The notes beneath the pieces are model-generated. The model worked only from the letters and a program-made list of their open reading frames with translations. It searched no databases and had not been told where the DNA came from. This document shows positions 1 through 64,000 of a stretch of DNA of 64,000 nt, in pieces (the stretch's first letter is position 1; the number at the start of each line of letters is the position of its first letter). The DNA lies in NCBI RefSeq assembly GCF_034009455.1, contig NZ_CP125380.1, forward strand, positions 3,795,501-3,859,500. Reading direction: 5' to 3'. This stretch comes from Pseudomonas sp. P5_109 (GTDB taxonomy: Bacteria > Pseudomonadota > Gammaproteobacteria > Pseudomonadales > Pseudomonadaceae). The position numbers and the translations under genes were made by a program.

Positions 1-203
1 CCGGCCAGGTCGATGCCCGGCACCATCGGAAATTTGCGCACCACCGGGCTGCTGCCGGTGATCGCCAGGCCATCCTTGAAGTTCAGCGTGCTGTAGGCAA
101 CACGCACCGTGACATCGCCCTCGGGTAACTGATCGTCCTCGATCTCTTGCAGTGTGGCCCGATAACCGCTGTCGTCTTTGTCGATCAAAATACCTTTGAA
201 CAT
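1..203 (-). CDS. YhdH/AcuI-type NADPH:quinone / acrylyl-CoA reductase, 5' end only
   Basis: Reverse-strand coding starts at the ATG at 201-203 and runs off the window edge. The 67 visible residues begin [16 protein letters not shown] and contain [11 protein letters not shown] and [11 protein letters not shown], the N-terminal signature of the zinc-free medium-chain dehydrogenase family that includes YhdH and AcuI. Members reduce acrylyl-CoA or small enones with NADPH in the cytosol. The Rossmann domain lies outside the window, so cofactor residues cannot be checked. It is divergent from the secreted protein that begins near 383, and the roughly 180 bp between them should hold both promoters. 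Family assignment is good; the exact substrate is unknown. Confidence 0.8.
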
Positions 204-382
204 TACGGCCTCTCAATGGAATCAGTCTGGTGGTGGTGCAAATGAAATAACACATGGCAACCGATTGCCGTACCCGACTTTAAGCCAATCCGGCAGACCG
301 CCGGGCGTTTTCATTGACGGCGGCTATGCTTTTTCGCAACCTTGAAATGCCGCAAGAACCTGTCTTGTCGATGGAGCTGACA

Positions 383-2836
383 ATGCCTCAACTGCGTTTA
401 TTCACCGTTTTACTGATGCTCTGCCTGCTTCCGCTCAGCGGTACGCAGGCGGCACCCGCGCAACCCGCCCAACCACCCGCGACTCAGGCGCCGGCGGCCC
501 CCAGCTGGCCACAGGTGCTGGCTGCTGGCGACACCAAATTGACCATCTACCAGCCGCAACTGGACAGCTGGGACGGCTACACCCTGAACGCGCGGGCCGC
601 TGTGGAGGCCACGGGCACCGATGGCAAATCCACTTATGGCATCGTGCAGTTCAGCGCCCACACATTGGTCGACAAGGCCACTCGCTGGGTGGCGCTCGAC
701 CAGTACACCCTCACCAAGGCCGACTTCCCCGATAGCGCAACCAAGGCTGACAGCTGGGTCGCCGCGGTGAAGCAAGACGCCGAGAAGCGCACCAAAACCA
801 TTTCCCTGGACCAACTCGAAGCCGCGCTCGGCGTGATCGCCGCCGAGCAGAAGTCCAGCAGCGCGCCACTGGAAAATACTCCGCCGACGATTATTTCGTC
901 CGAGGTGCCAGCGTTGTTGGTGTACATCGATGGCGAACCCGCCTATCGCCCGGTTGATGGCACCTCGCTGCAACGGGTGATCAACACCCGGCCATTGCTG
1001 CTCAAGGACGCACAGGGCAAGCATTACCTGCACGTATTCGATGGCTGGATGGTCGCGGACAACCTGGGCGGGCAGTATGCGCCCCTGCCCTCGCCGTCCG
1101 CCGAGCTGGAAAAAGCCAAAAAAGACGCCATCCAGAGTCGCCAGGTGGACCTGCTGACAGGCCAGAGCGACCCGAAGGACAAGATACCGACGCTGGCCAA
1201 ACCGCCGATTCCGCAAATCTACATCGCCACGGTCCCGACCGAGCTGATCGTTACTGACGGCGCGCCCCAATGGCAGCCGATCCAGAACACCAAACTGCTG
1301 TATGTGACCAACACCACCGGGCATATTTTCAAGGAAATCGGCGATCAGGACAGCTATGTGCTGATCTCGGGACGCTGGTTCCGCGCCAGTGACATGAAAG
1401 GCCCCTGGACCTTTGTGGGCGCGGACAAACTACCCGCAGACTTCGCCAACATTCCCGATGACAGCCCCAAGGAAAACGTGAAAGCCTCGGTGGCCGGCAC
1501 CCCGCAGGCCAAGGAAGCCGCCATTGCCGCGACCATCCCGCAGACCTCGGCGATCAAGAAAAGCCAGGTAAAAATGAGCAAGCCGCCGATCGACGGCGAA
1601 CCGCAACTCAAGGCCATCCAGGGCACGCCCTTGCAATACGTGGTCAACAGCCCGATGCCGATCATCATGGTCGATGCACACAGCTGGTACGCGGTGGAGA
1701 ACGGTGTCTGGTTCGTCGCCACGTCGGTGCAAGGCCCCTGGGAGGTCGCCTCTTCAGTACCGGCGGTGATCTATTCGATTCCACCCAGTTCACCGATGCA
1801 CTACATCACTTACGTGAAAGTCTACGAAGCCAGCGGCGATACCGTCGTCGTCGGTTACACGCCGGGCTATCAGGGCTCGACACTGGACCCTGACAGCGGT
1901 GTGGTGGTGTATGGCACCGGTTATCCGTATACGCCGTGGGTGGGCAGTGTCTGGTACGGCCCGCCGGTGACCTATGGCTTTGGCGTGGCGATTCGCTACA
2001 CCCCGTGGACGGGCTGGACGTTCGGCTTCGGCTTCGGCTGGAGCTGGGGCGGCAGCACAGTCGCCGTCGGTTGGGGCTGGGGCGCCTATCCGTGGTGGGG
2101 CAATTACGGCTGGGGTTACGCCTGGGGGCCGCATCTGTACCCTGCGCCAATGCCTTGGGGCGGAGCCGCTTACGGCTATCATGGTGGCGCTGTCGCCTGG
2201 GGCCCCGGCGGCTGGGCCGGCACCACTGGCAACATCTACCGCCAGTGGGGCGACCGCGCTTCGGTCAGCCGCTACGGCGCCGGTTACAACGCCTGGACCG
2301 GTAATCGCTGGGCCGGCCAGGTTGGCGCCTCCTACAACTCGCGGACCGGCGTCGCCGCGGCAGGCCAGCGCGGCGCGGTACATAACGTCTATACCGGCAA
2401 CTACGCCGCTGGCCGCAGCGGCGTGGCCGTCGGTCCCGACGGTGGCGCCATTGCCGGCCAGCATGTGACGGCCGGCAACGTTCGCACCGGCACCCAGGTC
2501 AGCGCCAATCGCGGTGCCGTCTACAATCCCAATACTGGCAACACCACTCAATACGGCGGCATCCATGATCGCAACGGCGGCGTGGCGCATGTCGGCGACA
2601 ACGTGTACGCCGGCCATGATGGCAACGTTTACAAGCGGACCGACAGCGGCTGGCAATCCATGGTCCAGGGCGGTGCAACCCGTGCCGCCCCAGCCAATAC
2701 CAGCCAGGTGCAGAATCTCAATCGTGAGTACGATGCCCGCTCCTTCGGCAATGATCGCTTCAACAATTTCCACAATTCTTCCCAGGTGATGAATCACTCC
2801 TTCGGTGGTGGCGGTGGAGGCTTCCACCGCCGCTGA
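383..2836 (+). CDS. Secreted Trp/Tyr/Gly-rich protein with three repeated modules
   Basis: Unrecognised function; similar proteins are sometimes labelled carbohydrate-binding. I chose the ATG at 383 because GGAG lies 7 nt upstream and the next residues form a signal peptide (MPQLRLFTVLLMLCLLPL, then SGTQA), giving 817 aa; an in-frame ATG at 326 lacks this. Three related modules of about 50 residues lie near 185-235, 294-345 and 405-456. Each has an N-terminal P-x-x-x-T-x-L, a Y/R-V-x-N-T/S strand and a W-F/M...G-P/Q-W/Y end. Residues about 500-610 are extremely rich in Trp, Gly and Tyr. Residues about 620-760 hold degenerate Y/H-N-x-x-T-G-N/V repeats, and the tail is FGGGGGGFHRR. The protein is probably exported to the periplasm or surface. 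It appears monocistronic. Confidence 0.8.
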   Translation: MPQLRLFTVLLMLCLLPLSGTQAAPAQPAQPPATQAPAAPSWPQVLAAGDTKLTIYQPQLDSWDGYTLNARAAVEATGTDGKSTYGIVQFSAHTLVDKATRWVALDQYTLTKADFPDSATKADSWVAAVKQDAEKRTKTISLDQLEAALGVIAAEQKSSSAPLENTPPTIISSEVPALLVYIDGEPAYRPVDGTSLQRVINTRPLLLKDAQGKHYLHVFDGWMVADNLGGQYAPLPSPSAELEKAKKDAIQSRQVDLLTGQSDPKDKIPTLAKPPIPQIYIATVPTELIVTDGAPQWQPIQNTKLLYVTNTTGHIFKEIGDQDSYVLISGRWFRASDMKGPWTFVGADKLPADFANIPDDSPKENVKASVAGTPQAKEAAIAATIPQTSAIKKSQVKMSKPPIDGEPQLKAIQGTPLQYVVNSPMPIIMVDAHSWYAVENGVWFVATSVQGPWEVASSVPAVIYSIPPSSPMHYITYVKVYEASGDTVVVGYTPGYQGSTLDPDSGVVVYGTGYPYTPWVGSVWYGPPVTYGFGVAIRYTPWTGWTFGFGFGWSWGGSTVAVGWGWGAYPWWGNYGWGYAWGPHLYPAPMPWGGAAYGYHGGAVAWGPGGWAGTTGNIYRQWGDRASVSRYGAGYNAWTGNRWAGQVGASYNSRTGVAAAGQRGAVHNVYTGNYAAGRSGVAVGPDGGAIAGQHVTAGNVRTGTQVSANRGAVYNPNTGNTTQYGGIHDRNGGVAHVGDNVYAGHDGNVYKRTDSGWQSMVQGGATRAAPANTSQVQNLNREYDARSFGNDRFNNFHNSSQVMNHSFGGGGGGFHRR

Positions 2837-2940
2837 AGAAACCCGGCAAGCTGAAATGACGACTGGCCTTGCGCCAGTCGTTGCGCTACAAATCCTGTTC
2901 TACCGTCCCTGCCCTGTTTCAACGTCGGAGAACACAGCAC

Positions 2941-4008
2941 ATGAACCAATGGCCAGATACCCGCATTCTTGACCTGCTCGGGATCGAACTGCCGATCATC
3001 CAGGGACCGATGGCCGGTGCCACGAATTCGGCCATGGTGATTGCAGCCAGCAATGCCGGTGGCCTGGGTTCGATGCCGGCGGCGATGCTCAGCACCGATC
3101 AACTGCGCGAAGAGCTGAAAACCATCCGCCAGCACACCCAGCGCCCGATCAATGTCAATTTCTTCTGCCATCAACCTCCAGCCCCTGACGAGCAACGCGC
3201 GCTGGACTGGAAAAACCTGCTGCAGCCGTACTACCAGGAACTCGGCGCCGATTTCGCTGCGCCAACCCCCGTGTCCAACCGGGCGCCGTTCGATAATGCG
3301 GCCTGCGAAGTGGTCGAGGAATTTCGCCCCGAAGTGGTGAGTTTCCACTTTGGCCTGCCGGAAAAATCCCTGCTCGACCGGGTCAAGGCCACCGGTGCGA
3401 AAGTGCTGTCCTCGGCCACCACCGTCGCCGAAGCCGTGTGGCTGGAGGAGCATGGTTGCGATGCAATCATTGCCATGGGTTTTGAGGCCGGTGGCCATCG
3501 CGGGATGTTTCTCAGCGATGACCTGAGTAGCCAGGTGGGGACTTTCGCCCTGGTGCCGCAAGTCGTCGATGCCGTGAAAGTGCCGGTGATTGCCGCCGGC
3601 GGCATCGCTGACGCCCGAGGCGTCGCCGCTGCCTTCATGCTGGGCGCTTCGGCGGTGCAGGTGGGTACGGCCTACCTGTTCACGCCTGAGGCCAAGGTCA
3701 GCCCGTCCCATCACAAAGCGTTGCGTACCGCCAAGGAAAGCGAGACGGCGGTCACCAACGTGTTCACCGGTCGCCCGGCCCGGGGCATCCTCAATCGAGT
3801 GATGCGTGAACTGGGGCCGATGAGCGCCAAGGCTCCGGCCTTCCCCCTTGCCGGTGGCGCGCTGATGCCGTTGCGGGCCAAGGACGAAGCGGATTTCAGC
3901 AACCTTTGGGCCGGCCAGGCATTTACCCTCGGAGCCGAATTGACCACCGCGGCACTGACCCGGCAACTGGCTGAGGAAGGATTGGCGAGACTGCTACGTC
4001 GCCCCTGA
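2941..4008 (+). CDS. NAD(P)H-dependent flavin oxidoreductase, nitronate monooxygenase-like
   Basis: A 355-aa FMN TIM-barrel protein. It would oxidise alkyl nitronates, or act as a related FMN/NAD(P)H oxidase, in the cytosol. Visible family marks are LLGIELPIIQGPMAG near the N-terminus, SNAGGLGSMPAAM, VSFHFGLP, the GFEAGGHRG phosphate-binding loop, PVIAAGGIADARG and GASAVQVGTAYLF. The ATG at 2941 follows CGGAGAACACAGCAC, a clear ribosome-binding site; an in-frame start at 2869 would add residues unlike the family N-terminus. It stands alone, with a regulatory stretch after it that belongs to modA. Substrate specificity within this broad family cannot be told from sequence. Confidence 0.85.
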   Translation: MNQWPDTRILDLLGIELPIIQGPMAGATNSAMVIAASNAGGLGSMPAAMLSTDQLREELKTIRQHTQRPINVNFFCHQPPAPDEQRALDWKNLLQPYYQELGADFAAPTPVSNRAPFDNAACEVVEEFRPEVVSFHFGLPEKSLLDRVKATGAKVLSSATTVAEAVWLEEHGCDAIIAMGFEAGGHRGMFLSDDLSSQVGTFALVPQVVDAVKVPVIAAGGIADARGVAAAFMLGASAVQVGTAYLFTPEAKVSPSHHKALRTAKESETAVTNVFTGRPARGILNRVMRELGPMSAKAPAFPLAGGALMPLRAKDEADFSNLWAGQAFTLGAELTTAALTRQLAEEGLARLLRRP

Positions 4009-4023
4009 GGGTCATCCGCAGTG

Positions 4024-4039
4024 AAATTGTATACAATTT
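4024..4039. promoter_or_regulatory. Perfect 16-bp palindrome, GntR/FCD-type operator candidate
   Basis: AAATTGTA-TACAATTT is fully self-complementary. Its core TTGTATACAA matches the operator form used by several FCD-subfamily GntR regulators. It lies 15 bp after the flavin oxidoreductase stop and about 30 bp before the ModE-type site. No GntR gene is in the window, so the regulator is unknown. Confidence 0.4.
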
Positions 4040-4067
4040 TATGCGCGCACATTCCGTTTAAAGGCAA

Positions 4068-4095
4068 TTCGCTATATATTTCCCTACATAACGAA
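4068..4095. promoter_or_regulatory. ModE-type operator upstream of modABC
   Basis: Two inverted half-sites, TTCGCTATATA and TACATAACGAA, are separated by TTTCCC. The inverse of the right half is TTCGTTATGTA, so 9 of 11 positions agree. Length, spacing and the CTACATAACG right half closely resemble the ModE site that represses modABC in E. coli when molybdate is bound. It ends 39 bp before the modA ATG. This is a family-knowledge match; no modE gene is visible here. Confidence 0.75.
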
Positions 4096-4122
4096 TCACC
4101 CCCCTGCTGCAATTGCCTTTAA

Positions 4123-4902
<780 letters not shown>

Positions 4903-5583
4903 ATGTCGCTATCGAGTGCCGATTTTTCCGCCATTTGGCTGACCCTGAAACTGGCGTCCCTGACGACCGTCATCCTGCTGATTGTCGGCACTCCGATTGC
5001 GTTATGGCTCTCGCGCACCCGCTCCTGGTTGCGCGGCCCGGTCGGGGCGATTGTCGCCCTGCCCCTGGTGCTGCCACCGACGGTGATTGGTTTTTATCTG
5101 TTGCTGGCGCTCGGCCCTCACGGGTTCGTTGGCCAGTTCACCCAATCACTCGGCCTTGGCACCCTCACTTTCAGTTTCGCGGGGCTGGTGATCGGTTCGG
5201 TGTTGTATTCAATGCCGTTCGTGGTCCAGCCGCTGCAAAATGCTTTTTCCGCGATGGGTACGCGCCCGCTCGAAGTGGCCGCGACGCTGCGGGCCAATCC
5301 CTGGGACACCTTTTTCAGCGTAACGCTGCCCCTCGCGCGCCCAGGTTTCATTACCGCGGCCATTCTCGGTTTCGCCCACACCGTCGGCGAGTTCGGCGTG
5401 GTGCTGATGATCGGCGGCAACATTCCCGAGAAGACCCGCGTGGTCTCGGTGCAGATCTACGATCACGTCGAAGCCATGGAATACGCCCAGGCCCATTGGC
5501 TGGCCGGGGCGATGCTGGTGTTCTCGTTTGCCGTCTTGCTGGCGCTGTATTCCAGCCGAAAAACCAAAGCGGGCTGGAGCTGA
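4903..5583 (+). CDS. modB: Molybdate ABC transporter permease ModB
   Basis: A 226-aa inner-membrane permease. It shows about five to six hydrophobic segments, starting [20 protein letters not shown] and ending [15 protein letters not shown]. The cytoplasmic EAA-type loop that contacts ModC is present as [35 protein letters not shown] and [15 protein letters not shown] are typical ModB stretches. Its ATG abuts the modA stop with no gap, so translation is probably coupled. The modC ATG follows 3 nt after its own stop. Confidence 0.95.
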
Positions 5584-5586
5584 TCA

Positions 5587-6666
5587 ATGATTCAAATGCG
5601 CCTGAAACTGGATTACCCGGGGTTCGCCCTCGACGTCGACCTGCAACTGCCGGGCCGTGGCGTCACCGCGCTTTACGGTCATTCCGGCTCGGGCAAGACC
5701 ACTTGCCTGCGCTGCATCGCCGGCCTGGAACGGGCCGATCAAGGCTTTATCCAGGTCAACGATGAAGTCTGGCAAGACAGCGAAAACAGGGTCTTCGTCG
5801 CGCCACACAAACGCGCACTGGGCTACGTGTTCCAGGAAGCCAGCCTGTTTCCTCATCTGTCGGTGCTGGCCAACCTGGAGTTCGGCCTCAAGCGCATCCC
5901 CAAGCCGCAGCGCCGGGTCGACATGGCCCACGCCACCGAGTTGCTGGGCATCAGCCATTTGCTCGACCGGCACCCGCAACACCTATCGGGCGGTGAGCGG
6001 CAGCGGGTCGGCATGGCCCGCGCCTTGCTCACCAGCCCGAACTTGCTGTTGATGGACGAGCCTTTGGCCGCGCTGGATGCCCAACGCAAGAATGAAATCC
6101 TGCCCTACTTGCAACGCCTGCACGACGAGCTCGACATCCCGGTGCTGTACGTCAGCCACTCCCAGGATGAAGTTGCGCGGCTGGCCGACCATATCGTCTT
6201 GCTCAGCAGCGGCAAGGCACTGGCCAGCGGCCCGATCGGCCAGACCCTCGCGCGCCTCGACTTGCCGCTGGCGATGGGGGATGACGCCGGCGTGGTGATC
6301 GAAGGTCGTGTCAGCGCCTATGACGCCGAGTATCAGTTGCTCAGCCTGCAATTGCCCGACACTTCCCTCAATATTCGTGTGCCTCATACGCCTATGGATG
6401 CGGGCCAGGCACTGCGCTGCAAGGTCCAGGCGCGAGACGTGAGCCTGAGCCTGGACAGTGCCGGGCAAAGCAGCATTCTCAATCGCCTGCCGGTCACCGT
6501 GGTCAGTGAAATGAGCGCCGATAACGCCGCTCACGTGCTGATTCGCCTCGACGCCGCAGGCTCGCCGTTGCTGGCGCGGATCACGCGTTATTCCCGCGAC
6601 CAACTCAACGTCCACCCTGGCCAACAACTCTGGGCACAAATCAAAGCTGTCGCGGTGCTGGCGTAA
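5587..6666 (+). CDS. modC: Molybdate ABC transporter ATP-binding protein ModC
   Basis: A 359-aa ATPase that powers ModB. The Walker A is GHSGSGKTT near residue 31, the signature motif is [15 protein letters not shown], the Walker B is [12 protein letters not shown], and the H-loop is [11 protein letters not shown]. The C-terminal roughly 120 residues ([20 protein letters not shown] onward) form the TOBE/Mop-like domain that gives ModC its regulatory oxyanion site. The protein begins [20 protein letters not shown]. Last gene of the operon; no clear terminator was found in the 67 bp before topoisomerase IB. Confidence 0.95.
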
Positions 6667-6733
6667 ATCCGCCGGCACGACTGCAGCGGTGCGGGGTCAA
6701 TGGCTGTAACGACCATCGCCCGGGACAATCGCC

Positions 6734-7759
6734 ATGCCCGATGTTCTGCCTCCTGACCTGCATTACGTCGATGACACTCAACCGGGCATCACCCGCAGGA
6801 AGCTGCGCGGAAAATTCGCCTATTTCGACCCGACGGGACAACGCATCACTGGCCCCGACGCAATCGACCGTCTCAACGCACTCGCGGTGCCACCTGCCTA
6901 TACCGAGGTGTGGATCTGCGCCGATCCACACGGGCATCTGCAGGCCACTGGCCGGGATGCCCGGGGGCGCAAACAATACCGTTATCACCCCCGCTGGCGA
7001 GAGGTACGCGACGCCGACAAATACTTGCGCCTGCGTGACTTCGGGCTGGCTTTGCCGAAACTGCGCCAACGCCTGGAAGCCGTGTTGGCGGCACCGGGAT
7101 TCAGTCGCGACAAAGTCATGGCCACGGTCATTACCCTGCTCGACACGACACTGATCCGTATTGGCAACAGCCAATACGCTCGGGACAACCGCTCCTACGG
7201 CCTGACGACCTTGCGCAGCCGCCACGTAGAGATCAACGGCAGTGCCATCCTGTTCCAGTTCCGCGGCAAAAGTGGCGTCGAACACCAGATCACCGTGAAA
7301 GACCGGCGACTGGCCCGGATCATCAAGCGATGCCAGGAAATGCCCGGGCAGAACCTGTTTCAGTATCTGGATGAAAACGGTGACCGGCGCACTGTCAGTT
7401 CCTCCGACATCAACAGCTATTTGCAAACGCTCAGCGGCGCCGATTTCACCGCCAAGGATTACCGCACCTGGGCCGGCAGCGTGCTGGCGCTGGCGATATT
7501 GCGCAAGCTGCACTGGCAGCCTGAAACGGACGCCAGGCGGCACCTGGTGGAGATGATAAAGAACGTTGCCAGGCAACTGGGCAATACCCCGGCCGTGTGC
7601 CGCAAGTGCTACATCCACCCGGCGGTGCTGGACGGTTTCCTTCTCGGCGACCTGGCACAACTGCCCAGGCCGAGGGCGCGCAAAGGGCTTTCGGCCGAGG
7701 AAGTCGGGCTGGCGATCTTCCTTGAGCGGATAGCGGCAGCGCCTGAACCGACGAATTGA
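6734..7759 (+). CDS. DNA topoisomerase IB (poxvirus-type)
   Basis: A 341-aa type IB topoisomerase that relaxes supercoils through a 3'-phosphotyrosyl intermediate. The N-terminal domain (TRRKLRGKFAYFDPTGQRI, VPPAYTEVWICADPHGHLQA, RQYRYHPRWREVRD-like segment) is the bacterial TopIB cap. The catalytic domain carries RDNRSYGLTTLRSRHVE, FRGKSGVEHQI, FTAKDYRTWAGSVLA and the nucleophile Tyr293 in CRKCYIHPAVLDGF. Length is typical. Such genes are scattered in Pseudomonas and not essential. The gene stands between modC and a small unknown, with its own start just after GGGACAATCGCC. Confidence 0.9.
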   Translation: MPDVLPPDLHYVDDTQPGITRRKLRGKFAYFDPTGQRITGPDAIDRLNALAVPPAYTEVWICADPHGHLQATGRDARGRKQYRYHPRWREVRDADKYLRLRDFGLALPKLRQRLEAVLAAPGFSRDKVMATVITLLDTTLIRIGNSQYARDNRSYGLTTLRSRHVEINGSAILFQFRGKSGVEHQITVKDRRLARIIKRCQEMPGQNLFQYLDENGDRRTVSSSDINSYLQTLSGADFTAKDYRTWAGSVLALAILRKLHWQPETDARRHLVEMIKNVARQLGNTPAVCRKCYIHPAVLDGFLLGDLAQLPRPRARKGLSAEEVGLAIFLERIAAAPEPTN

Positions 7760-7771
7760 CCTGTCTATTTT

Positions 7772-7799
7772 TTGCACGATCAGCAATGGCTTCTATAGT
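7772..7799 (+). promoter_or_regulatory. Sigma-70 promoter for the 73-aa small gene
   Basis: TTGCAC at 7772-7777 and TATAGT at 7794-7799 are separated by 16 bp. The initiation point would fall near 7806, leaving a short leader before the ATG at 7832. Confidence 0.6.
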
Positions 7800-7831
7800 T
7801 GAACTGAACACGAATCAGCTGCGGAGACGCC

Positions 7832-8053
7832 ATGGAAGACATTTTCGTCGTGAAGCGGTGCAACAAGATCATCATCCATGGTCGCCGTGAGGGTGAGTAT
7901 GACCACCTGCCACCGGATGCCGCGGTCTGGTACCGCATCGCCGATACCCGTACCCAGGGTTTCATCGGAGACGGCTACGACGTAGAAGAAGACGCCCAGC
8001 GTGTTTGCCAGCTGCTGAACGCTAAATCACAAGTGACAGCCCGACAAAGCTGA
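7832..8053 (+). CDS. Small hypothetical protein (73 aa)
   Basis: Not recognised. The 73-residue product begins MEDIFVVKRCNKIIIHGRRE and contains AAVWYRIADTRTQGFIGDGYD, with no signal peptide or membrane segment; it looks like a small alpha/beta cytosolic protein. The gene is real on context: a well-spaced sigma-70 promoter lies upstream, GCGGAGACGCC gives a good ribosome-binding site 8 nt before ATG, and codon use matches the neighbours. It is followed by another promoter-like sequence at 8058 and a hairpin terminator at 8122. Confidence 0.65.
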   Translation: MEDIFVVKRCNKIIIHGRREGEYDHLPPDAAVWYRIADTRTQGFIGDGYDVEEDAQRVCQLLNAKSQVTARQS

Positions 8054-8057
8054 GGGC

Positions 8058-8086
8058 CTGCCAGCGGTTTTTAACCGGTCTATACT
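8058..8086 (+). promoter_or_regulatory. Sigma-70 promoter candidate upstream of the 76-aa gene
   Basis: CTGCCA at 8058-8063 and TATACT at 8081-8086 are separated by 17 bp. A terminator-like hairpin at 8122-8145 falls between this promoter and the next ATG at 8184. Confidence 0.45.
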
Positions 8087-8121
8087 GAAATGGCTGAAGG
8101 ATCAGCGACCCCAACGGCAGA

Positions 8122-8145
8122 AAGCTCGCTCCCGGCGGGCTTTTT
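8122..8145 (+). terminator. Rho-independent terminator-like hairpin
   Basis: AAGCTCGC and GCGGGCTT pair (one G-U) around a TCCCG loop, and the 3' arm runs into TTTTT. It can end transcription of the 73-aa gene. Because a promoter may lie at 8058-8086, it could also sit inside the leader of the next gene. Confidence 0.6.
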
Positions 8146-8183
8146 GCTGCCACACCCAGGTTTCTTGAACGGAGGTGTCTCCC

Positions 8184-8414
8184 ATGTCCGAAAAAGAGTC
8201 CATCACCACCCTGCTCACCTTACTGGACTCCCGTCAGGCTCGCTTGGCCGCGGCCTGCAAGGAAATCGCCGACTGGGTCGATCATCAAGGCGGGCACCCC
8301 ACCGCTCTTAGAATTCGTGATCGCCTGAACGACATCGAGAAGGACACACCGCTGATCCGGCACACGCTGTCGTCTCTGCAACCTGTTGACCGGCCTCTGC
8401 CGCGGTTCAGGTGA
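8184..8414 (+). CDS. Small hypothetical protein (76 aa)
   Basis: Not recognised. It begins MSEKESITTLLTLLDSRQAR and is mostly helical by eye, ending PVDRPLPRFR, with no export signal. The start at 8184 follows GGAGG with 8-nt spacing, a near-ideal ribosome-binding site; the GTG at 8175 overlaps that site and is unlikely. It is bounded on both sides by hairpin terminators (8122 and 8525), so it is probably monocistronic. Confidence 0.65.
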   Translation: MSEKESITTLLTLLDSRQARLAAACKEIADWVDHQGGHPTALRIRDRLNDIEKDTPLIRHTLSSLQPVDRPLPRFR

Positions 8415-8524
8415 TCCGTCACGGACTTGCGGTACGAGGACAGGCCCGATTCGGGCAGCATGACCGGTGACGGTGACGTTTCCGGATGCCTGGCTGTCTG
8501 TCAGGATTTCACCCTCTCTCACAA

Positions 8525-8550
8525 CCCGGCCTGGCGCCGGGATTTTTGTT
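8525..8550 (+). terminator. Rho-independent terminator after the 76-aa gene
   Basis: CCCGGC and GCCGGG form a GC-rich stem with a five-base loop, followed by ATTTTTGTT. It lies about 110 bp after the stop of the 76-aa gene. Confidence 0.65.
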
Positions 8551-8620
8551 GGGCAAAACCAATCGAACGTCACCGCTCACGTGAGGTCAACCGCTCACAC
8601 GTCACGAAGGAGACGTTCCA

Positions 8621-8905
8621 ATGGTCACTCACTTCAAAGTCAGCGGGCACCTGGCCTGCGGCCACAACGGCAATAACCTCGTATCAACCCGTGAACTCAA
8701 TCGGGTGAAATGCCGGAGTTGCCGAAACACCGAGGTCTACAAAGAAGCACGCAAGGCCGAACGCAACGCCGCCCGCCGCGCAGCGCGCAAAGCCAAAGCC
8801 CTGCACAGCGCCGTTACCTGGCGTTCGGCCTGGACCGAGCGACTGACCGCGATGGCCGGCCTGCAACGCTTGCCACGGGGGTTTGCCGGCCAGCCCTTCG
8901 TTTAG
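8621..8905 (+). CDS. Small basic protein with possible zinc-binding cysteines (94 aa)
   Basis: Not recognised. It begins MVTHFKVSGHLACGHNGNN and has Cys13 and His15 followed by VKCRSCRNTEVY, a C-x-x-C knuckle that could bind zinc with the first Cys/His pair. Residues about 42-64 are a strongly basic Ala/Arg/Lys helix (EARKAERNAARRAARKAKAL), compatible with nucleic-acid or ribosome binding. ACGAAGGAGACGTTCCA supplies a strong ribosome-binding site. Function inferred only loosely from composition. Confidence 0.65.
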   Translation: MVTHFKVSGHLACGHNGNNLVSTRELNRVKCRSCRNTEVYKEARKAERNAARRAARKAKALHSAVTWRSAWTERLTAMAGLQRLPRGFAGQPFV

Positions 8906-8979
8906 GTCTGGACTGAAACAGGATTTGCTAATCCATGGGCCCTTGCATTGCACAAGGGCTCAATCGGAGCGCAAAAGCC

Positions 8980-9402
8980 ATGAACACAAAAATCCTGATC
9001 ATCATCGCCAGCTTGTGCCCGGCCCTGGCATTCGCTCAAGGCTGCGACCTTGTCACCCGCTCCCAGAGCGCCTCCGTTTCGGCGATCGAAAGCCACTCCT
9101 GTCCTGAGTACCAAGGCATGCCCGTGGAGTCGATGAACGGGTCTTGCAGCAACCCGGGCAAGGAGATGCCCAGCAGCACAAGCAGCGTCGGACAATGCGC
9201 TGATGACTATCGGGCCAGCTGCCTTGCCGCCTTGTCGCAAGAAGCCCTGGCCAACCCACGGCCCATCAGCAAAGACAAAAACAGCAAATCGGTCAACATC
9301 CCTGGCAACGCCCGGATCATCACCTACTACCACGACACGGAACACCTGGCACAATCGAGAATCGAGTGTGAAACCGGCGGTGGTCTCGGGAAATCGAAAT
9401 AG
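8980..9402 (+). CDS. Secreted Cys-rich hypothetical protein (140 aa)
   Basis: Not recognised. The start at 8980 is chosen because GGAG lies 10 nt upstream and the following residues form a signal peptide (MNTKILIIIASLCPALAF, cut after AQ or AQG). The mature part holds five or six cysteines (GCDLV, SCPEY, GSCSN, QCADDYRASC, ECETG), which suggests disulfides in the periplasm or outside. The gene is convergent with the TetR gene; their stops are about 10 bp apart and no terminator was recognised there. Confidence 0.6.
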   Translation: MNTKILIIIASLCPALAFAQGCDLVTRSQSASVSAIESHSCPEYQGMPVESMNGSCSNPGKEMPSSTSSVGQCADDYRASCLAALSQEALANPRPISKDKNSKSVNIPGNARIITYYHDTEHLAQSRIECETGGGLGKSK

Positions 9403-9413
9403 CCGCGACGTGG

Positions 9414-10079
9414 TTACTGCTGGTCGGCATCCTTGCGCACGGGCTGCATGATCTCGCGCAGGGACATACGCTTGAACGCCTCGACCAGTGCTCGCCCTTC
9501 CTGCGGTGCGCAAGTGACCGCCAGGCGCATGGTCGCCTCGCCCAGGTGCCAGATCAAAAACGCCGACTCCTGAACCTGTTGTTGATCGAGGTCTGGATAC
9601 ACGCGAAGCATCGCCTGGGCCAGAAGTGCTCCGGCCACCCGGCTCTCCACCAGTTCCAGTTGCATTAACTGCTTGTCGGCCTGCATGCCGGACCAGATGT
9701 CACGCATCACCGGTGTCGCCATCACGATCTCGTAGTACAGATCGAGCAACTGCGAATAGGCCGTCTGCAAGCCCTGGACATCCTCGACAGCCGCCATCGC
9801 CTCGGTAATGCAACGACGGCTTTCAGCGTTGTAGCGTTCGGCCAGCGTGCGAATGACGGAACTCTTGTCGGGGAAATACTGGTAGAGGGAACCGATCGAG
9901 ATCCCGCAGCGCTCGGCAATTTCACTCATCTTGAGTTGGTCGCTGCCCTTGTCCGCAATCAATTGCGTCGCCGCTGTCAGAATCCGCTCCTGACGTTCGC
10001 GGCTGCGTTGTTGCGTGGGATTACGCCGAACAGACTCTACAGCAGGCTGTTCAAGGGCTTCTGGGGTCTTCTTGCGCAC
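9414..10079 (-). CDS. TetR/AcrR family transcriptional regulator
   Basis: A 221-aa repressor-type protein. The helix-turn-helix spans about residues 30-75 (RQERILTAATQLIADKG, MSEIAERCGISIGSLYQYFPDK), followed by a variable ligand-binding helical domain. It is divergent from an NAD(P)-binding protein gene, a layout in which the regulator usually controls both itself and its neighbour. Three copies of an AAC-RTGA-N7-TCAY-MTT motif lie in the shared intergenic region, one 20-40 bp before this start and two before the neighbour. The inducer is unknown. Confidence 0.9.
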   Translation of the reverse strand: MRKKTPEALEQPAVESVRRNPTQQRSRERQERILTAATQLIADKGSDQLKMSEIAERCGISIGSLYQYFPDKSSVIRTLAERYNAESRRCITEAMAAVEDVQGLQTAYSQLLDLYYEIVMATPVMRDIWSGMQADKQLMQLELVESRVAGALLAQAMLRVYPDLDQQQVQESAFLIWHLGEATMRLAVTCAPQEGRALVEAFKRMSLREIMQPVRKDADQQ

Positions 10080-10099
10080 GAGTGAATTTCCCGATCAAT

Positions 10100-10120
10100 A
10101 ACGTGACATGTACTCACCTT
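10100..10120. promoter_or_regulatory. Candidate TetR operator, copy 1
   Basis: AAC-GTGA-CATGTAC-TCAC-CTT, an imperfect palindrome sharing its frame and spacing with two copies at 10194 and 10218. It begins 21 bp upstream of the TetR start codon. Confidence 0.55.
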
Positions 10121-10193
10121 AGCATCGCCACACCCTGTGCCCAACAACAGATGCCCATACGTCGGGGAACTCGATCCAGTGGGTTGACGAAAA

Positions 10194-10214
10194 AACATGA
10201 GGATCTATCATCTT
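10194..10214. promoter_or_regulatory. Candidate TetR operator, copy 2
   Basis: AAC-ATGA-GGATCTA-TCAT-CTT. Same 4-7-4 architecture as copy 1; its start lies exactly 24 bp before copy 3. Confidence 0.55.
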
Positions 10215-10217
10215 TTA

Positions 10218-10238
10218 AACATGAGCATCACTCACATT
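10218..10238. promoter_or_regulatory. Candidate TetR operator, copy 3
   Basis: AAC-ATGA-GCATCAC-TCAC-ATT. It ends about 20 bp before the start of the divergent NAD(P)-binding gene, a good repressor position. Confidence 0.55.
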
Positions 10239-10258
10239 AACCGATGGAGATGAACGCG

Positions 10259-11101
10259 ATGAAACCCACTCAACCAATCACCCTGGTCCTCGGCGCCACC
10301 GGCAAAACCGGACGCCGAATCACCCAACGACTCGAGGCCGCCGGCCTGCCCGTTCGCCGAGGCTCCCGCGACGCCAATCCCCCTTTTGACTGGGAAGATC
10401 GATCCACCTGGGACGCGGTGATCGAGGGTGTTCATGCGGTCTACATTTCCTTCCAGCCTGACCTCGCCGTTCCCGGCGCCCTGCAGACCATCCAGGCGTT
10501 CACCGACCTGGCGGTGAAAAGTGCAGTCCGCAAACTGGTTCTGTTATCCGGCCGCGGTGAGATCGAAGCACAACAGGCCGAACGCGTCGTACAGGACAGC
10601 GGGCTTGACTGGACGATTCTGCGGGCCAGTTGGTTTTGCCAGAACTTCAGCGAGGCGCACTTTCTCGAACCAATCGTACAAGGCGAACTCGCACTCCCTG
10701 TCAGCAATATCGCCGAGCCCTTTATCGATGCAGAGGACATTGCCGAGTGTGCCGTCGCAGCCCTGACCCAGCCCGGACACACCAACCAGCTCTACGAGTT
10801 GACCGGCCCCCGGGCGTTGACCTTTGCCGAAGCCGTCACCGAGATCGCCCGCTCCACCCAGCGCGAGATCGATTTCGTGGCCGTACCCGCGGATGCCTAT
10901 CGGCAGGCATTGGCACAGGAACAACTGCCCGCGCAGTTAATCGATCTGGTGCTGTATCTGTTCACGACCGTGCTCGACGGCCGCAATACATCCGTGGCCG
11001 ATGGCGTACAGCGGGCACTGGGGCGGCCGGCGCGCGACTTCAACGACTACGTGCAGCGCACTGCGGCTGCGGGCATCTGGGGAAATGAGCGTCCGACGTA
11101 A
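10259..11101 (+). CDS. NmrA/SDR-a type NAD(P)-binding protein
   Basis: A 280-aa atypical short-chain dehydrogenase or NmrA-like protein. The nucleotide loop is LVLGATGKTGRRI at the N-terminus. VRKLVLLSGRGEIEAQQAE, the segment DWTILRASWFCQNFSE and the FIDAEDIAECAVAAL stretch are typical of NAD(P)H-binding ergot-alkaloid/QOR2-like proteins. No Tyr-x-x-x-Lys is obvious, so catalysis is uncertain. Start 10259 has GGAG 9 nt upstream; two in-frame codons earlier (10244 ATG) lack one. It is divergent from and probably repressed by the TetR gene. A quinone or redox-stress role is common for such pairs but is inference. Confidence 0.8.
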   Translation: MKPTQPITLVLGATGKTGRRITQRLEAAGLPVRRGSRDANPPFDWEDRSTWDAVIEGVHAVYISFQPDLAVPGALQTIQAFTDLAVKSAVRKLVLLSGRGEIEAQQAERVVQDSGLDWTILRASWFCQNFSEAHFLEPIVQGELALPVSNIAEPFIDAEDIAECAVAALTQPGHTNQLYELTGPRALTFAEAVTEIARSTQREIDFVAVPADAYRQALAQEQLPAQLIDLVLYLFTTVLDGRNTSVADGVQRALGRPARDFNDYVQRTAAAGIWGNERPT

Positions 11102-11193
11102 AGCATTGGCGACAACAGGCTTCGTCAACTAGGGTCTCTTGCGTATCGAACCGCGGCACCTTAATTGGCAGGAGCCTGATCAAGGAGGAACCC

Positions 11194-11388
11194 ATGTCAC
11201 TCAAATCCAGTGCCGAACAAACCTACCGCCAGTGGTCGACCCCGATCCTGCTGGAACTCAAGGAGCGAGAGCATCAAATGAACCCATCAGACCGCCAGGC
11301 TCTGGAAAACGTACTGCTGGAAAGAAGGCTGATCAACACCGGCAACCCAACCGGCAACGATCGCCGCAAGGCAGACCCTGCATCCTGA
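11194..11388 (+). CDS. Small hypothetical protein (64 aa)
   Basis: Not recognised. It begins MSLKSSAEQTYRQWSTPIL and contains NPSDRQALENVLLERRLIN. Soluble, mostly helical by eye. CAAGGAGGAACCC is a near-perfect ribosome-binding site 7 nt before the ATG, and a strong 16-bp-stem terminator follows at 11435, so expression as an independent short unit is likely. Confidence 0.6.
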   Translation: MSLKSSAEQTYRQWSTPILLELKEREHQMNPSDRQALENVLLERRLINTGNPTGNDRRKADPAS

Positions 11389-11434
11389 AAAGCATCAGGC
11401 GACCACGATCAGGATGCAAGTGATGGAGCAGAAA

Positions 11435-11477
11435 CAAACAAGGGTTTGCCTGGCCTTCGCTGGCAAACCCTTGTTTG
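11435..11477. terminator. Bidirectional terminator, 16-bp perfect stem
   Basis: CAAACAAGGGTTTGCC and GGCAAACCCTTGTTTG are exact complements around an 11-nt loop. It sits between the convergent 64-aa gene and the lytic transglycosylase gene and can serve both. Confidence 0.75.
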
Positions 11478-11499
11478 CGCATAACACCCGACTACCGCG

Positions 11500-12105
11500 C
11501 TAAAACCACCCACTACGTTCGTCTTCCAGCTCCTGGCGACATTGCTTGAGTTGGGCGTTGTAAACCTCTGACTGCTTTTGCACTTTCTGGGCAACCTGCA
11601 TCAGCCACGGTTTAGCGCGATAGGTATTACGGCTAAAGCCCCCACGCCCTTCGTGGTAAGCCAGGTACTGATTGTAGGTGTCCCATTTGGAGATTCCGAG
11701 CTGACGCTGGGTGCCAGTGGTGTACCAACCGATAAACATGATCGCGTCGTCGAAGCTGTCACGCGAACCACCGTTGCCCGTATTGCCCTTGTACTCACCC
11801 CACACTGGATCTTGAGCCTGCGCATAGCCGTAGGCCGAACTGACTCGCCCCCAAGGGATCACCCAGAGCAGGTAGTCACGCGGCGGCAATGCATCTGCCA
11901 CGAAACTGCTTTCCTGCTTCATGATCGCCATGGCCACATGCACAGGCGTCCCATATTCACTCTGCATTTGCAGCGAGTCCTCGTACCAGTCGGGATACTC
12001 ACGAAAAATACTGCAGAGATTGCCTTGGTCTTTTGGCGGCGTGGTCATGCAACCCGTTAAAAAGATAAACAACAAAGCCAACAACAAAACTTGTCCTTGT
12101 TTCAT
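11500..12105 (-). CDS. Lipoprotein, SLT-fold lytic transglycosylase-like
   Basis: A 201-aa lipoprotein. A short hydrophobic leader ends in the lipobox FLTGC (Cys19), with MTT next, favouring outer-membrane sorting. The SLT-like core shows AIMKQESSFVADA, where the Glu is in the position of the catalytic acid of family-1 lytic transglycosylases, SSAYGYAQAQDPVWGEY, and YNQYLAYHEGRGGF in place of the usual YNAG motif. It would cleave peptidoglycan to 1,6-anhydro products at the periplasmic face. The C-terminal coil (VQKQSEVYNAQLKQCRQELE) is charged. Monocistronic; convergent with the preceding gene. Confidence 0.8.
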   Translation of the reverse strand: MKQGQVLLLALLFIFLTGCMTTPPKDQGNLCSIFREYPDWYEDSLQMQSEYGTPVHVAMAIMKQESSFVADALPPRDYLLWVIPWGRVSSAYGYAQAQDPVWGEYKGNTGNGGSRDSFDDAIMFIGWYTTGTQRQLGISKWDTYNQYLAYHEGRGGFSRNTYRAKPWLMQVAQKVQKQSEVYNAQLKQCRQELEDERSGWF

Positions 12106-12254
12106 TCATTACCCTCAAAAGTAAGGGCATAAAGAACCCTCCGTTTACTGCAAGGAGCCTGAATCACGCAGGTGCAGGCAAAAACCTCAGAAGACATCCG
12201 GCCTGATCGCGTCACCCTTTTCGAGAGGCTTCTTTGTAATTCCCTATTGCTGAT

Positions 12255-13802
12255 CTAGAGCATTTTCTCCAGACCGATCTTGTCGCTGAGCCAGGCCTTG
12301 AAGCTGCGCCATTTGCTGCCGGGCTCCTTGCGCAAAGTATGCAGGCGACCGTCGTCCTCGGTGAGCCAGACGATTTCGCCGTTTTCCAGTCGGGCCTGGA
12401 AACTCATGACCGGCGCCATGCCCTCAAGCGCCAGCTGGCGCACGTAGCCGGCCAGCTCGGGACTGTCGACCAGCACCCCGACTTCAGTGTTCCAGAACAC
12501 CGAACGCGGGTCGAAATTAAACGAGCCGATAAACACTTTCTGCTTGTCCAGGATCATGGCCTTGGTATGCAAGCTGGAGTCCGAGCCGCCACTGAAACCA
12601 AACGAAGAGCTGCGGCCGGGATCGTCCGGCTGGCGCCGCAGCTCATAGAGCTTCACGCCATGCTCGAGCAGAGCCTTGCGATACGGTGCATAGCCGCCAT
12701 GCACCGCCGGCACATCGGTGGCTTCCAGTGAGTTGGTCAGCAGGCGCACATCAACGCCGGCATCGGCACGCCCCAGCAGATAATCCATGCCCGGTTTTTG
12801 CGGGACGAAATAAGCCGAAATCATGATCAGCTCGTTACTGACGCCATCGAGTTCAGGCCGCAGTTGTGTGGCCATCAATAGCGCGCGTGCCGGCTCTCCG
12901 TCAGCCAGGACCTTGCTCGGAGCGTCCCACATCGCCGTGTTATAGGCCCAGATCAGTTGCTTGCGCCAAGTCTCCCATTGCGGTTGAGTCTGGTAAGTCA
13001 TGAGATGGTTGTACAACGCCCTGCTCTCGATACGCGAGGCCTGCAGCGATTGCTCCAGGCGTTGACGGCTCTCGAGCAAGTCTTGGGCTGTCGGCTTATT
13101 GAGCAGGAAGTCCGTGATCGGCTGGCTCAAGGCGCTGTTCCAGTACTGATCGAAGCTGTGTCCCAACTGCTCGGCGACCGGGCCGATGCACAGCAGGTCC
13201 ATGTCGGTGAAGTTGAGATCGGGCTTGGCGTCAAAATACTCATCCCCCAGGTTGCGTCCGCCGACGATGGCTGCGCTGTTGTCGGCCAGCCACAGTTTGT
13301 TGTGCATGCGTCGGTGTTGTTGGGAAAGATCAAGCAGGCGGCCCATGGTTCGAGTGACCATGGTGCTGCGCCCCAGATGCAAAGGGTTGAAGACGCGGAT
13401 ATGGATGTTCGGATGCACCGCCAGGGTCGCGATGACTTCTTCCTGGCCGTCGCTGGCCGTGTCATCGAGCAAGATACGTATCCGTACGCCGCGATCGGCA
13501 GCCAGCAGCATTTCACGCACCAGTGCCCGGGTGCTGAGACCGTTGTGCACGATGTAGTACTGCAGATCGACGGTTTTCTGCGCATTGCGGATCAACTCCG
13601 CGCGCGCCCGGAACGCTTCACTGCTGTTGGGCAGCAAACGAAAACCCGAGCGCCCCTCATGCGCAGCGGCCTGAGCCTGGATCGAGCGCCCGAAAGCCGA
13701 TTCGCTGGCGGGTATCGCCTCGCTGAATTCGCGGGGCAGCCGCGTGGTAGCGCAGCCGACGAGCAACAGCGCGAACAACATGGCACAGAGGAACCGGGAC
13801 AT
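12255..13802 (-). CDS. Phospholipase D-family lipoprotein (ClsC/YmdC-like)
   Basis: A 515-aa protein with the two HKD motifs of the phospholipase D/cardiolipin synthase superfamily: MHNKLWLADNSAAIVGGRN near residue 166 and LHTKAMILDKQKVFIGSFN near residue 412. The N-terminus is a lipoprotein signal with lipobox LLVGC (Cys17). Length and ERTQ-like central segments resemble E. coli ClsC (YmdC), which makes cardiolipin from PG and PE, but no ymdB partner is adjacent. Function as a cardiolipin synthase or periplasmic phospholipase is inferred. Start 13802 is the first ATG and gives an intact signal. Confidence 0.8.
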   Translation of the reverse strand: MSRFLCAMLFALLLVGCATTRLPREFSEAIPASESAFGRSIQAQAAAHEGRSGFRLLPNSSEAFRARAELIRNAQKTVDLQYYIVHNGLSTRALVREMLLAADRGVRIRILLDDTASDGQEEVIATLAVHPNIHIRVFNPLHLGRSTMVTRTMGRLLDLSQQHRRMHNKLWLADNSAAIVGGRNLGDEYFDAKPDLNFTDMDLLCIGPVAEQLGHSFDQYWNSALSQPITDFLLNKPTAQDLLESRQRLEQSLQASRIESRALYNHLMTYQTQPQWETWRKQLIWAYNTAMWDAPSKVLADGEPARALLMATQLRPELDGVSNELIMISAYFVPQKPGMDYLLGRADAGVDVRLLTNSLEATDVPAVHGGYAPYRKALLEHGVKLYELRRQPDDPGRSSSFGFSGGSDSSLHTKAMILDKQKVFIGSFNFDPRSVFWNTEVGVLVDSPELAGYVRQLALEGMAPVMSFQARLENGEIVWLTEDDGRLHTLRKEPGSKWRSFKAWLSDKIGLEKML

Positions 13803-14297
13803 GGGCTGGCCCTCAACCTCGAAGGGTGTGGTTTTCGCTCGGCATCCAGCCAGTACTGGCTGCCGAGAACATGCAGCCCTCGGTAATCCGCACGACTTGT
13901 TCCAGTAAAGCCCGCTTCAAGCAGCGTGTCGAAATTTTCCGGCAGCTACACCCAGAGCTTGAAAGGCCCTGAGGCCGATACTTCCACGCCACCTCAAGGC
14001 AAGCAGCCGCTACCAAAAGCGGGTGAAACAAGGTCGCTACACTCTCCATAAATGGGGAACTACACCCACCCAACCAGGCATTCACCACCAAATTTGAGGA
14101 ATATTCCCCCACTCCCCCTTTCTCTTGCTTGAGCCCCTCGCCAACAGCCTGTTAATTAATTGGGCATCATCCTCGCTCTATTGAAATGGCTCATTAGTTG
14201 CACCACCCCTTGGGACCCGCAACAGCGGTCGTCCCGGGCATCATGGAGACGGCTGGACTCGCAAGATTCGGTATGACGCGAGAGGTGAGAATTGGTG
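13803..14297. other. 495-bp stretch with no supported gene
   Basis: Codon pattern and base composition are weaker than in the surroundings. The open frames here are short, lack ribosome-binding sites and resemble nothing. It adjoins a low-GC patch that reaches the 3' end of tRNA-Leu. No insertion-sequence ends or direct repeats were noticed. Confidence 0.5.
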
Positions 14298-14456
14298 ATG
14301 GCTTCCACTGAGAGAGCAATTGCTCGAGTCACGAAATGGCCGATGCCCCTTTATAAGCAGCTCGCTGAGTTGAGCCTATTGCTTTTCGCGTTGCTGATTA
14401 TGCTGGGGTTGTCCGCTGTAGTAGCGATGGAGTTGACCTTTGGAACAGTGCCCTGA
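14298..14456 (+). CDS. Candidate small membrane protein (52 aa)
   Basis: The frame from the ATG at 14298 encodes 52 residues: a basic N-terminus (MASTERAIARVTKWPMPLYK) and then one strong hydrophobic segment (LSLLLFALLIMLGLSAVV), ending ELTFGTVP. AGAGGTGAGA lies about 10 nt upstream and could be the ribosome-binding site. A 6-bp stem, 3-nt loop, U-rich terminator starts 3 nt after the stop, which supports a real short transcript. No family recognised; an internal ATG at 14343 is an alternative start. A single-pass inner-membrane peptide is the best guess. Confidence 0.45.
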   Translation: MASTERAIARVTKWPMPLYKQLAELSLLLFALLIMLGLSAVVAMELTFGTVP

Positions 14457-14458
14457 CG

Positions 14459-14482
14459 AGTCTGGTACAGACTTTTTATTTT
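14459..14482 (+). terminator. Rho-independent terminator after the 52-aa frame
   Basis: AGTCTG-GTA-CAGACT followed by TTTTATTTTG. Tight loop and U-run directly after the preceding stop codon. Confidence 0.6.
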
Positions 14483-14576
14483 GCGTTGCAAAGAACACGG
14501 GCATGCCAACAGCCCTTTGAGCAACGAAAGTGTCGGTGTGTCGAGATTGATGTAGAGACTAACAATGTGCACTAAA

Positions 14577-14601
14577 CGGGAGCCGCCATTGCAGCGGCCC
14601 C
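14577..14601 (-). terminator. Terminator for the DUF2511-like gene
   Basis: Read on the minus strand, GGGGCCGC-TGCAAT-GGCGGCTCCCG forms a GC-rich stem with a short loop starting 15 bp after the stop. The U-tract is weak (TTTAG). Confidence 0.5.
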
Positions 14602-14615
14602 TTTGCTTTACTCGG

Positions 14616-15323
<708 letters not shown>

Positions 15324-15364
15324 AAAAACTAAGGGCCTGCATGAGGTATCTCACGCAAGCCCTT
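15324..15364 (-). terminator. Terminator after tRNA-Leu
   Basis: On the minus strand, GGGCTTGCGTGAG and CTCATGCAGGCCC pair (two G-U/mismatch positions) and are followed by TTAGTTTTTTT. It ends the tRNA transcript about 10 bp after the CCA end. Confidence 0.75.
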
Positions 15365-15372
15365 GATATTCA

Positions 15373-15459
15373 TGGTGCCCGAAGCCGGAATCGAACCGGC
15401 ACGCCCTTACGAGCGGGGGATTTTAAGTCCCATGCGTCTACCAGTTTCGCCATTCGGGC
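15373..15459 (-). tRNA. tRNA-Leu (anticodon TAA)
   Basis: The 87-nt cloverleaf reads GCCCGAA at the 5' end and pairs with TTCGGGC before ACCA. Anticodon loop CTTAAAA gives TAA. The long variable arm (CCCCCGCTCGTAAGGGCGT) is as expected for a leucine tRNA. TTCGATTC T-arm loop present and CCA encoded. Third in the minus-strand order after tRNA-Gly and tRNA-Cys. Confidence 0.95.
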
Positions 15460-15604
15460 GGTAGCGCGGTGAAGCGTCGAGTTTTTGCCAAACAACGATC
15501 TGGCAGTTCTGACGCTTGTGCAGCAGAGGTGGAAATATATACATCCCGCCCCAGTGAAGCAAGTTCGCAAATAGCCTTTTCAAATCTAAATCTTGCAGGC
15601 TACT

Positions 15605-15645
15605 GCAAATAAAAAAGCTCCGTAAATCATAGATCTACGGAGCTT
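15605..15645 (-). terminator. Terminator between tRNA-Cys and tRNA-Leu
   Basis: On the minus strand, AAGCTCCGTAG and TTTACGGAGCTT form a long stem followed by a U-run (CTTTTTTATTT). Its position implies that tRNA-Leu may have a separate promoter. Confidence 0.7.
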
Positions 15646-15654
15646 GTTTATTAG

Positions 15655-15728
15655 TGGAGGCCGAGGTCGGAATCGAACCGGCGTAGGCGGATTTGCAATC
15701 CGCTGCATAACCATTTTGCTACTCGGCC
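15655..15728 (-). tRNA. tRNA-Cys (anticodon GCA)
   Basis: A 74-nt cloverleaf starting GGCCGAG, with acceptor partner CTCGGCC and encoded CCA. Anticodon loop TTGCAAA gives GCA. T-arm loop TTCGATTC is standard. Confidence 0.95.
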
Positions 15729-15774
15729 TCAAAACATTTGTTGTCAGTAGCGCGACATCAAATGCGTGCAAACT

Positions 15775-15850
<76 letters not shown>

Positions 15851-15913
15851 GTCTTGGTGTGGCGCATTCTATAGAATTCAGAAGCGCCGTCAACCCCTTG
15901 ATTCAAAAAAGTT

Positions 15914-16474
15914 TTATTTCTTTTCAACGTCAGTCTTCAGATGTGGCCAGGCGGCCCGCAGGTACTGGACCATCGACCACAAAGTCAGGCCAGCCGAGAT
16001 CATCAGCAAGGTATAACCGAGCAAGACCCAGAAGCTGAAGTCCTTGGGATTGGCCAGCAGGATCACCAGCGCCAGCATTTGCGCGGCGGTTTTCCATTTG
16101 CCCAGGTTGGACACGGCGACATGGGCACGAGCGCCCAGTTCGGCCATCCACTCGCGCAGTGCCGAGACGACAATCTCGCGACCGATGATCACGGCAGCTG
16201 GCAGCGTGAGCCACAGGTTGCCGTGTTCCTGCACCAACAGTACCAATGCAACCGCAACCATCAGCTTGTCGGCAACCGGATCGAGGAAAGCCCCGAACGG
16301 TGTGCTTTGTTCCAGGCGGCGGGCCAGGTACCCGTCCAGCCAGTCGGTCGCGGCAGCGAATGCGAAGACCGAGGCCGAGGCCATGTAGCTCCACTGGTAA
16401 GGCAGGTAGAACAGCAAAATGAAGATCGGTATGAGCAGAACGCGTAGAACGGTAATCAGATTAGGGATATTCAT
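15914..16474 (-). CDS. pgsA: CDP-diacylglycerol--glycerol-3-phosphate 3-phosphatidyltransferase PgsA
   Basis: A 186-aa inner-membrane enzyme that makes phosphatidylglycerophosphate, the committed step to PG and cardiolipin. The CDP-alcohol phosphotransferase motif is complete: [10 protein letters not shown]...[10 protein letters not shown]. About four hydrophobic helices are visible, e.g. [19 protein letters not shown] use the ATG at 16474 ([14 protein letters not shown]), which matches the family N-terminus; a GTG two codons earlier is the alternative. It follows uvrC by about 30 bp and precedes the tRNA cluster, the conserved Pseudomonas order. Confidence 0.95.
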
Positions 16475-16506
16475 CGGCACAACTGGCTACGAGGTGAGGG
16501 GGCATT

Positions 16507-18330
16507 CTACTCGCTGTGCAGATTTGCATAAATCAACTCTGCGAGCTTTTTACTGATCCCGGGGGCTTTGGCAATTTCTTCGATGCTTGCACGAGACAGC
16601 TCCTGCAATCCACCAAAATGTTTCAACAAATCCCGCCGACGTGTCGGTCCGACGCCAGCGACGCCTTCCAGTGTAGACGTCCGACGGGTTTTTCCACGCC
16701 GGGCGCGGTGCCCGGTGATGGCAAATCGGTGGGCTTCGTCGCGAATCTGCTGGATCAGGTGCAGCGCGGGAGAATCGCCGCGCAACGTGAATTCATGTGC
16801 AGCGTCGTTCAGGTACAGGGTTTCGAAACCGGCCTTGCGCGTCGCGCCTTTTGCCACACCCAGCAGAATCAGGTCAGGCACGGCCAACTCATCGAGTACG
16901 TCGCGAGCCATGGACAACTGCCCCTTACCGCCGTCCACCAGCAGGATATCCGGCAGCTTGCCCTCCCCGTCCTTCAGTTTGCTGAAGCGTCGGGTCAATG
17001 CCTGATGCATCGCCGCGTAATCATCGCCAGCCGTAACGCCTTCGATGTTGTACCGACGGTAATCGGATTTGATCGGACCTTCGGGGCCGAACACCACGCA
17101 GGACGCCACCGTTGCCTCGCCGCTGGAGTGACTGATGTCGTAGCACTCGAGTCGTTGAGGGGGCTCGTCGAGCTTGAGTACCTCGGCCAGTGCATCGAAC
17201 CGTGCCGTAATGTGCTGACGATTCGCCAGGCGCGCACTCAGTGCCTGCTCGGCATTGGTCACCGCCAATTGCTGCCAGCGTGCCCGCGTACCCCGCACGC
17301 GATGGCTGATGGTCAGTTCACGTCCGCGCAACTCGTCGATGGCGGCAATCAGTGTCGGAAAGTCATCGTGAACCACATTGACGATCAACTCGCTCGGCAA
17401 GTCGCGCTCAGGACTGCTGATGAAGTATTGGCCAAGAAACGCGGCCATGACTTCGGAAACGTCTTCTTCAATACCTACCTGAGGGAAGAAGTTCTTGCTT
17501 CCCAGAACCCGCCCACCCCGTACGCTGATCAAGTGGACACAGGCACCGCCTGGATTGACGAAGGCGGCAATCACATCGACGTCCCCGGTCCCGCCTTCCA
17601 TGCTCTGCTGATCCTGAACCCGGCGCAGCAGCGCAATCTGGTCGCGCAACTCGGCCGCTCGTTCGAACTCGAGATTGATCGCCGCTTCTTCCATCCCGGC
17701 GGACAACTCGTCAGTCAGCGCGTTGCTGCGCCCCTCAAGAAACATCACCGAGTGGCGCACATCTTCGGCATACACCTGGGGTTCCACCAGCCCGACGCAG
17801 GGCGCCTTGCAGCGCTTGATCTGGTATTGCAGGCAAGGACGGGTGCGGTTCTTGTAATAACTGTCTTCGCATTGCCGAACGAAAAACGTCTTTTGCAGCA
17901 GGCTCAGGCTTTCGCGAATCGCACCGGCGCTCGGGTAAGGCCCGAAATATTTGCCCTTGGCCTTTTTCGCGCCACGATGAATGCTCAGGCGCGGAAACTC
18001 TCCGTCGGAGAGAAAGACGTAGGGGTAGGATTTATCGTCGCGCAGCAGGATGTTATAGGGCGGGCGCCATTCCTTGATCAGCGTCTGCTCAAGCAACAAG
18101 GCTTCGGTTTCGTTGGCCGTGATCGTCGTTTCGACCTGGGCGATACGCGCTACCAGTGCAGCGGTCTTGGGTGCCAGCCCGGTCTTGCGAAAGTAACTCG
18201 ACAGGCGATTCTTGAGATTTTTCGCCTTGCCGACGTAAAGCAGACGCGCTTCGCTGTCGAACATGCGGTACACGCCGGGGCGCCCGCTAACGGTCGACAG
18301 AAAGGCGCTCGGATCAAAGGTTTCGGTCAT
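16507..18330 (-). CDS. uvrC: Excinuclease ABC subunit C
   Basis: A 607-aa nucleotide-excision-repair nuclease that makes both incisions with UvrB. The N-terminal GIY-YIG domain is clear ([20 protein letters not shown]). The central UVR helix ([21 protein letters not shown]), the RNase H-like C-terminal domain ([32 protein letters not shown]) and terminal helix-hairpin-helix ([21 protein letters not shown]) follow in normal order. Full length for the family. It starts 2 bp after the gacA stop, so the two are co-transcribed, as known in enterics and pseudomonads. Confidence 0.97.
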
Positions 18331-18332
18331 TT

Positions 18333-18974
18333 TCAGAGGCTGGCGTCGACCATGCCATGACGAACCGCCAACAGCGTCAACTCGACATCACTGCTGATCG
18401 AAAGCTTTTCGAAGATGCGGTAACGGTAGGTGTTCACGGTTTTTGGGGACAGGCACAATTTGTCGGAAATGATCTGTACTTTCTGGCAGCCGACAATCAT
18501 CAGCGCGATCTGGATTTCCCGCTCCGACAAGGCATCGAAAGGCGAATCGTTGGTGGGCTGGAAGGACTTGATCGCCAGCTGCTGGGCAATCTGCGGGCTG
18601 ATGTAGCGTTGCCCGGCGAACACCAGGCGAATGGCCTGGACCATTTCCGGCAAACCTGCCCCCTTGGTCAGGTAACCCGCCGCCCCGGCCTGCAACAGCC
18701 GTGTAGGAAACGGATCCTCCTCACACACGGTCACCGCGACGACCTTGATATCCGGATGACTGCGCAATAATTTGCGAGTGGCTTCAAGACCGCCGATGCC
18801 CGGCATCTTGACGTCCATCAACACCACATCGGGTTTCAGCTCACGCGCCTTGAGCAGGGATTCCTCACCCGACTCGGCCTGGCCGACTACTTGCAGGCCA
18901 TCGATGTCAGCCAGCATTCGTGTAATGCCTGTACGAACGAGATCATGGTCATCGACTACTAGCACCCTAATCAA
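18333..18974 (-). CDS. gacA: Response regulator GacA (UvrY)
   Basis: A 213-aa LuxR-type response regulator of the Gac/Rsm cascade that turns on small RNAs rsmY and rsmZ and so secondary metabolism. The receiver starts [17 protein letters not shown]; the phosphoacceptor is Asp54 in [10 protein letters not shown], and Lys103-Gly follows in the TKGAGLPE region. The DNA-binding HTH is [21 protein letters not shown], with [17 protein letters not shown]. The start codon is TTG at 18974, with GAGGTGTCTGC before it; TTG is the accepted gacA start in related strains. The cognate sensor GacS is not in the window. Confidence 0.96.
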
Positions 18975-19071
18975 GCAGACACCTCGCGATATGGTCTTAT
19001 TGGGTTGCCAGACACCTTAGCAAAAAGCATCTGGCAGACCTAGCGGAAAGCATCAGATTAAAAGTTTCAAT

Positions 19072-19548
19072 TCATCTTGAAAGGCTTGTCGCAAGCGTGT
19101 TGTAGCAATCCGGGCCGGGGATATCCAGCTGCATCCTCAGGAAACATTCGTCCTTGCCCGCCACCTTGAATCCCTTGCGCTCGTACAACACTTGCGCCGG
19201 GTTGTTTTCAAAAACCGTCAGGCGCAACGCCGGGCGCCGCTCCTGGCGCGCCAGAGCCAGCACCTGATCGATCGCCCAGGATCCGGTACCCTGCCCACGA
19301 AACGCTTCGACGATATGCAACTCGCGTATGTACAAGGCCCTGGCATCACGGCTCAGGCTGGCATACCCCAGGATATGGTCGTCCCATGTGATCACCCGGT
19401 TGTCTCGCCCGGCCCAGGCCACGTCAAACGCTTCGTCCTGCCATGGCAGATCATGCTCAATGTAGTAACGCAGCATGCCTCTACAGGTCAGTTCGCGGGC
19501 GAAATCCAGGTCATCAGGCGTTGCCGGACGCCATTGGCGCTCCATCAT
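19072..19548 (-). CDS. GNAT-family N-acetyltransferase
   Basis: A 158-aa acetyltransferase. The acetyl-CoA pyrophosphate loop is VEAFRGQGTGSWAIDQVL (Q/R-x-x-G-x-G/A form). Strand ALYIRELHI precedes it, and LTVFENNPAQVLYERKGFKV is the typical C-terminal part. The start is at 19548, in an ATGATG whose first ATG overlaps the TGA of the upstream nitrilase gene, so translational coupling is likely; the second ATG at 19545 is equally possible. Substrate unknown. Pairing with an amidase suggests a shared small-molecule pathway, but that is inference. Confidence 0.85.
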   Translation of the reverse strand: MMERQWRPATPDDLDFARELTCRGMLRYYIEHDLPWQDEAFDVAWAGRDNRVITWDDHILGYASLSRDARALYIRELHIVEAFRGQGTGSWAIDQVLALARQERRPALRLTVFENNPAQVLYERKGFKVAGKDECFLRMQLDIPGPDCYNTLATSLSR

Positions 19549-20303
19549 TCCAGCTCCACTGCCAATACCTTCCCGGTCCAACCCGCACAATCACGCCGGG
19601 CAACGACCATCTGGTTGCCGGTACCGACGGCGGCTGCAACCAGCGAACCGTCCGGGGACCACACCGCACTACGCCCTGCCGACTCCCAGCCACCCGTTGC
19701 ACCGCCATGGTTGGCCATCAACACCATCATTGAATGGACAGCGGCGTAGCCCTGTAACAACGCGGTATCCGGGTCGTAGCCTTTTGCCGTGATCAGCACG
19801 CCAGCGGCGTATACGCCGGCACCGTTCAGTGCAGCGTTAGCCGCATGATCGGCATGGGTGAAATCTGCGCACACAGCCAACGCAATCGTGTCGGTGCCGA
19901 TGGTCAGAGGCTCGCCCCCCGTTCCCGGCGCAAACGCCTCCTCCTCCCCCGGATGCAGATACTGCTTGCTGTAGACCCCGAGAGAACCATCGGCACCCAG
20001 TATCAGCGCGCCAATCAGCACAGGCGAGGTGTCCATCAGCCGAATCGGCATGCCGACGACAGCCGTCACCCCGGCTTCCCGGGCAGCATCACGCAGCGGT
20101 TGCAGGACAGCGGCGTCCGGAGCAATCGCCAGCTGCGCCGCGAGCCCCCGTTCGTAGCCGGTCAGCGATAACTCCGGGAACACCAGCAATTGCACGCCCT
20201 GATCCGCAGCCACCTGAATGAAACGTTGATGTCTGGCGATATTGCCGGCGAGATCTCCAGGGATGGAAATCGATTGCGCAGCGGCGAGGGTCAGAGCCGT
20301 CAT
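19545..20303 (-). CDS. Carbon-nitrogen hydrolase (nitrilase superfamily)
   Basis: A 252-aa amidase-type hydrolase. The Glu-Lys-Cys catalytic triad is present: Glu44 in VFPELSLTGY, Lys113 in YSKQYLHPGEEEAF and Cys145 in LAVCADFTH. The start MTALTLAAAQ at 20303 follows AAGGACCTACC and matches the family's N-terminus; an upstream in-frame extension of 40 residues is not family-like. It is coupled to a GNAT by a 4-bp overlap. It would hydrolyse an amide or carbamoyl group in the cytosol; the substrate is unknown. It is divergent from the DAHP-synthase leader. Confidence 0.88.
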   Translation of the reverse strand: MTALTLAAAQSISIPGDLAGNIARHQRFIQVAADQGVQLLVFPELSLTGYERGLAAQLAIAPDAAVLQPLRDAAREAGVTAVVGMPIRLMDTSPVLIGALILGADGSLGVYSKQYLHPGEEEAFAPGTGGEPLTIGTDTIALAVCADFTHADHAANAALNGAGVYAAGVLITAKGYDPDTALLQGYAAVHSMMVLMANHGGATGGWESAGRSAVWSPDGSLVAAAVGTGNQMVVARRDCAGWTGKVLAVELE

Positions 20304-20463
20304 GGTAGGTCCTTGTGCCGAGGTGTTTTGTTGAGGCGCAGTGTGTGTCACAACCTTCGGGGCACTCAAGCGATAGAAAGCGTTGTCGTTGGCCAATAGC
20401 ATTTTCTGATTGAATCTGCGCACCGGCCTCTAGTAAGCTCGGTCCATCCATCGGAGACAGACC

Positions 20464-20592
20464 ATGTTCAACGCCCTCTTACAGCTTCGTACCGCCAGCG
20501 CCCTGCGCTCGGTTGCGGCTGCCCGGGTGAATGACGGTTGTGCTCCGGTCAGCTTTTATTTTGGGTATTGGTTTAGCCACTGGCGCGCCTGA
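20464..20592 (+). CDS. Leader peptide 1 of the DAHP synthase gene, aromatic-rich (42 aa)
   Basis: A short frame with a good ribosome-binding site (CGGAGACAGACC, then ATG). It encodes 42 residues; residues 31-40 are FYFGYWFSHW, with three Phe, two Tyr and two Trp in ten positions, just before the stop. A strong terminator starts 48 nt after the stop and a DAHP synthase gene lies beyond. This is the classic architecture of ribosome-mediated attenuation: stalling on scarce Phe/Tyr/Trp-tRNA would alter RNA folding and allow read-through. Control is inferred; family precedent is pheA, trpE and pheST leaders in enterobacteria. Confidence 0.7.
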   Translation: MFNALLQLRTASALRSVAAARVNDGCAPVSFYFGYWFSHWRA

Positions 20593-20639
20593 TACCCACA
20601 CGGCGCCCACTTTTAACGGGTCGCCACCAGAGAATTCTC

Positions 20640-20678
20640 AACCCCCGGTCGGCCTCCCGACCGGGGGTTTTGTTTTTT
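20640..20678 (+). terminator. Attenuator terminator upstream of DAHP synthase
   Basis: AACCCCCGGTC and GACCGGGGGTT form an 11-bp perfect stem with an 8-nt loop, followed by TTTTGTTTTTT. It sits between leader peptide 1 and leader peptide 2. A small palindrome GAGAATTCTC directly precedes it. Confidence 0.85.
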
Positions 20679-20727
20679 CAGCCCCAACCTTTTTAGCGAC
20701 ACACCAGACATCCAGAGGATCAAGAAC

Positions 20728-20880
20728 ATGAACTACGCCACTTATTACCGTTACGACAGTTTTACCGCCTGGCGATTTACCAGCCTCCGCTCGGGACAGC
20801 CTGCCGCCTCCGATCGGTCACCCACAGGTGGCAAGCACACACACGCAGCCAATTTGGCCAATTGTCGAACACCCCAGTAG
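20728..20880 (+). CDS. Leader peptide 2 of the DAHP synthase gene, Tyr-rich start (50 aa)
   Basis: A second short frame lies between the terminator and the aro gene. CCAGAGGATCAAGAAC supplies a ribosome-binding site. The 50 residues start MNYATYYRYDSFTAWRF, with four Tyr, two Phe and one Trp in the first 17; the rest is unremarkable and ends NCRTPQ. The stop at 20880 is 49 nt before the DAHP synthase start. It could act as a second ribosome-stalling sensor or couple translation to the enzyme gene. The peptide itself probably has no function. Two successive aromatic-rich frames in one leader are unusual. Confidence 0.6.
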   Translation: MNYATYYRYDSFTAWRFTSLRSGQPAASDRSPTGGKHTHAANLANCRTPQ

Positions 20881-20929
20881 GGCCGAGCGCGCGGGCATGA
20901 ACCCGCCACCAGCCCAGGAAGCCTTGAAT

Positions 20930-22009
20930 ATGAACTCGTCCGTCTCTGCACTGCCGCTGTCCACCTTGAGCCCTGCCAATGAAGCGCTGACCCTGCGCCT
21001 GCCCAGCTCATTGCAGCTCAAGCAGCAATTGCCACTCAGCAACACCCTGACCCAGCAAGTCACCGCCCACCGCCAAGCGGTTCGCGCGATCCTCAACGGT
21101 GAAGATTCCCGTCTGCTGGTCATCGTCGGCCCATGCTCGATACACGACCCGAAATCAGCCCTCGAATACGCCGGCAACCTTGCCCGCCTCGCCGCCGAAG
21201 TCAGCGACGAAATGCTCCTGGTGATGCGCGCCTACGTCGAAAAACCCCGCACCACGGTTGGCTGGAAAGGCCTGGCCTACGACCCGCACCTGGATGGCAG
21301 CGATGACATGGCCGCCGGTCTGACGCTGTCCCGCGAGCTGATGCGCGAAATGCTCCGCCTGGGCCTGCCCGTTGCCACTGAACTGCTGCAACCGATGGCG
21401 GCCGGCTATTTCGATGATCTGTTGAGCTGGGTGGCCATTGGCGCCCGGACCACGGAGTCGCAGATCCATCGCGAAATGGCCAGCGGCCTGGGCATGCCTG
21501 TAGGGTTCAAGAACGGGACTGACGGTGGTGTCACTGTCGCCAGCGATGCCATGCGTTCCGCCGCCCACCCCCATCGTCATTTCGGTGTCGATAGCCAGGG
21601 ACATCCGGCGATCATTCAAACACCGGGCAATGCGGACACTCACCTGGTATTGCGCGGCGGCCATCAGGGGCCGAACTACGACAGCGCCAGCGTCGCCCAA
21701 GTGAACAGTGACCTGGCCAGGCTCAGGATTCCGGCTCGAATCATGGTCGATTGCAGTCACGCCAACAGCGGCAAAAACCCGTTGCGCCAGCCGGCGGTGT
21801 TCAACGACGTACTTGAACAACGCCTGCAAGGTGATCGTTCGCTGATTGGCATGATGATCGAGAGCCACTTGTTCGAGGGCTGCCAGCCGTTGAGTTCGTC
21901 ATTGCAATACGGCGTATCAGTGACCGACGGCTGCCTCGGCTGGGCCGGGACAGAACAACTGTTGCTTGAAGCGGCAGACCGGCTGCGAGCGCAAGACAAC
22001 GCCCGATAG
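20930..22009 (+). CDS. 3-deoxy-7-phosphoheptulonate (DAHP) synthase, class I
   Basis: A 359-aa enzyme that condenses PEP and erythrose-4-phosphate, first step of the shikimate pathway. Class-I marks are LLVIVGPCSIHDPKSALEYA, RAYVEKPRTTVGWKGLAYDP, IGARTTESQIHREMASGL, GFKNGTDGGV and DCSHANSGKNP. The start MNSSVSALPLS at 20930 has AGGAAGCCTTGAAT before it; two upstream in-frame Met codons (20828, 20897) give unlike sequence. The AroF/G/H isozyme type (Phe, Tyr or Trp feedback) cannot be told. The upstream attenuator predicts induction when aromatic amino acids are scarce. Confidence 0.93.
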   Translation: MNSSVSALPLSTLSPANEALTLRLPSSLQLKQQLPLSNTLTQQVTAHRQAVRAILNGEDSRLLVIVGPCSIHDPKSALEYAGNLARLAAEVSDEMLLVMRAYVEKPRTTVGWKGLAYDPHLDGSDDMAAGLTLSRELMREMLRLGLPVATELLQPMAAGYFDDLLSWVAIGARTTESQIHREMASGLGMPVGFKNGTDGGVTVASDAMRSAAHPHRHFGVDSQGHPAIIQTPGNADTHLVLRGGHQGPNYDSASVAQVNSDLARLRIPARIMVDCSHANSGKNPLRQPAVFNDVLEQRLQGDRSLIGMMIESHLFEGCQPLSSSLQYGVSVTDGCLGWAGTEQLLLEAADRLRAQDNAR

Positions 22010-22066
22010 CCGGCATTATCCGTCCGCCCTCCGGCCTTCATGGGAAGTCTGGAGGGCAAAAGGAAA

Positions 22067-23131
22067 TCAGAGCCCCATCATGGACTGCACCTGAACCAGT
22101 GTCGCCGCGGATTGCTGGCGGGAACCGTCACAGCGCTCGACTGAATAGGAAACACGGATCGCACAATCCCGATGCTCCCTCCAGAACCGGTAGGGAACGA
22201 TGAACACCAACGGCTCTCCCGCACTGTCTCTGGTTACTTCACGCTCATCAAGGTGATTGAATTTTTCCCCGTCGCATCTCAGGCAGATCAGCTCGCCTTT
22301 ATCAGCCCTGGGGTTTTCGATGACGACGGTCACGCCATCCTGCGCATCGTGCAGATCCACCCAACCTTCATCGACTTCCAGCACAATGGGTGGCAGCAGT
22401 GGCCCCCGTTCCAGCCTGCCAATCATCAGTGCCGTTACTTCCGAGTAACGAGGGTTATGCCCTGTTTGCTTGACGCAATAATCGACGGAAACGCACGAGC
22501 CCAGGTTGGGCGCAATGCACTCCGGGTCGACCCAAAACGACAGTTCCTCCCCCACGGCAAAGGACTCGACCTTGAGTGCATCACTGAAACTGCCTTCGAT
22601 CGAAACACCAGCCCAGGTCAGCATCACCCAGTCGCCCGCCGACATGCGCGCATAGGGCTTGATCGTAACGATCACCCCTTCTTTCACCCGATCCGGATCA
22701 AGCGTTCTACCCACCGCATCGTTTACCGTCGCCGGCAACAGGTCGGCTTGCACATCACCGACACTCAGTTGCAAACGATGGGAGTGCATGGGCCCGGCGC
22801 AAAGGGTGCTCATGAGTGAGTAACTGATTTCGAGTGAACCACCGTCGAGCGCCGCGATATGTGCGCTACCCACGGCAAAGATCACGTCCTCGCCGACCCG
22901 GTCCTCACTGACAAAGCGCGCCACCTGATGATTGCAGGCTCGACCTTCGGCATCCAGACCCACCCAATTCAATAGCAATTTGTCGCCGCAGGTCATGCCT
23001 GGATAAGGCTGCACCCTGATCACGGCCTTTTTGTCGGAGGGGTTCAGAACGCCGTTTTCCGCCTGCTCAAGCAAGGGAGCGGCGAGTGGTTGCTGCACGA
23101 GATTCAAGGTGTCGGGTTCATAAACAGTCAT
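22067..23131 (-). CDS. Three-module beta-rich protein of unknown function
   Basis: Not recognised as a named family. The 354-aa product has no signal peptide. Three tandem modules of about 100 residues are visible near 25-115, 135-230 and 245-345. Each runs: a V-x-x-x-P-Y/R strand, G/A-D/E-x-x-x-L-x-W/C-x-G, a turn, F/V...VGE/AGE-x-V/L-x-F-x-V, and S-x-S/D-Y-S/C-V/L. Module 1 and 2 are closest; module 3 is more divergent. Such Ig-like repeats are common in adhesin- or toxin-related Pseudomonas proteins, but here there are no export or toxin domains. GGAGCGAATGA precedes the start. Monocistronic. Confidence 0.65.
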   Translation of the reverse strand: MTVYEPDTLNLVQQPLAAPLLEQAENGVLNPSDKKAVIRVQPYPGMTCGDKLLLNWVGLDAEGRACNHQVARFVSEDRVGEDVIFAVGSAHIAALDGGSLEISYSLMSTLCAGPMHSHRLQLSVGDVQADLLPATVNDAVGRTLDPDRVKEGVIVTIKPYARMSAGDWVMLTWAGVSIEGSFSDALKVESFAVGEELSFWVDPECIAPNLGSCVSVDYCVKQTGHNPRYSEVTALMIGRLERGPLLPPIVLEVDEGWVDLHDAQDGVTVVIENPRADKGELICLRCDGEKFNHLDEREVTRDSAGEPLVFIVPYRFWREHRDCAIRVSYSVERCDGSRQQSAATLVQVQSMMGL

Positions 23132-23468
23132 TCATTCGCTCCAGTCCCTGGAATAAACGCCGAACGGGTGGCCGGCTTTGGATGAAGCCTATTTAACCCC
23201 GCGGCAAACGGCCGTGATGTCGGCCTCTCACTCCGGCTCGCTGGGAAAATCGATACATACGAAGTAGGTTTTTGATCAACTGCAAGCAGATCGCCTGGAA
23301 AATCCTCAAACTATTCCGACTAAAACCTCAGTCGCTTTTGAGCATTCACACTTGCTCTATTCCGCTTTCCGCAAGGTTCGACGGACTTTTCATACATCGC
23401 GTCAACCTCAAGTGCCTTAGAGTGAAACGCCATGCAGTCCCAACGAACTACTGTGCGAAGGTATCAAT
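23132..23468. other. Divergent promoter region, lower GC
   Basis: About 340 bp between the start codons of two divergent genes. AT-richer than the surroundings. No operator palindrome, small RNA or gene was recognised. Confidence 0.4.
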
Positions 23469-24350
23469 ATGCAAAGGAATGCAAGCACTTGTAATCCAAT
23501 ACTGCTGGTCCACGGCCTTTTCGGCTTCGAAAAGATCGGCAAATTCGAGCTCTTTCATGACATCCGGCAGGCGCTGAGGAACGCCGGAGCAAGGGTGTTC
23601 GTCCCTCACCTGGCGGGCAGCCATGGCAACGAGGTGCGCGGTGACCTATTGCTCTCACAGATCAAGCGGGTGCTGGAAGGAACCGGTGCACGCAAAGTCA
23701 ACCTCATCGGCCATGGCCAGGGCGCACTGAGCGCACGTTATGCAGCAGCGATTGCGCCACACCATGTGGCGTCGGTCACCTCCGTCAGCGGGCCGAACCA
23801 TGGCTCGGAACTGGCCGATTTCCTGCGCAAGGCATTGACACCGGGCAGTCTGCCGGAACATGTGGCCGAGACCGCAATGACCCTGTTCGCCGACTTCCTC
23901 GCGACATTGAGCGACAATCAATACCAACCGAAGAACGCCATTGCGGCCCTCAACGCGCTGACCACCGAAGGCGTAGGCGCATTCAACGACAAATACCCGC
24001 AAGGGTTGCCCACCACCTGGGGTGGCAAAGGGTGCGAACGGGTTAACGGTGTTCGTTACTATTCGTGGAGCGGCGTGCTGCCGTCGAATGTTCTCGAAGA
24101 AGGGTTCAATGCGCTCGATCCACTCCACGCCTACTGTCGGGCTCTTTCCAGCTATTTCGTCACCGAAGGCGAGCAGAACGACGGGGTGGTCGGTCGCTTC
24201 AGCTCTCATCTGGGAACGGTTATCCGTTCCGACTATGCGCTGGATCATCTGGACACCATTGGCCAACCCGCCGGCCAGTTGTGTGCAGGTGTGGACCCGA
24301 TTGAACTGTATGTCCAGCATGCCGAGCGCCTGAAAGACGCCGGCCTTTGA
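23469..24350 (+). CDS. Lipase family I.1 protein lacking the nucleophile serine
   Basis: A 293-aa alpha/beta-hydrolase close to the Proteus/psychrophile-type triacylglycerol lipases. ILLVHGLFGFEKIG gives the oxyanion-hole HG, NDGVVGRFSSHLG holds Asp238 and YALDHLDTIGQ holds His260 of the triad. The nucleophile elbow, normally G-H-S-x-G, reads G-H-G-Q-G: residue 83 is Gly (codon GGC at 23715-23717), one transition from AGC Ser. There is no signal peptide, as in the Proteus type. GAAGGTATCAAT precedes the start. As read, it should be catalytically dead or do something other than hydrolysis; a sequence error is also possible. Confidence 0.85.
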   Translation: MQRNASTCNPILLVHGLFGFEKIGKFELFHDIRQALRNAGARVFVPHLAGSHGNEVRGDLLLSQIKRVLEGTGARKVNLIGHGQGALSARYAAAIAPHHVASVTSVSGPNHGSELADFLRKALTPGSLPEHVAETAMTLFADFLATLSDNQYQPKNAIAALNALTTEGVGAFNDKYPQGLPTTWGGKGCERVNGVRYYSWSGVLPSNVLEEGFNALDPLHAYCRALSSYFVTEGEQNDGVVGRFSSHLGTVIRSDYALDHLDTIGQPAGQLCAGVDPIELYVQHAERLKDAGL

Positions 24351-24457
24351 GGCGCCACCTGCCGTAGCTCCCGCGTGGAACGGAACTTTGAGGAGAAATA
24401 GCTCACTGAATCCGGTAGGCTCAGCACTTTACTGAATATTGAAAGGAGTATTTTCCC

Positions 24458-24739
24458 ATGGCCAAAGCCACCGCCCGTCACATCCTTGTTGCTTCCGAAG
24501 CCAAGTGCAACGAACTCAAGGCCCAAATCGAGGCTGGCGCCGATTTCGCCGAAGTTGCCAAGGCAAACTCCACCTGCCCTTCCAGCCGCCAGGGCGGTGA
24601 CCTGGGTTCGTTCGGTCCGGGCCAGATGGTCAAGGAGTTCGACACCGTGGTCTTCAGCGCACCCATCAACGTGGTCCAGGGCCCGGTCAAGACCCAGTTC
24701 GGTTACCACCTGCTGGAAGTGACCAGCCGTCAGGACTGA
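24458..24739 (+). CDS. Parvulin-type peptidyl-prolyl isomerase (PpiC-like)
   Basis: A 93-aa single-domain cytosolic parvulin. Conserved parts are ARHILVASEAKCNELKAQI, DFAEVAKANSTCPSSRQGGD, LGSFGPGQMVKEFDTVVF and PVKTQFGYHLLEV. It catalyses cis-trans isomerisation of Xaa-Pro bonds. AAAGGAGTATTTTCCC precedes the ATG, a strong ribosome-binding site, and a terminator follows, so it is monocistronic. A paralogue lies at 39373-39648 in the same window. Confidence 0.92.
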   Translation: MAKATARHILVASEAKCNELKAQIEAGADFAEVAKANSTCPSSRQGGDLGSFGPGQMVKEFDTVVFSAPINVVQGPVKTQFGYHLLEVTSRQD

Positions 24740-24758
24740 TCGACGCTTGAGCTACTCT

Positions 24759-24797
24759 CACAACGGCCCGCCTTTTGGTGGGCCGTTGTGTTTGTGA
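24759..24797 (+). terminator. Terminator after parvulin gene
   Basis: CACAACGGCCCGCC and GGTGGGCCGTTGTG pair almost perfectly around TTTT, followed by TTTGTG. Confidence 0.75.
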
Positions 24798-24874
24798 CGC
24801 GTAATTCGGCTGGCGAGGGACGCGCCGCTAGCGTACAAATTGTCGTTAACGACCACCCGGCTCTAAGGCTGACA

Positions 24875-26743
24875 ATGCGACTGGCTTTCTCTACCTTGTT
24901 GTTCACTGCCGTGGCCCTGCTGATGGGTACCGCCGGTGTGAATGCTGAACCGCGGCATGCATTGACCGTTTACGGCGAACCGGCAAAGTACCCGGCCGGC
25001 TTCAGTCATTTTGCCTACACCAACCCGCAGGCCCCCAAGGGCGGCACGATGCGGCGTTCGGCAATCGAAATCGGTCAGTTCGACCATGTCTTGCCTTACA
25101 TCGACAAAGGCATCGGCGTCACCCAGATCGACGGACTGCTCTATTCACCACTGGCCCAGCGCTCGCTGGACGAGCCGTACACCGTGTACGGTCTGGTGGC
25201 AGAGAAAATGGAGCGCTCCGAGGACGGCCTGTCCCTGCGTTTCCACCTCAACCCCAAGGCGCGTTTTGCCGATGGCAAACCGATTACCGCGCAAGACGTG
25301 CGCTACACCTTCGACCTGCTGATGACCCAGGGCAGCCTGCGCTACCGCACGCAGTTCGCCGACGTCAAGGACGTCGAGGTGGAATCGCCGCTGACCGTGC
25401 GCTTTGATTTCAGGAACAACGAAAATCGCACCCTGGCGCTGGATATCGCAACCTTGCCAGTGTTTCCCGAACACTGGTGGAAGAGCCGCGATTTCGCTGG
25501 TGGCGGCGGCTATGAAGCGCCGCTGGGCAGTGGCCCCTATAAAGTCGGCAAGATCGATTCGGGGCGCAGCATCACGTTCGAGCGCAACCCCGACTGGTGG
25601 GGCAAGGACCTGCCGGTCAGCCGTGGCCTGTACAACTTCGACCATTTCAGCATCGAGTACTTCGGCGATACCGACGTGGCGCGCCAGGTATTGCGCGGTG
25701 GCGCCTATGACTACAATCGCGAATTTTCCGCCACTGGCTACTCCATCGGCTACGACAGCCCGGCCCTGAGCGACGGTCGCCTGCAAAAGGCCCACCTTGC
25801 CACCGAGGCACCGCAGCCGGCCCAGGGCTTTGTGTTCAATCTGCAAAAGCCCATGTTCCAGGACCGTCGCGTGCGCCAGGCGCTGGTGATGCTGTGGGAC
25901 TTCGAGTGGAGCAACCGGCAGATGATGCGTGACATGTACATCCGCCAGCAGAGCTTTTTCTCCAATACCGATCTGGCGGCCCGGCAACTGCCGGATGCGG
26001 GGGAGCGGGCGATTCTCGAACCCTTGCGCGGGCAGATCCCCGACGAAGTCTTCACCCAGGTGTTCGAAGCGCCGAAGACCGATGGCAGCGGCGTGATCCG
26101 CGACAAGCAGCTGCAAGCCCTGGACTTGCTCGAACAAGCCGGCTGGAAACCCGATGGCGATCAACTGGTCAATGCCGACGGCGAGCCGCTGAGCTTCACC
26201 TTCCTGGTCAGTCAAAATGGCATGGACCGTCTGCTGCTGCCCTATAAACGCACGTTGAAACAGATCGGCATCGACCTCAACATCCGCCGCATCGACTCGT
26301 CCCAGTACGTCAACCGCCTGATGAGCCGCGACTACGACATGATCGTCACCGGCTACCCGGTCACCACTTCTCCTGGGAACGAACTGCTCAATTACTTCGG
26401 TTCGGCGGCGGCCACCGACCCAGGCTCCAACAACTACATGGTGTTGAAAAACCCGGCGGTGGACACCCTGATCACCGGGCTGATCCGCGCCACGACCCAG
26501 GCAGACATGCTGCATTACGCCCACGCCCTGGACCGGGTGCTGCAATGGAATTACTACTGGATTCCCAACTATTACCCCCCGGGCACCTCGACGGTGTGGT
26601 GGAACCGCTTTGGCATCCCGAACGTGCAGGCAAGCAATGACGAAGCCATCGAGAGCTGGTGGGAGATGAGCACCACGCCATTGACCAACCAACAGATGAC
26701 GGCCGAGCGTATCAGCCGTGGCAAACCCGGAGGGCCGCACTGA
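24875..26743 (+). CDS. yejA: Peptide ABC transporter substrate-binding protein, YejA-like
   Basis: A 622-aa periplasmic family-5 (oligopeptide-type) binding protein. ATG 24875 is preferred: AAGG lies 7 nt upstream and residues [18 protein letters not shown] (cleavage after VNA) are a signal peptide; upstream frame sequence crosses the terminator. [18 protein letters not shown] is typical of YejA. Downstream: [21 protein letters not shown] and [14 protein letters not shown]. First of four overlapping genes that match yejABEF, an importer of longer peptides and peptide antibiotics (for example microcin C in E. coli). Specificity here is inferred. Confidence 0.9.
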
Positions 26744-27804
26744 TGTGGGCTTACATACTGCGACGCCTGCTGCTGATCATTCCGACCCTGGTGATCATTC
26801 TCCTGGTCAACTTTGTCATCGTCCAGGCCGCGCCGGGCGGACCGGTCGAACAGGCCATCGCGCACCTGCAAGGCATTGGCGGCGCCACGGTGGGCGGCGG
26901 CTCCAGCGAAGCCGTGAGTGGCAAGTCCCGGGCCAGTCGCGGGCTCGATCCACAGCTGATCAAGGACATTGAAAAACAGTACGGTTTCGATAAGCCGGCA
27001 CACGAGCGCCTCTGGCTGATGCTCACCAGCTACGCGCGCCTGGACTTCGGCAAGAGTTTCTTCCGCGGCGCCAGCGTCACCGACCTGATCCTGGAAAAAA
27101 TGCCGGTGACCATTTCCCTCGGGCTGTGGGCGACGCTGATCACCTATCTGGTGTCGATTCCCCTGGGCATCCGCAAGGCCGTGCACCATGGCAGCCATTT
27201 CGACATCTGGAGCAGTACCGCGATCATCATCGGCTATGCCATGCCGGCGTTCCTGTTTGCGATGTTCCTGATCGTGGTCTTTGCCGGTGGCACTTCGCTG
27301 AACTGGTTTCCGGTTCGCGGGCTGGTCTCGGACAACTTCGACTCCCTGTCGACCATCGGCAAGGTGGCCGACTATTTCTGGCACCTGGTGTTGCCGGTGA
27401 CCGCGCTGGTGATCGGCGGTTTCGCCACGCTGACCATCCTGACCAAGAACTCGTTCCTCAATGAAATCACCCGCCAGTACGTGGTCACTGCCCGAGCCAA
27501 AGGCTTGAGTGAACGACGGGTGCTCTATGGGCACGTGTTCCGCAATGCCATGCTGCTGGTGGTGTCGGGCATTCCCCAGGCGTTCATCAGCGTGTTTTTT
27601 GCCGGTTCCCTGCTGATCGAAGTGATCTTCTCCCTCGACGGCCTGGGCCGCATGAGCTACGAAGCGGCGGTATCGCGGGACTATCCGGTGGTGTTCGGCT
27701 CGCTGTTCATCTTCACCCTGTTTGGCCTCTTGATAAAACTGGTCGGCGACCTCTGCTACACCCTGGTCGACCCGCGTATCGACTTCGCCGCGAGGAACGC
27801 CTGA
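26743..27804 (+). CDS. yejB: Peptide ABC transporter permease, YejB-like
   Basis: A 353-aa inner-membrane permease. The ATG overlaps the yejA stop (TGATG). The N-terminal helix ([20 protein letters not shown]) is followed by a long periplasmic loop ([20 protein letters not shown]), a YejB feature, and five further helices. The coupling motif is [20 protein letters not shown] near residue 240, which docks on the ATPase. C-terminus ends [17 protein letters not shown]. Its stop overlaps the next ATG. Confidence 0.92.
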
Positions 27805-28826
27805 TGCTCAAGCTTTCACCGCTGGCGCGTCGGCGCTTCGAGCGCTTCAAGAAAAACCGTCGCGGCTGGTGGTCGCTCTGGCTGTTTATCGGCCTGTTCC
27901 TGATGACCCTGGGCGGAGAGCTGATCGCCAACGACAAACCGCTGATGGTCAGCTATCAGGGCCAGTGGTACTTCCCGGTCTTCAAGCGCCACACCGAACA
28001 GGAGTTCGGCGGACATCTGCCGTTCCAGGCCGATTACCGCAGCGATTACGTGCAGCAACTGATCAAGAAGGACGGCGGCTGGTTGCTGTTTCCGCCGATT
28101 CCGTTCAGTGACGACACGCCCAACTATGACCTGAACAAACCCGCCCCCAGTCCGCCCACCAGCGTCAATTGGCTGGGCACCGATGACCAGGCACGGGACG
28201 TTCTGGCCCGGGTGATCTTCGGGGCCCGGGTGTCGATCCTGTTTGCCTTGATGCTGACGTTTGTCAGTGCCCTGATCGGCATCGCGGCCGGGGCCCTGCA
28301 AGGCTATTACGGCGGCTGGGTGGACTTGCTCGGCCAGCGTCTGCTGGAGGTCTGGTCCGGATTGCCGGTGCTGTACCTGCTGATCATCCTGTCGGGTTTC
28401 GTCGAGCCGAATTTCTGGTGGTTGCTGGGGATCATGGCGCTGTTTTCATGGCTGGCCCTGGTGGATGTGGTGCGCGCCGAGTTCCTGCGCGGGCGCAATC
28501 TGGAATACGTCAAGGCCGCGCGGGCGCTGGGCCTGACCGACCGCAAAGTCATCGTCCGGCACATCCTGCCCAACGCCATGAACGCGACCTTGAGCTACCT
28601 GCCGTTCATCCTCACCGGGGCGATTTCCACCCTGACGGCGCTGGACTTCCTCGGCTTCGGCATGCCGGCGGGCAGTGCTTCGCTGGGTGAACTGATCGGC
28701 CAGGGCAAGCAGAACCTGCAAGCGCCGTGGCTGGGCCTGACGGCGTTTTTCACCCTGGCGCTGATTCTTTCCTTACTGGTGTTCATTGGCGAAGCGCTGC
28801 GCGACGCCTTTGATCCACGATCTTGA
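27804..28826 (+). CDS. yejE: Peptide ABC transporter permease, YejE-like
   Basis: A 340-aa permease whose start shares one base with the yejB stop. The N-terminus (SPLARRRFERFKKNRRGWWS) and long first periplasmic loop (TEQEFGGHLPFQADYRSDYV, WLLFPPIPFSDDTPNYD) are characteristic of YejE. VNWLGTDDQARDVLARVIFG, the coupling loop NLEYVKAARALGLTDRKVIV, and LTALDFLGFGMPAGSASLGE follow. It ends shortly before the ATPase start. Confidence 0.92.
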   Translation: MLKLSPLARRRFERFKKNRRGWWSLWLFIGLFLMTLGGELIANDKPLMVSYQGQWYFPVFKRHTEQEFGGHLPFQADYRSDYVQQLIKKDGGWLLFPPIPFSDDTPNYDLNKPAPSPPTSVNWLGTDDQARDVLARVIFGARVSILFALMLTFVSALIGIAAGALQGYYGGWVDLLGQRLLEVWSGLPVLYLLIILSGFVEPNFWWLLGIMALFSWLALVDVVRAEFLRGRNLEYVKAARALGLTDRKVIVRHILPNAMNATLSYLPFILTGAISTLTALDFLGFGMPAGSASLGELIGQGKQNLQAPWLGLTAFFTLALILSLLVFIGEALRDAFDPRS

Positions 28827-28839
28827 TGCGGATGTTGAT

Positions 28840-30417
<1,578 letters not shown>

Positions 30418-30440
30418 TCTGGCCGTTAGACCGCATCGCG

Positions 30441-30513
30441 GCCTTCGCGAGCAAGCCCGCTCCCACAGGGGATTGCATTTCCATGTGGGAGCGGGCTTGC
30501 TCGCGAAGAGGCC
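30441..30513. repeat. REP pair (inverted) after yejF
   Basis: GCCTTCGCGAGCAAGCCCGC continuing to TCCCACAG and its inverse TGTGGGAGCGGGCTTGCTCG flank about 15 bp. A typical Pseudomonas REP doublet in an intergenic gap. Confidence 0.85.
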
Positions 30514-30545
30514 GGCACAGGTAATAAATCATCAGGATCAAACCC

Positions 30546-31961
30546 ATGAACACCACCGAAAGCCTCAAGGACTACCAGCGCGTTCGCTTGCTGGCGATCC
30601 GCTCGTTGTTCGAGATCATCGAGCAATCGAGCGAGGGCACGGTGATTGTCGATCGCGATGCCAACATCGTCTGGATGAATGAACGCTATGCCCGGCGCTT
30701 CGGCCTGCAATCGGCAGAAGGCGCAATCGGCAAGGCCTGCGAAAGCGTGATCCCCGGCAGCCTGTTGCGTGAAGTGGTGCGCACCGGCCGACCGATTCTG
30801 CTGGATATGCAAGACACCTCCAAAGAGCCGCTGGTGGTCATGCGCCTGCCCATTCACGATGACTCCGGCGTGGTGATCGGCGCCATCGGTTTCGCCCTGT
30901 TCGACGAACTGCGCAGCCTGTCGCCGATGCTCAAGCGCTACATGAGCATGCAGGAAGAACTGGCCTCCACCCGCTCACTGCTACGAGCGCGGCAGACCAA
31001 ATACAACTTCGCCCACTTCATTGGCACCAGCGCCGCCAGCCTGGAAGTCAAACGCCGCGCCCGACGCAGTGCGAGTACCGAATCGCCGGTGCTGCTGCTC
31101 GGCGAAACCGGCACCGGCAAGGAGTTGCTGGCCCAGGCGATCCACAATGCCTCGCCCCGTGCCCACAAGGCGTTTGTCAGCATCAACAGCGCGGCGATTC
31201 CCGAATCGCTGCTGGAGGCCGAGTTCTTCGGCACCGCCCCCGGCGCGTTTACCGGAGCGGATCGCAAGGGCCGCGCCGGCAAATTGCAGATCGCCCAGGG
31301 CGGCACCTTGTTCCTCGACGAAATCGGCGACATGCCGCTGCCCCTGCAAAGCAAACTGCTGCGGGTGTTGCAGGAAAAGGAATTCGAGCCGGTGGGCTCC
31401 AATGAAGTGATCCAGAGCGATGTGCGGGTGATCGCCGCGACCTCCACGGACCTGGAAGCCGCGATCAAGCGCGGCGAATTCCGCGCTGACTTGTACTACC
31501 GGCTCAACGTGCTGCCGATCCAGGTTCCGCCTCTACGTGACCGCCTCGATGACGTGCCGGCGCTCAGTGAAGCGATTCTCGAGGAACTGCGCAGCCAGCA
31601 TGAACTGCACCACGAAGCCCTGGATCTGTTGGGGCAACACGCCTGGCCGGGGAACATCCGCGAGCTGCGCAATGTGCTGGAGCGGGCCGCGCTGCTCAGT
31701 GACGACTTGCGCCTGACGACAGCGGACATCCGCGCGGCGATTGGTACGTTCACGCCGGTGGAACGCGTGACCCCCTTGACCATCGAACCGCTTGCCCATG
31801 AAACGTTCAGTGCGGCGCGGGAGCGCTTTGACCGGCAACTGATCGAAACCACCCTTGCGCAATGCGGGGGCAAGGTAATTGAAGCAGCGGCGCGTCTGGG
31901 GCTTGGACGGTCGACGCTGTACAAGAAGATGGTGGCGCTGGGGATTGTCGAGTCTCAATAA
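30546..31961 (+). CDS. Sigma-54-dependent activator with PAS domain, HbcR-like
   Basis: A 471-aa enhancer-binding protein. An N-terminal PAS (about 20-120, IIEQSSEGTVIVDRDANIVW) senses a signal. The AAA+ domain carries GETGTGKE near 186, the sigma-54-contacting GAFTGA near 233, GTLFLDEIGD and LYYRLNVLPIQVPPLR. The C-terminal Fis-type HTH is KVIEAAARLGLGRSTLYKKM. It sits upstream of a GntP permease and 3-hydroxybutyrate dehydrogenase, the same order as PA2005-PA2004-PA2003, where PA2005 (HbcR) with RpoN activates 3-hydroxybutyrate use. A -24/-12 element before the permease fits. Confidence 0.9.
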   Translation: MNTTESLKDYQRVRLLAIRSLFEIIEQSSEGTVIVDRDANIVWMNERYARRFGLQSAEGAIGKACESVIPGSLLREVVRTGRPILLDMQDTSKEPLVVMRLPIHDDSGVVIGAIGFALFDELRSLSPMLKRYMSMQEELASTRSLLRARQTKYNFAHFIGTSAASLEVKRRARRSASTESPVLLLGETGTGKELLAQAIHNASPRAHKAFVSINSAAIPESLLEAEFFGTAPGAFTGADRKGRAGKLQIAQGGTLFLDEIGDMPLPLQSKLLRVLQEKEFEPVGSNEVIQSDVRVIAATSTDLEAAIKRGEFRADLYYRLNVLPIQVPPLRDRLDDVPALSEAILEELRSQHELHHEALDLLGQHAWPGNIRELRNVLERAALLSDDLRLTTADIRAAIGTFTPVERVTPLTIEPLAHETFSAARERFDRQLIETTLAQCGGKVIEAAARLGLGRSTLYKKMVALGIVESQ

Positions 31962-31989
31962 GGAGACATGCATCTCCATTGTTAGACAG

Positions 31990-32079
31990 ACCTTCGCGAG
32001 CAAGCCCGCTCCCACAGGAGGCCTTGCTCTCCTGACCAACTCGGTCAACTGTGGGAGCGGGCTTGCCCGCGAAGAGGCC
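31990..32079. repeat. REP pair after the activator gene
   Basis: CCTTCGCGAGCAAGCCCGCT and its inverse GAGCGGGCTTGCCCGCGAAG flank about 35 bp. The second arm has a C in place of T (TTGCCCGCG). Confidence 0.85.
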
Positions 32080-32140
32080 AGCACTGCCAAAGCAAGTCTC
32101 AAACCAGAGACAAAACCACTTGACAAGCTCTTCATCCTGA

Positions 32141-32158
32141 AAATATATCCTTATATTT
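32141..32158. promoter_or_regulatory. AT-rich palindrome, candidate activator site
   Basis: AAATATA-TCCT-TATATTT is a perfect 7-4-7 inverted repeat just upstream of the -24/-12 element. It may be an activator or IHF-related site; assignment is speculative because it is unusually close to the promoter. Confidence 0.35.
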
Positions 32159-32174
32159 CAACAACTTAATCATC

Positions 32175-32190
32175 TGGCACAAAACTCGCT
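32175..32190 (+). promoter_or_regulatory. Sigma-54 (-24/-12) promoter of the permease-dehydrogenase genes
   Basis: TGGCAC-AAAAC-TCGCT: the GG and GC dinucleotides are exactly 10 bp apart and only one base departs from TGGCAC-N5-TTGCW. It lies about 57 bp before the permease ATG and directly downstream of the sigma-54 activator gene. Confidence 0.75.
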
Positions 32191-32246
32191 ATATGCCTTT
32201 CCTACAAAGTTTCACCCAACAAAAATAACAACCCAGGAGACACACC

Positions 32247-33638
32247 ATGAGTGTGATCATTGCCTTGGCAGCCCTCGCGCTGCTGATGCTGGCTGCCTAC
32301 CGTGGCTACAGCGTTATCCTTTTTGCCCCGATTGCCGCCCTCGGCGCGGTCCTGCTCACCGACCCCTCTGCCGTCGCCCCCGCTTTCACCGGGGTGTTCA
32401 TGGAAAAAATGGTCGGCTTCATCAAGCTGTATTTCCCGGTATTCCTGCTTGGCGCGGTGTTCGGCAAGTTGATCGAACTGTCCGGTTTCTCCCGTTCCAT
32501 CGTCGCGGCGGCGATTGGCCTGCTCGGCACCCGCCAGGCAATGCTGGTGATCGTGCTGGTCTGCGCACTGCTGACCTACGGCGGCGTGTCGCTATTCGTG
32601 GTGGTGTTCGCGGTCTATCCGTTTGCCGCCGAGATGTTCCGCCAGAGCAACATCCCCAAGCGCCTGATCCCGGCGACCATTGCCCTGGGCGCGTTCTCGT
32701 TCACCATGGACGCCCTGCCCGGCACGCCACAAATCCAGAACATCATCCCCAGCACCTTCTTCAACACCACCGCCTGGGCGGCGCCGTGGCTGGGGGTGAT
32801 CGGCACGATCTTCGTGTTCTGTGCCGGCATGCTGTTTCTCCAGCGCCAGCGCAACAAGGCACAGCGCGCCGGTGAAGGTTATGGCACTGACCTGCGCAAC
32901 GAACCGGAAACCGCCGCCGATCTCAAGCTGCCCAACCCGTGGCTGGCGCTGTCGCCACTGTTGGCGGTGGGCATCATGAACCTGCTGTTCACCCATTGGA
33001 TTCCGCAGGTGTATGGCAAGACCCACAGCCTCGCGCTGCCGGGCATGGCCACGCCGGTGACCACCGAAATCGCCAAGCTCACGGCGATCTGGGCAGTACA
33101 GGCAGCCTTGCTGGTCGGCATCCTCATGGTGCTGGTGTTTGGCTTCCAGGCGATTCGCAGCAAACTCGCCGAAGGCAGCAAAAGCGCGGTCAGCGGTGCG
33201 TTGCTGGCGGCGATGAACACCGCCTCGGAATACGGTTTCGGCGCGGTGATCGCGTCCTTGCCGGGCTTTCTGGTGTTGGCCGACTGGCTCAAGAGCATTC
33301 CCAATCCACTGGTCAACGAAGCGATTACCGTGACCCTGCTGGCCGGCATCACCGGTTCTGCTTCGGGCGGCATGAGCATCGCGCTGGCGGCGATGTCCGA
33401 ACAGTTCATCAGCGCTGCGCACGCAGCGAACATTCCGCTGGAAGTGCTGCACCGGGTCGCCGCGATGGCCAGCGGCGGCATGGACACCCTGCCGCACAAC
33501 GGCGCGGTGATTACCCTGCTGGCGGTGACCGGGCTGACCCACCGCGAAGCCTATAAAGACATTTTCTGTATTACGCTGATCAAGACCCTGGCGGTTTTCG
33601 TGGTGATCGGCACTTTCTACGCCACTGGCATTGTGTGA
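32247..33638 (+). CDS. GntP-family permease, probable 3-hydroxybutyrate transporter
   Basis: A 463-aa protein with about 12 hydrophobic segments (MSVIIALAALALLMLAAYRG, IKLYFPVFLLGAVFGKLIEL, MLVIVLVCALLTYGGVSLFV). The family match is the gluconate:H+ symporter group. Context decides the substrate: it is between an HbcR-like activator and 3-hydroxybutyrate dehydrogenase, matching PA2004. TGASGGMSIAL-like and GGMDTLPHNGAVITLL segments near the C-terminus are conserved in this subgroup. AGGAGACACACC precedes the ATG. Proton-coupled uptake of (R)-3-hydroxybutyrate is inferred. Confidence 0.88.
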   Translation: MSVIIALAALALLMLAAYRGYSVILFAPIAALGAVLLTDPSAVAPAFTGVFMEKMVGFIKLYFPVFLLGAVFGKLIELSGFSRSIVAAAIGLLGTRQAMLVIVLVCALLTYGGVSLFVVVFAVYPFAAEMFRQSNIPKRLIPATIALGAFSFTMDALPGTPQIQNIIPSTFFNTTAWAAPWLGVIGTIFVFCAGMLFLQRQRNKAQRAGEGYGTDLRNEPETAADLKLPNPWLALSPLLAVGIMNLLFTHWIPQVYGKTHSLALPGMATPVTTEIAKLTAIWAVQAALLVGILMVLVFGFQAIRSKLAEGSKSAVSGALLAAMNTASEYGFGAVIASLPGFLVLADWLKSIPNPLVNEAITVTLLAGITGSASGGMSIALAAMSEQFISAAHAANIPLEVLHRVAAMASGGMDTLPHNGAVITLLAVTGLTHREAYKDIFCITLIKTLAVFVVIGTFYATGIV

Positions 33639-33645
33639 GGTATTC

Positions 33646-34419
33646 ATGACGACTCTTTCGGGCAAGACCGCACTGGTCACCGGTTCCACCAGCGGCATCG
33701 GCCTGGGGATCGCCCTCAGCCTGGCCAAGGCGGGAGCCAACCTGATCCTCAATGGCTTTGGCGATGCGTCCAAAGTCATCGCCGACGTGGAGCAGTTCGG
33801 CGGCAAGGTCGGCCATCACCCGGCCGATGTCAGCGATCCGGCGCAGATTGCCGACATGATCGCCTACGCCGAGCGCGAGTTCGGCGGCGTCGACATCCTG
33901 GTCAACAACGCCGGCATTCAACACGTGGCAGCGGTGGATGAGTTCCCGGTGGAGCGCTGGGATTCGATCATCGCGATCAACCTGTCGTCGGTGTTCCACA
34001 GCACCCGCTTGAGCCTGCCGGGCATGCGCGCCAAGGGTTGGGGCCGGGTGATCAACATTGCCTCGGTGCACGGCCTGGTGGGCTCGGTGGGCAAGTCAGC
34101 CTATGTCGCCGCCAAGCACGGGGTGATCGGCTTGACCAAAGTGGTCGCGCTGGAAACCGCGACCACCCAGGTCACCTGCAACGCGATCTGCCCGGGCTGG
34201 GTATTGACGCCACTGGTGCAAAAACAGATCGATGATCGTGCCGCCAGCGGGGTTGATCCGCAGCAGGCGCAGCATGATTTGCTCGCGGAAAAGCAACCGT
34301 CCCTGGAGTTCGTGACACCGCCGCAACTGGGTGAACTGGTGCTGTTTTTGTGCAGCGAAGCTGGCAGCCAGGTGCGTGGCGCGGCGTGGAATGTTGATGG
34401 TGGTTGGCTGGCGCAGTGA
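33646..34419 (+). CDS. 3-hydroxybutyrate dehydrogenase
   Basis: A 257-aa SDR that oxidises (R)-3-hydroxybutyrate to acetoacetate with NAD+. TGSTSGIG at residues 12-19 is the cofactor loop, NNAGIQH follows, and the catalytic Tyr153-x-x-x-Lys157 is in SAYVAAKHG. CPGWVLTPLVQKQI and the C-terminus RGAAWNVDGGWLAQ are typical of the BdhA/HbdH family. I take the ATG at 33646 (MTTLSGKTALVTG), 7 bp after the permease stop, not the frame start at 33631. Product passes to the acetoacetyl-CoA synthetase encoded next. Confidence 0.93.
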   Translation: MTTLSGKTALVTGSTSGIGLGIALSLAKAGANLILNGFGDASKVIADVEQFGGKVGHHPADVSDPAQIADMIAYAEREFGGVDILVNNAGIQHVAAVDEFPVERWDSIIAINLSSVFHSTRLSLPGMRAKGWGRVINIASVHGLVGSVGKSAYVAAKHGVIGLTKVVALETATTQVTCNAICPGWVLTPLVQKQIDDRAASGVDPQQAQHDLLAEKQPSLEFVTPPQLGELVLFLCSEAGSQVRGAAWNVDGGWLAQ

Positions 34420-34434
34420 CTGGCCGATAGACCC

Positions 34435-34567
34435 CTGTGGCGAAGGGGCTTGCCCCCGTTCGGCTGCGCAGCAGTCGTAAATTCAATACTCGCGGTATAT
34501 GAATTGAAATCGGGGCAAGTTTTTGGGGCGGCTTCGCCACCCAACGGGGGCAAGCCCCCTCGCCACA
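34435..34567. repeat. Type-II repeat, copy 1
   Basis: A ~133-bp element bounded by ctgtggcgaaggggcttgcc and ggcaagccccctcgccaca, with inner parts cggctgcgcagcagtcgtaa and ggcggcttcgccacccaac. The arms match copies at 39665 and 60335; the centre differs. Intergenic, 3' of the dehydrogenase gene. Confidence 0.8.
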
Positions 34568-34631
34568 CAAGCTCCCTCGCCACAACAGCCTGCTCCACTT
34601 CTGTAAATGTAATAAAAAGAAGAGGCAAACC

Positions 34632-36587
<1,956 letters not shown>

Positions 36588-36600
36588 AGCAGCGCAAAAC

Positions 36601-36692
36601 CTGTGGGAGCGGGCTTGCTCGCGAAGGCGGCAGGTCAGCCAGCGAAGATGTCGACTGACACGCCCTCTTCGCGAGCAAGCCCGCTCCCACAG
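36601..36692. repeat. REP pair after acetoacetyl-CoA synthetase
   Basis: CTGTGGGAGCGGGCTTGCTC and its inverse GAGCAAGCCCGCTCCCACAG flank about 40 bp. Confidence 0.85.
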
Positions 36693-36780
36693 TAACCGCT
36701 CAAGCCTTCGAATCAACCTGTGCCTTTCACCTGTGCAAGAATAGATGCCAACCAAATCGACTCAGGCCCAGGACTCCTTG

Positions 36781-39318
36781 ATGAACGCGACACCCACCGC
36801 CAGCGAAGCCCAGGCCTTGATCGCCCGAATCGACTGGGCAAGCAGCCCGCTGGGCGCGGCCAGCACTTGGCCACAGAGCCTGCGAACCGCCGTGGACATC
36901 GTGATTCACTCACCGATGCCGATGTTGCTGCTGTGGGGTCCGCAACTGACGCAGATCTACAACGACGGCTTCGCCCTGCTCGCCGGAAGCAAACATCCGC
37001 ACGCTTTCGGACAACCGACACACCTGATCTGGCCGGAGTTGAAAGACTTTACCGACCCGATCTACAGCGCCGTCTTGCAAGGCCAGGTGCGGACCTACAG
37101 CGAGCAGCGCTTTACCCTGCAACGTGAAGGCCGCGATTCCGACTTCTGGCTCGACCTGACCTACAGCCCGATCCGCGACGAAAGTGCCGAAGTGGCCGGG
37201 ATCCTGGTTACCGCCATCGAAACCAACGAGCGCCGGCGCATCGCCCTCGAACTCGAACAGCGCTCGGCGGCCAGCCTCAAGGCCCAGCGTGAAACCGAGG
37301 AGCGCCTGCAACTGGCCCTCGCCGCCACCGATGCGGTCGGCACCTGGGACTGGGACATCAGCGAGGACCGTTTCATCGCCGATGCGCATTTTGCCCAACT
37401 GCACGGCATCGACCCGGCCATGGCCAGCCAGTTGCCGATCAGCGAGTACCTGCACGGCGTACACCCCGAAGACCGCGCCCTGATCGCCCGCAGCATCAAA
37501 CACTGCATCACCCATGGCAGCGAATACGCCGAGGAATATCGCCTGCTGCAAACCGATGGCCAGATGCGCTGGGTGTTTGCCCGCGGCCGCTGCTACAAGG
37601 ACCACCACGGCCGGCCGATGCGTTTCCTCGGTGCCGCCCTGGACCTCACCGAGCGCAAACACACCGAACAGGCCCTGCGCCAGAGCCAGACCGAACTGCA
37701 ACTGATCATCAACGCCATGCCGATCCTGATCAGCTACGTCGACCGCGAAGAACGTTTTCGCCTGAACAATGCGGCGTACCTCGACTGGTACGGGCTGACA
37801 CCGCAAGAGCTTTACGGGCGAACCATTCTTGAAGTGCTTGGCGAAGAAGCCTATGCGTTGCGCGCGCCGTACATCACCGAGGCGCTGTCCGGCCGGCCCT
37901 GCTGTTTCAGCATCAGCACGCCCCATCGCGACGGCAGCATCCGTCAGGCCCTTATGAACTACCTGCCACGCCACGGTGCAGACGGTGCGGTGAACGGTTT
38001 CTACATCTTCGTGATCGACGAAACCGAACGCAAAAAGACCGAAGAAGCCCTGCGCAACCTCAACGAAACCCTTGAGGAACGGGTTGCCGCGCGCACCCGC
38101 CAATTGGCCGAGGCCAACGAGCGTTTGCAAAACGAGATGTTCGAGCGTGAGCGTGCCGAGGACGCCTTGCGCCATGCGCAGAAAATGGAGGCAGTCGGCC
38201 AGCTTACCGGCGGCATCGCCCATGACTTCAACAACATGCTCACCGGCATCATTGGCAGCCTTGACCTGATGCAACGCTACATCGCCGACGGACGCACCAA
38301 CGAGATCAGCCGATTCACCGAGGCCGCCGTGTCCTCGGCCAACCGCGCCGCCGCCCTCACCCATCGCTTGCTGGCGTTCTCCCGGCGCCAATCGCTCAAC
38401 CGCAAGCCGCTGAACCCCAACGACTTGATTCACTCGCTCGAAGACCTGTTCAGTCGCACCAAGGGCGACCACATCGCACTCAAACTGCAACTGGCCGAGA
38501 ACATCTGGCGGGTCAGCACCGACCTCAGTCAGCTGGAAAACGCCTTGCTCAACCTGGTGATCAACGCCCGGGACGCCATGCCCGATGGCGGCGAGCTGCA
38601 GATCGAAACGGCCAATGTCTATCTCGACGGCAACGACATCACGACCCTGGAACCGGTCAAGGCCGGCGACTACGTGATGATTTCGGTGAGTGACAACGGC
38701 ACCGGCATGACCCCCTCTGTGCTGGCCAAGGCATTCGATCCGTTCTTCACCACCAAGCCCATCGGCCAGGGCACCGGTCTGGGCTTGTCGATGATTTACG
38801 GATTTGCCCAGCAATCGGGGGGCCACGTCAGCTTGTTCAGCTTGCCTGGACGGGGCACCAGCGTGCGTTTGTACCTGCCGCGCCTGCATTCGACCGAGCC
38901 GGACAACGTCCTCTCACCCATCGTCGGTGAGGCACCGGCGGCGATTGCTGGCGAGACCGTGATGCTGGTCGAGGACGATGCCGCGGTGCGCATGCTGGTA
39001 ATGGACCTGCTCAAGGAGCTGGGTTACCGCGCCCATGAAGCCGAAGATGCCAAGGGCGCCCTGCCGGTGCTGGAGTCGGACCTGAGGGTGGACCTGCTGG
39101 TGACCGACGTGGGGTTGCCGGGCATGAACGGTCGACAACTGGCGGAAATCGCCCGCCAGCATCGTCCGGAATTGAAAGTACTGTTCATGACCGGTTATGC
39201 GCAAATCGCCGCCGAGCGCCAGGGTTTCCTTGAAGAAGGCATGGACATGGTGGCTAAACCGTTTTCCATCGACCTGCTGGCCAACAAGATTCGCACGATG
39301 ATCAGTCAACCGAACTGA
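36781..39318 (+). CDS. Hybrid sensor histidine kinase with PAS domains
   Basis: An 845-aa cytosolic kinase with no membrane segments. PAS/PAC-like regions lie near 15-150, 170-300 ([20 protein letters not shown]) and 310-430 ([19 protein letters not shown]). A coiled coil ([20 protein letters not shown]) leads to HisKA with His about 481 in [14 protein letters not shown]. HATPase boxes are [23 protein letters not shown] and [16 protein letters not shown]-terminal receiver has Asp near 775 in [10 protein letters not shown]. The ATG at 36781 has AGGA upstream; one at 36745 is possible. No partner regulator is adjacent. The signal is unknown. Confidence 0.9.
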
Positions 39319-39372
39319 GTTGAGGCATAATCGCGCGCCTCGTTGTCACTACCGTTGCAAGGTAACTGTCCC

Positions 39373-39648
39373 ATGAAAGCTCAAGCCCGCCATATCCTGG
39401 TGAAAACCTCGGAAGAAGCCGAGCAGCTCAAACAACGCATCGCCAAGGGCGAAGCGTTCGATGTGCTGGCCAAGAAGTACTCGACCTGCCCCTCGGGCAA
39501 GCGCGGTGGAGACCTCGGCGAAGTACGTCCGGGACAGATGGTCGGCGTGATCGATGCGGTGATCTTCAAGAAACCACTGCGGGTGGTGCATGGGCCGATC
39601 AAGAGCAAATTCGGTTATCACCTGGTGCAGGTGTTTTACCGGGATTGA
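39373..39648 (+). CDS. Parvulin-type peptidyl-prolyl isomerase, second copy
   Basis: A 91-aa single-domain parvulin: MKAQARHILVKTSEEAEQLK, FDVLAKKYSTCPSGKRGGDL, GEVRPGQMVGVIDAVIF and PIKSKFGYHLVQV. It is clearly related to the parvulin at 24458 but differs enough to be an old paralogue. I use ATG 39373, the start that gives the family N-terminus, over a frame start at 39343. AAGGTAACTGTCCC supplies a moderate ribosome-binding site. A type-II repeat follows the gene. Confidence 0.92.
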   Translation: MKAQARHILVKTSEEAEQLKQRIAKGEAFDVLAKKYSTCPSGKRGGDLGEVRPGQMVGVIDAVIFKKPLRVVHGPIKSKFGYHLVQVFYRD

Positions 39649-39664
39649 GGGTTTGGTCAGGCCC

Positions 39665-39799
39665 CTGTGGCGAGGGGGCTTGCCCCCGTTCGGCTGCGCA
39701 GCAGTCGTAAAATCGATGCACTCGGTATGTCAGACAAACCTGGTCGGCAGGTTTTGGGGCTGCTTCGCAGTCCAACGGGGGCAAGCCCCCTCGCCACAG
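39665..39799. repeat. Type-II repeat, copy 2
   Basis: About 135 bp, with arms ctgtggcgagggggcttgcc and ggcaagccccctcgccacag, plus cggctgcgcagcagtcgtaa and gctgcttcgcagtccaac. The centre (about 45 bp) is unlike copies 1 and 3. Between the parvulin and kinase genes. Confidence 0.8.
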
Positions 39800-39807
39800 G
39801 ATTCGCG

Positions 39808-40743
39808 TTAATCCCTTGGGATCAACGCCCCCGGCACCTGAATCACCCGGCTCGCCAACCGATGCCCGGCCTCGGCAGCTTCTTCGGGGCTGCCACCCTT
39901 GAGCCGCGAAGCCAGGTACGCCGCACTGAACGAATCCCCTGCCGCCGTGGTGTCCACCACCCGCTCGACCTTTTGCGCCGGCACTTCGAACGACTCGCCA
40001 GCACATCGAATCAGGCACGCTTGCGCGCCGCGCTTGAGCACCACTTCCGGCGTACCGATCTGCTCATACACGGCAAACACCGCCTCACAGTCGACATAAC
40101 CAAACAACGCCTGTTCGTCATCCACGGTCAGCAACGCCAGATCAACCTGCGGTAGCACACGGCGATACGCCGCCCGGGCGTCCTCGACCGATGCCCACAG
40201 CCGTGGCCGGTAGTTGTTGTCGAACACAATCCGCGCATCGCGCTGGCGGGCTTCGATCAGGGTCTCCAGCAATTTTTCCCGACCTTGCACACCGAGTACC
40301 GCCAGGGTGATGCCGCTGAAGTACAGCACATCGTAATCCGGCAGCGCCGCGAGGATCGGCGCCGCGGCTGGCGTAGTGAAGCAATCGCGTACCGCCGCTT
40401 CATTGCGCCAGTACAGAAAGCGCCGCTCACCGGCCGCGTCAGTCTGGATGCAATACAAACCCGGCAGGCGTCCGGGCAGGCGCTGGACCATGCCGAGCCC
40501 GACGTTTTCCGCGGCCCAACCCTGGCACATCGCGTCGCTGAAACTGTCATCGCCCAGGGCAGTGACGTAGTCCACGGCGCCGTCCTCGCCCAGTTCCCGG
40601 GACAGGTACACCGCCGTGTTCAAGGTGTCGCCACCGAAGCTCTGTTGCAGGCTGCCGTCGGCGCGATGCTGCAATTCGATCATGCATTCGCCGATCAGGG
40701 CGATGCGCGGGGCGTCGGGGCCGAGGGTGTTGATGGTGTTCAT
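39808..40743 (-). CDS. kdgK: 2-keto-3-deoxygluconate kinase (PfkB family)
   Basis: A 311-aa PfkB-type sugar kinase. IALIGECMIELQ starts the fold; SFGGDTLNTAVYLSRELG is the substrate loop; ERRFLYWRNEAAVRD matches KDG kinases, and DTTAAGDSFSAAYLA carries the catalytic Asp270. It phosphorylates KDG to KDPG. ATG 40743 is used; the in-frame extension to 40821 runs through a REP repeat and is not real. Same strand as the deaminase, IclR, RidA and transporter genes upstream, which fits a route making KDG from an amino sugar acid. Confidence 0.92.
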   Translation of the reverse strand: MNTINTLGPDAPRIALIGECMIELQHRADGSLQQSFGGDTLNTAVYLSRELGEDGAVDYVTALGDDSFSDAMCQGWAAENVGLGMVQRLPGRLPGLYCIQTDAAGERRFLYWRNEAAVRDCFTTPAAAPILAALPDYDVLYFSGITLAVLGVQGREKLLETLIEARQRDARIVFDNNYRPRLWASVEDARAAYRRVLPQVDLALLTVDDEQALFGYVDCEAVFAVYEQIGTPEVVLKRGAQACLIRCAGESFEVPAQKVERVVDTTAAGDSFSAAYLASRLKGGSPEEAAEAGHRLASRVIQVPGALIPRD

Positions 40744-40770
40744 ACGCGGATTTCTCTTTTTGTCTGGTAG

Positions 40771-40855
40771 GGCCTCTTCGCGAGCAAGCCCGCTCCCACA
40801 TTGGATCTTCGGTGTACACAAAACCCTGTGGGAGCGGGCTTGCTCGCGAAGGGAG
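40771..40855. repeat. REP pair between kdgK and the deaminase gene
   Basis: TCTTCGCGAGCAAGCCCGCT and inverse GAGCGGGCTTGCTCGCGAAG flank about 30 bp. Confidence 0.85.
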
Positions 40856-40872
40856 CGCCTCGGTCTGAAGTC

Positions 40873-42090
40873 TTAAAAACAGGTTTCCATGGTTTCGATG
40901 ACGTTCAGTTGCTCGTCCACCAGACAGCCGACACGCCACTTGTCGAACGTCAGGCACGGGTGCGAGGTGCCGAACGAAATGATGTCGCCCACTCGCAGAT
41001 CAACCCCCGGTGCCACGGTCATGAACGCATGCTGGTCCATTACGGCGGTGACCTTGCATGCACTCACATCATCGCCGCTGGCCGGCACTACGCCCGCCTT
41101 GTAACGCTGCAACGGCACCGGCAGACCGGCGTCGTAGGCCACGTCGCGCTTGCCCAGGGCGATCACCGCAAACCCCGGCTCCGGCAACGACTGCACGTGC
41201 GCCCACACTTCCAGCGCCGGACGCAGGCCTTCGTGCAGGTCGCTGCGACGGTCGAGCACGCAGCACTGCGCTTCCTTGTAGATGCCATGGTCGTGGGCCA
41301 CGTAGCTGCCGGGACGCAGCACGCTGAGGAAACGTCCAGCAGCGTTCTGGGCTTCGAAGGACTCGGCAATCAGGTCATACCAGGCCGAACCCGAGGCAGT
41401 GATGATCGGCTTGGCAATGGCGAACGCGCCGCTGTCCTGCAACTGCACCGCCAGGCGCACCAGCGACGCGGCGAAATCGCGGATACCGGTCACGGCGTGA
41501 TCGCCATGGATCACGCCTTCGTAGCCCTCGATGCCGGTCAGGGCCAGCGCCGGTTGCGCGGCGATGGCCTTGGCCAGGTCGAGCACTTCCTGCTCGCTGC
41601 GGCAACCGCAACGCCCACCGACCACGCCGTATTCGATCATCACGTTCAGGCGCACGCCACGGGAGGCGAAATAGGCGCCGAGGTCCGCGACGTTGTCCGG
41701 GTGATCGACCATGCAATAGAAGTCGAACGTCGGGTCGGCCAACAGGTCGGCAATCAGCGCCATGTTCGGTGTGCCGACCAACTGGTTGGCCATCAGCACC
41801 CGGCGCACGCCATGGGCGTAGGCCGCACGGGTTTGCGTGGCGCTGGCCAGGGTGATGCCCCAGGCACCGGCGTCCAGTTGGCGACGGAACAACGCCGGGG
41901 TCATGCTGGTCTTGCCATGGGGCGCCAATTCGGCGCCGCTGTCACTGACAAAGGCCTGCATCCAACGGATGTTGTGCTCCAGCGCTTCACGGTGCAGCAC
42001 CAGCGCCGGCAGGCTGACGTCACGCACCAGGCTGGCGCCGGTCGGGGCTGCGCCTTTATCCACGTTGGCAGTGTTGGAAACAGAAGACAT
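40873..42090 (-). CDS. Fold-type III PLP enzyme: D-threonine aldolase/D-serine dehydratase-like deaminase
   Basis: A 405-aa protein with an alanine-racemase-type barrel. PLP Lys60 sits in LAPHGKTSMTPALF. The C-terminal metal site is His377 and Cys379 in FGTSHPCLTFDKW, as in eukaryotic D-serine dehydratase (DSD1). Central segments VNVMIEYG-like VVGGRCGCR and ASGSAWYDL are typical of proteins labelled amino acid deaminase. It would eliminate ammonia from a beta-hydroxy D-amino acid. Next to KDG kinase, RidA and an ABC importer, D-glucosaminate to KDG plus ammonia is the reaction I infer. Coupled to the IclR gene by close spacing. Confidence 0.85.
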   Translation of the reverse strand: MSSVSNTANVDKGAAPTGASLVRDVSLPALVLHREALEHNIRWMQAFVSDSGAELAPHGKTSMTPALFRRQLDAGAWGITLASATQTRAAYAHGVRRVLMANQLVGTPNMALIADLLADPTFDFYCMVDHPDNVADLGAYFASRGVRLNVMIEYGVVGGRCGCRSEQEVLDLAKAIAAQPALALTGIEGYEGVIHGDHAVTGIRDFAASLVRLAVQLQDSGAFAIAKPIITASGSAWYDLIAESFEAQNAAGRFLSVLRPGSYVAHDHGIYKEAQCCVLDRRSDLHEGLRPALEVWAHVQSLPEPGFAVIALGKRDVAYDAGLPVPLQRYKAGVVPASGDDVSACKVTAVMDQHAFMTVAPGVDLRVGDIISFGTSHPCLTFDKWRVGCLVDEQLNVIETMETCF

Positions 42091-42129
42091 GGTCGAACTC
42101 CTCGTTCACGCGGCCGCAGGCAGCCGCTG

Positions 42130-42894
42130 TTATTCGTTGATGCGACGGGCCAGGCTGTTGGCGCTTTCGATCAGCACCCGTCGGTAGTCGTTGTAGTTTT
42201 TCTTCGCATCGGCGCGCGGGGCGACGATGCACAGGGTCGCGATGGCCACGCCACCGGGGTCTTTGACCGGCGCGGCGAAGCAATGGGTAAAGGTGTCGGC
42301 GACGCTATCGAAAGAAAAGAAACCATCGATGCCGGCCTGACGGATTTCCTTGAGGAACTGCTCCAGAGGCAAGCGTTCGCCATCGGGCAGGATGAAGTCG
42401 TCGTGGTCGATCAGGTCGACGATTTCCTGGTCGCTCAGGTGCGCCAGCAACAGGCGGCCGGAGGCGGTCCAGGGGATGGGCGCGTTTTCGCCGATGTCCG
42501 AGGAAATGCGGAAATGCCGCTCACCCTCCTTCATCAGGGCGACGGTGTATTTGCGCCCGTTGAGCAGGCACATCTGCGCGGTTTCATGGGTCTGGCTGAC
42601 GATTTCCTGCAGGGCATGATCGGCCTCGCGGGTCAGGTCGAAATGGCGCAAGTGGGCCTGGCCGAGAAAGTACAACTGACGACCGAGGTAGACGTGACCG
42701 TCCGTGCCCACCGGCTCCAGGATCCGCCGTTCCAGCAGCGAGGCCACCAGTTCGTAGACCGTGGATTTGGGGCTGCCGATGCCGTTGGCGATGTCGTTCG
42801 GGCGCAGGGGCTGGCCGATCTCCTTGAGGAAATCGAGGATATCGAACGCCCGGTCCAGGCCGCGTGCCCGGCGCTTGATGGTGTCTTCGGTCAT
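42130..42894 (-). CDS. IclR-family transcriptional regulator
   Basis: A 254-aa regulator. The winged HTH spans about residues 10-70 (LDRAFDILDFLKEIGQPLRP, NDIANGIGSPKSTVYELVAS). The IclR effector domain follows: MCLLNGRKYTVALMKEGERH, PWTASGRLLLAHL and FAAPVKDPGGVAIATLCIVA. ATG 42894 has GGGA about 9 nt upstream; the 42909 ATG, five codons earlier, lacks a clear site. It lies inside the deaminase/transport cluster, so it probably senses the substrate or KDG. A REP pair lies just upstream. Confidence 0.88.
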   Translation of the reverse strand: MTEDTIKRRARGLDRAFDILDFLKEIGQPLRPNDIANGIGSPKSTVYELVASLLERRILEPVGTDGHVYLGRQLYFLGQAHLRHFDLTREADHALQEIVSQTHETAQMCLLNGRKYTVALMKEGERHFRISSDIGENAPIPWTASGRLLLAHLSDQEIVDLIDHDDFILPDGERLPLEQFLKEIRQAGIDGFFSFDSVADTFTHCFAAPVKDPGGVAIATLCIVAPRADAKKNYNDYRRVLIESANSLARRINE

Positions 42895-42954
42895 TTCAGT
42901 GGTTCCCATTCAAAGTCGCCAGGATTCTACCGAGAATGCAGTGGTGACTGTCAG

Positions 42955-43059
42955 GCCGCCATCGCGGGCAAGCCCGCTCCCACAAGGATTGATGGTGTGT
43001 CTGCAATCTGTGGCAGCACACAGAACCTGTGGGAGCGTGGCTTGCCCGCGATGGGCGCG
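42955..43059. repeat. REP pair between RidA and IclR genes
   Basis: ATCGCGGGCAAGCCCGCTCC and inverse GAGCGTGGCTTGCCCGCGAT flank about 55 bp. The arms carry a GCGGGCAAG variant. Confidence 0.8.
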
Positions 43060-43066
43060 ACTCGGT

Positions 43067-43456
43067 TCAGGCCTTTTTCTTGTACGCAATGCAGTCGATC
43101 TCGACCTTGCAGTCGACCATCATGTTCGCCTGCACGCAGGCACGGGCCGGGGCGTGTTCGGGTTTGAAGTACTCGGAGAAGACCTTGTTGAAACTGGTGA
43201 AATCCCGCGGATCCTCCAGCCACACGCCAGCACGCACCACATCTTCCAGGCCGTAACCGGCCTCTTGCAGAATCGCGATCAGGTTCTTCATGGTCTGGTG
43301 GGTCTGTTCGACAATGCCGCCCGTAATGATCTCGCCATCCACCGCCGGCACCTGCCCGGAAACGTGCAGCCAGCCATCGGCTTCAACGGCGCGGGCGAAA
43401 GGGCGAGGCGTGCCGCCTGCAGCGGCGCTGCCGGTGCCGTAACGAGTAATGCTCAT
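43067..43456 (-). CDS. RidA family (YjgF/YER057c/UK114) protein
   Basis: A 129-aa enamine/imine deaminase-type protein. RPFARAVEADGWLHVSGQVP, NLIAILQEAGYGLEDVVRA and ACVQANMMVDCKVEIDCIAY are diagnostic; a conserved Arg in PARACVQ is where the substrate carboxylate binds in RidA. Such proteins hydrolyse reactive enamines released by PLP dehydratases. Its place beside a PLP deaminase supports that role. AGGAGAAACACTC precedes the start. It follows the transporter ATPase by 30 bp. Confidence 0.9.
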   Translation of the reverse strand: MSITRYGTGSAAAGGTPRPFARAVEADGWLHVSGQVPAVDGEIITGGIVEQTHQTMKNLIAILQEAGYGLEDVVRAGVWLEDPRDFTSFNKVFSEYFKPEHAPARACVQANMMVDCKVEIDCIAYKKKA

Positions 43457-43486
43457 GAGTGTTTCTCCTGATTGAAAATTGAAGGA

Positions 43487-44281
43487 TCAAAAACGCGTGT
43501 TCTTGAGAAATTCCGCCAGTCGCGGCGATTGCGGGCGCTCGAACAGTTCCTTGGGAGGCCCCTGCTCTTCGATGCGCCCCTGATTCATGAAGACGATCTT
43601 GTCCGAAACCTCGAAGGCAAAGCGCATTTCGTGGGTCACCAGCAGCATGGTCATGCCGTCTTCGGCCAGGCCCTTGATCACGTTCAACACTTCACCCACC
43701 AGTTCCGGGTCCAGCGCCGAAGTCACTTCATCGAACAGCATCAGGCTCGGGTTCATCGCAATCGCCCGGGCAATCGCCACGCGCTGCTGCTGGCCGCCGG
43801 ACAACTGACCGGGAAAGTGATCGCGCCGTTCCAACAGGCCGACGCGCTCCAGCCATTTTTCGGCCAGGGCCACCGCCTCGTCCTTGTGCAGCTTCTTGAC
43901 CTTGAGCAGGCCCAGGGTGACGTTCTGCAACGCGGTCAGGTGCGGGAACAGGTTGAACTGCTGGAACGCCATGCCGGTCATGGCGCGATGGCGGGCGATG
44001 ACCTTTTCCGGGTGGCGAATGCGCTTGCCGTTGACCTCGTCGTAACCGATGGATTCGCCGTCGAGCAGGATCTGCCCGCCCTGGAACTCTTCGAGCATGT
44101 TCACGCAGCGCAGCAATGTGGTCTTGCCCGAGCCGCTGGAGCCGATCAACGTCACCACGTTGCCGCGTTGCATGGTCAGGTCGACACCCTTGAGCACTTC
44201 GAGCTGGTCGTAACGCTTGTGCAGGCCGCGAATGTCCAGCAACGGTTGGCCGTCTTGTGCATTGGTTTGAGTCTGAGTCAT
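43487..44281 (-). CDS. Amino-acid-type ABC transporter ATP-binding protein
   Basis: A 264-aa ATPase of the polar amino acid (HisP/GlnQ) group. [20 protein letters not shown] is Walker [20 protein letters not shown] the signature, [20 protein letters not shown]alker B with the PAAT-type E-V-T-S-A-L-D, and [20 protein letters not shown] the H-loop. Its ATG overlaps the upstream permease stop (ATGA). It powers the importer encoded by the next three genes. Confidence 0.95.
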
Positions 44282-44940
44282 GGCAAAGCCACCCGCTTTT
44301 CAATGTGCCGGCCGAGTAACTCGATGCCGTAGTTGATGACGAAGAACAGGAAACCGGCGAACAGGTAAAACTCCAGGGTCATGAAGGTCCGGGCGATGAT
44401 CTGCTGGGTACTGAGCAGCAATTCCGCCACGCCGATCACCGACAACAGGGTCGAGGCCTTGACGATCTCGGTGGACGAGTTGACCCAGGTCGGCAGGATC
44501 TGCCGCAACGCCTGGGGCAACAGCACATAACCCAGGGCCTGGTAGAACGTCAGGCCGATGGCCTTGCTCGCTTCCATCTGCCCGTGCGGCAATGCCTGCA
44601 GGGCACCGCGCACGATCTCGGCGACGTGGGAGCCGCAGAACAGCGTCAAACCCAGCGCGCCGGCCTGGAACGCACTGATCTGCCAGCCAAGCGCCGGGGC
44701 CATGTAGAAGCACGCCAGCACCAGCACGAATACCGGCGTGCCGCGAATCACATCGACATAAAAACGAAACGGCGCACGCATCCAGAACTTGCCATAAGTC
44801 AACACCAGTCCGGTGACCACGCCAAGCAGCGTACCGAGCAAAATCGCCAACACCGACACCTGGACGCTGGTCAGAAAGCCTTGCCACAGCACTTCCCGCG
44901 CCACCCACAACTCATGCAACCAACTGGGAGATTCGTACAT
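44278..44940 (-). CDS. Amino-acid-type ABC transporter permease 2
   Basis: A 220-aa HisM-type permease. The hydrophobic segments include [20 protein letters not shown] and [18 protein letters not shown]. The coupling loop is [20 protein letters not shown] with [20 protein letters not shown] next. It lies 8 bp downstream of the first permease gene and overlaps the ATPase gene by 4 bp. Pairs with permease 1 as a heterodimer. Confidence 0.93.
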
Positions 44941-44948
44941 GGGGCCTC

Positions 44949-45611
44949 CTATCGGCGAATCGCCAGACGCTGTTCGAGGTAACGCAGCATCATGGCAATG
45001 AGGTAACAGGCCGCGACATACAACGCAGTGGTCACCAGCCAGGTTTCAATCACCCGGTAACTCTCGACATTGATCTTGCGCGCGTAGTAGGTCAGCTCCG
45101 GCACCGCAATCGCGGCCGCCAGCGAGGTGTCCTTGAACAGCGAAATGAAGTTGTTCGACAGCGCCGGCAAGACATTGCGCAGCATCACCGGCACGGTGAC
45201 GTAGGCCTTGACCTGCCACTCGCCCAGACCAATGGCCAGGCCGGCTTCACGCTGGCCCTTGGGAATGCTCAGCAAACCGCCGCGGAACACTTCGGTCAGG
45301 TAAGCCCCGGCGTACAGCGACAGGGTGATGATGAACGAAGGAATCTTGTCCAGACGGATCCCCAGGCTCGGCAACGCAAAGTAGATCAACAGGATCAACA
45401 CCAGGATCGGCGTGTTACGAATCACCGTGACATACACCGACGCCAGCACCCGCAATGCGCGATGCCTGGACAGCAAGGCAAACGCCATCATCAGGCCGAT
45501 CACGCAGCCGATGGCGATCGACACCAGGGCCAGTTCAAGGCCCAGGCCGAGCCCCGCCAGCAAGGTGTCGAAATCGCGCCACACGGCGGCAAAGTTCAAC
45601 TGATAGTTCAT
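44949..45611 (-). CDS. Amino-acid-type ABC transporter permease 1
   Basis: A 220-aa permease. Segments: LELALVSIAIGCVIGLMMAF, PILVLILLIYFALPSLGI and ALYVAACYLIAMMLRYLEQR. The coupling loop is IPKGQREAGLAIGLGEWQVK, with VPVMLRNVLPALSNNFISLF next, both typical of the HisQ/HisM family. It follows the binding-protein gene by about 50 bp. AAC-rich periplasmic loops are short, as expected. Confidence 0.93.
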   Translation of the reverse strand: MNYQLNFAAVWRDFDTLLAGLGLGLELALVSIAIGCVIGLMMAFALLSRHRALRVLASVYVTVIRNTPILVLILLIYFALPSLGIRLDKIPSFIITLSLYAGAYLTEVFRGGLLSIPKGQREAGLAIGLGEWQVKAYVTVPVMLRNVLPALSNNFISLFKDTSLAAAIAVPELTYYARKINVESYRVIETWLVTTALYVAACYLIAMMLRYLEQRLAIRR

Positions 45612-45662
45612 GGTCAGCAGTACCTTGAGCGGGGCGCTTAGGGGCGCCCCACTCTCACGGGA

Positions 45663-46511
45663 TCATTTGAATTCGACGGGGAAACCGATGGCCGGGCTTG
45701 GCAGGTCTACGCCGAACCACTGCTTGAACGACGCCGCGTAAGTCGGGAACTCCACGCCGGTCATGGCTTCATGCAGGGTGGTGTTGACGAAGTTCAGCCA
45801 GTCCTGATCGCCGCGCTTGACCGCGCAGGCATAGGTCTGTGGGCTCCAGGCGTAGGCCGGGCTGCGATAACGGCCAGGGTTCTGCACCATCAGGTATTTC
45901 ACCGAAGACTGGTCGGTGGCTGCCGCGTCGGCGCGGCCGGAGTTCACGGCCTGGTACATCAGGTCCACGCTGTCGTACTGGTCGACCTTGGCCTTGGGCA
46001 GCGCCTGGTGCACCAGCTCTTCGGCATAGACGTTTTGCAGCACCGCCACGGTGAGACTGTCACCGGCGGCTTTCATGTCATCAATTTCCTTGTACTTGCT
46101 GTTCGCTGGCAACAACAGGCCAACACCTTCGCGGTAGTACGGCAGGGTAAACGCCACTTGCTGCGCGCGGCTGGCGGTCACGGTGATGAACTGGCAACTG
46201 ATGTCGACCTTGTCGGTCAGCAGGTTCGGAATCCGCGCATCGGACGACTGCACCACGTACTCAACCTTGGTCGGGTCGTTGAACAACCCCTTGGCGATCA
46301 TGTGCCCGATATCGATATCAAAGCCCTGCAACTTGCCGTCCGCGCCCTGGAAGTGCCACGGCGCGTTGGTGCTGCCGGTGCCCACAATCAGTTTGCCGCG
46401 GGCCAGAACGCTGTCGAGCTTGCTGTCCGCCGCCTGGGCCACGCCCATGGCAGCGGCTGAAGCTGCGAAAAGAAAAACACACGCTTTGAACAAGGATGGT
46501 CGGCGATGCAT
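45663..46511 (-). CDS. Periplasmic substrate-binding protein of the cluster's ABC importer
   Basis: A 282-aa family-3 solute-binding protein. Signal peptide MHRRPSLFKACVFLFAASAA (cut after AQA). The mature N-terminus LDSVLARGKLIVGTGSTNAP and FQGADGKLQGFDIDIGHMIA, then DISCQFITVTASRAQQVAFT, form the ligand site. Start 46511 has GGAG 8 nt upstream; a GTG three codons earlier is less likely. A sigma-54-type promoter at 46578-46593 precedes it. Similar importers in related strains carry glucosamine or glucosaminate; here that is inferred from the co-located KDG kinase and deaminase. Confidence 0.9.
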   Translation of the reverse strand: MHRRPSLFKACVFLFAASAAAMGVAQAADSKLDSVLARGKLIVGTGSTNAPWHFQGADGKLQGFDIDIGHMIAKGLFNDPTKVEYVVQSSDARIPNLLTDKVDISCQFITVTASRAQQVAFTLPYYREGVGLLLPANSKYKEIDDMKAAGDSLTVAVLQNVYAEELVHQALPKAKVDQYDSVDLMYQAVNSGRADAAATDQSSVKYLMVQNPGRYRSPAYAWSPQTYACAVKRGDQDWLNFVNTTLHEAMTGVEFPTYAASFKQWFGVDLPSPAIGFPVEFK

Positions 46512-46577
46512 GGCAAGCACTCCAGGGTGATGTTTATTCCGCTATACCGGAACCAGGTATGTAACAACGGAATAGAC

Positions 46578-46593
46578 AGCAGAAAGTGTGCCA
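46578..46593 (-). promoter_or_regulatory. Sigma-54 (-24/-12) promoter of the importer operon
   Basis: On the minus strand TGGCAC-ACTTT-CTGCT: GG and GC are 10 bp apart, one base off TGGCAC-N5-TTGCW. It lies about 66 bp before the binding-protein ATG. It implies control by RpoN and an activator such as NtrC, as for many nitrogen-source importers. Confidence 0.65.
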
Positions 46594-46881
46594 CAGGATG
46601 TGAGGGGAATGTGAGGAGGATTGAAATTTGTTTTGAATCAGAGGGATGCGTGCAGACAGAAAAAAGCGTTACCAAACGCACGGGCAGGCAGACGCTACCG
46701 TTGGCTACAAGAGGCGGGTATGTGGTTCACAACCGGGCGCCCATTGCCCCATTCCAGGCAGAACCTGCGAGCCAGTGCAGTTCATTGGACAACCCCCCAT
46801 CCGACTGCTTTATTCAATGTTCAAGTGATAACCGGTCTTAACAGCCGCGTCGCTTCGGCGTGCGCAGTCCCAGGAGGGTTC
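46594..46881. other. Divergent intergenic region before the nfr-type operon
   Basis: Part of a 370-bp gap between the importer (minus) and wecB (plus). No strong sigma-70 promoter or named operator for the plus-strand operon was found. An open frame that crosses the gap (from 46621) is simply the upstream extension of wecB and has no ribosome-binding site. Confidence 0.4.
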
Positions 46882-48036
46882 ATGTCATTCAAAGTCATGA
46901 TGGTTTTCGGCACACGTCCGGAGGCCATCAAGATGGCGCCGCTGGCTCGGGTCCTGCGTAACTGGCCCGGTATTGATCTGAACATCTGCTCCACCGGCCA
47001 GCACCGGGAAATGCTCAAGCAAGTGCTCGACTCTTTCGAATTGGTGGTCGACGAAGACTTGCAGGTGATGACCCAGGGCCAGACGCTCAATGGCCTCTCC
47101 GAACAATTGCTGGCGCATCTCGACAAAGCCTACGAGCGAGTGCAGCCGGACATCGTGCTGGTGCACGGCGACACCACCACCAGTTTCATTGCCGCCCTCG
47201 CCGCCTTCAATCGCCAGATACCCATCGGCCATGTCGAGGCCGGCTTGCGTACCGGCAATTTGCGCGCACCCTGGCCGGAGGAAGCCAACCGGCACCTGAC
47301 CGGCGTTATCGCCGACCTGCATTTCGCTCCGACCACCAAGAGCGAAGACAACCTGCTGCGCGAAGGTGTGCCCAAGGCCAATATCGAAGTGACCGGCAAT
47401 ACCGTGATCGACGCCCTGGTATGGATGCGCGACCACCAACAGGCGAGCCAGTGGCACCCGGCCAGTGACTCGCCACTTGCCGTGCTCGACGACAGCCGGC
47501 GCATGGTGCTGATCACCGGGCACCGGCGGGAAAATTTCGGCGGTGGCTTCCGCAATATCTGCCTGGCGTTGGCCACCCTCGCCCAGCGCTATCCCGACGT
47601 GCAGTTCGTCTACCCGGTGCACCTCAACCCACAGGTGCAAAACGCGGTGTACAGCGTGCTGTCGGACAAGCCCAACATCTATCTGGTGGCACCGCAGGAC
47701 TACCAGCATTTCGTCTGGCTGATGGGGCGTGCGTACTTCATCCTCAGCGATTCCGGCGGCATCCAGGAGGAAGCCCCGGCCATCGGCAAACCGCTGCTGG
47801 TGCTGCGCGATGTCACGGAGCGGCCATCGGTGCTCGAAGGCGGAACGGTGCTGCTGGTGGGCACCGACACCGACCGGATCGTCAAGGAGTCCTGCCTGTT
47901 GCTCGATGACCAGGCCACGTTCCAGCGCATGAGCCGTATCCATAGCCCGTACGGCGACGGCCACGCCAGCGAACGGATCGCCAATCGTCTCGGCGTCTGG
48001 CTCAAACATCGCGCGGCCTCGGGAAAAGCCGTATGA
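46882..48036 (+). CDS. wecB: UDP-N-acetylglucosamine 2-epimerase (non-hydrolysing)
   Basis: A 384-aa cytosolic enzyme that interconverts UDP-GlcNAc and UDP-ManNAc. MVFGTRPEAIKMAPLARVL, IVLVHGDTTTSFIAALAAFN, IGHVEAGLRTGN, ITGHRRENFGGGF and LSDSGGIQEEAPAIGKPLL are the family's substrate-binding and catalytic blocks. The ATG at 46882 has CAGGAGGGTTC before it. It opens a five-gene run; its stop overlaps the nfrB ATG (ATGA). In this context it should supply UDP-ManNAc to the NfrB glycosyltransferase rather than to a capsule or ECA locus, none of which is nearby. Confidence 0.93.
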   Translation: MSFKVMMVFGTRPEAIKMAPLARVLRNWPGIDLNICSTGQHREMLKQVLDSFELVVDEDLQVMTQGQTLNGLSEQLLAHLDKAYERVQPDIVLVHGDTTTSFIAALAAFNRQIPIGHVEAGLRTGNLRAPWPEEANRHLTGVIADLHFAPTTKSEDNLLREGVPKANIEVTGNTVIDALVWMRDHQQASQWHPASDSPLAVLDDSRRMVLITGHRRENFGGGFRNICLALATLAQRYPDVQFVYPVHLNPQVQNAVYSVLSDKPNIYLVAPQDYQHFVWLMGRAYFILSDSGGIQEEAPAIGKPLLVLRDVTERPSVLEGGTVLLVGTDTDRIVKESCLLLDDQATFQRMSRIHSPYGDGHASERIANRLGVWLKHRAASGKAV

Positions 48037-50207
48037 GCCTGGAGCTGGTCGATTTTTTTGCCTACGTGCTGTTCGGACTCAAATACCTCGCGATTATCCT
48101 CGCCCTGCTGATGTTCATTCTCGGGCTCGATGACCTGTTCATCGACCTGGTGTACTGGACCCGCAAACTGATCCGGCGCTGGCGGATCTATGAAAAATTC
48201 GAGCGCGCCGATGAAGAGCGGCTGTACACCATCGGCGAAAAACCCCTGGCGATCATGGTGCCGGCGTGGAACGAAGTCGGCGTGGTCGGTGAAATGGCGC
48301 GCCTGGCCGCCTCGACCATCGATTACGAGAACTACCAGATTTTCGTCGGCACCTACCCCAACGACGCCGAGACCCAGGCCGACGTCGATGCCGTTTGCCT
48401 GCACTATCCCAACGTGCACAAGGTGGTATGCGCCCGCCCCGGCCCGACCAGCAAGGCCGACTGCCTGAACAACGTGATCGACGCCATCCTGCGTTTTGAA
48501 AGCGATGCAAAGATCCAGTTCGCCGGCTTCATCCTGCACGATGCCGAGGACGTGATTTCGCCCATGGAGTTGCGCCTGTTCAACTACCTGCTGCCGGCCA
48601 AGGACCTGATCCAGATTCCGGTCTACCCCTACGCGCCGGAATGGAAAGGCTTCACCGCCGGGCACTACGTCGACGAATTCGCCGAGAACCACGGCAAGGA
48701 CGTCATCGTGCGCGAAGCGCTGACCGGGCAAGTGCCCAGCGCCGGCGTCGGCACCTGCTTCAGCCGCAAGGCGATCAGTGCCCTGCTCGAGGACGGTGAC
48801 GGTATCGCCTTCGACGTGCAGAGCCTGACCGAAGACTACGACATCGGTTTTCGCCTCAAGCAAAAAGGCATGAAGTGCATCTTCGCCCGCTATTCGGTGA
48901 CCGATCCGAAATTGGCGCTGGAGCAGCCCTGGGTGTTCGGCATGAACCGCGCTTTCTCCCAGGTGATCTGCGTGCGCGAGCACTTTCCCCGGGACTTGCA
49001 GCACGCGATCCGGCAGAAGTCGCGCTGGATCGTCGGCATCGTGTTCCAGGGCACCAAGAACCTCGGCTGGAGCCCCAAGGGCCTGCTCAATTATTTCCTG
49101 TGGCGCGACCGTCGCGGCTTGATTGCGTACCTGTTGAGTTTCCTCGTCAATCTACTGTTCGTGGTGCTGTTGGCCATGTGGCTGGTGACGGTGATTTCAC
49201 CGAACGCCTGGCGTTATCCGTCGATCCTTGCCGGCAGTTCGCTGCTGACGACCTTGCTCTGGCTCAATGGCCTGATGCTGCTCAATCGGTTGTTCCAGCG
49301 CGGCTGGTTCGTCACCCGCTATTACGGTCTGGTCGAAGGGCTGCTGTCCGCCCCGCGAATGATGTGGAGCAACTTCGTCAACTTCTTCGCCAACCTGCGC
49401 GCGCTGCGTCAGGTCATGGAGATGGGCGACTCACGCCGCGTGGCCTGGGACAAGACCACCCACGAATTCCCCGCCTTGACCCAGGCCCAGCGCACCCCGC
49501 TCGGGCATCGACTGGTGGAAAAAGGTTTGCTGAGCGAAGAGCAGCTGGAAGCGGCGGTGACCAACCCTGTGCGTCGGCGCCTGGGTCGTGAACTGCTGCT
49601 GCGCGGGCACATCGACACCACGCAGCTTGTGCAAGAGCTGGCAGAACAACTGGACCTGGAGTGGGCACCGCTGAATCCGTTCAAACTCGACCAGCACCTG
49701 ATCGCTGCAGTACCCCGCAAGATTGCCACGCACTACGGTGTGCTGCCGGTTGCCGAGGAAGGCGACACCCTGGTGCTGGCGTCCGAAGGCCCGGTGAGCC
49801 AGGTGTCCCTCGGCGCCATCAGCCGTCAACTGAAGCGCCCGGTGCGTTGCCGCCTTGCGCCACAAGGCCGGGTGACGCTGGGGATCCGTTACTGGTACGC
49901 CAGCCCTCGTCAAAGCGAAGAAGTCCATCGGATGCTCGAGGTGCTTGAGCAACATCAGGACGACGAAGACCTGATCGAGCGCGTCAGCCACCACCAGGTG
50001 CTGCTGGGCAATCTGTTGCAAGTACGCGGCATGGTGCCGCCAACCCTGTTCAATCAGGCGTTGATCGATTTCGATGCGGAAAAAATGTCACTGGGCGAAC
50101 ACTTGATAGAACGCGGCATGATCACTCGGGAAGTCCTCGAACAAGCCCTGGCCGATCAGGCCAGCGAACAACAGGCGGCTTACCGCATTGCCCGGGAGGT
50201 CGCATGA
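48033..50207 (+). CDS. nfrB: NfrB-like membrane glycosyltransferase with MshEN-type c-di-GMP domain
   Basis: A 724-aa inner-membrane protein. The GT2 core carries LAIMVPAWNEVGVVGEMARL, FILHDAEDVISPMELR, SLTEDYDIGFRLKQ and QKSRWIVGIV (the D-D-TED-QxxRW series of processive synthases). Hydrophobic segments lie at about 11-32, 363-388 and 397-420. The C-terminal roughly 240 residues repeat an L-G-x-x-L-x-x-x-G-h-x4-L pattern four times (near 487, 513, 655, 684), the MshEN c-di-GMP-binding type. E. coli NfrB has this plan and polymerises a ManNAc glycan on c-di-GMP. Overlaps wecB and nfrA by 4 bp each. Confidence 0.88.
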   Translation: MSLELVDFFAYVLFGLKYLAIILALLMFILGLDDLFIDLVYWTRKLIRRWRIYEKFERADEERLYTIGEKPLAIMVPAWNEVGVVGEMARLAASTIDYENYQIFVGTYPNDAETQADVDAVCLHYPNVHKVVCARPGPTSKADCLNNVIDAILRFESDAKIQFAGFILHDAEDVISPMELRLFNYLLPAKDLIQIPVYPYAPEWKGFTAGHYVDEFAENHGKDVIVREALTGQVPSAGVGTCFSRKAISALLEDGDGIAFDVQSLTEDYDIGFRLKQKGMKCIFARYSVTDPKLALEQPWVFGMNRAFSQVICVREHFPRDLQHAIRQKSRWIVGIVFQGTKNLGWSPKGLLNYFLWRDRRGLIAYLLSFLVNLLFVVLLAMWLVTVISPNAWRYPSILAGSSLLTTLLWLNGLMLLNRLFQRGWFVTRYYGLVEGLLSAPRMMWSNFVNFFANLRALRQVMEMGDSRRVAWDKTTHEFPALTQAQRTPLGHRLVEKGLLSEEQLEAAVTNPVRRRLGRELLLRGHIDTTQLVQELAEQLDLEWAPLNPFKLDQHLIAAVPRKIATHYGVLPVAEEGDTLVLASEGPVSQVSLGAISRQLKRPVRCRLAPQGRVTLGIRYWYASPRQSEEVHRMLEVLEQHQDDEDLIERVSHHQVLLGNLLQVRGMVPPTLFNQALIDFDAEKMSLGEHLIERGMITREVLEQALADQASEQQAAYRIAREVA

Positions 50208-53200
50208 CAGCCGGCCACCGCTACACCCTTTTACTGGGCAGCCTGCTGCTGAGCCTGAGTTCGGCCACTGCTGTGCACGCCGAACCGCTGACCGAGTTCG
50301 AGCAGTTTCGCAGTTATCCCTACATGGACCGCAGCTACCGTGAGGCGAAAAAAGGCAACTGGGGCGAAGTCGAAAAGTTGATGCGTCATCTGCTGAGCAA
50401 GGTGCCGAACAACGATGAAGCGCGGGCGCTGCTGGTGCAATCACTGGCCAGGCAACGACGCTACAAGGAAGCCGTGCAGGCGTTGCCCGACAATTCGGCC
50501 AACAGCGACGCGCTGCTCAACCTGCGCCTGACCTGGATCGAACAGGACCCGCCCGGCAGCGACCAGGTGGAACAGTGGATCGCCACCAGTAACCTCAATC
50601 AGCGCATCCGTTTGTGGCAGGCCTACAGCCTGAGCCTGGCCAAATTCGGCGGCGCGGCGCGTGCCCATGACTGGCTGGCGCACCTGGCGCCCAAGGGCGA
50701 TGAACGCATCCTGCACCTGGCCCGGGCCAACTGGTCCGAGCAGTTGCACGACTGGAACGGCACCATCGAGCAATTGGCTCCGCTTGCCGCGAAGAACCAG
50801 CTCGACGCGCAAGGCTGGGAACGATTGGCCAACGCCTACGTGCAACGCCTCGACGAGCAACCCTTGCAGCAATTGCTACTAACAGCGCCCAGTCCGCAGG
50901 CCGCGCGCAAGGCTCGCCTGGCTATGATCGACCGGGCGATCGCCATGGGTCACACCCAGCAGGCGCAACGCTGGATGCAATCGCTGCCGCCCGCCGACCT
51001 TGCCGATCCGACGCAACGCCAGCGTCTGTGGGAACTGGCGCGGCAAACCGGTGACAGCGCCACGGTGCAACGCTTGAGCGCCGAGTTGCAGCGGCCGTGC
51101 CTGGAGACCGCCGACTGGCTGTCTCGCCGTGATCCGCAAGCGGCGCTGACCCAGTTGAAAGGTTGTCAGCCCGAAGAAAATCCGCAAACGTGGCTGGTCC
51201 TCGCCCAGCGCCTGCAAGCCACCGACCTGCTACAAGAGACCCGTCTGCCAGAGCCTTGGGACACGCGACGTCGCGAACAGTTGCTCGACGTCTGGCAGGG
51301 TGAAGGCCGCAGCGACAAAATCATGGCCTACCTCGCCAGCCAGCCGCAGACCGCCGACGTGGTCAAGCGTCGCGCTGAACTGCTCCAGGCATCGGATCAC
51401 GATACCGAAGCGGCGGCATTCTGGGAGCGGCATTACCAGCAGACCGGCAACCTCAACTCGCTTGATCAGGCGACCTACCTGGCGCTGAAAGCCGGCCAGC
51501 GGGAACATGCGCAACAGTTGCTCGAGAACGCCTACGACCGCCACGGCGGCAAGCTGCCGACGCCCCTGCTGCAACGGTTGGCGGGGTTGTATGCCGCCTC
51601 GACACCGACCGCGGCACAACAGCAACGCATCGCTTCACTGCTCAACCGCGTCGATCCCGCCACCCGCGGACAATTGCTGGCGCAATTGGCGGAAAACGGC
51701 CAGTGCGGCGCGGTTCAACAGGCGATTGGCGATCATCCGCAAGCAGCGGGTGATTACCGCGCCCTCGGTCGCTGTGCAATGCCCGAGCGTCCCGGCGAAG
51801 CGGTGGTGTACTACCAGACCGCCGAAAAACTGGGTGACCGAAACAGTCGCCTGCCACTGGCCTACGCCCTGGAAGCCGCCGGCGATTCGGCCGGTGCCCT
51901 GGCCATCTGGCGCAGCATTCCGGACGCCGAACTCAGCGACAATGCCCGCCTCACTGCCAGCCGCGGCGCCCTGAACATCGGCGACACGCAAACGGCCGAA
52001 CGCTACTGGCAACTGAGCCGCACCCGTGGTGCCAATGAGTGGACGTTGGGCGCGGCGATTGCCGATGCCCGGGGCGATCACGCGCTCGCACTGCAACGCC
52101 AGCGTTCCGCCCTGCAGCTGGTACCGGATGCCGAGCATTACTATGCGGCTTCGGTCACGGCGCAAAAGGCCGGCGAGCTGCAACAAAGTACCGAATGGCT
52201 GGCCGAGGCCGTGCGTCGCGATCCGGCCAACCCCCGTTATCGCGCCGACTACGGCGTGCGCTTGGCCGGTGCCGAGACCAAGGCTGAACGTGCCCGCGCC
52301 ATCCCGTACCTGCAACGCGCCATCCAGGACTTCCCGGAAGACTATCGCCTCGGCGAAACCCTGGCCTGGCGGTATGACGAGGTCGAGGACAGCGCCTCGG
52401 CGCGCAAGGAACTGGAACGCGTGATCGACCTGGAACAAAACCCGGTCGCGGCCGACGACGAGGACGGCAGCATGGAAGCCCGGCGCTATCGCCAGCGGCG
52501 CGCCCATGAATCCCTGTCCCGGCGCGATACCCTGACCTTCGCCAGTACCTGGTCGCCGGCAGGGGTTTCGACCAACGACTTCGTGCGGCCCGACGAAAGC
52601 ACCGGTACTCGACGGCGCACGACCTCGCAGAACGTGCAACTGGCCATGTGGGACCATGCGCTCGGCGAAGAACCGAGCCGCGCTGGCAGTTCGCTGTCGG
52701 CCTACGGACGGGTGCTGCTCGGCGGCCAGAGTCGCTCCAGTTATGCAGAGTCCGTCGCCACCGGCGTGGGCCTGCGCTACAAGCCCTGGGGTACGGCCAA
52801 CATCAACTTCTACGGCGAGGTCTACAAGCAAAGCCAGTTCAATGATCAGGACAACCACGGCTTGAGCCTCGGCCAGATGCTGATCCCCGACAAGGTCAAC
52901 GACCAGGCTGAGGATCATCGTGAGGATGGGCACACCACCACGGACTACCTCCTGCGCGCTACGGCGTCGTTCCTCGATCAGGGGCGTTATCGCAACGACT
53001 GGCGCGTCGACGAAAGCGATTGGGAAGAACGTTTTCTCTATCTCGACGCGGCATGGTGGACCAAGGCCGGCGACCATCAATGGTTGTCGCGTTTCCAGCA
53101 AGGACACACCTGGAAACTGCCGTTCAACAGCGCACAAACGCTCATGCCGTACGGCTTTCTCGAGTTTGCCAGCCAGGACCCGAGCAACGACTGGCGCCAG

Positions 53201-53368
53201 GACCTGCGCACCGGCCTGGGCCTGCGCTGGCAATGGTGGTTCAACGACAATGTCTACAACGCCTATCGCGCGCACCTGACGGTCCGCACCGAGTATCAGC
53301 AATCATTGGGCGGGAATCTGTATGAAAGCGCCAATGGCGTGCTGCTGGGCGTGGAGTTGAATTTCTGA
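50204..53368 (+). CDS. nfrA: NfrA-like outer-membrane protein (TPR plus C-terminal barrel)
   Basis: A 1054-aa exported protein. Signal peptide MTAGHRYTLLLGSLLLSLSS, cut near VHA. Residues about 40-800 are helical TPR-like repeats rich in Leu/Ala/Gln (NNDEARALLVQSLARQRRYK, TYLALKAGQREHAQQLLENA). The last ~250 residues are beta-rich and end in GVLLGVELNF, a terminal-Phe outer-membrane signature, like BcsC or PgaA exporters. E. coli NfrA (990 aa) is the phage N4 receptor and part of the same secretion system. ATGA overlap with nfrB; TGATG overlap with the next gene. Confidence 0.87.
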   Translation: MTAGHRYTLLLGSLLLSLSSATAVHAEPLTEFEQFRSYPYMDRSYREAKKGNWGEVEKLMRHLLSKVPNNDEARALLVQSLARQRRYKEAVQALPDNSANSDALLNLRLTWIEQDPPGSDQVEQWIATSNLNQRIRLWQAYSLSLAKFGGAARAHDWLAHLAPKGDERILHLARANWSEQLHDWNGTIEQLAPLAAKNQLDAQGWERLANAYVQRLDEQPLQQLLLTAPSPQAARKARLAMIDRAIAMGHTQQAQRWMQSLPPADLADPTQRQRLWELARQTGDSATVQRLSAELQRPCLETADWLSRRDPQAALTQLKGCQPEENPQTWLVLAQRLQATDLLQETRLPEPWDTRRREQLLDVWQGEGRSDKIMAYLASQPQTADVVKRRAELLQASDHDTEAAAFWERHYQQTGNLNSLDQATYLALKAGQREHAQQLLENAYDRHGGKLPTPLLQRLAGLYAASTPTAAQQQRIASLLNRVDPATRGQLLAQLAENGQCGAVQQAIGDHPQAAGDYRALGRCAMPERPGEAVVYYQTAEKLGDRNSRLPLAYALEAAGDSAGALAIWRSIPDAELSDNARLTASRGALNIGDTQTAERYWQLSRTRGANEWTLGAAIADARGDHALALQRQRSALQLVPDAEHYYAASVTAQKAGELQQSTEWLAEAVRRDPANPRYRADYGVRLAGAETKAERARAIPYLQRAIQDFPEDYRLGETLAWRYDEVEDSASARKELERVIDLEQNPVAADDEDGSMEARRYRQRRAHESLSRRDTLTFASTWSPAGVSTNDFVRPDESTGTRRRTTSQNVQLAMWDHALGEEPSRAGSSLSAYGRVLLGGQSRSSYAESVATGVGLRYKPWGTANINFYGEVYKQSQFNDQDNHGLSLGQMLIPDKVNDQAEDHREDGHTTTDYLLRATASFLDQGRYRNDWRVDESDWEERFLYLDAAWWTKAGDHQWLSRFQQGHTWKLPFNSAQTLMPYGFLEFASQDPSNDWRQDLRTGLGLRWQWWFNDNVYNAYRAHLTVRTEYQQSLGGNLYESANGVLLGVELNF

Positions 53369-54246
53369 TGAGCCGACTATTACTGGCCTTGTGCGTGCTG
53401 CTGGGCGGCGTGACGGCCCATGCCGACGAGCGGATTTTCTATCAGCCACTCAATGCCGATGCCAACCTGAGCCAGGCGCAATGGCTGCGCATCTGGCAGG
53501 ACACCGCCCGCCAGGGCGCGCACACGGTGATCGTGCAATGGACGGCCTACGGCGACTCCGACTTCGGCGGCGCCAATGGCTGGCTCGCCGGCAGCCTCAA
53601 ACTCGCCAGGGCCCAAGGCCTGAATCTGGTACTGGGGCTGCGCATGGACCCGGCCTATTACCAGCGCATCAATGAACTGGACAGCGCCGGGCTGGCAACC
53701 TACTGGCAGACGCAACTGGGGCAGTCGCTGGCCCGCCAGCAGACACTGCGCAAAGAGTGGAAACTCCCGGTCAGCGGCTGGTACCTGCCCATGGAGCTGG
53801 ATGACCTGCACTTTCTGCCGCTCGATCGCCGGCAAACGCTGCAACGCCAGCTCAAGGACTTTTCCGCCAGGCTCGACGCGCCGCTGCACATCAGCGTGTT
53901 CAACGTCGGCAAACTTGCGCCACAGGTCAATGGCCAGTGGCTGGGCGAATTGGCCAACGCCGGGATCCAGGTGTGGTGGCAGGACGGCGCCGGCACCGGG
54001 CGCTTGCCACTGCTGGTTCGCAACGGCTATGCCGATGCACTGCCCTGCTCCATCGGTATCGTCAGGGAAGCGTTCCGGCAAACCAGCACGGCCGGGCAAC
54101 CCTTCCGTGCCGAATCGATGCCCCCGCAAACCGCATCGCCGGGTTGCCACCCGACGTCGGTTTTCTCCCTGCGCTACCGACCCTGGGGTAAGGTGATTCT
54201 CGACAACCAGCACAGCAGCAAGGTCGGCGATGTACAAAACCATTGA
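53368..54246 (+). CDS. YbcH-like (DUF4434-type) periplasmic protein
   Basis: A 292-aa protein with signal peptide MSRLLLALCVLLGGVTAHA. The mature part looks like a TIM-barrel glycosidase-type fold: ERIFYQPLNADANLSQAQWL, TVIVQWTAYGDSDFGGANGW, LVLGLRMDPAYY, SGWYLPMELDDLHFL and HISVFNVGKLAPQVNGQWL. Acidic residues in QWTAYGD and PMELDD could be catalytic. Size and place after nfrA match E. coli YbcH, which sits beside nfrAB. It may trim, modify or process the exported glycan. Function inferred. It overlaps the next gene by 17 bp. Confidence 0.78.
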   Translation: MSRLLLALCVLLGGVTAHADERIFYQPLNADANLSQAQWLRIWQDTARQGAHTVIVQWTAYGDSDFGGANGWLAGSLKLARAQGLNLVLGLRMDPAYYQRINELDSAGLATYWQTQLGQSLARQQTLRKEWKLPVSGWYLPMELDDLHFLPLDRRQTLQRQLKDFSARLDAPLHISVFNVGKLAPQVNGQWLGELANAGIQVWWQDGAGTGRLPLLVRNGYADALPCSIGIVREAFRQTSTAGQPFRAESMPPQTASPGCHPTSVFSLRYRPWGKVILDNQHSSKVGDVQNH

Positions 54247-55312
54247 AGATGAAGTGCTGAAGAAATCGGCGCCGGCCAAGCTCAAGGCCGAATTTCTCCA
54301 GCATGAATTTGATCGGCTACGCACCTTTTGCGTAATGATCTACATCGCCAGCATTGCCGTCTGGATTGCCTACGACCTGATCCTCAGTTTCATCGGCGGA
54401 CAGCCAATCACCTGGCGTTCGCTGGTGTTTGTCGGTGTTGTTTCGATTCTCGTCATCATCCTGCGGTTGATCCGCGATGCCCGGCATTTCCAGAAGCTGA
54501 ACCTGCTGTTTGTATTCGCCATGGCTCTCGGCACGCGACTGCTGACCGAGGGCCTGTCCGGCGATCACCAACCCGCCTGGCTGTTGCTGGCGGCGTCGAC
54601 CACCCTGTTCACCGCCTCGGTACTGCCGCTGAGTCGCTGGTCATTCTTTGCCGCGCAGATCATCACCTGGTCGTTTCTCAACCCTTTTTACGACACAGGT
54701 ATCGAACACATGGAATTGAGGGGGGTGATGGCCGGCAGTTACTCGGCATTCATCTGCGGCCTGACCATCTACAGCTTCCTGACGTTGCGCAAAGCCAAGC
54801 TCTACAACTTCATCATGTCCAAGCTGTTGCTGGACCAGGCCTACATCGACACCCTCACCGAAATCCCCAATCGCCGCTCATTCATGACCCGCGTCAACCA
54901 GCAGTTGAACACTGTGCCACGGGAAAACGACCACTACCTGGCGATGGTCGATATCGACAACTTCAAGAAGGTCAACGACGTTTATGGCCATGACATTGGC
55001 GACGAGGTGCTCAAGCGCATCGCCCAGGACATCAAGTCGGTGATGTCTGACTACGAATATGCGCGGCTGGGTGGCGAGGAGTTCGCGATTTACCTGGCCG
55101 GCGTGCGCCATAAAGACGTCGAGGCGCTGGCAGGCGAGTTGTGTCGAGTGGTGCGCGAGCACCCCGGCAGCCACCCGGTGACCATCAGCATCGGCCTGGC
55201 CCGTGTGCTCGACGGCGACACGCTGAACCAGGCACTGGTCAAGGCCGATGAATCTTTGTATGAGTCAAAACATACCGGGAAGAATCGGTATACCTTTCAT
55301 CGTCAGGCTTGA
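54230..55312 (+). CDS. Membrane-bound diguanylate cyclase (GGDEF)
   Basis: A 360-aa protein. About five to six hydrophobic segments fill residues 30-200 (CVMIYIASIAVWIAYDLILS, VFVGVVSILVIILRLIRD), then the GGDEF domain (about 205-358): DTLTEIPNRRSFMTRV, MVDIDNFKKVNDVYGHDIGD, active site RLGGEEFAIYL and VTISIGLARV. An R-x-x-D inhibitory site is not found five residues before GGEEF, so product inhibition may be absent. The start overlaps the previous gene by 17 bp with AAGG upstream. By analogy with DgcJ, it would make c-di-GMP close to NfrB. No phosphodiesterase is in the operon. Confidence 0.9.
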   Translation: MYKTIEDEVLKKSAPAKLKAEFLQHEFDRLRTFCVMIYIASIAVWIAYDLILSFIGGQPITWRSLVFVGVVSILVIILRLIRDARHFQKLNLLFVFAMALGTRLLTEGLSGDHQPAWLLLAASTTLFTASVLPLSRWSFFAAQIITWSFLNPFYDTGIEHMELRGVMAGSYSAFICGLTIYSFLTLRKAKLYNFIMSKLLLDQAYIDTLTEIPNRRSFMTRVNQQLNTVPRENDHYLAMVDIDNFKKVNDVYGHDIGDEVLKRIAQDIKSVMSDYEYARLGGEEFAIYLAGVRHKDVEALAGELCRVVREHPGSHPVTISIGLARVLDGDTLNQALVKADESLYESKHTGKNRYTFHRQA

Positions 55313-55330
55313 GTTATCGGGCGTCCATTA

Positions 55331-55361
55331 GGCCGCCATCGCGAGCAGGTTCGCTCCCACC
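55331..55361. repeat. Single REP after the cyclase gene
   Basis: GGCCGCCATCGCGAGCAGGT followed by TCGCTCCCACC: a lone, degenerate REP unit. No matching partner within 100 bp. Confidence 0.65.
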
Positions 55362-55384
55362 CAAGTGCCGCGTCCCTGCCCGGC

Positions 55385-55789
55385 CTAGTGCTTGAATGAC
55401 GTCATCAGCCTTTCGGCATTTTCATCGCAGCTCATGCCCTCGGGCTTGGCCTGGATGGTGTCGATCCACCCCAGCAACTGCGCCTTGCTATGGGCCAGGT
55501 GCCGTTGCATCTCTTCGATCTGCTCCACCTTGCGGTGCAAGCCGGCCATCAGTTCATCGTGCTTGAAGGCGCCCGTCACATTGTCCGGCAGTAATTGCTT
55601 GAGTTCATCCAGGCTGAAACCGGCTTGTTGTGCGCACTGGATGAGCTGCAGGGTTTGCAGCGCCTGTTGCGAGTAACGCCGATATCCGTTGGAAGAACGC
55701 TCGACCTGCCGGATCAAGCCCTGAGACTCGTAAAAACGGATGCGCGATGCGGTCAACCCGCTCAACTGTGACAACTCACCAATCTTCAT
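55385..55789 (-). CDS. MerR-family transcriptional regulator
   Basis: A 134-aa regulator. The HTH is MKIGELSQLSGLTASRIRFY, with the wing ESQGLIRQVERSSNGYRRYS; a dimerisation coil (HRKVEQIEEMQRHLAHSKAQL) follows. It is divergent from the Old Yellow Enzyme gene, whose promoter has the MerR-type 19-bp spacer with a 16-bp palindrome. So it likely activates that gene by DNA untwisting on binding an effector. Only one cysteine lies in the C-terminal tail (MSCDENAE), so metal or thiol sensing is not assured. Confidence 0.92.
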   Translation of the reverse strand: MKIGELSQLSGLTASRIRFYESQGLIRQVERSSNGYRRYSQQALQTLQLIQCAQQAGFSLDELKQLLPDNVTGAFKHDELMAGLHRKVEQIEEMQRHLAHSKAQLLGWIDTIQAKPEGMSCDENAERLMTSFKH

Positions 55790-55808
55790 TGCGGCCTCAT
55801 TTGCCTGC

Positions 55809-55839
55809 TTGACATTAAAGTTAACTTTAAGCTTAGGCT
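55809..55839 (+). promoter_or_regulatory. MerR-type promoter with 19-bp spacer and operator
   Basis: -35 TTGACA (55809-55814) and -10 TAGGCT (55834-55839) are 19 bp apart. The spacer starts with a perfect 16-bp palindrome, TTAAAGTT-AACTTTAA. Overlong spacers are the hallmark of MerR-activated promoters. Confidence 0.8.
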
Positions 55840-55865
55840 CTGCTCATCACTACGAGGAGTCAAGC

Positions 55866-57089
55866 ATGTCGCCCTTTCAAGCGTTGAATTTGCCTAACGG
55901 TCAGACTATCGGCAATCGCATTGCCAAAGCGGCGATGGAAGAGAACCTCGCCAACACCGATCAGGTGCCCGACCAGGCACTGTTGCGCCTGTATCAGGCC
56001 TGGGCCGAGGGTGAAGCCGGCTTGTTGCTGACGGGTAATGTGATGATCGACCGCCGTGCCATGACCGGGCCCGGTGGCGTCGCGCTGGAGGACGAGCGCC
56101 ATCTGGAACGCTTCCGCCAGTGGGCTCTTGCCGGCCGGGCCGGTGGTGCGCAGTTCTGGGTGCAGCTCAACCACCCTGGCCGCCAGACCATGGCCAACCT
56201 CGGCCAGCAAGCCTTGGCGCCGTCAGCGGTTGCACTGGATCTGGGCCAGTTCTCGAAAATGTTCGCCGAGCCCAAACCCATGAGCGAGGACGACATCCAG
56301 GAAGTGATCCGACGCTTCGCCACCAGCGCCGCACTGGCGGAGAAAGCCGGTTTCACCGGCGTGCAGATCCACGCCGCCCACGGCTACCTGATCAGTCAGT
56401 TCCTGTCGCCGCTGACCAATCGGCGCACCGATCAATGGGGCGGTTCCCTGGAAAATCGTGCACGTCTGCTGTTGTCCGTCGTCGAGGCGGTTCGCCAGGT
56501 GGTGTCGCCGCAATTTTGTGTGTCGGTAAAGCTCAACTCGGCGGATTTCCAGCGCGGGGGGTTCGATGCCGATGATGCACGGCAGGTGATCCAGTGGCTC
56601 AACGAACAAGCGATCGACCTGCTGGAGCTCTCCGGTGGCAGTTACGAAGCACCGGCCATGCAAGGCGAAGCGCGCGATGGCCGGACCCTGGCGCGCGAAG
56701 CGTACTTTCTGGACATGGCCGGTGAACTGGCCAGCGTGGCACGGATGCCGGTAATGGTGACTGGCGGGATCAGGCGTCTGGCAATCGTCCAGCAGGTCCT
56801 CGACAGCGGCATCGCCATGGCCGGCATCGGCACGGCACTGGCCGTGGAACCGCACCTGGTCAAGCATTGGCGTGAAGGCCGGGACAGTCACCCGCAGCTG
56901 CCGCCAATCCGCTGGAAACGCAAGCCCCTGGCGGCGCTGGCGAGCATGGCGGTGGTGAAGTTCCAGCTGCAGCGCTTGAGCCGTGGGCGCAAGACCCGAC
57001 CTGAAGTCTCGGCGCTATGGGCGTTGATTCTCGACCGGTTATACATTGGCAAGCGCACCCGGCAGTATCGGCAGGCGATGGGCAAGTGA
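55866..57089 (+). CDS. NADH:flavin oxidoreductase (Old Yellow Enzyme family)
   Basis: A 407-aa FMN enzyme. NRIAKAAMEENLA near the N-terminus, WVQLNHPGRQT, the active-site segment VQIHAAHGYLISQFLSPLTN, RTDQWGGSLENRARLLL, VSVKLNSADF and MPVMVTGGIRR mark the family. It reduces activated alkenes such as enones, or nitro compounds, with NAD(P)H. GAGGAGTCAAGC lies before ATG 55866; the frame's start at 55740 reads back through the MerR gene. Controlled by the divergent MerR regulator. Physiological substrate unknown. Confidence 0.92.
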   Translation: MSPFQALNLPNGQTIGNRIAKAAMEENLANTDQVPDQALLRLYQAWAEGEAGLLLTGNVMIDRRAMTGPGGVALEDERHLERFRQWALAGRAGGAQFWVQLNHPGRQTMANLGQQALAPSAVALDLGQFSKMFAEPKPMSEDDIQEVIRRFATSAALAEKAGFTGVQIHAAHGYLISQFLSPLTNRRTDQWGGSLENRARLLLSVVEAVRQVVSPQFCVSVKLNSADFQRGGFDADDARQVIQWLNEQAIDLLELSGGSYEAPAMQGEARDGRTLAREAYFLDMAGELASVARMPVMVTGGIRRLAIVQQVLDSGIAMAGIGTALAVEPHLVKHWREGRDSHPQLPPIRWKRKPLAALASMAVVKFQLQRLSRGRKTRPEVSALWALILDRLYIGKRTRQYRQAMGK

Positions 57090-57110
57090 TCCGAATTGGG
57101 TGGTGACTGA

Positions 57111-57190
57111 GCCACCGCTTTCGCGAGCAAGCCCGCTCCCACATTTGGAAGGCGTTCCCCTGTGGGAGCGGGCTTGCTCGCGAAGAGGCC
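57111..57190. repeat. REP pair after the Old Yellow Enzyme gene
   Basis: TTTCGCGAGCAAGCCCGCTC and inverse GAGCGGGCTTGCTCGCGAAG flank about 25 bp, between convergent genes. Confidence 0.85.
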
Positions 57191-57209
57191 GGTCCGGACG
57201 AAGGAGCAT

Positions 57210-57755
57210 TCAGCCCGGAAGCAGCTGGTCGATATGCCGGTATTCAGCCTGCAACTGCGCCGCCAACACCTGGCTGCGCCCAAGCCGGATCGGCCCGCGT
57301 TCGATGTCGATCAACAACCCCGGACACGCAAGCGTCGGCAGCAACGGCCAGTCCTTCAACCGCCCATCGGTCACCAGCAACAACCGCTGCTGCTCTGCCG
57401 GAAATCGCTTTTGCCGCACCGCAAGCCATTGGCCTGCCTCACCTAGCGCCGCCAACAAAGGCGTGCCGCCCCCGGCGCCAAGACCATCGAGCCACTGGCG
57501 CAATCCCGTGGAAGCCTTCAATCCCTGCACCTGCCACCTGGGTGCAGCACCGCTGGCCGTGAGCAAGGCCAGTCGCGCACGCTGGCGATAGGCATCGTCG
57601 AACAACTGCGCCAGCAAGCCCTTGGCATCGCTCAATGCCTGATGACGGCGGGTTGAAGCGGAGGCGTCAACGATCACCAGCCACAGTTCATGGGGCGAAC
57701 GAGTACGCAGCTCAAACAACAGGTCGTCGCGCTGACGCGGCCGGCCATTGAGCAA
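57210..57755 (-). CDS. VWA-domain protein, ChlD-like partner of the cobalt chelatase
   Basis: A von Willebrand A domain protein. The metal-ion site is LVIVDASAST (D-x-S-x-S), TPLLAAL and LLVTDGRL. The TTG at 57755 is the first standard start and gives 181 aa, but the frame stays open and family-like upstream (GKRHAARSGSINWPGT) to a stop at 57903-57905. No ATG, GTG or TTG lies in that part, so the true start may be non-canonical (for example CTG 57893 or ATT 57872) and overlaps the AAA+ gene end. With the AAA+ protein it resembles the I and D subunits of magnesium chelatase. Confidence 0.8.
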   Translation of the reverse strand: MLNGRPRQRDDLLFELRTRSPHELWLVIVDASASTRRHQALSDAKGLLAQLFDDAYRQRARLALLTASGAAPRWQVQGLKASTGLRQWLDGLGAGGGTPLLAALGEAGQWLAVRQKRFPAEQQRLLLVTDGRLKDWPLLPTLACPGLLIDIERGPIRLGRSQVLAAQLQAEYRHIDQLLPG

Positions 57756-57874
57756 TGTGCCAGGCCAGTTGATCGAGCCGCTGCGCGCCGCATGGCGCTT
57801 GCCCTGTTTGCCGTGGTTCAGGCCCCCGGCACGGGGTCTGGCATTCGCCCCCGCGTCAGAGCGAGGGCGAATGC

Positions 57875-58930
57875 CTAGGGCTTTTTTGGCCAGCTCGGCA
57901 CTTCACGTCGTGCGCCGACCGCCAGCGCCTGGGCAGGCAACTCACCCCACTGACCCTGCCCTTCGCTCGGGTTGGCGTGCTGTGGGGCGGTGGATTGCGG
58001 TGCGTGGGATGGCTGCGGCGCCGGTGCCGGATGCTCGCGACGACGATGGCGCAAGGCGAACTCGGCGACTGCATCGATATCCTCCTCGGCGATGGCGTTC
58101 GCCCCGCGCCAGGCAGCGTGAGCCCGGGCGGCCCGCAGCCAGACCAGATCGGCGCGCAAACCATCGACGCCAGCGGCAAAGCAGCGTTCGGTGATGTGCT
58201 CCAGCGCCTGATCGTCGAGGGGAATGCCTGCCAGTGCGTTGCGCGCATTCTGGCAACGTTCGCGCAGAGACGCCTGCGCAGACTCCCATTCGACGCAGAA
58301 ACCTTGCGGATCGCTGTCGAAATCCAGGCGACGGCGGATGATCTGCCCGCGCTCGGCCGGCGCGGTGTGGCCACCGAGGGCGACGTTCAAGCCGAAACGG
58401 TCGAGCAATTGCGGTCGCAGCTCACCCTCTTCCGGGTTCATGGTGCCAATCAGCACGAACTTCGCCGAGTGCCGATGGGAAATGCCATCGCGCTCCACCA
58501 GATTAGTGCCGCTGGCGGCCACATCGAGTAGCAGGTCAACGAGGTGATCAGGCAACAGATTGACCTCGTCGACGTAGAGCACGCCACCGTCAGCCTTGGC
58601 CAGTACGCCGGGGGAAAACTGTGCGCGACCTTCACCCAGTGCGGCGTCGAGGTCGAGGGTGCCGACCAGGCGCTCTTCGGTAGCGCCCAGCGGCAAGGTG
58701 ACGAACTGACCGCTGGCCAGCAGGTCCGCCAGACCACGGGCCAGGGTCGACTTGGCCATGCCCCGCGGGCCTTCGATCAATACACCGCCGATTTTCGGGT
58801 CGATGGCGGTCAGGTACAGGGCCAGCTTCAGATCGTCGGCGCCGACCACGGCGGAGAGCGGGAAATGCGGGGTGTCGGTCACTATTTTATCTCGGTCATG
58901 GTCGGTGATCTTCACAGGCACCTCAATCAT
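57875..58930 (-). CDS. AAA+ ATPase, ChlI-like subunit of the cobalt chelatase
   Basis: A 351-aa ATPase. Walker A GPRGMAKSTLARGLADLL, GATEERLVGTLDLDAALGEG, Walker B GGVLYVDEVNLLPDHLVDLL, ERDGISHRHSAKFVLIGTMN and NPEEGELRPQLLDRFGLNVA are hallmark Mg-chelatase I-subunit segments. It would drive insertion of cobalt by CobN in place of CobS/CobT. The start MIEVPVK at 58930 is chosen; upstream frame runs into cobN. Its ribosome-binding site is poor because REP-like sequence (GCTCCCACA) lies just before the ATG. A Pro/Ala-rich linker precedes the end. Confidence 0.88.
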   Translation of the reverse strand: MIEVPVKITDHDRDKIVTDTPHFPLSAVVGADDLKLALYLTAIDPKIGGVLIEGPRGMAKSTLARGLADLLASGQFVTLPLGATEERLVGTLDLDAALGEGRAQFSPGVLAKADGGVLYVDEVNLLPDHLVDLLLDVAASGTNLVERDGISHRHSAKFVLIGTMNPEEGELRPQLLDRFGLNVALGGHTAPAERGQIIRRRLDFDSDPQGFCVEWESAQASLRERCQNARNALAGIPLDDQALEHITERCFAAGVDGLRADLVWLRAARAHAAWRGANAIAEEDIDAVAEFALRHRRREHPAPAPQPSHAPQSTAPQHANPSEGQGQWGELPAQALAVGARREVPSWPKKP

Positions 58931-58944
58931 TGTGGGAGCGGTGA

Positions 58945-61900
58945 TTAGCCGTCTTCTTCTATATCCAGCAACAGATTCTCCAGTGCCTCGCGGTACTCGC
59001 CCGGCTCCTTCCACATCCCCCGCTGTTGCGCTTCGAGCATGCGTTCAGTCATGTCGCGCAGGGCATTGGGATTGTGTTCGCGAACAAAATCCCGAGTGTC
59101 CGGGTCGAGCAAATAGGCGTCTGCGAGCAAAGCGTACTGGTGATCATCGATCAATTGCGTGGTGGCGTCGAAAGCAAACAGGTTATCGACCGTCGCGGCC
59201 ATTTCGAACGCACCTTTGTAGCCGTGACGCTTAACGCCTTCGAGCCACTTCGGATTGGCCGCCCGGGAGCGGATCACCCGGTTGAGTTCTTCCTTCAAGG
59301 TGCGAATCTTCGGCAGGTCCGGCTGGCTGTGGTCGCCGTGATAGCTGGCCGCCGCCTCGCCCTTCAGGCTTTCCACTGCCGCGAGCATTCCGCCCTGGAA
59401 CTGGTAGTAATCGTTGGAGTCGAGCAAATCATGCTCGCGGTTATCCTGGTTTTGCAGCACCGCCTGTACCTGGCTCAGTCGCTGGCTGAACTGTTCGCGG
59501 GCGGCGGTGCCTTCGTCGGAACCGCCGTAAGCGTAGCCGCCCCAGTTGAGGTAAACCTCGGCCAGGTCCTCGCGGCTTTGCCACAGGCGACCGTCGATGG
59601 CGCCCTGCACGCCCGCGCCGTAGGCACCGGGCTTGGCCCCGAAAATCCGCCAGCCGGCCTGACGTCGTGCTGCCTCTTCATCGAGCCCCGTCTGCCGCAA
59701 GGCCTCACGCTCGGCACGTACCTTGGCCGCCAGTGGATTGAGGTCGTCCGGCTCATCGAGGTCGGCCACCGCTTGCACCGCTGCGTCGAACAAACGAATC
59801 AGATTGGCAAAGGCATCGCGGAAGAAACCGGACACCCGCAAGGTCACGTCCACCCGCGGACGGTCGAGCAAACTCAGCGGCAGAATCTCGAAATCATCGA
59901 CTCGCTGGCTGCCGGTGGCCCAGACCGGGCGCACGCCCATCAGCGCCATGGCCTGGGCGATGTCATCGCCGCCGGTACGCATGGTCGCGGTGCCCCACAC
60001 CGACAGTCCGAGCTGGCGCAAGTGATCGCCGTGGTCTTGCAGGTGCCGCTCTAGAATCAGGTTGGCCGACTGGAAACCGATGCGCCACGCCGTGGTGGTC
60101 GGCAGGTTACGCACGTCCACCGAGTAAAAGTTGCGCCCGGTGGGCAGTACGTCCAGACGACCACGACTCGGCGCGCCGCTGGGACCGGCCGGGACGAAGC
60201 GCCCGCCGAGGGCATCGAGCAAGCCGCACATTTCCGCCGGACCGCAGGCGTCCAGGCGCGGAGCGACCACCTCGCGCAGGTTGTCGATGATGGCTTGCAC
60301 CTCAATCCACTCCGCCTCCTGTAGGAGCGAGCCGCTGTGGCGAGGGGGCTTGCCCCCGTTGGACTGCGCAGCAGTCCCTTTTTTCGGGGTCGCTTCGCAA
60401 CCCAACGGGGGCAAGCCCCCTCGCCACACAAGCCCGCTCCCACAAGGGCTGTTCAACGCATCCGAAATCAGCTGCGCGGCGAACAATTCCAGGCGCTCGC
60501 GGGTATCACCCGCCGTACGCCAGGTGTCATCGCTGATCAGCAAAAGCGGTTCGGGACGCGGCCCGGTCCAGGGCTCAGCCAGCGCGCAATCCAGTGGGTC
60601 GAAACCCAGCGCGAAGGCCTTGGCCAGCGCCCGCAGCAGGCTCGATTGCGCACCACGGCCATCGCCCCTGGGGATGCGCAGCAGTGCCAGCAAGGTGTCG
60701 ATACGTAAACGCCCGGTGGGCGATTCGCCGAACACATGCAGGCCATCGCGGATCTGCGACTCTTTCAGGTCGCAAAGGTAAGTGTCGAGTCGTGGCAACC
60801 AGATCGCCGCGTCGGCATCGCTGTCGAGCTGTTCTTCCAGTTGCAGTTCACGGTCGATGTGCGTGTCGCGCACCAGTTGCAGGATGTCGCGTTGCAACTC
60901 GCGGGCGCGGCGCGGATCGAGCAGCTGCGCTTCGTAGTATTCGTCGGCCAACAGTTCGAGGTTGCGCAGCGGGCCGTAGGTTTCGGCACGGGTCAGCGGC
61001 GGCATCAGGTGATCGATGATCACGGCCTGGGTGCGTCGCTTGGCTTGGGCGCCCTCGCCCGGATCGTTGACGATGAACGGATAGATGTTTGGCAGGGGCC
61101 CGAGCAATGCATCCGGCCAGCAGTTTTCCGACAGCCCCACGCCTTTGCCCGGCAGCCATTCGAGGTTGCCGTGTTTGCCCACGTGAATCACGCCGTGGGC
61201 GCCGTAGGTGTTACGCAGCCAGAAATAAAACGCCAGATAGCCGTGGGGCGGCACCAGGTCCGGGTCGTGATACACCGCGCTCTGGTCGACCTGATAACCC
61301 CGCGCCGGCTGAATGCCGACGAAGGTCAGGCCAAAACGCAGGCCGGCGATCATCATCCTTGCGCTGCGACACATCGGATCGTTTTCCGGTGCGCCCCAAC
61401 GCTCAAGCACCGCCGCACGATTGGCTTCGGGCAGTGCGTTGAACATCGCCAGATAATCATCCATCGCCAGACTTTGCTGGCACGGACGCAGATCGAGGGT
61501 ATCGAGATCGTTGCTGACGCCGCCCAGCAACTGCTGGATCAGCGCGGTGCCGCTATCCGGCAACTCACCCGGCAACGGATAACCTTCGGCATGCAGCGCC
61601 CGCAGGATATTCAGCGCCGCGGCCGGGGTATCGAGGCCGACACCGTTGCCGATGCGACCGTCGCGGGTCGGGTAATTGGCGAGAATCAAGGCAATGCGTT
61701 TGTCAGCATTAGGCACCCGCGCCAGATCGACCCAGCGCCGCGCCAGTTCGGCAACGAAATCCATGCGCGCAGGTGCGGGCCGGTAGCAAACCACATCCGA
61801 CTGACTGCGCTCACTGCGCCACGCCAGGTCCTTGAAGCTGATCGGGCGGCTGATGATGCGCCCGTCCAGTTCCGGCAAGGCAATGTGCATCGCCAGGTCA

Positions 61901-62829
61901 CGCGGGCCAAGCCCCTGTTCACTGGCGCGCCAACCGGGTTCGTTGTCCTGGGCGCAAATCGCCTGTATCACCGGGATATTGCGGCGAAACGGGCGAAGAT
62001 GCGGTGCTTCAGGGCTCGATTGAGCGAAGCCGGTGGTGTTCAAAATCACTGAAGCTTCGACTTCATCCAGCCAGTCCTCGACCACCGAAAGGCAGCCGGG
62101 CTCTTTCAAGCTGGCCAGCGCAATCGGCAACGGATTCAACCCCGCCGCCTGCAAACGCTGGCAAAAAACATCGATGAACGCGGTGTTCGCCGCCTGCAAA
62201 TGCGAGCGGTAAAACAGCACCGCCGCCACCGGTTGACCCACTTGCCAGTCGGCCTGCCAGTCGCTCAGCGCGGCAGAATGTTTGTGCGGATGGTAAATCG
62301 CCGTGCGTGGCAGGGTTTGCGGTTCGCCCCAGGTGTAATCACGGGCCAGCCAACGGTTGGCCAGACAGCGGAAGAAATCCAGGGCATTGCCCATCCCGCC
62401 CTGGCGCAGAAACTGCCAGAGGCGGTCGCGATCCTCGGCGCCGACGGTGCTCAGGTCACTGAGTTCCGGGTCCGGGCGATCATCACCCGGCACCAGGATC
62501 ACCTGCACGCCGCGTTGCGACAGCTCGACCAGGCGCTCGATGCCGTAACGCCAATAGGCGATGCCGCCGTGCAGCGAAATCAGGATCACCTTCGCATGAC
62601 GCAGCACTTCATCGACGTACAAGTCGACCGAGGCATGGTTTTGCACCTGCATCGGGTTGGCCAGGCGCACGCTCGGGTAATCGTCGGGCAACTGCTGCGC
62701 CGCTTCGGCGAGCAGCGCCAGGCTGGAATCGCCGCTGCACAGGACCACCAGCTCGGCGGGGGTTTGTCCAAGGTCGGCAATGTTGTCATCCGACACGAAA
62801 CCGCCGGGCTGGGTCCTGAGCAGGTGCAT
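58945..62829 (-). CDS. cobN: Cobaltochelatase subunit CobN, with repeat insertion
   Basis: A 1294-aa subunit that inserts cobalt into hydrogenobyrinic acid a,c-diamide on the aerobic B12 route. It begins MHLLRTQPGGFVSDDNIADL and contains GVIHVGKHGNLEWLPGKGVG, IYPFIVNDPGEGAQAKRRTQ, VWGTATMRTGGDDIAQAMAL and SNDYYQFQGGMLAAVESLKG, all CobN-typical. About residues 795-838 are foreign: the DNA at 60318-60447 is a repeat element (type II plus REP half-arms) fused in frame. Without it length would be about 1250. Downstream ChlI- and VWA-like genes supply the motor. CobW lies directly upstream. Confidence 0.93.
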   Translation of the reverse strand: MHLLRTQPGGFVSDDNIADLGQTPAELVVLCSGDSSLALLAEAAQQLPDDYPSVRLANPMQVQNHASVDLYVDEVLRHAKVILISLHGGIAYWRYGIERLVELSQRGVQVILVPGDDRPDPELSDLSTVGAEDRDRLWQFLRQGGMGNALDFFRCLANRWLARDYTWGEPQTLPRTAIYHPHKHSAALSDWQADWQVGQPVAAVLFYRSHLQAANTAFIDVFCQRLQAAGLNPLPIALASLKEPGCLSVVEDWLDEVEASVILNTTGFAQSSPEAPHLRPFRRNIPVIQAICAQDNEPGWRASEQGLGPRDLAMHIALPELDGRIISRPISFKDLAWRSERSQSDVVCYRPAPARMDFVAELARRWVDLARVPNADKRIALILANYPTRDGRIGNGVGLDTPAAALNILRALHAEGYPLPGELPDSGTALIQQLLGGVSNDLDTLDLRPCQQSLAMDDYLAMFNALPEANRAAVLERWGAPENDPMCRSARMMIAGLRFGLTFVGIQPARGYQVDQSAVYHDPDLVPPHGYLAFYFWLRNTYGAHGVIHVGKHGNLEWLPGKGVGLSENCWPDALLGPLPNIYPFIVNDPGEGAQAKRRTQAVIIDHLMPPLTRAETYGPLRNLELLADEYYEAQLLDPRRARELQRDILQLVRDTHIDRELQLEEQLDSDADAAIWLPRLDTYLCDLKESQIRDGLHVFGESPTGRLRIDTLLALLRIPRGDGRGAQSSLLRALAKAFALGFDPLDCALAEPWTGPRPEPLLLISDDTWRTAGDTRERLELFAAQLISDALNSPCGSGLVWRGGLPPLGCEATPKKGTAAQSNGGKPPRHSGSLLQEAEWIEVQAIIDNLREVVAPRLDACGPAEMCGLLDALGGRFVPAGPSGAPSRGRLDVLPTGRNFYSVDVRNLPTTTAWRIGFQSANLILERHLQDHGDHLRQLGLSVWGTATMRTGGDDIAQAMALMGVRPVWATGSQRVDDFEILPLSLLDRPRVDVTLRVSGFFRDAFANLIRLFDAAVQAVADLDEPDDLNPLAAKVRAEREALRQTGLDEEAARRQAGWRIFGAKPGAYGAGVQGAIDGRLWQSREDLAEVYLNWGGYAYGGSDEGTAAREQFSQRLSQVQAVLQNQDNREHDLLDSNDYYQFQGGMLAAVESLKGEAAASYHGDHSQPDLPKIRTLKEELNRVIRSRAANPKWLEGVKRHGYKGAFEMAATVDNLFAFDATTQLIDDHQYALLADAYLLDPDTRDFVREHNPNALRDMTERMLEAQQRGMWKEPGEYREALENLLLDIEEDG
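60318..60447. repeat. Composite repeat inserted in frame in cobN (type-II copy 3 plus REP arms)
   Basis: The inner 60335-60428 part has arms ctgtggcgagggggcttgcc and ggcaagccccctcgccacac plus gactgcgcagcagtcc and gcttcgcaacccaac, matching copies at 34435 and 39665. It is flanked by REP-type fragments tgtaggagcgagccg and aagcccgctcccacaagg. The frame of cobN is kept. Confidence 0.85.
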
Positions 62830-62832
62830 GGC

Positions 62833-63900
62833 TTACACGCTGAGCGCGGCGCGCAGTTGCGCTTCGAGCGCAGCGGCGTCGAGTTCCTGGCCGATCAGCA
62901 CCAGCCGGGTAATGCGCGCTTCTTCGGCGCGCCACTGGCGGTCGAAGTGCTTGTCGAGACGCGTGCCCACGCCCTGGATCAGCAGGCGCATCGGTTTGTT
63001 CGGGATCGCTGCGAAGCCCTTGACGCGCAGGATGCCGTGCTGGACCACCAGTTGGGTCAGCGCGTCCATCAGCAGGCTTTCGTCGGCTTGCGGCAGTTCG
63101 ATGGAGATCGAATCGAAGGCGTCGTGATCGTGGTCGTCATGGTCATCACCGTCGTGGTGGTGATCGTGATGGCTATGACGGCTGTCGATGTGCTCCTCGG
63201 AGCCGGCACCCAGGCCGATCAGCACGTCCAGTGGCAGGCGACCGCTGCTGGCTTCGATGATTTTCACCGCTGGCGGCAATTCTTCGGCAACTTCCAGGCG
63301 CACGCGGGCCAGATCGGCCGGGCTGATCAGGTCGGACTTGTTGAGGATTACCAGGTCAGCGCTGGCCAGTTGGTCGGCGAACAATTCGTGCAGCGGCGAC
63401 TCGTGGTCCAGGTTCGGGTCGAGTTTGCGCTGGGCATCGACCTGGTCCGGGAAGGCTGCGAAGGTGCCGGCGGCCACGGCCGGGCTGTCGACCACGGTGA
63501 TTACCGCGTCGACCGTGCAGGCGCTGCGGATTTCCGGCCACTGGAAGGCTTGCACCAGCGGCTTGGGCAGGGCCAGGCCCGAGGTTTCGATGAGGATATG
63601 GTCGAGATCGCCGCGACGGGCCACCAGTTCGCGCATCACCGGGAAGAACTCTTCCTGAACGGTGCAGCACAGGCAGCCGTTGGCCAGCTCATAGACGCGG
63701 CCGTTGGCTTCTTCTTCGGTGCAACCGATGGAGCATTGCTTGAGGATTTCGCCGTCGATGCCCAGTTCGCCAAATTCGTTGACGATCACCGCGATTCGGC
63801 GACCCTGGGCGTTATCGAGCATGTGCCGCAGCAGCGTGGTTTTACCCGAGCCGAGAAAGCCTGTGACGATGGTGACGGGGAGTTTGGCCAGTGTTTTCAT
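62833..63900 (-). CDS. cobW: CobW-family GTPase / metallochaperone
   Basis: A 355-aa G3E GTPase. [20 protein letters not shown] is the P-loop; NEFGELGIDGEIL and ANGCLCCTVQEEFF, with the C-x-C-C metal motif, follow. LNKSDLISPADLARV is the guanine-specificity segment. A His/Asp-rich stretch (HSHHDHHHDGDDHDDHDHD) near residue 265-285 can bind metal ions. It likely delivers cobalt to the chelatase or guards metal supply. ATG 63900 gives the family N-terminus MKTLAKLPVTI; AGGG lies 7 nt upstream. Its stop is 3 bp before the cobN start. Confidence 0.93.
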   Translation of the reverse strand: MKTLAKLPVTIVTGFLGSGKTTLLRHMLDNAQGRRIAVIVNEFGELGIDGEILKQCSIGCTEEEANGRVYELANGCLCCTVQEEFFPVMRELVARRGDLDHILIETSGLALPKPLVQAFQWPEIRSACTVDAVITVVDSPAVAAGTFAAFPDQVDAQRKLDPNLDHESPLHELFADQLASADLVILNKSDLISPADLARVRLEVAEELPPAVKIIEASSGRLPLDVLIGLGAGSEEHIDSRHSHHDHHHDGDDHDDHDHDAFDSISIELPQADESLLMDALTQLVVQHGILRVKGFAAIPNKPMRLLIQGVGTRLDKHFDRQWRAEEARITRLVLIGQELDAAALEAQLRAALSV

Positions 63901-64000
63901 CGGATGCCCTATGGCTAGGTGGCGGGCATACGGGACGACAACCGGCACCGCGGGCGCGTGTGCCTGAAGAGTTCGCCACCGGATCACCCCGCCCGGTTGA
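63901..64000. other. Region upstream of cobW, cut by window end
   Basis: About 100 bp that should contain leader or promoter of the cob operon. I looked for cobalamin-riboswitch core boxes and did not find a clear one in the visible part; a riboswitch further upstream is possible. Confidence 0.3.

Follow-up and report, generated by a model that had tools for sequence, protein, structure and literature searches.

Gene content of the nfr locus

The window, meaning the whole stretch of 64,000 nucleotides of Pseudomonas sp. P5_109 DNA that was analyzed, carries at positions 46882-55312 five genes in the order wecB-nfrB-nfrA-ybcH (DUF4434)-GGDEF, all on the + strand of the ORF list (Table 1; the last gene is hereafter termed dgc). 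By ORF coordinates, successive genes overlap by 4, 4, 1, and 17 bp, in agreement with a preliminary description of this DNA that reported five same-direction genes overlapping by 1-17 bp, and wecB sits inside a longer listed frame. The adjacent genes on either side of the operon are on the - strand and apparently unrelated. Elsewhere in the window, three - strand tRNA genes and the Pseudomonas sRNA P15 occupy positions 15376-15850 and 20550-20667.

Table 1. Coordinates (window positions) of the nfr genes and the element upstream of them
Feature	Position	Strand	Description	Support
Element TTGGACAA-N12-CTGCTT	46785..46810	+	Probable operon promoter/operator, 71 nt before the wecB start	
wecB	46882..48036	+	384 aa; non-hydrolysing UDP-GlcNAc 2-epimerase (to UDP-ManNAc)	PF02350, 376 bits; TIGR00236, 469.6 (cut-off 210)
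nfrB	48033..50207	+	724 aa; inner-membrane processive GT2 with C-terminal MshEN (predicted c-di-GMP-binding region)	NF008411, PF05157
nfrA	50204..53368	+	1054 aa; outer-membrane exporter, TPR and C-terminal NfrA_C	PF13283, 79.5 bits
ybcH/DUF4434	53368..54246	+	292 aa; predicted periplasmic TIM barrel, glycoside-hydrolase-like	
dgc	54230..55312	+	360 aa; predicted diguanylate cyclase, six-helix membrane N-terminal region, GGEEF, without RxxD	PF00990

Pfam identified Epimerase_2, GT2 plus MshEN, TPR plus NfrA_C, DUF4434, and GGDEF domains in the five successive products. The MshEN, GT2, NfrA C-terminal, and DUF4434 domains anticipated in the preliminary description all scored over their Pfam cut-offs, and the Pfam and NCBIfam calls support its assignment of the locus to the Nfr/NGR family. 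NfrB reached 1235 bits against NCBIfam model NF008411 ("c-di-GMP-activated glycosyltransferase NfrB"; cut-off, 1170), which places the GT2 enzyme here rather than with another polymer family. The MshEN fold is recognized as well, with 43.7 bits for PF05157 (cut-off, 23.1), a passed cut-off for NF053729, and MshE (5HTL) as the top PDB sequence match (E = 2.9e-10, residues 487-615). For NfrA, TPR_19 passed in addition to NfrA_C (cut-off, 25), and the protein scored 1103 bits with NF007302, under that model's stricter cut-off of 1223. The DUF4434 domain of the ybcH product scored 70.2 bits in Pfam (cut-off, 30) and stood barely above the line in NCBIfam (NF007404, 346; cut-off, 344).

The processive GT2 signatures DxD, TED, and QxxRW are present in NfrB. 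We checked 16 NfrB positions in 88 sequences, including that of E. coli, and found 13 to be invariant, one conserved in 87/88, and two variable. D170, D268, W332, L490, G491, G518, and L536 are unchanged in 88/88, as are E172 and E267. All seven residues mutated in the E. coli NfrB papers (D169, D267, W330, L490, G491, G519, and L537; PMC8669469 and PMC8669472, cited here and below from the parts of their text that were available) are invariant in the 88 sequences, in line with the MshEN region that had been noted in the GT2 enzyme. The C-terminal MshEN is predicted to be a c-di-GMP-binding region.

The dgc product passed no NCBIfam equivalog cut-off. Its identity as DgcJ was rejected, given a score of 82.8 bits with NF040885 (cut-off, 500) and the six-helix membrane region. 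The structure model (pLDDT 89.2, pTM 0.64) predicts long helices at residues 16-54, 62-80, 84-106, 114-131, 136-150, and 163-205, the last of which continues towards the GGEEF domain. The GGEEF motif is invariant in 36 aligned dgc proteins; in a wider alignment it occurs in 72/73, with one GGDEF, and 72/73 have no RxxD inhibitory site. The catalytic motif being intact, the protein is predicted to be an active cyclase. The exception is probably L123, where the linked cyclase was not found and an inverted GGDEF gene (L123:16276-17349, 38% identical) stands in its place.

In E. coli, NfrB binds c-di-GMP, WecB is needed, DgcJ is the specific cyclase, and phage N4 infects through the Nfr system (PMC8669469; Sellner et al., PMC8669472); DgcJ and NfrB also co-purify (PMC8669469, PMC8669472). 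Like E. coli, the window has an NfrB of the NF008411 equivalog whose GT2 and MshEN residues are conserved, the nfrB-nfrA-ybcH order, a WecB-family epimerase, and a GGDEF protein, and identity to E. coli is 54% for NfrB, 25% for NfrA (best segment), and 31% for YbcH. However, the E. coli genes lie at three loci, whereas the window has five genes in one unit; DgcJ has a dCache domain, as opposed to the six-helix membrane region; and E. coli nfr is FliA-dependent (PMC8669469), whereas no FliA-like site was recognized upstream in the window, by eye against the consensus. Linkage in Pseudomonas was described by Junkermeier & Hengge 2021 (PMC8669469), who place wecB next to nfrBA-ybcH, plus a GGDEF gene in most pseudomonads, and note that nfrC/wecB adjoins nfrB where the genome has no other copy (e.g., P. 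soli SJ10, their Fig. 7). Since both linkages are printed there, the five-gene grouping as such is already known. The available part of that paper describes linkage alone for these operons; the present analysis, which is computational throughout, adds the control element, the wecB substitution pattern, solo dgc and wecB genes, a record of losses, and the predicted fold and hydrolase role of YbcH.

Conserved linkage and an upstream element

Our survey sample comprised 398 genomes of the genus Pseudomonas. The NfrB cut-off was passed in 74, and three more fell below it (1164, 1140, and 1083 bits), giving 77 with the NfrB class of the window. Among these 77 loci, nfrA is present at 77, ybcH at 75, wecB at 64, and dgc at 62, and 48 hold all five genes. 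The grouping is therefore not a matter of chance, and the conserved linkage put forward in the preliminary description is indeed found in related genomes. The same gene order, with some losses, was seen again in 80 named loci that formed a separate set (the best 80 of 172). The two loci without ybcH are L173, a true loss in which only the interval from 3825 to 4064 separates nfrA from dgc and the sole clear ybcH loss in the 77 loci, and L179, where the contig ends within ybcH. The dgc gene was not seen at 15 of the 77 loci; in the L179 genome, where this is due only to the contig end, it was found on a different contig, leaving 14 genomes without dgc. A short GGDEF remnant lies at the usual dgc place in L093 (16211-16570).

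Aligning the upstream regions uncovered a conserved element, TTGGACAA-N12-CTGCTT. Over the 77 loci, all 14 positions match in 64, 13 in three, and 12, 11, and 10 in one each. The remaining seven loci, which are outside the main clade, score 8-9 (a single base-shuffle per upstream region gives 7-11), and all seven have neither dgc nor the element. The element mostly lies 61-80 nt before wecB (45 nt at two loci and 144 nt at one). At loci that lack wecB it still stands before nfrB, at 66-102 nt in 12 and 235 nt in L209, which forms part of the basis for reading the locus as an Nfr system. Because the element is common to the loci, wecB-nfrB-nfrA-ybcH-dgc likely constitute one transcription unit.

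The copy in the window is the sole exact one in its genome. Exact elements occur in 89 of 396 genomes, compared with at least 14 matches for a reversed-pattern control, and 64 of the 89 are at nfr loci. We inspected 13 of the 25 non-nfr elements and found six before dgc alone, three before wecB alone, two at operon scars (L239 and L243), and two (G104 and G017) with none of the five genes nearby. Since the element has been kept before dgc alone or wecB alone in genomes without a window-class nfrB, neither gene is exclusive to NfrB. The alignments point to the element as the probable promoter/operator of the operon. Rfam gave no RNA family match in the element region, a sigma-70-type scan of that region returned 0 sites vs 2.1 in shuffles, and sigma-54, FliA, AlgU, and other sites did not fit when compared by eye with consensus sequences. 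In the genome of the window, 64 matches at two or fewer mismatches, the same as for the reversed-pattern control, gave no sign of a wider regulon.

Loss and substitution of wecB and dgc

The preliminary description had called the operon self-contained, a view that the epimerase data do not support: the linked wecB (i.e., within 1500 bp) is missing at 13 of 77 loci, and the genome of the window has two more WecB-family genes over cut-off. A WecB over cut-off was found in all 77 genomes carrying the NfrB class of the window. An unlinked epimerase above 515 bits, a line set after the scores were seen, occurs in 13/13 genomes without linked wecB vs 5/64 with it (Fisher 4.7e-11, ignoring kinship); at more than 400 bits, the counts are 13/13 vs 10/64 (Fisher 6e-9, ignoring kinship). 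On a quick NfrB tree, wecB changes twice, in a 12-member clade and in L209/G410, the latter retaining a wecB remnant of ~35 residues, so the correlation rests on two independent loss events. Genomes with an unlinked WecB resemble E. coli, whose nfr uses the WecB of the ECA pathway. In G410, the unlinked gene is surrounded by sugar-polymer genes (encoding a Polysacc_synt_2 protein, a hexapeptide transferase, and an asparagine-synthase-like protein). The genome of the window is one of the five with both a linked wecB and an unlinked copy above 515 bits, which there adjoins genes for a UDP-sugar dehydrogenase, a Wzc-type kinase, and a tyrosine phosphatase. Its distant WecB-family gene (251 bits; L233, C1:5215000-5231000) lies among sugar-nucleotide/polymer genes. 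A possible exception to the replacement pattern is P. guariconensis 20-MO00619-0 (L152), whose operon may lack UDP-ManNAc, because its wecB is fragmented (2747-3604) and the search turned up no further WecB above the cut-off.

With an E threshold of 1e-10, the membrane region of the dgc product was detected in 85 of 396 genomes, and 22 of these 85 have no full-length NfrB of the window's class (among them, G112 has nfrB fragments and G287 a shorter class-three NfrB-like protein). All 22 cyclases keep GGEEF and have no RxxD; one of them (L262) reads just 316 residues. At L248, wecB and dgc are kept and the three intervening genes are gone. On a quick dgc tree, five or more switches between the solo and the linked state are needed. 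In this tree, for which the root is the midpoint only, the solo genes of L240-L242 fall among nfr-linked sequences, and this placement suggests that they are erosion products. An eight-member solo clade is compatible with either an old or a derived placement, and the midpoint-rooted tree fits both erosion and an ancestral dgc beside which nfr was inserted later. The 22 cyclases without a full-length NfrB argue against an exclusive dedication of dgc to NfrB, and, since 14 of the 77 NfrB genomes have no dgc, other sources can provide c-di-GMP. The preliminary description's suggestion that the operon has its own c-di-GMP source, in the sense of a dedicated one, is not upheld by these two counts.

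Proposed pathway and its alternatives

Collectively, these data make it probable that the locus is an Nfr/NGR-type operon for a synthase-dependent exopolysaccharide, with WecB for supply, a c-di-GMP-gated NfrB, export by NfrA, and trimming by YbcH under one element. According to this proposal, WecB would convert UDP-GlcNAc to UDP-ManNAc, which NfrB would polymerize at the inner membrane only with c-di-GMP in its MshEN region. The membrane cyclase would make that c-di-GMP, probably on a signal sensed by its six-helix region, and may thereby act locally on NfrB. NfrA would take the chain across the outer membrane. In the periplasm, YbcH would probably trim the chain, like AlgL, BcsZ, and PgaB, which trim the polymer chain in other systems. 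The upstream element would control the whole unit. A more extended model is offered tentatively, as it falls somewhat short of probable: Pseudomonas Nfr would be a modular unit built around one dedicated element, in which that element and the six-helix cyclase without an inhibitory site mark one clade, the unit erodes in place to element plus dgc or element plus wecB, wecB is lost solely from genomes in which a different pathway gives UDP-ManNAc, and YbcH is a periplasmic hydrolase of the NGR polymer. The five-gene pseudomonad unit is a compact place to solve that polymer, the chemistry of which stays a proposal in the available text of PMC8669469 and PMC8669472. In addition, the natural series of losses makes the need of the polymer for UDP-ManNAc and the local action of the neighboring cyclase testable.

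We weighed whether the polymer might not be ManNAc-based, with WecB belonging to another pathway and standing in the operon by chance. Three genomes without a window-class nfrB do carry the same element ahead of an intact wecB that stands alone, and the literature matches listed include no experimental study of an Nfr locus in Pseudomonas and no description of its product. However, the operon wecB is lost only where another WecB above 515 bits exists (13/13, with L152 as the possible exception), and genetic data from E. coli connect WecB with NfrB (PMC8669469, PMC8669472), which makes this explanation very unlikely. The role of the cyclase is less one-sided. The polysaccharide system could be the same and the cyclase global or separately targeted, merely sharing the promoter, with NfrB sensing the general c-di-GMP pool. 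The cyclases without a full-length window-class NfrB, six of which stand right behind the same element, would fit such an arrangement, as would the loss of dgc with NfrB intact at 7 of 70 loci in the dgc-bearing clade. We nevertheless regard it as rather unlikely, given the 17-bp overlap of dgc with ybcH in the window, the specific partnership of DgcJ with NfrB in E. coli (PMC8669469), and the weakening of the element at 4/7 dgc-less loci within the clade vs 2/62 loci with dgc (Fisher p 0.0006, ignoring kinship; with three closely related loci among the seven, the p value exaggerates the difference).

The remaining alternative concerns YbcH, which PMC8669469 terms a putative scaffold and which could be a catalytically dead TIM barrel rather than a hydrolase. 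The predicted structure is a (beta/alpha)8 TIM barrel, with E143 within strand 137-145 and E234 at the end of strand 230-234, i.e., strands 4 and 7 as numbered by hand from the strand list of the model. Both glutamates are invariant in 87/87 YbcH sequences, E. coli included, and are kept in three second-locus proteins that are 26-29% identical to YbcH. TIM-barrel glycoside hydrolases likewise have conserved carboxylates on strands 4 and 7, and a fold search with the YbcH model returned mostly glycosidases as the closest folds by Z. We therefore hold the scaffold reading to be doubtful, if still a sizeable possibility, and propose from the model that YbcH is probably a chain-trimming periplasmic TIM-barrel protein. 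Searches of PDB sequences with YbcH profiles produced no informative match, the best E values being 0.5 and, against a designed TIM barrel over a 33-residue stretch, 0.003. A literature search found no paper on DUF4434, and PMC8669469 alone among the YbcH matches concerned the Nfr system. In E. coli, N4 infection does not require ybcH, and the motility effect depends on it only in part (PMC8669469); because of this dispensability and the loss of ybcH at L173, the role of YbcH is not essential. The prediction can be put to a specific enzyme assay and, should it hold, would provide a tool to degrade or analyze the polymer.

Phage matches and related Nfr-like loci

By analogy with N4, the locus may serve as a phage receptor in Pseudomonas, as the preliminary description had suggested. 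N4 gp65 matches 118 of 50,697 phage records, 13 of them named Pseudomonas, and phage inbricus has the one full-length Pseudomonas gp65 homologue (54%) among the best 60 of the 118 matches. According to the available part of its description, phage DEV of P. aeruginosa relies on O-antigen and LptD. The NfrA barrel (residues 770-1054) has no hypervariable stretch by entropy in 85 sequences, a set skewed to close kin. A phage arms race on NfrA was not seen: mean entropy is lower in the barrel (0.67) than in the TPR part (0.98), and the highest 25-residue block of the barrel (residues 876-900) reaches 1.31.

The nfr clusters of Achromobacter and Simplicispira share an NfrB-type synthase, NfrA, and WecB with the operon (PMC8669469, PMC8669472) but have BcsB-like and/or O-acetyltransferase genes, neither of which is present in the window operon. 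A second Pseudomonas locus (L037-L045) is of this kind. Its full example, L038:1830-12546, has genes for WecB, a BcsB-like protein, a GT2 with MshEN, NfrA, AlgF, AlgX, and DUF4434, with no dgc in the gene run and an inverted GGDEF-type gene afterwards. This second NfrB class (~623-651 bits) was found in 51 of 398 genomes, 2 of which also have the class of the window. At L046, one of two loci (with L047) of a third, shorter class, wecB, a GT2 synthase in which Pfam finds no MshEN, an NfrA_C protein, and AlgX were observed. The third class (~553-577 bits) occurs in 8 of 398 genomes, and 3 of these also carry the NfrB class of the window.
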